From an uncultured beta proteobacterium (lineage in GTDB: Bacteria > Pseudomonadota > Gammaproteobacteria > Burkholderiales > Rhodocyclaceae): a stretch of 7,534 bases of DNA. The position numbers and the translations under genes were made by a program. Under the pieces are notes generated by a model, which saw only the letters and a program-made list of their open reading frames with translations, did not search any database and was not told the origin of the DNA. This document shows positions 1-7,534 of the stretch, piece after piece (within the stretch, counting starts at the first letter, position 1; each line of letters begins with the position of its first letter). The DNA lies in the NCBI GenBank assembly GCA_903932755.1, contig CAIZHL010000311.1:1-7534 (forward strand), given 5' to 3'.

Positions 1-1
1 G

Positions 2-592
2 CCAATGATGTTCAAGAATTCAGGCAACATGGGTTTGCCGCTGGCGGTGCTGGCCTTCGGCGAAGCGGCGCTGCCGGCCGCCGTGGTGCTGTTCTTCATC
101 GAAAATTTCCTGCACTACTCGCTGGGTACCTGGATGCTCGACCACAAGGCCAAGCTCTGGAACCTGTGGCGGGTGCCGGTGATCGCCGCGGCGCTGGCGG
201 GCCTCGCCATCAGCGTGTTGCAGTTTCCGTTGTGGCAGCCGCTGTGGCTGGGCATCAAGATGCTGGGCGACGTGTCGATTCCGCTGCTGCTGTTTTCGCT
301 CGGCGTGCGCCTGACCGACAGCCGCCATGCGGACTGGAAGCTCAGCATCGTCGGCGCCATCAGCTCGCCGCTGGCCGGCGTGCTGGTGGCGCTGCTGATG
401 AACCAGGTGCTGGGGCTCACCGGGCGCGATGCCGCCATGCTGATCCTGTTCGGCGCCCTGCCGCCGGCGGTGCTCAATTACATCTTTGCCGAGCGCTACC
501 ATCAGGAACCGGAGCGCGTAGCCTCCATCGTGCTGATCGGCAACTCGGCTTCGCTGCTGATCATTCCGCTGACTTTGGCCTGGGTCCTGTAA
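2..592 (+). CDS. AEC-family (auxin efflux carrier-like) permease, 5'-truncated by the window edge
   Basis: This is the C-terminal part of an inner-membrane secondary carrier of the AEC family, whose bacterial members move organic acids or other small metabolites. About 196 residues are visible, against roughly 300-320 for the family, so about a third is missing on the left. The reading frame is open to the first base, and the ATGs at 5 and 8 are internal, not starts. Near the beginning is the family motif FKNSGNMGLPLAVLAFG, which normally lies in the middle of the protein. About six hydrophobic segments follow, roughly at residues 13-38, 55-75, 80-99, 113-135, 141-160 and 172-195 counted from the ATG at 5. 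The protein ends in a membrane segment (LIIPLTLAWVL), as is usual. The substrate cannot be read from the sequence. A promoter and the HD-domain gene follow after 90 bp, so I see no reason to link this gene to the downstream cassette. Confidence 0.87.
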   Translation, partial: PMMFKNSGNMGLPLAVLAFGEAALPAAVVLFFIENFLHYSLGTWMLDHKAKLWNLWRVPVIAAALAGLAISVLQFPLWQPLWLGIKMLGDVSIPLLLFSLGVRLTDSRHADWKLSIVGAISSPLAGVLVALLMNQVLGLTGRDAAMLILFGALPPAVLNYIFAERYHQEPERVASIVLIGNSASLLIIPLTLAWVL

Positions 593-619
593 GGCCCGAT
601 CCCTGCCGGGAACTGCCGA

Positions 620-648
620 TTGACGGCGGCGGTCAGAGTCGGGATACT
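620..648 (+). promoter_or_regulatory. Predicted sigma70-type promoter for the HD-kinase-enolase cassette
   Basis: TTGACG at 620-625 matches the -35 consensus at five of six bases. GATACT at 643-648 matches the -10 consensus at four of six. The spacer is exactly 17 nt. The site lies in the short gap after the AEC carrier gene and would start transcription near 655, about 27-42 nt before the likely start of the HD gene. No other promoter of this quality was seen before the enolase, which suggests the downstream genes share this transcript. Predicted by eye, with no operator recognised. Confidence 0.5.
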
Positions 649-681
649 TGCACATTCAAGCCATGCTCCTGAACCGTTTCC

Positions 682-1683
682 TTGAGGAATCGCATCCTGG
701 ACTCCCCGTTTCAGCCGCACAGCGGCATCTCACGCCTGAATTCCACGCTGTTCGACATCAATCAAAGCGATGTCACCGGCACGGTCAACATGGCCAATCC
801 GGGAGTGGTAGCGGACGCCATTTGCGGATTCATGGCCAAGCGCTATGAAGACTTCGACGAGGTCGTTCTGCGTGATGGTTTCATCGATCTCGAGGATATC
901 TTCTGGGGCCGTTATCCGGGCCTGTTGCCGTGCGACACGCCCTACCACGACCTGCGCCACTCGATGAGCACGGCGCTGGCCATGGCGCGCATGGTCGATG
1001 GCTACGAGACGGAGCATGGTGGTGACGTGCCCGCCCTCGGGGCCGACCTGGCGACGCTCGGCGTGTTGCTGGCCCTGTTCCACGATGTCGGCTTCATCCG
1101 CCGCCTGTCCGAAGCGGGGACCAACGGCGCCTGCCTGATTCGCGAACACGAACAGCGCAGCGTGGATTTCATGCGGATTTATCTCCCGGAAGGTCCCCTT
1201 GCGCGTTTCAGCGAACTCGCCGAGCTGATCCACACCACGAATTTTTCCAAGGCCGCCCGCGATATTTTTGCGGATTTGTCGCCGCAGCTGGTCGACCTGG
1301 GCAGGATGCTCGGCACCTCGGACCTGATCAGTCAGATCTCCGGCCGCTACTACCTCGAGCGCTGCCAGCATTTCCTGTTCCAGGAATTCGTCGCAGCGGG
1401 CGCCGATCGCATGGTCTCACCCACCGGCGAGACCGTGATCCTTTACGCTACGCCGGAAGACCTGCTGCGCAAGACGCCGGGTTTCTACGAGCACCTGGTC
1501 AAGCCGCGCCTCGAAGGCGAGTTCAGCCACGCCTATCGCTATATCGCGGCGCACTTCGGCGGCGACGACCCCTATGCGCGAGCGATGCAGCGAAACCTGG
1601 ATTTCCTGCGCGACATGATCGAGCGCAACGATTTCTCGGCACTGCACCGCAACCCGATGCCGCTGATGCCCTTGACGGCGTGA
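682..1683 (+). CDS. HD/PDEase-type metal-dependent phosphohydrolase
   Basis: This is a 333-residue cytoplasmic protein with an HD-type metallohydrolase core resembling the class I cyclic-nucleotide phosphodiesterase fold. In order it shows HxxxH (His89, His93 in PYHDLRHSM), the HD pair (His134-Asp135 in ALFHDVGF), a third histidine (His184 in ELIHTTNF) and a late aspartate (Asp214 in GTSDLISQ). These are the ligands expected for a two-metal site, so it is probably an active phosphohydrolase or phosphodiesterase. The substrate is unknown, and a cyclic nucleotide is only one option. No sensor, receiver or membrane domain is visible. The start is uncertain. The frame opens after a stop at 670-672. 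TTG at 682 lacks a ribosome site, whereas GAGGA at 684-688 is well spaced for CTG at 697. The first ATG is at 790 (residue 37). G/C-rich third positions begin near 697, which argues for the upstream starts. It is the first gene of the run with the kinase and enolase. Confidence 0.8.
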   Translation: MRNRILDSPFQPHSGISRLNSTLFDINQSDVTGTVNMANPGVVADAICGFMAKRYEDFDEVVLRDGFIDLEDIFWGRYPGLLPCDTPYHDLRHSMSTALAMARMVDGYETEHGGDVPALGADLATLGVLLALFHDVGFIRRLSEAGTNGACLIREHEQRSVDFMRIYLPEGPLARFSELAELIHTTNFSKAARDIFADLSPQLVDLGRMLGTSDLISQISGRYYLERCQHFLFQEFVAAGADRMVSPTGETVILYATPEDLLRKTPGFYEHLVKPRLEGEFSHAYRYIAAHFGGDDPYARAMQRNLDFLRDMIERNDFSALHRNPMPLMPLTA

Positions 1684-1722
1684 ATCGCAGGACACGCCCC
1701 GACCGCCTGGCTGCTCCCTTCG

Positions 1723-2748
1723 ATGAATTCTTTTAAGCCAGGCGCCGCACAGCCGGATGAGCGCCTGATCGCCGCCCTGCACCGCGGCGGCCTGATCCCG
1801 GCCGGCGCCCCGGTCGATTTCGAGGCGCTGGCCGGAGGGGTTTCCTCCGACATCTGGAAAGTAAGCACCCCGACCCAAACCTTTTGCGTCAAGCGCGCGC
1901 TGGCCAAGCTCAAGGTCGCCGCCGACTGGAATGCGCCGGTCGAGCGCAACCGCTACGAGGTGGCGTGGACCCGCATCGCGCACGACATCGTTCCCGGTGC
2001 CGTGCCCGGGATCCTGTATCACGATGCTGAGGAAATGTGCTGTGCCATGACTTATCTCAGCCCGCACGACCATCGCCTGTGGAAGGGCGAATTGCGCGAC
2101 GGACGCGCCGCGGCGGCTGACGCGGCGGAGGTCGGTCGCCGCCTGGGGCGCATCCACGCCGCCACCGCCGACAATCCGCAGGTCGCCGCGCAGTTTCCGC
2201 GCCACGACATCTTCCATGCCATCCGCCTCGAACCCTATCTCGAAGCCACGGCTGCCGCCCACCCGGACCTGCGATCCGAACTGTTCGGCCTCAGCCGGCG
2301 CACCGGCGCTACGCGCCTGGTGATGATCCACGGCGACATCAGCCCGAAGAACATCCTGCTCGGCCCCGGCGGCCCGGTGTTCCTCGATGCCGAGTGCGCC
2401 TGCATCGGCGACCCCGCTTTCGATCTTGCCTTCTGCCTCAACCACATGCTGCTCAAATGCCTGTGGAATCCGGCGGCCCGCGAGGACTTTTACGCGTGTT
2501 TCGAGGCACTGGCCGGCGCCTATCTGGAACAGGTGGACTGGGAGCCGGTCGCTGCCGCCGAGCAGCGCGCCGCAAGCCTTTTGCCCGGCCTGCTCCTCGC
2601 CCGTGTCGACGGCAAGTCGCCGGTCGAGTACATTCAAAGCGAAACGGACCGTGAGCGCGTGCGGCGCTGTGCGCGCTCACTGCTCGTCGCGCCGCCGTCG
2701 CGCCTGGCGGAAGTGTTGGCGGCCTGGAAAAGGGAACTGGATACATGA
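1723..2748 (+). CDS. APH-family (aminoglycoside phosphotransferase-fold) small-molecule kinase
   Basis: This 341-residue protein belongs to the APH/choline kinase group of the protein-kinase-like fold and should transfer phosphate from ATP to a small hydroxylated or amino substrate in the cytoplasm. Visible parts are a glycine-containing N-lobe strand (AGGVSSDIWKV, about 37-47), the ATP-binding lysine in FCVKRAL (Lys57), the catalytic loop VMIHGDISPKNILL with Asp205 and Asn210, and the metal-binding segment FLDAECACIGDPAFDLAF with Asp222 and Glu224. A helical tail contains ARVDGKSPVEYI (about 293-304), which looks like a subfamily signature. All key residues are present. The gene starts 39 nt after the HD stop, in the same frame, and has no ribosome site near its ATG, so coupled translation is likely. 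Its stop overlaps the next ATG as ATGA. Antibiotic resistance is unlikely: the setting beside an enolase and a phosphohydrolase suggests metabolism. The substrate is unknown. Confidence 0.85.
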   Translation: MNSFKPGAAQPDERLIAALHRGGLIPAGAPVDFEALAGGVSSDIWKVSTPTQTFCVKRALAKLKVAADWNAPVERNRYEVAWTRIAHDIVPGAVPGILYHDAEEMCCAMTYLSPHDHRLWKGELRDGRAAAADAAEVGRRLGRIHAATADNPQVAAQFPRHDIFHAIRLEPYLEATAAAHPDLRSELFGLSRRTGATRLVMIHGDISPKNILLGPGGPVFLDAECACIGDPAFDLAFCLNHMLLKCLWNPAAREDFYACFEALAGAYLEQVDWEPVAAAEQRAASLLPGLLLARVDGKSPVEYIQSETDRERVRRCARSLLVAPPSRLAEVLAAWKRELDT

Positions 2749-2861
2749 GCACTTCGCACGGTCGCCCGAAGGGGCACCAGCCATCACACGGAGCCGCGCA
2801 GCGGCGAACCGCCATCGCTCCTTTCCCTGGGCGGGGGTTTGCGTGGAGGGTACTGCGGTGA
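2745..2861 (+). CDS. Possible 38-residue ORF linking kinase and enolase by 4-nt overlaps
   Basis: The gap between kinase and enolase is one small open frame. Its ATG overlaps the kinase stop (ATGA, 2745-2748), and its TGA overlaps the GTG of the enolase (GTGA, 2858-2861). AGGGA at 2731-2735 lies 9 nt before the ATG. The predicted peptide is basic, rich in Gly, His, Arg and Pro, starts MSTSHGRPKG, ends AWRVLR, and has no domain, membrane segment or signal I recognise. It may be a real micropeptide, a leader-type ORF that couples kinase translation to enolase translation, or chance. The start HGRPKG also reminds me of a short dispersed coding repeat seen at gene ends in some betaproteobacteria, but that is memory only. 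The double overlap is the strongest argument for translation. Confidence 0.35.
   Translation: MSTSHGRPKGHQPSHGAAQRRTAIAPFPGRGFAWRVLR
2845..2850 (+). promoter_or_regulatory. Ribosome binding site that fixes the enolase start
   Basis: GGAGGG sits 7 nt before GTG 2858, a near-ideal Shine-Dalgarno site. It selects this GTG over the in-frame GTG at 2843, which overlaps the site itself. The choice gives a 430-residue protein whose N-terminus aligns with those of known enolases, and no upstream ATG offers a comparable start. Confidence 0.75.
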
Positions 2862-4150
2862 GCAGCCTGATCAGGTCGGTCCGCGGGCGCCGCGTCTGGG
2901 ATTCCCGCGGCCGCCCCACGGTGGAAGCCGAAATTACCCTGGCGGACGGCAAGACCGGTCGCGCCATTGCTCCGGCCGGCGCATCGACCGGCAGCGCCGA
3001 AGCGGTGGACCGGCGCGATGGCGGCACCGCCTTCGGCGGCTACGACGTGCAGGGCGCGCTGGCGGCGGTCAATGGCGAAATCGCAGCCCTGCTGACGGGG
3101 CGCGAGGCCTGCGACCAGGCCGGGCTGGACGCCGCGCTGATCGCACTCGACGGTACGCCGAACAAGGCGCGCCTGGGCGGCAACGCCATCGTCGCCACTT
3201 CGATGGCCATCGCCCATGCCGCTGCCGCGGCGCAGGGCTTGCCCTTGTGGCGTTACCTCGGCGCCGGGCGCGAGGATTTTTTCCTGCCTTTGCCCGAAGT
3301 GCAGATATTCGGCGGCGGCGCTCATGCCGGCCGTCGGGTCGACGTGCAGGACTTCATGGTGATCGCGGTCGGTGCCGCCGATTATGCGCAGGCCCTGGAA
3401 TGGACCGCAGAGGTTTACCGCGCCGCCGGGCTGCTGATGAATGAAGCCGGCCTGCTGGCCGGCGTCGCCGACGAGGGCGGCTGGTGGCCGGCCTTCGACA
3501 CGAACGAAGCGGCGCTGGATTTCCTGCTGCGCGCGATAGAGCGCGCCGGCTACACGCCGGGCCAGGACGTGGCGATCTCGCTCGACATCGCCGCCACCGA
3601 TTTCGGCCGCAAGGGGGAATACACCCTGGCGCGCGACGGGCGCGGCATCGATTCGGACGGCTTGTGCGAAATGCTTTTGGGCTGGCTGGCGCGCTATCCC
3701 ATCGTCGCCATCGAAGACCCGCTGGCCGAAGACGATGCCGCGGGCCTGCGCAAATTCACCGCCGCCGCAGGCGACAGGGTCGAGGTCGTCGCCGACGATT
3801 TCATCTGCACCGGCGCCATGCGCATCGCCGCCGCCGCCGCGCAAGGCGCCTGCAATACCGCGCTGATCAAGCCCAACCAGGCCGGTACGCTGTCCGAAAC
3901 CCGGGCAGCGCTGGAGGCCGCGCGCGGCGCCGGATGGGAGAGCATCGTTTCGGCGCGCTCGGGCGAAACCGAGGACGTGACGATCGTCCATCTGGCAGTG
4001 GGCTGGGGCGCGAAGCAGTTCAAGGTCGGCTCCTTCGCCCGCTCCGAGCGCATGGCGAAGTGGAACGAAGGCCTGCGCCTGGCCGAGGCGCTGGGTCAAA
4101 GCGGTGGCCGCCTGGCGCCGCGGGCGAGTTTTCCCTGGGGGCGCGACTGA
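2858..4150 (+). CDS. eno: Enolase-family protein (phosphopyruvate hydratase-like) with an altered active site
   Basis: This is a full-length enolase homologue of 430 residues (E. coli enolase has 432), with the N-terminal capping domain and the C-terminal barrel. True enolases interconvert 2-phosphoglycerate and phosphoenolpyruvate. Conserved sites are the loop GASTG (Ser43), GGAHAG (His156, E. coli His159), ADEGG (Glu206, E. coli Glu209), metal ligands Asp243, Glu286 and Asp313, base LIKPNQ (Lys338, E. coli Lys342), SARSGETED with Arg367 and Ser368, and Lys389 (E. coli Lys393). Two differences stand out. Ala366 replaces the His of the usual SHRSGETED motif (E. coli His370), and Asp165 replaces the E. 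coli Glu168. The loop reads PAGASTG instead of PSGASTG, and GGGAHAGRR replaces NGGEHADNN. Proton chemistry on a 2-phospho-acid seems possible, but the exact substrate may differ. It follows an APH kinase and an HD hydrolase, an unusual setting for the glycolytic gene (often beside pyrG), so a specialised paralogue is likely. The symbol marks the family, not proven function. Confidence 0.85.
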   Translation: MSSLIRSVRGRRVWDSRGRPTVEAEITLADGKTGRAIAPAGASTGSAEAVDRRDGGTAFGGYDVQGALAAVNGEIAALLTGREACDQAGLDAALIALDGTPNKARLGGNAIVATSMAIAHAAAAAQGLPLWRYLGAGREDFFLPLPEVQIFGGGAHAGRRVDVQDFMVIAVGAADYAQALEWTAEVYRAAGLLMNEAGLLAGVADEGGWWPAFDTNEAALDFLLRAIERAGYTPGQDVAISLDIAATDFGRKGEYTLARDGRGIDSDGLCEMLLGWLARYPIVAIEDPLAEDDAAGLRKFTAAAGDRVEVVADDFICTGAMRIAAAAAQGACNTALIKPNQAGTLSETRAALEAARGAGWESIVSARSGETEDVTIVHLAVGWGAKQFKVGSFARSERMAKWNEGLRLAEALGQSGGRLAPRASFPWGRD

Positions 4151-4198
4151 ACCGCAACATTATATATTAGTATCAACTAATATATAATGTTGCGGTTC
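4149..4198 (+). repeat. Perfect 23-bp inverted repeat with AT-rich core
   Basis: The arms at 4149-4171 and 4176-4198 are exact reverse complements around a 4-nt loop (ATCA). The outer part is GC-rich (GAACCGCAAC) and the inner part is nearly all A/T (ATTATATATTAG), unlike the GC-rich surroundings. The left arm covers the last two bases of the enolase stop codon. No T-run follows either arm, so this is not a textbook intrinsic terminator. Because of the symmetry, TATAAT occurs on both strands (4183-4188 on plus, 4159-4164 on minus), but no good -35 is placed for either. It could be a 3' mRNA-stabilising hairpin, a dimeric regulator operator in front of the DUF302 gene, or a small mobile palindrome. 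Confidence 0.9.
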
Positions 4199-4232
4199 CC
4201 ATTCACGGCAAACTGACGCTCGCCTTCGACGC

Positions 4233-4262
4233 GCAGGGCGGTCGCAAAGGCCGCAGCCCTGC
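4233..4262 (+). other. Stem-loop in the leader of the DUF302 gene
   Basis: GCAGGGC (4233-4239) pairs perfectly with GCCCTGC (4256-4262) around 16 nt that can form further G-C pairs. It ends about 40 nt before the DUF302 start. No T-run follows and no riboswitch class is recognised. The rest of the 153-nt gap between enolase and DUF302 holds the large inverted repeat and no further signal that I can defend. Confidence 0.3.
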
Positions 4263-4303
4263 CGCAAGCCGAAACATCCACCCACCACCCAACGGAAAAC
4301 CTC

Positions 4304-4693
4304 ATGACTGCCATCAACTTCAAACGCGAAATATCCGATTCCTTCGACAATGCCATCGAGCGCACCATCAAGGCGCTGGGCGCCGAGGGCTTCGGCATCC
4401 TGACGCGCATCGACATGCACAGCAAGATCAAGGAAAAGACCGGCAAGGACATCGTGCCTACCGTGATCCTCGGCGCCTGCAATCCGAACCTGGCCTACGA
4501 GGCCTACACCGCCAACAGCGATGTGGCGAGCCTGCTGCCGTGCAATGCGGTGGTGCGCGAAATCGCGCCGGGGAAGATTTCGCTGGAACTTGCCGCGCCG
4601 TCCGGCATGATGCGGATCCTCGGCGACGCAAAATTGACCGCACTGGCGCTCGAAGCCGATGTGCTGATCCAGCGCGCGCTGGACAAGGCCTGA
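4304..4693 (+). CDS. DUF302 domain protein
   Basis: This is a 129-residue soluble protein that consists of a single DUF302 domain (COG3439 type), the usual length for a stand-alone member. The family signature is clear: IKEKTGKDIVPTVILGACNP (residues 42-61) with Cys59, then SLLPCNAVVRE (76-86) with Cys80. Both cysteines lie in the motifs GACNP and LPCN that recur across the family. There is no signal peptide or membrane segment, so it should be cytoplasmic. The biochemical role of DUF302 is not established, and links to redox, metal or sulfur functions rest mostly on gene neighbourhoods. The start is ATG 4304, with a weak site (ACGGAAAA) about 7 nt upstream. It lies 153 bp after the enolase, beyond a large inverted repeat, so it is probably a separate unit. 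Confidence 0.87.
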   Translation: MTAINFKREISDSFDNAIERTIKALGAEGFGILTRIDMHSKIKEKTGKDIVPTVILGACNPNLAYEAYTANSDVASLLPCNAVVREIAPGKISLELAAPSGMMRILGDAKLTALALEADVLIQRALDKA

Positions 4694-4704
4694 GGCGGAA
4701 GTTT

Positions 4705-4788
4705 GATACGGCGGCCAGGATGTCCGCCGTATCGCCAGCGCCGACTTTTCGGGTCGGTGCCTGGCGGGGAAATCGGCAACCTCCCCGC
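4705..4788. terminator. Three successive stem-loops between convergent genes, possible two-way termination zone
   Basis: The 119-bp gap between the convergent DUF302 and exported-protein genes is mostly foldable. Stem 1 is a perfect 10-bp match, GATACGGCGG (4705-4714) with CCGCCGTATC (4724-4733). Stem 2 pairs CCAGCGCCGAC (4735-4745) with GTCGGTGCCTGG (4753-4764), with one bulged C and one G-T pair. Stem 3 pairs GCGGGGA (4764-4770) with TCCCCGC (4782-4788). None is followed by a T-run on either strand, so classic intrinsic termination is not shown. Blocking of read-through or 3' end protection fits the position. Confidence 0.4.
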
Positions 4789-4812
4789 GAGGAGAAGGTG
4801 CCGATGCGGCCG

Positions 4813-5289
4813 CTATTTGGCGAGCTTGATGGTCACCGAGCTGACGCCAAGATTGAGCGCCGCGCCCTGGCCCTTCGACTTGGTGGCGATGACCACTTCC
4901 TTCATGCTCTGGAAGGTGTTGGCGCCCTTGCTGGCGCCGACTGCGGCACCCGCGCCGATGCCGTTATAGGTGCCGGGGAAATCCTCGATCCTCTTCAGGA
5001 AATACACATTCGCCGTGCCGTGCGCTTCGGTGTAGCCGACGCCGCCGACGGTCACGCCGCTGATGGTGAAGGGGTAATCCTTGCCCTTGAAATGCAGCAC
5101 GCCCTTGCCCTCGGCGCCGCCGACAAGCAGGCGCAATTGCTTGGCATCGAATTCGGCAGTTGCATCGGGCGGCCCGCTCAAGTCCTTCATCGGCTTTTGT
5201 GCAGCCGGATCCGCGGCAAACGATGCTTGCGGCAGCGCGACCGTGAGGATGGCGAAAAGTAGGCCGAATGCCATTGATTTATTGCGCAT
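4813..5289 (-). CDS. Small exported protein of unknown function, glycine-rich
   Basis: This 158-residue protein is predicted to be exported. It has a typical Sec signal: basic MRNK, a hydrophobic core to about residue 20, and the site ASFA/AD at 25-26. The mature part of about 133 residues has no membrane segment and no cysteine. It is rich in Gly, Val and Thr and looks like beta structure: GKGVLHFKGKDYPFTISG, VGGVGYTEAHGTANVYFL, then GTYNGIGAGAAVGASKGAN and an alternating end (GAALNLGVSSVTIKLAK). The layout recalls secreted beta-rich families such as DUF1134/EipA, but I cannot assign it and see no catalytic motif. I chose ATG 5289 over in-frame ATGs at 5325 and 5301 because GGAGA lies 5 nt before it and the signal peptide is then normal in length. 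It lies 243 bp after the RND pump gene on the same strand, so it may share that transcript or have its own promoter. Confidence 0.75.
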   Translation of the reverse strand: MRNKSMAFGLLFAILTVALPQASFAADPAAQKPMKDLSGPPDATAEFDAKQLRLLVGGAEGKGVLHFKGKDYPFTISGVTVGGVGYTEAHGTANVYFLKRIEDFPGTYNGIGAGAAVGASKGANTFQSMKEVVIATKSKGQGAALNLGVSSVTIKLAK

Positions 5290-5294
5290 GCTGT

Positions 5295-5299
5295 TCTCC
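5295..5299 (-). promoter_or_regulatory. Ribosome binding site for the exported-protein gene
   Basis: Reading the minus strand, GGAGA lies 5 nt before ATG 5289. It supports that start against the upstream in-frame ATGs at 5301, which overlaps the site, and 5325. Confidence 0.6.
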
Positions 5300-5504
5300 A
5301 TGAAATTGAATCGATAAATGACCATCCGCCGAAAGGGTCGGCAGGAGGCCGGACTTTATCATTTTCCGGCGGAGTGAATTCTGCCGCCGCAAGGCGCACC
5401 GCATCATCAGGTTTGCCTCGCACGCCTTCGCGCCGAATTGGCGGACTACCGGATCAGGAGTTTTCGCCGCCGTCGTATCGCCGCCGCTGTCCTCAAGGGA
5501 TACC

Positions 5505-5525
5505 GCCTCCGTCTCTGCCGGAGGC
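5505..5525 (-). terminator. Weak stem-loop just after the RND pump gene
   Basis: GCCTCCG and CGGAGGC (5505-5511 and 5519-5525) form a perfect 7-bp stem with a 7-nt loop, starting 8 nt after the RND stop on the minus strand. No T-run follows, so termination is only suggested by position. In the remaining gap to 5289 I see only a 6-bp CGGCGG/CCGCCG stem (5367-5372 with 5384-5389) and no promoter I would defend. Confidence 0.3.
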
Positions 5526-5532
5526 ATGACTT

Positions 5533-7534
5533 TCAGGTGTTGATTTCGAGCCGTCTCTCGATCAGCGAATACACCGCCGGTACCACCACCAAGGTAAGCA
5601 GGGTGGACGAAATCATGCCGCCGATCACGGCGATGGCCAGCGGCTGCTGCGTTTCGGCGCCGGCGCCGAGACCGAGCGCGGCCGGAGCCAGGGCCAGGAT
5701 CACCGTGGCCGAGGTCATCAGCACCGGGCGCATGCGGATCGGGCAGGCATTGCGCAGGGCTGCGTCGACCGCCATGCCGGCCTCGCGACGCTGGTTGGCA
5801 AGATCGACCAGCAGGATGGAGTTCTTCGCGACGAGACCGATCAAGAGCGTCAGGCCGATCATTGAATAAATATTCAGCGTCTGCCCGGTGGCCCACAGCG
5901 CGGCAACGCCGCCGACCACGGCCAGCGGCTGCGCCAGCATGACGATGGCCGGCTGGATGAAAGAGTTGAACTGGCTGGCGAGCACCATGTAGAGCAGCAC
6001 CAGCGCCAAAGCGAAGGTGAACACCATGTACTTCATGGTCTTGCCGAATTCCTCGGCCTGGCCGATGAAGCGTACCTGGTAGCCTGCGGGCAACATCTCC
6101 TGTCCTGTTCGTCGCACCGCATCGACCGCTTCGCCGAGCGGGATCGAGGGCGTGGCGTAGAAGGTCGCGGCGTATTGCAGGTCGAAGCGGCCGATCACGG
6201 CGGGCCCGAGCTTCTCTTCGAAGCGGGCCACCGAATCCAGGCGCACCATCTTGCCGTCGCGGCTGCGCAGGAAAATCTTCGACAAGTCGGCCGGCTGCGT
6301 GAATTCGCCGGGCTTGGCCTTGACGCGGATGTCGTAGCGCTGGCCGTCGCCGGGTTCGTCGTTGAACTTGGCGATGTCGACGCCGCCGGTCAGCATGTTG
6401 ACGGCGAGGGCGACGTCGCTGGAGGAGAGATTGGCCGCAGCGATGCGCAGGCGATCGGGGATGAATACCAGTTGTGGCAGGTCGAGCTGGATGTCGCTGT
6501 CGATGCGGCCGATGCCGGGCACGGTGGCCAGCTTCTGCTGCAGTTCGCGCGAGAGGCGGCCGATTTCGTCGATGTTGTCGCCGGCCAGAACGAACTGCAG
6601 GGGTTCGCCGCGCTGGCCGCCGACCACCGAGAAAGGCGCAGCGAAGGCGCGCGCGCCGGGGATCGCCGCAAGGTCCCGGCGCACCGCGGAGATCACTTCA
6701 TGCTGGCTACGCGTGCGTTCCTCGCGCGGCGCCATGCGTACCACCACCGTGCCCTGGTTCACCTGGCCGGCGGTGCCGAGGCCGATCAGGGCGAACTCGG
6801 TGCGCACCTCCGGATAGCGGCCGAGCACTTCCTCGACTTCGCGCAGCTTGCTGTCGGTGTAGTCGATGCTGGAACCCAGCGGCGTGCGCAGCGAAATGCG
6901 GAAGCGGCCCTCGTCCTCGTCGGGGGTGAATGTCTTGCCGACGTTCATGAAGAAGAAAGTCGAGGAGCCGACCACGGCGACCGTCAATGCGACGACATGC
7001 CAGCGATGGCGCAGGGCGCGGTCGAGGAGCGTGATGTATACGCGATCGAGGCCGCCGAGAATCCTGTCGAACAGGTGGTAGATGCGCCCGTGCTGCTTTT
7101 CCACCTTCAGGTAACGCGAGCAGAGCATCGGCGTCAGGGTCAGCGAGACGAAGAGCGAGACCAGCACGCCGAAGGTGACCACCACGGCGAAGGAGCGGAA
7201 AAACTGACCGATGATGCCGGAAAGGAAAATCACCGGGGCGAAGATCGAGACCAGAGACAGCGTCGCCGCGATTACCGCGAACACCACTTCCTTGCTGCCG
7301 TTGACGGCGGCGGCCACCGGCTCCGGATCGATCTCCTCGCGGTGGCGGAAGATGTTCTCCAGCACCACGATGGCATCGTCGACGACGACGCCGATCAGGA
7401 GCAGCAGCGCCAGCATGGTCAGCGAGTTCAGCGTGTAGCCGAAGAAGTAGATGACGGCGATGGCGCCCGTCAGCGAGACGGGGATGGCCAGCGCCACGAT
7501 CAGCGTCGAGCGAATCGAGCGCAGGAAGAACCAC
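5533..7534 (-). CDS. RND efflux pump permease, HAE1 (AcrB/MexB-like), N-terminus cut by the window edge
   Basis: This is the C-terminal 666 codons of an inner-membrane RND pump subunit, which exports drugs or other amphiphiles using the proton gradient, together with a periplasmic adaptor and an outer-membrane channel. Family length is about 1,020-1,050, so about the first third is missing. The frame is open to base 7534, and the GTG at 7497 is internal, preceded by WFFLRSIRSTLI of the family. TM4 carries the proton-relay pair in GVVVDDAIVVLENI (Asp codons 7378-7380 and 7375-7377). TM10 carries the partner lysine in LIGLVAKNSILLVD (codon 5824-5826). The second periplasmic porter and docking region lies between TM7 (about 165-185 from GTG 7497) and TM8 (about 488-508), and the final membrane segment is followed by a short tail (SLIERRLEINT). 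No disabling change is visible. The adaptor gene would be expected upstream, beyond the right edge. The substrate cannot be inferred. Confidence 0.93.
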   Translation of the reverse strand, partial: WFFLRSIRSTLIVALAIPVSLTGAIAVIYFFGYTLNSLTMLALLLLIGVVVDDAIVVLENIFRHREEIDPEPVAAAVNGSKEVVFAVIAATLSLVSIFAPVIFLSGIIGQFFRSFAVVVTFGVLVSLFVSLTLTPMLCSRYLKVEKQHGRIYHLFDRILGGLDRVYITLLDRALRHRWHVVALTVAVVGSSTFFFMNVGKTFTPDEDEGRFRISLRTPLGSSIDYTDSKLREVEEVLGRYPEVRTEFALIGLGTAGQVNQGTVVVRMAPREERTRSQHEVISAVRRDLAAIPGARAFAAPFSVVGGQRGEPLQFVLAGDNIDEIGRLSRELQQKLATVPGIGRIDSDIQLDLPQLVFIPDRLRIAAANLSSSDVALAVNMLTGGVDIAKFNDEPGDGQRYDIRVKAKPGEFTQPADLSKIFLRSRDGKMVRLDSVARFEEKLGPAVIGRFDLQYAATFYATPSIPLGEAVDAVRRTGQEMLPAGYQVRFIGQAEEFGKTMKYMVFTFALALVLLYMVLASQFNSFIQPAIVMLAQPLAVVGGVAALWATGQTLNIYSMIGLTLLIGLVAKNSILLVDLANQRREAGMAVDAALRNACPIRMRPVLMTSATVILALAPAALGLGAGAETQQPLAIAVIGGMISSTLLTLVVVPAVYSLIERRLEINT

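Follow-up and report, generated by a model that had tools for sequence, protein, structure and literature searches.

The window, a 7,534-nucleotide stretch of DNA from an uncultured beta proteobacterium (Rhodocyclaceae), carries an HD-type gene, a kinase gene (KIN) and an enolase gene (ENO).

682..1683, + strand: HD-type metal-dependent phosphohydrolase-like gene, a neighbour outside the module; true start possibly near 790
1723..2748, + strand: KIN, APH-fold kinase (PF01636); nearest curated model S-methyl-5-thioribose kinase, far under cut-off
2858..4150, + strand: ENO, an enolase paralogue belonging to the kinase-linked clade; starts with GTG, with GGAGG just upstream
3350..3352, + strand: Asp165 codon, in place of the catalytic Glu (yeast Glu168, E. 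coli Glu167, C. aurantiacus Glu165)
3467..3469, + strand: Ala204 codon, two residues ahead of the general acid Glu206
3953..3955, + strand: Ala366 codon, in place of the active-site His (yeast His373, E. coli His369)

The open reading frames agree with the three genes, strand and order that a sequence-only reading had given. That reading also called the genes tightly packed, which holds for the HD-type and kinase frames (39 bases between them) but not for the kinase and enolase frames, which lie 109 bases apart in the window; KIN and ENO frames overlap in seven of the eight same-genus relatives read. The start of ENO is placed at the GTG at 2858 because its relatives' proteins start with MSSLI or similar. 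We rejected the single strong promoter that had been proposed for the three genes: the lone promoter-like site (TTGACG-17-GATACT, positions 620-648) is one match against 0.5 ± 0.6 in shuffles of the region, and at other loci the gene upstream of KIN-ENO differs widely.

Using the kinase as the entry point, we collected 154 stretches (some genomes counted twice, e.g. L106/L144 and L020/L199), which come from proteobacteria, Rhodococcus and haloarchaea. KIN and ENO are adjacent (less than 600 bases) and on the same strand in 140 of them, in the order KIN-ENO in 134 cases and ENO-KIN in 6. Approached from the enolase, matches above 570 bits occur in 30 of 200 genomes, and 29 of these are also KIN-positive; in the thirtieth (G136), ENO lies at the start of a contig. 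KIN relatives are encoded in at least 579 stretches in a scan of species genomes. Azospirillum brasilense Sp7, Paracoccus seriniphilus DSM 14827 and Rhodopila globiformis DSM 161 all carry KIN. The adjacency of KIN to ENO exceeds chance, and the conserved unit is a two-gene KIN-ENO module, not a three-gene cassette: in related genomes the pair is conserved and the HD-KIN-ENO triple is not.

The window's HD-type protein has no Pfam match at E ≤ 0.1 and no relative among solved structures (best E 0.81). Its nearest database relative has a precomputed assignment to PF28239 and some other relatives have one to PF01966 (HD), a model that a homologue at 35% (L024) barely passes (22.1 bits, cut-off 22.0). 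Immediately upstream of KIN, the HD gene is found in the window's genus only (5 distinct genomes among the 154 stretches). Eight genomes of this genus (G001, G012, G014, G016, G019, G022, G027 and G030) keep it beside the same AEC transporter gene without KIN-ENO, and two stretches (L017 and L019) have KIN-ENO after the AEC gene without HD.

The sequence-only reading had placed all three genes in one pathway of phosphorylation, dehydration and dephosphorylation. This would fit the loci in which HD adjoins the pair (the window, L020, L021, L027 and L028) or lies 5-8 kb off (L024, L075, L106, L107, L111, L112, L144, L145, L147 and L149, a list that counts some genomes twice), but HD is present in only 16 of the 154 stretches, and HD and the pair each occur beside the AEC gene without the other. 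The three-step scheme therefore falls. We regard it as largely refuted and hardly credible, and take the window's HD gene to be unrelated cargo, a local neighbour. The part of the proposal that stands is a phosphorylate-dehydrate scheme of two genes, a kinase beside an enolase of non-glycolytic appearance. Of the 28 genomes tested, 27 encode a canonical enolase in addition, the exception being the window's own, which is 70% complete; we therefore rejected ENO as the sole enolase of its genome.

ENO contains full-length Enolase_N (PF03952) and Enolase_C (PF00113) domains and scores 439.8 bits against TIGR01060 (cut-off 300). In a quick tree, one branch (SH-aLRT 100) splits the kinase-linked enolases from 27 canonical enolases; a very diverged homologue (L229) sits on a very long branch. 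Residues were counted in 132 of 150 variant sequences (L229, L191, duplicates of identical sequence and those no longer than 380 residues were left out) and in the 27 canonical enolases, 3 of the 30 fetched having been variants and left out. The position of Asp165 was matched by mapping to 4yws.

At the position of the catalytic Glu168 (yeast numbering), 132/132 kinase-linked enolases have Asp and 27/27 canonical ones have Glu. His373 is replaced by Ala in 131 and by Gly in 1 of the 132, and is His in every canonical sequence; the Ala204 position is invariably Ala in the former and Gly in the latter. All 132 keep the metal ligands and also Ser43, His156, Glu206, Lys338, Arg367, Ser368 and Lys389 (ENO numbering); the kept residues include those numbered Glu211, Lys345, Arg374, Ser375 (the last two phosphate-binding) and Lys396 in yeast. 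ENO is thus a variant enolase, as had been claimed. In E. coli enolase, the two exchanged residues together with Lys392 hydrogen-bond an inhibitor hydroxyl “analogous to the C-3-OH of 2-PGA” (PMC6863902, in part), and Glu168 appears as catalytic in a Catalytic Site Atlas list (PMC4922564, in part). With these two residues exchanged and the other tested catalytic residues kept, ENO retains the side of the site that serves phosphate, metal and base and has an altered C3 side.

Members are named enolase or phosphopyruvate hydratase in databases because the curated model admits them; the L229 homologue is a “hypothetical protein”. ENO differs from enolase (EC 4.2.1.11) by the Glu168 to Asp and His373 to Ala (once Gly) exchanges, by its own clade and by being an extra copy beside a kinase. 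Such a near-invariant two-residue exchange in a kinase-tied clade indicates that these proteins probably do not catalyse the reaction of their database name. One candidate reaction is expulsion of another C3 leaving group from a 2-phospho acid to give phosphoenolpyruvate (PEP), for example of sulfite from 2-phospho-3-sulfolactate. The altered C3 ligand set and two arginines in loop 2 (HA.RR, 116/150 members) are compatible with this reaction, but none of the genes inspected by eye in the neighbourhoods read pointed to sulfite, ammonia or halide handling, and we consider the reaction very unlikely.

Carboxyphosphonoenolpyruvate synthase, an enzyme of phosphinothricin biosynthesis, is likewise an enolase homologue recruited to other chemistry. 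The comparison is by context, not sequence, and reading the neighbourhoods by eye turned up no phosphonate biosynthesis genes. The available part of a review on the topic (PMC12288639) does not describe this enzyme.

KIN matches PF01636 (APH) at 67.1 bits (cut-off 23.2) and conserves the motifs HGD(V/I)SPKN and DAE.A..GDPAFD. Its best curated model is S-methyl-5-thioribose kinase (MtnK; TIGR01767), against which it scores 50.8 bits, below the cut-off of 275. Among solved chains, its profile matches 2pyw (deposited as uncharacterized, E 3.5e-10) and, second, the methylthioribose kinase 2olc (E 3.4e-8). S-methyl-5-thioribose kinase targets the anomeric hydroxyl of a thiosugar, not a 2-hydroxy acid. 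KIN differs from it in this low score and in being paired with an enolase, and no methionine-salvage genes were recognised among the KIN-ENO neighbours read by eye.

We propose as the best, still tentative, explanation that KIN and ENO form a two-gene module acting on a small 2,3-dihydroxy acid, probably L-glycerate. KIN would transfer phosphate onto the 2-hydroxyl, and ENO would then eliminate water from the 2-phosphate to yield PEP. We infer the 2-hydroxyl as the site of KIN, a three-carbon substrate of the L isomer, and PEP as the product. At part of the loci, the substrate may come from sugar-acid breakdown. In favour of the proposal are the pairing, the clade of its own, the two-residue exchange with the other tested catalytic residues kept, the co-occurrence with canonical enolase and known glycerate kinases, and neighbourhoods with sugar-acid, 2-hydroxyacid dehydrogenase and PEP carboxylase genes. 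A point against L-glycerate is that the named relative of KIN is not a 2-hydroxy-acid kinase.

The proposed KIN reaction is that of glycerate kinases, of which three unrelated classes are described (PMC2063504, in part). KIN differs from classes I, II and III in its APH fold: at E ≤ 0.001, PF01636 is its sole Pfam match, with no match to PF02595 or PF13660 (glycerate kinase class I and II), so an APH-fold glycerate kinase would be a fourth class. A more far-reaching version of the proposal is a new L-glycerate to PEP pathway in bacteria and haloarchaea, combining such a kinase with an enolase sister clade of inverted stereospecificity. KIN would make L-2-phosphoglycerate, which ENO, with two of three C3-hydroxyl ligands exchanged, would convert to PEP. 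We consider this version rather unlikely. The smaller C3-hydroxyl ligands suit a bulkier C3 group as much as an inverted C2, a further point against L-glycerate.

The module is no substitute for the known glycerate kinases, since 52 of 55 KIN-bearing genomes encode class I or II (the exceptions are G046, G252 and G277). Class II occurs in 50/55 genomes with KIN and 168/344 without it, and class I in 2/55 and 90/344 (counts that ignore kinship). We rejected substitution of KIN for an absent glycerate kinase, class II being commoner, not rarer, alongside KIN.

No third gene is universal beside the pair, in keeping with a product that belongs to central metabolism. The most frequent partner encodes a D-2-hydroxyacid dehydrogenase-family protein (33 of the 123 stretches having co-directional neighbours). 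In Rhizobium indicum, genes for PEP carboxylase (PF00311), a dehydrogenase and KIN lie in a row, and likewise in two further stretches (L099 and L100). At many loci, the window included, the neighbours are uninformative on substrate. Gene calls in part of the stretches are rough (own codon model), 4 of 12 plasmid regions lack gene annotation, and neighbour families beyond hmmscans and record annotations were named by eye.

The dehydrogenase weighs against L-glycerate, since a D-isomer-type dehydrogenase acting on hydroxypyruvate usually gives D-glycerate. Together with the PEP carboxylase neighbour and the kept phosphate, metal and base residues, it would fit ordinary chemistry, in which KIN, representing a new fold class, acts as a D-glycerate 2-kinase, and ENO is a duplicate for D-2-phosphoglycerate, catabolically tuned. 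Such a dedicated D-form copy would be redundant, because known glycerate kinases and a canonical enolase are already present in most of these genomes, and it would have the catalytic Glu168 exchanged throughout; we find this option improbable.

Sugar-acid genes adjoin the pair at part of the loci. In Paracoccus seriniphilus and L105, KIN-ENO is followed by a hydrolase gene, with an SDR gene alongside; for the hydrolase, 2,4-didehydro-3-deoxy-L-rhamnonate hydrolase is the best model. The hydrolase scores of 352 and 334 bits fall short of the model cut-off of 500, and the Paracoccus seriniphilus protein matches the solved chain 8gsr at E 2.4e-81. Record annotation gives the same KIN-ENO/hydrolase/SDR order in Roseibium. 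The nearest solved relatives of the SDR are unnamed SDR chains only. With the hydrolase under the cut-off and the SDR relatives unnamed, neither protein reveals which sugar acid is degraded.

The rhamnonate hydrolase pathway ends in pyruvate and L-lactate (PMC11199699, in part), so a hexonate with a 6-hydroxyl would by analogy give L-glycerate. These genes resemble non-phosphorylative Route III sugar-acid pathways, which comprise a 2-keto-3-deoxy 4-dehydrogenase, for which the SDR by the pair is only a candidate, and a 2,4-diketo hydrolase. The Route III products described are lactate or glycolate, with pyruvate, and the available parts of these sources name no glycerate, kinase or enolase step (PMC6336799, PMC11199699). 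We found no paper pairing enolase-like proteins with APH, glycerate 2-kinase or the neighbour families.

Other neighbourhoods may indicate longer acids, and to that extent count against L-glycerate. In one stretch (L018), genes for 3-oxo-tetronate kinase and decarboxylase lie close to KIN-ENO, and three (L071, L073 and L078) have galactarate-dehydratase-like and RraA-like genes. KIN might thus 2-phosphorylate a tetronate or aldonate and ENO eliminate the 3-hydroxyl, giving a substituted enol phosphate later dephosphorylated to a 2-keto-3-deoxy acid, with both C3-hydroxyl ligands smaller and so leaving room for a C3 substituent. Such a route would spend ATP on a step that acid-sugar dehydratases perform without it, would require a dedicated third enzyme although no third gene is universal, and leaves the PEP carboxylase neighbour unexplained; we judge it unlikely. 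For its part, the L-glycerate proposal leaves the corrinoid-methyltransferase-like genes beside the pair in two stretches (L023 and L068) unexplained.

If the substrate were found, a single enzyme assay would correct the annotation of a large protein group, with a KIN relative in at least 579 stretches, and might reveal hydroxy-acid kinases of a new kind. It would also show a highly conserved metabolic enzyme switching substrate while its base, acid and metals stay in place.

The conserved unit is a two-gene pair formed by KIN, which encodes an APH-fold kinase, and ENO, which encodes a variant enolase. In a first set, each of the 12 relatives that match KIN strongly carries ENO alongside it. 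Of 154 stretches collected through KIN (61 genome stretches, 80 named-species contigs, 12 plasmid regions and the window), 140 have ENO next to KIN on the same strand, and 10 have it farther away or on the opposite strand. In the remaining four ENO was not seen; the sequence there stops within 170 bases of KIN in three cases and 1.6 kb beyond it in one. Of 399 genomes of the order, 55 carry KIN, and in a phylum sample the count is 9 of 398 (KIN-positive G000 and G300 are counted in both). Named carriers include Rhizobium, Cupriavidus, Azospirillum, Paracoccus, Methylobacterium nodulans and Rhodococcus among bacteria, and Haladaptatus and Halomarina among haloarchaea.

The reverse test identified ENO matches above 570 bits in 30 of 200 genomes. 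Twenty-nine of these are KIN-positive, and in the thirtieth (G136) ENO lies at a contig start. The same 200 genomes include 32 KIN-positive ones, 29 with ENO at this score and three (G154, G162 and G206) with at least the first part of ENO 3' of KIN. One genome, G252, carries two KIN genes some 8 kb apart (locus L066), one paired with ENO and one alone; the latter adjoins a 2-hydroxyacid dehydrogenase gene and has a stop inside its profile match. An Enterobacter chuandaensis plasmid (L229, 7253-9978) encodes a distant KIN homologue (36.5%) and a very diverged enolase homologue in opposite orientation, with aminotransferase, oxidoreductase and nucleotidyltransferase genes nearby; the SARSGE motif is absent at this locus.

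The window is one contig (C311, 7534 bases) of a 2.8 Mb genome that is 70% complete in 603 contigs. Close database relatives of its ENO carry names that include Sulfuritalea and Rhodocyclaceae. The gene order is:

2-592, + strand, AEC-type transporter gene (3' end only)
682-1683, + strand, HD-type gene (HD)
1723-2748, + strand, KIN
2858-4150, + strand, ENO
4304-4693, + strand, DUF302 gene
4813-5325, - strand, gene without a Pfam match
5533-7533, - strand, RND efflux pump gene

At the ENO stop (4149-4198) lies an inverted repeat with perfectly matching 23-base arms, a 4-base loop and an AT-rich core; it is perhaps a terminator hairpin. Same-genus genome G021 has an identical core 3' of its ENO, with outer arms that differ yet remain complementary; a search of the 31 genomes of the genus found the exact core pattern nowhere else.

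HD is local cargo. The sequence-only reading had proposed a cassette of HD, KIN and ENO in this order; the KIN-ENO part of that order holds, and HD drops out of it. HD is found in 16 of the 154 stretches and lies immediately 5' of KIN only in the window's genus. Within 31 genomes of that genus, KIN occurs in nine and a close HD orthologue (at least 78% identity) in 13, counting the window and G021, which has just a fragment of it where a contig stops. Eight of the 13 lack KIN. In all eight, HD follows the same AEC gene, and the stretches examined around HD contain no KIN or ENO match. DUF302 lies 170 bases 3' of HD in G012 and about 700 bases 3' in G022, and the intervening sequence holds no remnant of KIN or ENO in either genome. 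Conversely, KIN-ENO immediately follows the AEC gene in L017 and L019, where HD is absent. L251 (G012) and L244 (G022) have AEC, HD and DUF302 but neither KIN nor ENO: at this site the two genes are gained or lost together.

By its sequence, ENO is not the glycolytic enolase. The search for a second, canonical enolase that the earlier reading had proposed identified one in 27 of 28 KIN genomes (split over contigs in G006), the exception being the window's own incomplete genome. A quick tree places 56 kinase-linked enolases on one side of a single branch (SH-aLRT 100) and 27 canonical ones on the other. A sub-branch with ENO-KIN order (L083, L091, L095, L225 and L226) retains the Asp and Ala active-site exchanges and otherwise appears nearer to canonical enolase. 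KIN matches PF01636, and weakly methylthioribose kinase, and reaches no curated function model. The open literature searched yielded no paper that pairs an enolase-like protein with APH, glycerate 2-kinase or the neighbour families. Three classes of glycerate kinase, none of APH fold, are described in the available portion of one account (PMC2063504).

The commonest partner is a D-2-hydroxyacid dehydrogenase-family gene, present in 33 of 123 stretches with co-directional neighbours (31 distinct) and mostly immediately 3' of ENO. Three examples have 2-hydroxyacid dehydrogenase, phosphoglycerate dehydrogenase and glyoxylate reductase as best models, all below cut-off. Rhizobium indicum groups LysR, ppc, dehydrogenase and KIN, with eno 4.6 kb away, and L099 and L100 are arranged similarly. 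Phosphoenolpyruvate (PEP) is the favoured product of the pair for three reasons: it would return the ATP that KIN consumes, the pair has no universal third gene, and ppc lies 5' of the dehydrogenase and KIN in these three stretches. PEP as product implies a three-carbon substrate. The D-type dehydrogenase is consistent with ordinary D-glycerate chemistry, but D-glycerate is disfavoured and this reading appears improbable, because 52 of 55 KIN genomes already encode a glycerate kinase of a known class (class II in 50, class I in two) and a canonical enolase is at hand.

Other neighbours may point to the L isomer. Paracoccus seriniphilus and Roseibium are annotated with a divergent LacI gene, KIN, ENO, a fumarylacetoacetate hydrolase-family gene and an SDR gene; genes for sugar ABC transporters come next. 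In Paracoccus the hydrolase comes closest to L-2,4-diketo-3-deoxyrhamnonate hydrolase (8gsr, E 2.4e-81) and scores 352 bits against model NF053535, below its cut-off of 500; the adjacent SDR has no named close relative among solved structures. Hydrolases of this kind release L-lactate from 6-deoxy-L-sugar acids (PMC11199699) and glycolate from pentonates (PMC6336799). By analogy, L-series hexonates would give L-glycerate, and we tentatively predict L-glycerate as the substrate that is converted to PEP. The D-type dehydrogenase counts against this prediction, as do neighbours of the tetronate and galactarate type. L018 encodes a 3-oxo-tetronate kinase (595 bits, cut-off 350) and a 3-oxo-tetronate 4-phosphate decarboxylase (322 bits, cut-off 250), and RraA-like genes accompany ABC transporters in L071, L073 and L078, with galactarate-dehydratase-like genes in L071 and L078. 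These tetronate and galactarate neighbours would suit longer acids, which we regard as unlikely substrates.

L023 and L068 have, upstream of the pair, a run of corrinoid-protein, methyltransferase-like, MetF-like and PhyH genes, and a formate-tetrahydrofolate-ligase-like gene also follows (named by eye; a domain search confirmed PhyH in L023). The L-glycerate reading does not account for the PhyH and corrinoid-methyltransferase-like neighbours. Two haloarchaeal regions are annotated with KIN-ENO amid mandelate racemase-family genes, joined in Haladaptatus by an aldolase/citrate lyase-family gene and in Halomarina by galactonate dehydratase, dihydrodipicolinate synthase-family, C-terminal-binding-protein-like and RraA genes. 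Both regions, the plasmid loci L230 and L235, also have a gene annotated as ketol-acid reductoisomerase near the pair; together with the several mandelate racemase-family genes, this setting may point to a sugar-acid pathway of haloarchaea that is still uncharacterised. Sugar-acid breakdown is a common theme of the KIN-ENO loci, though not of every locus.
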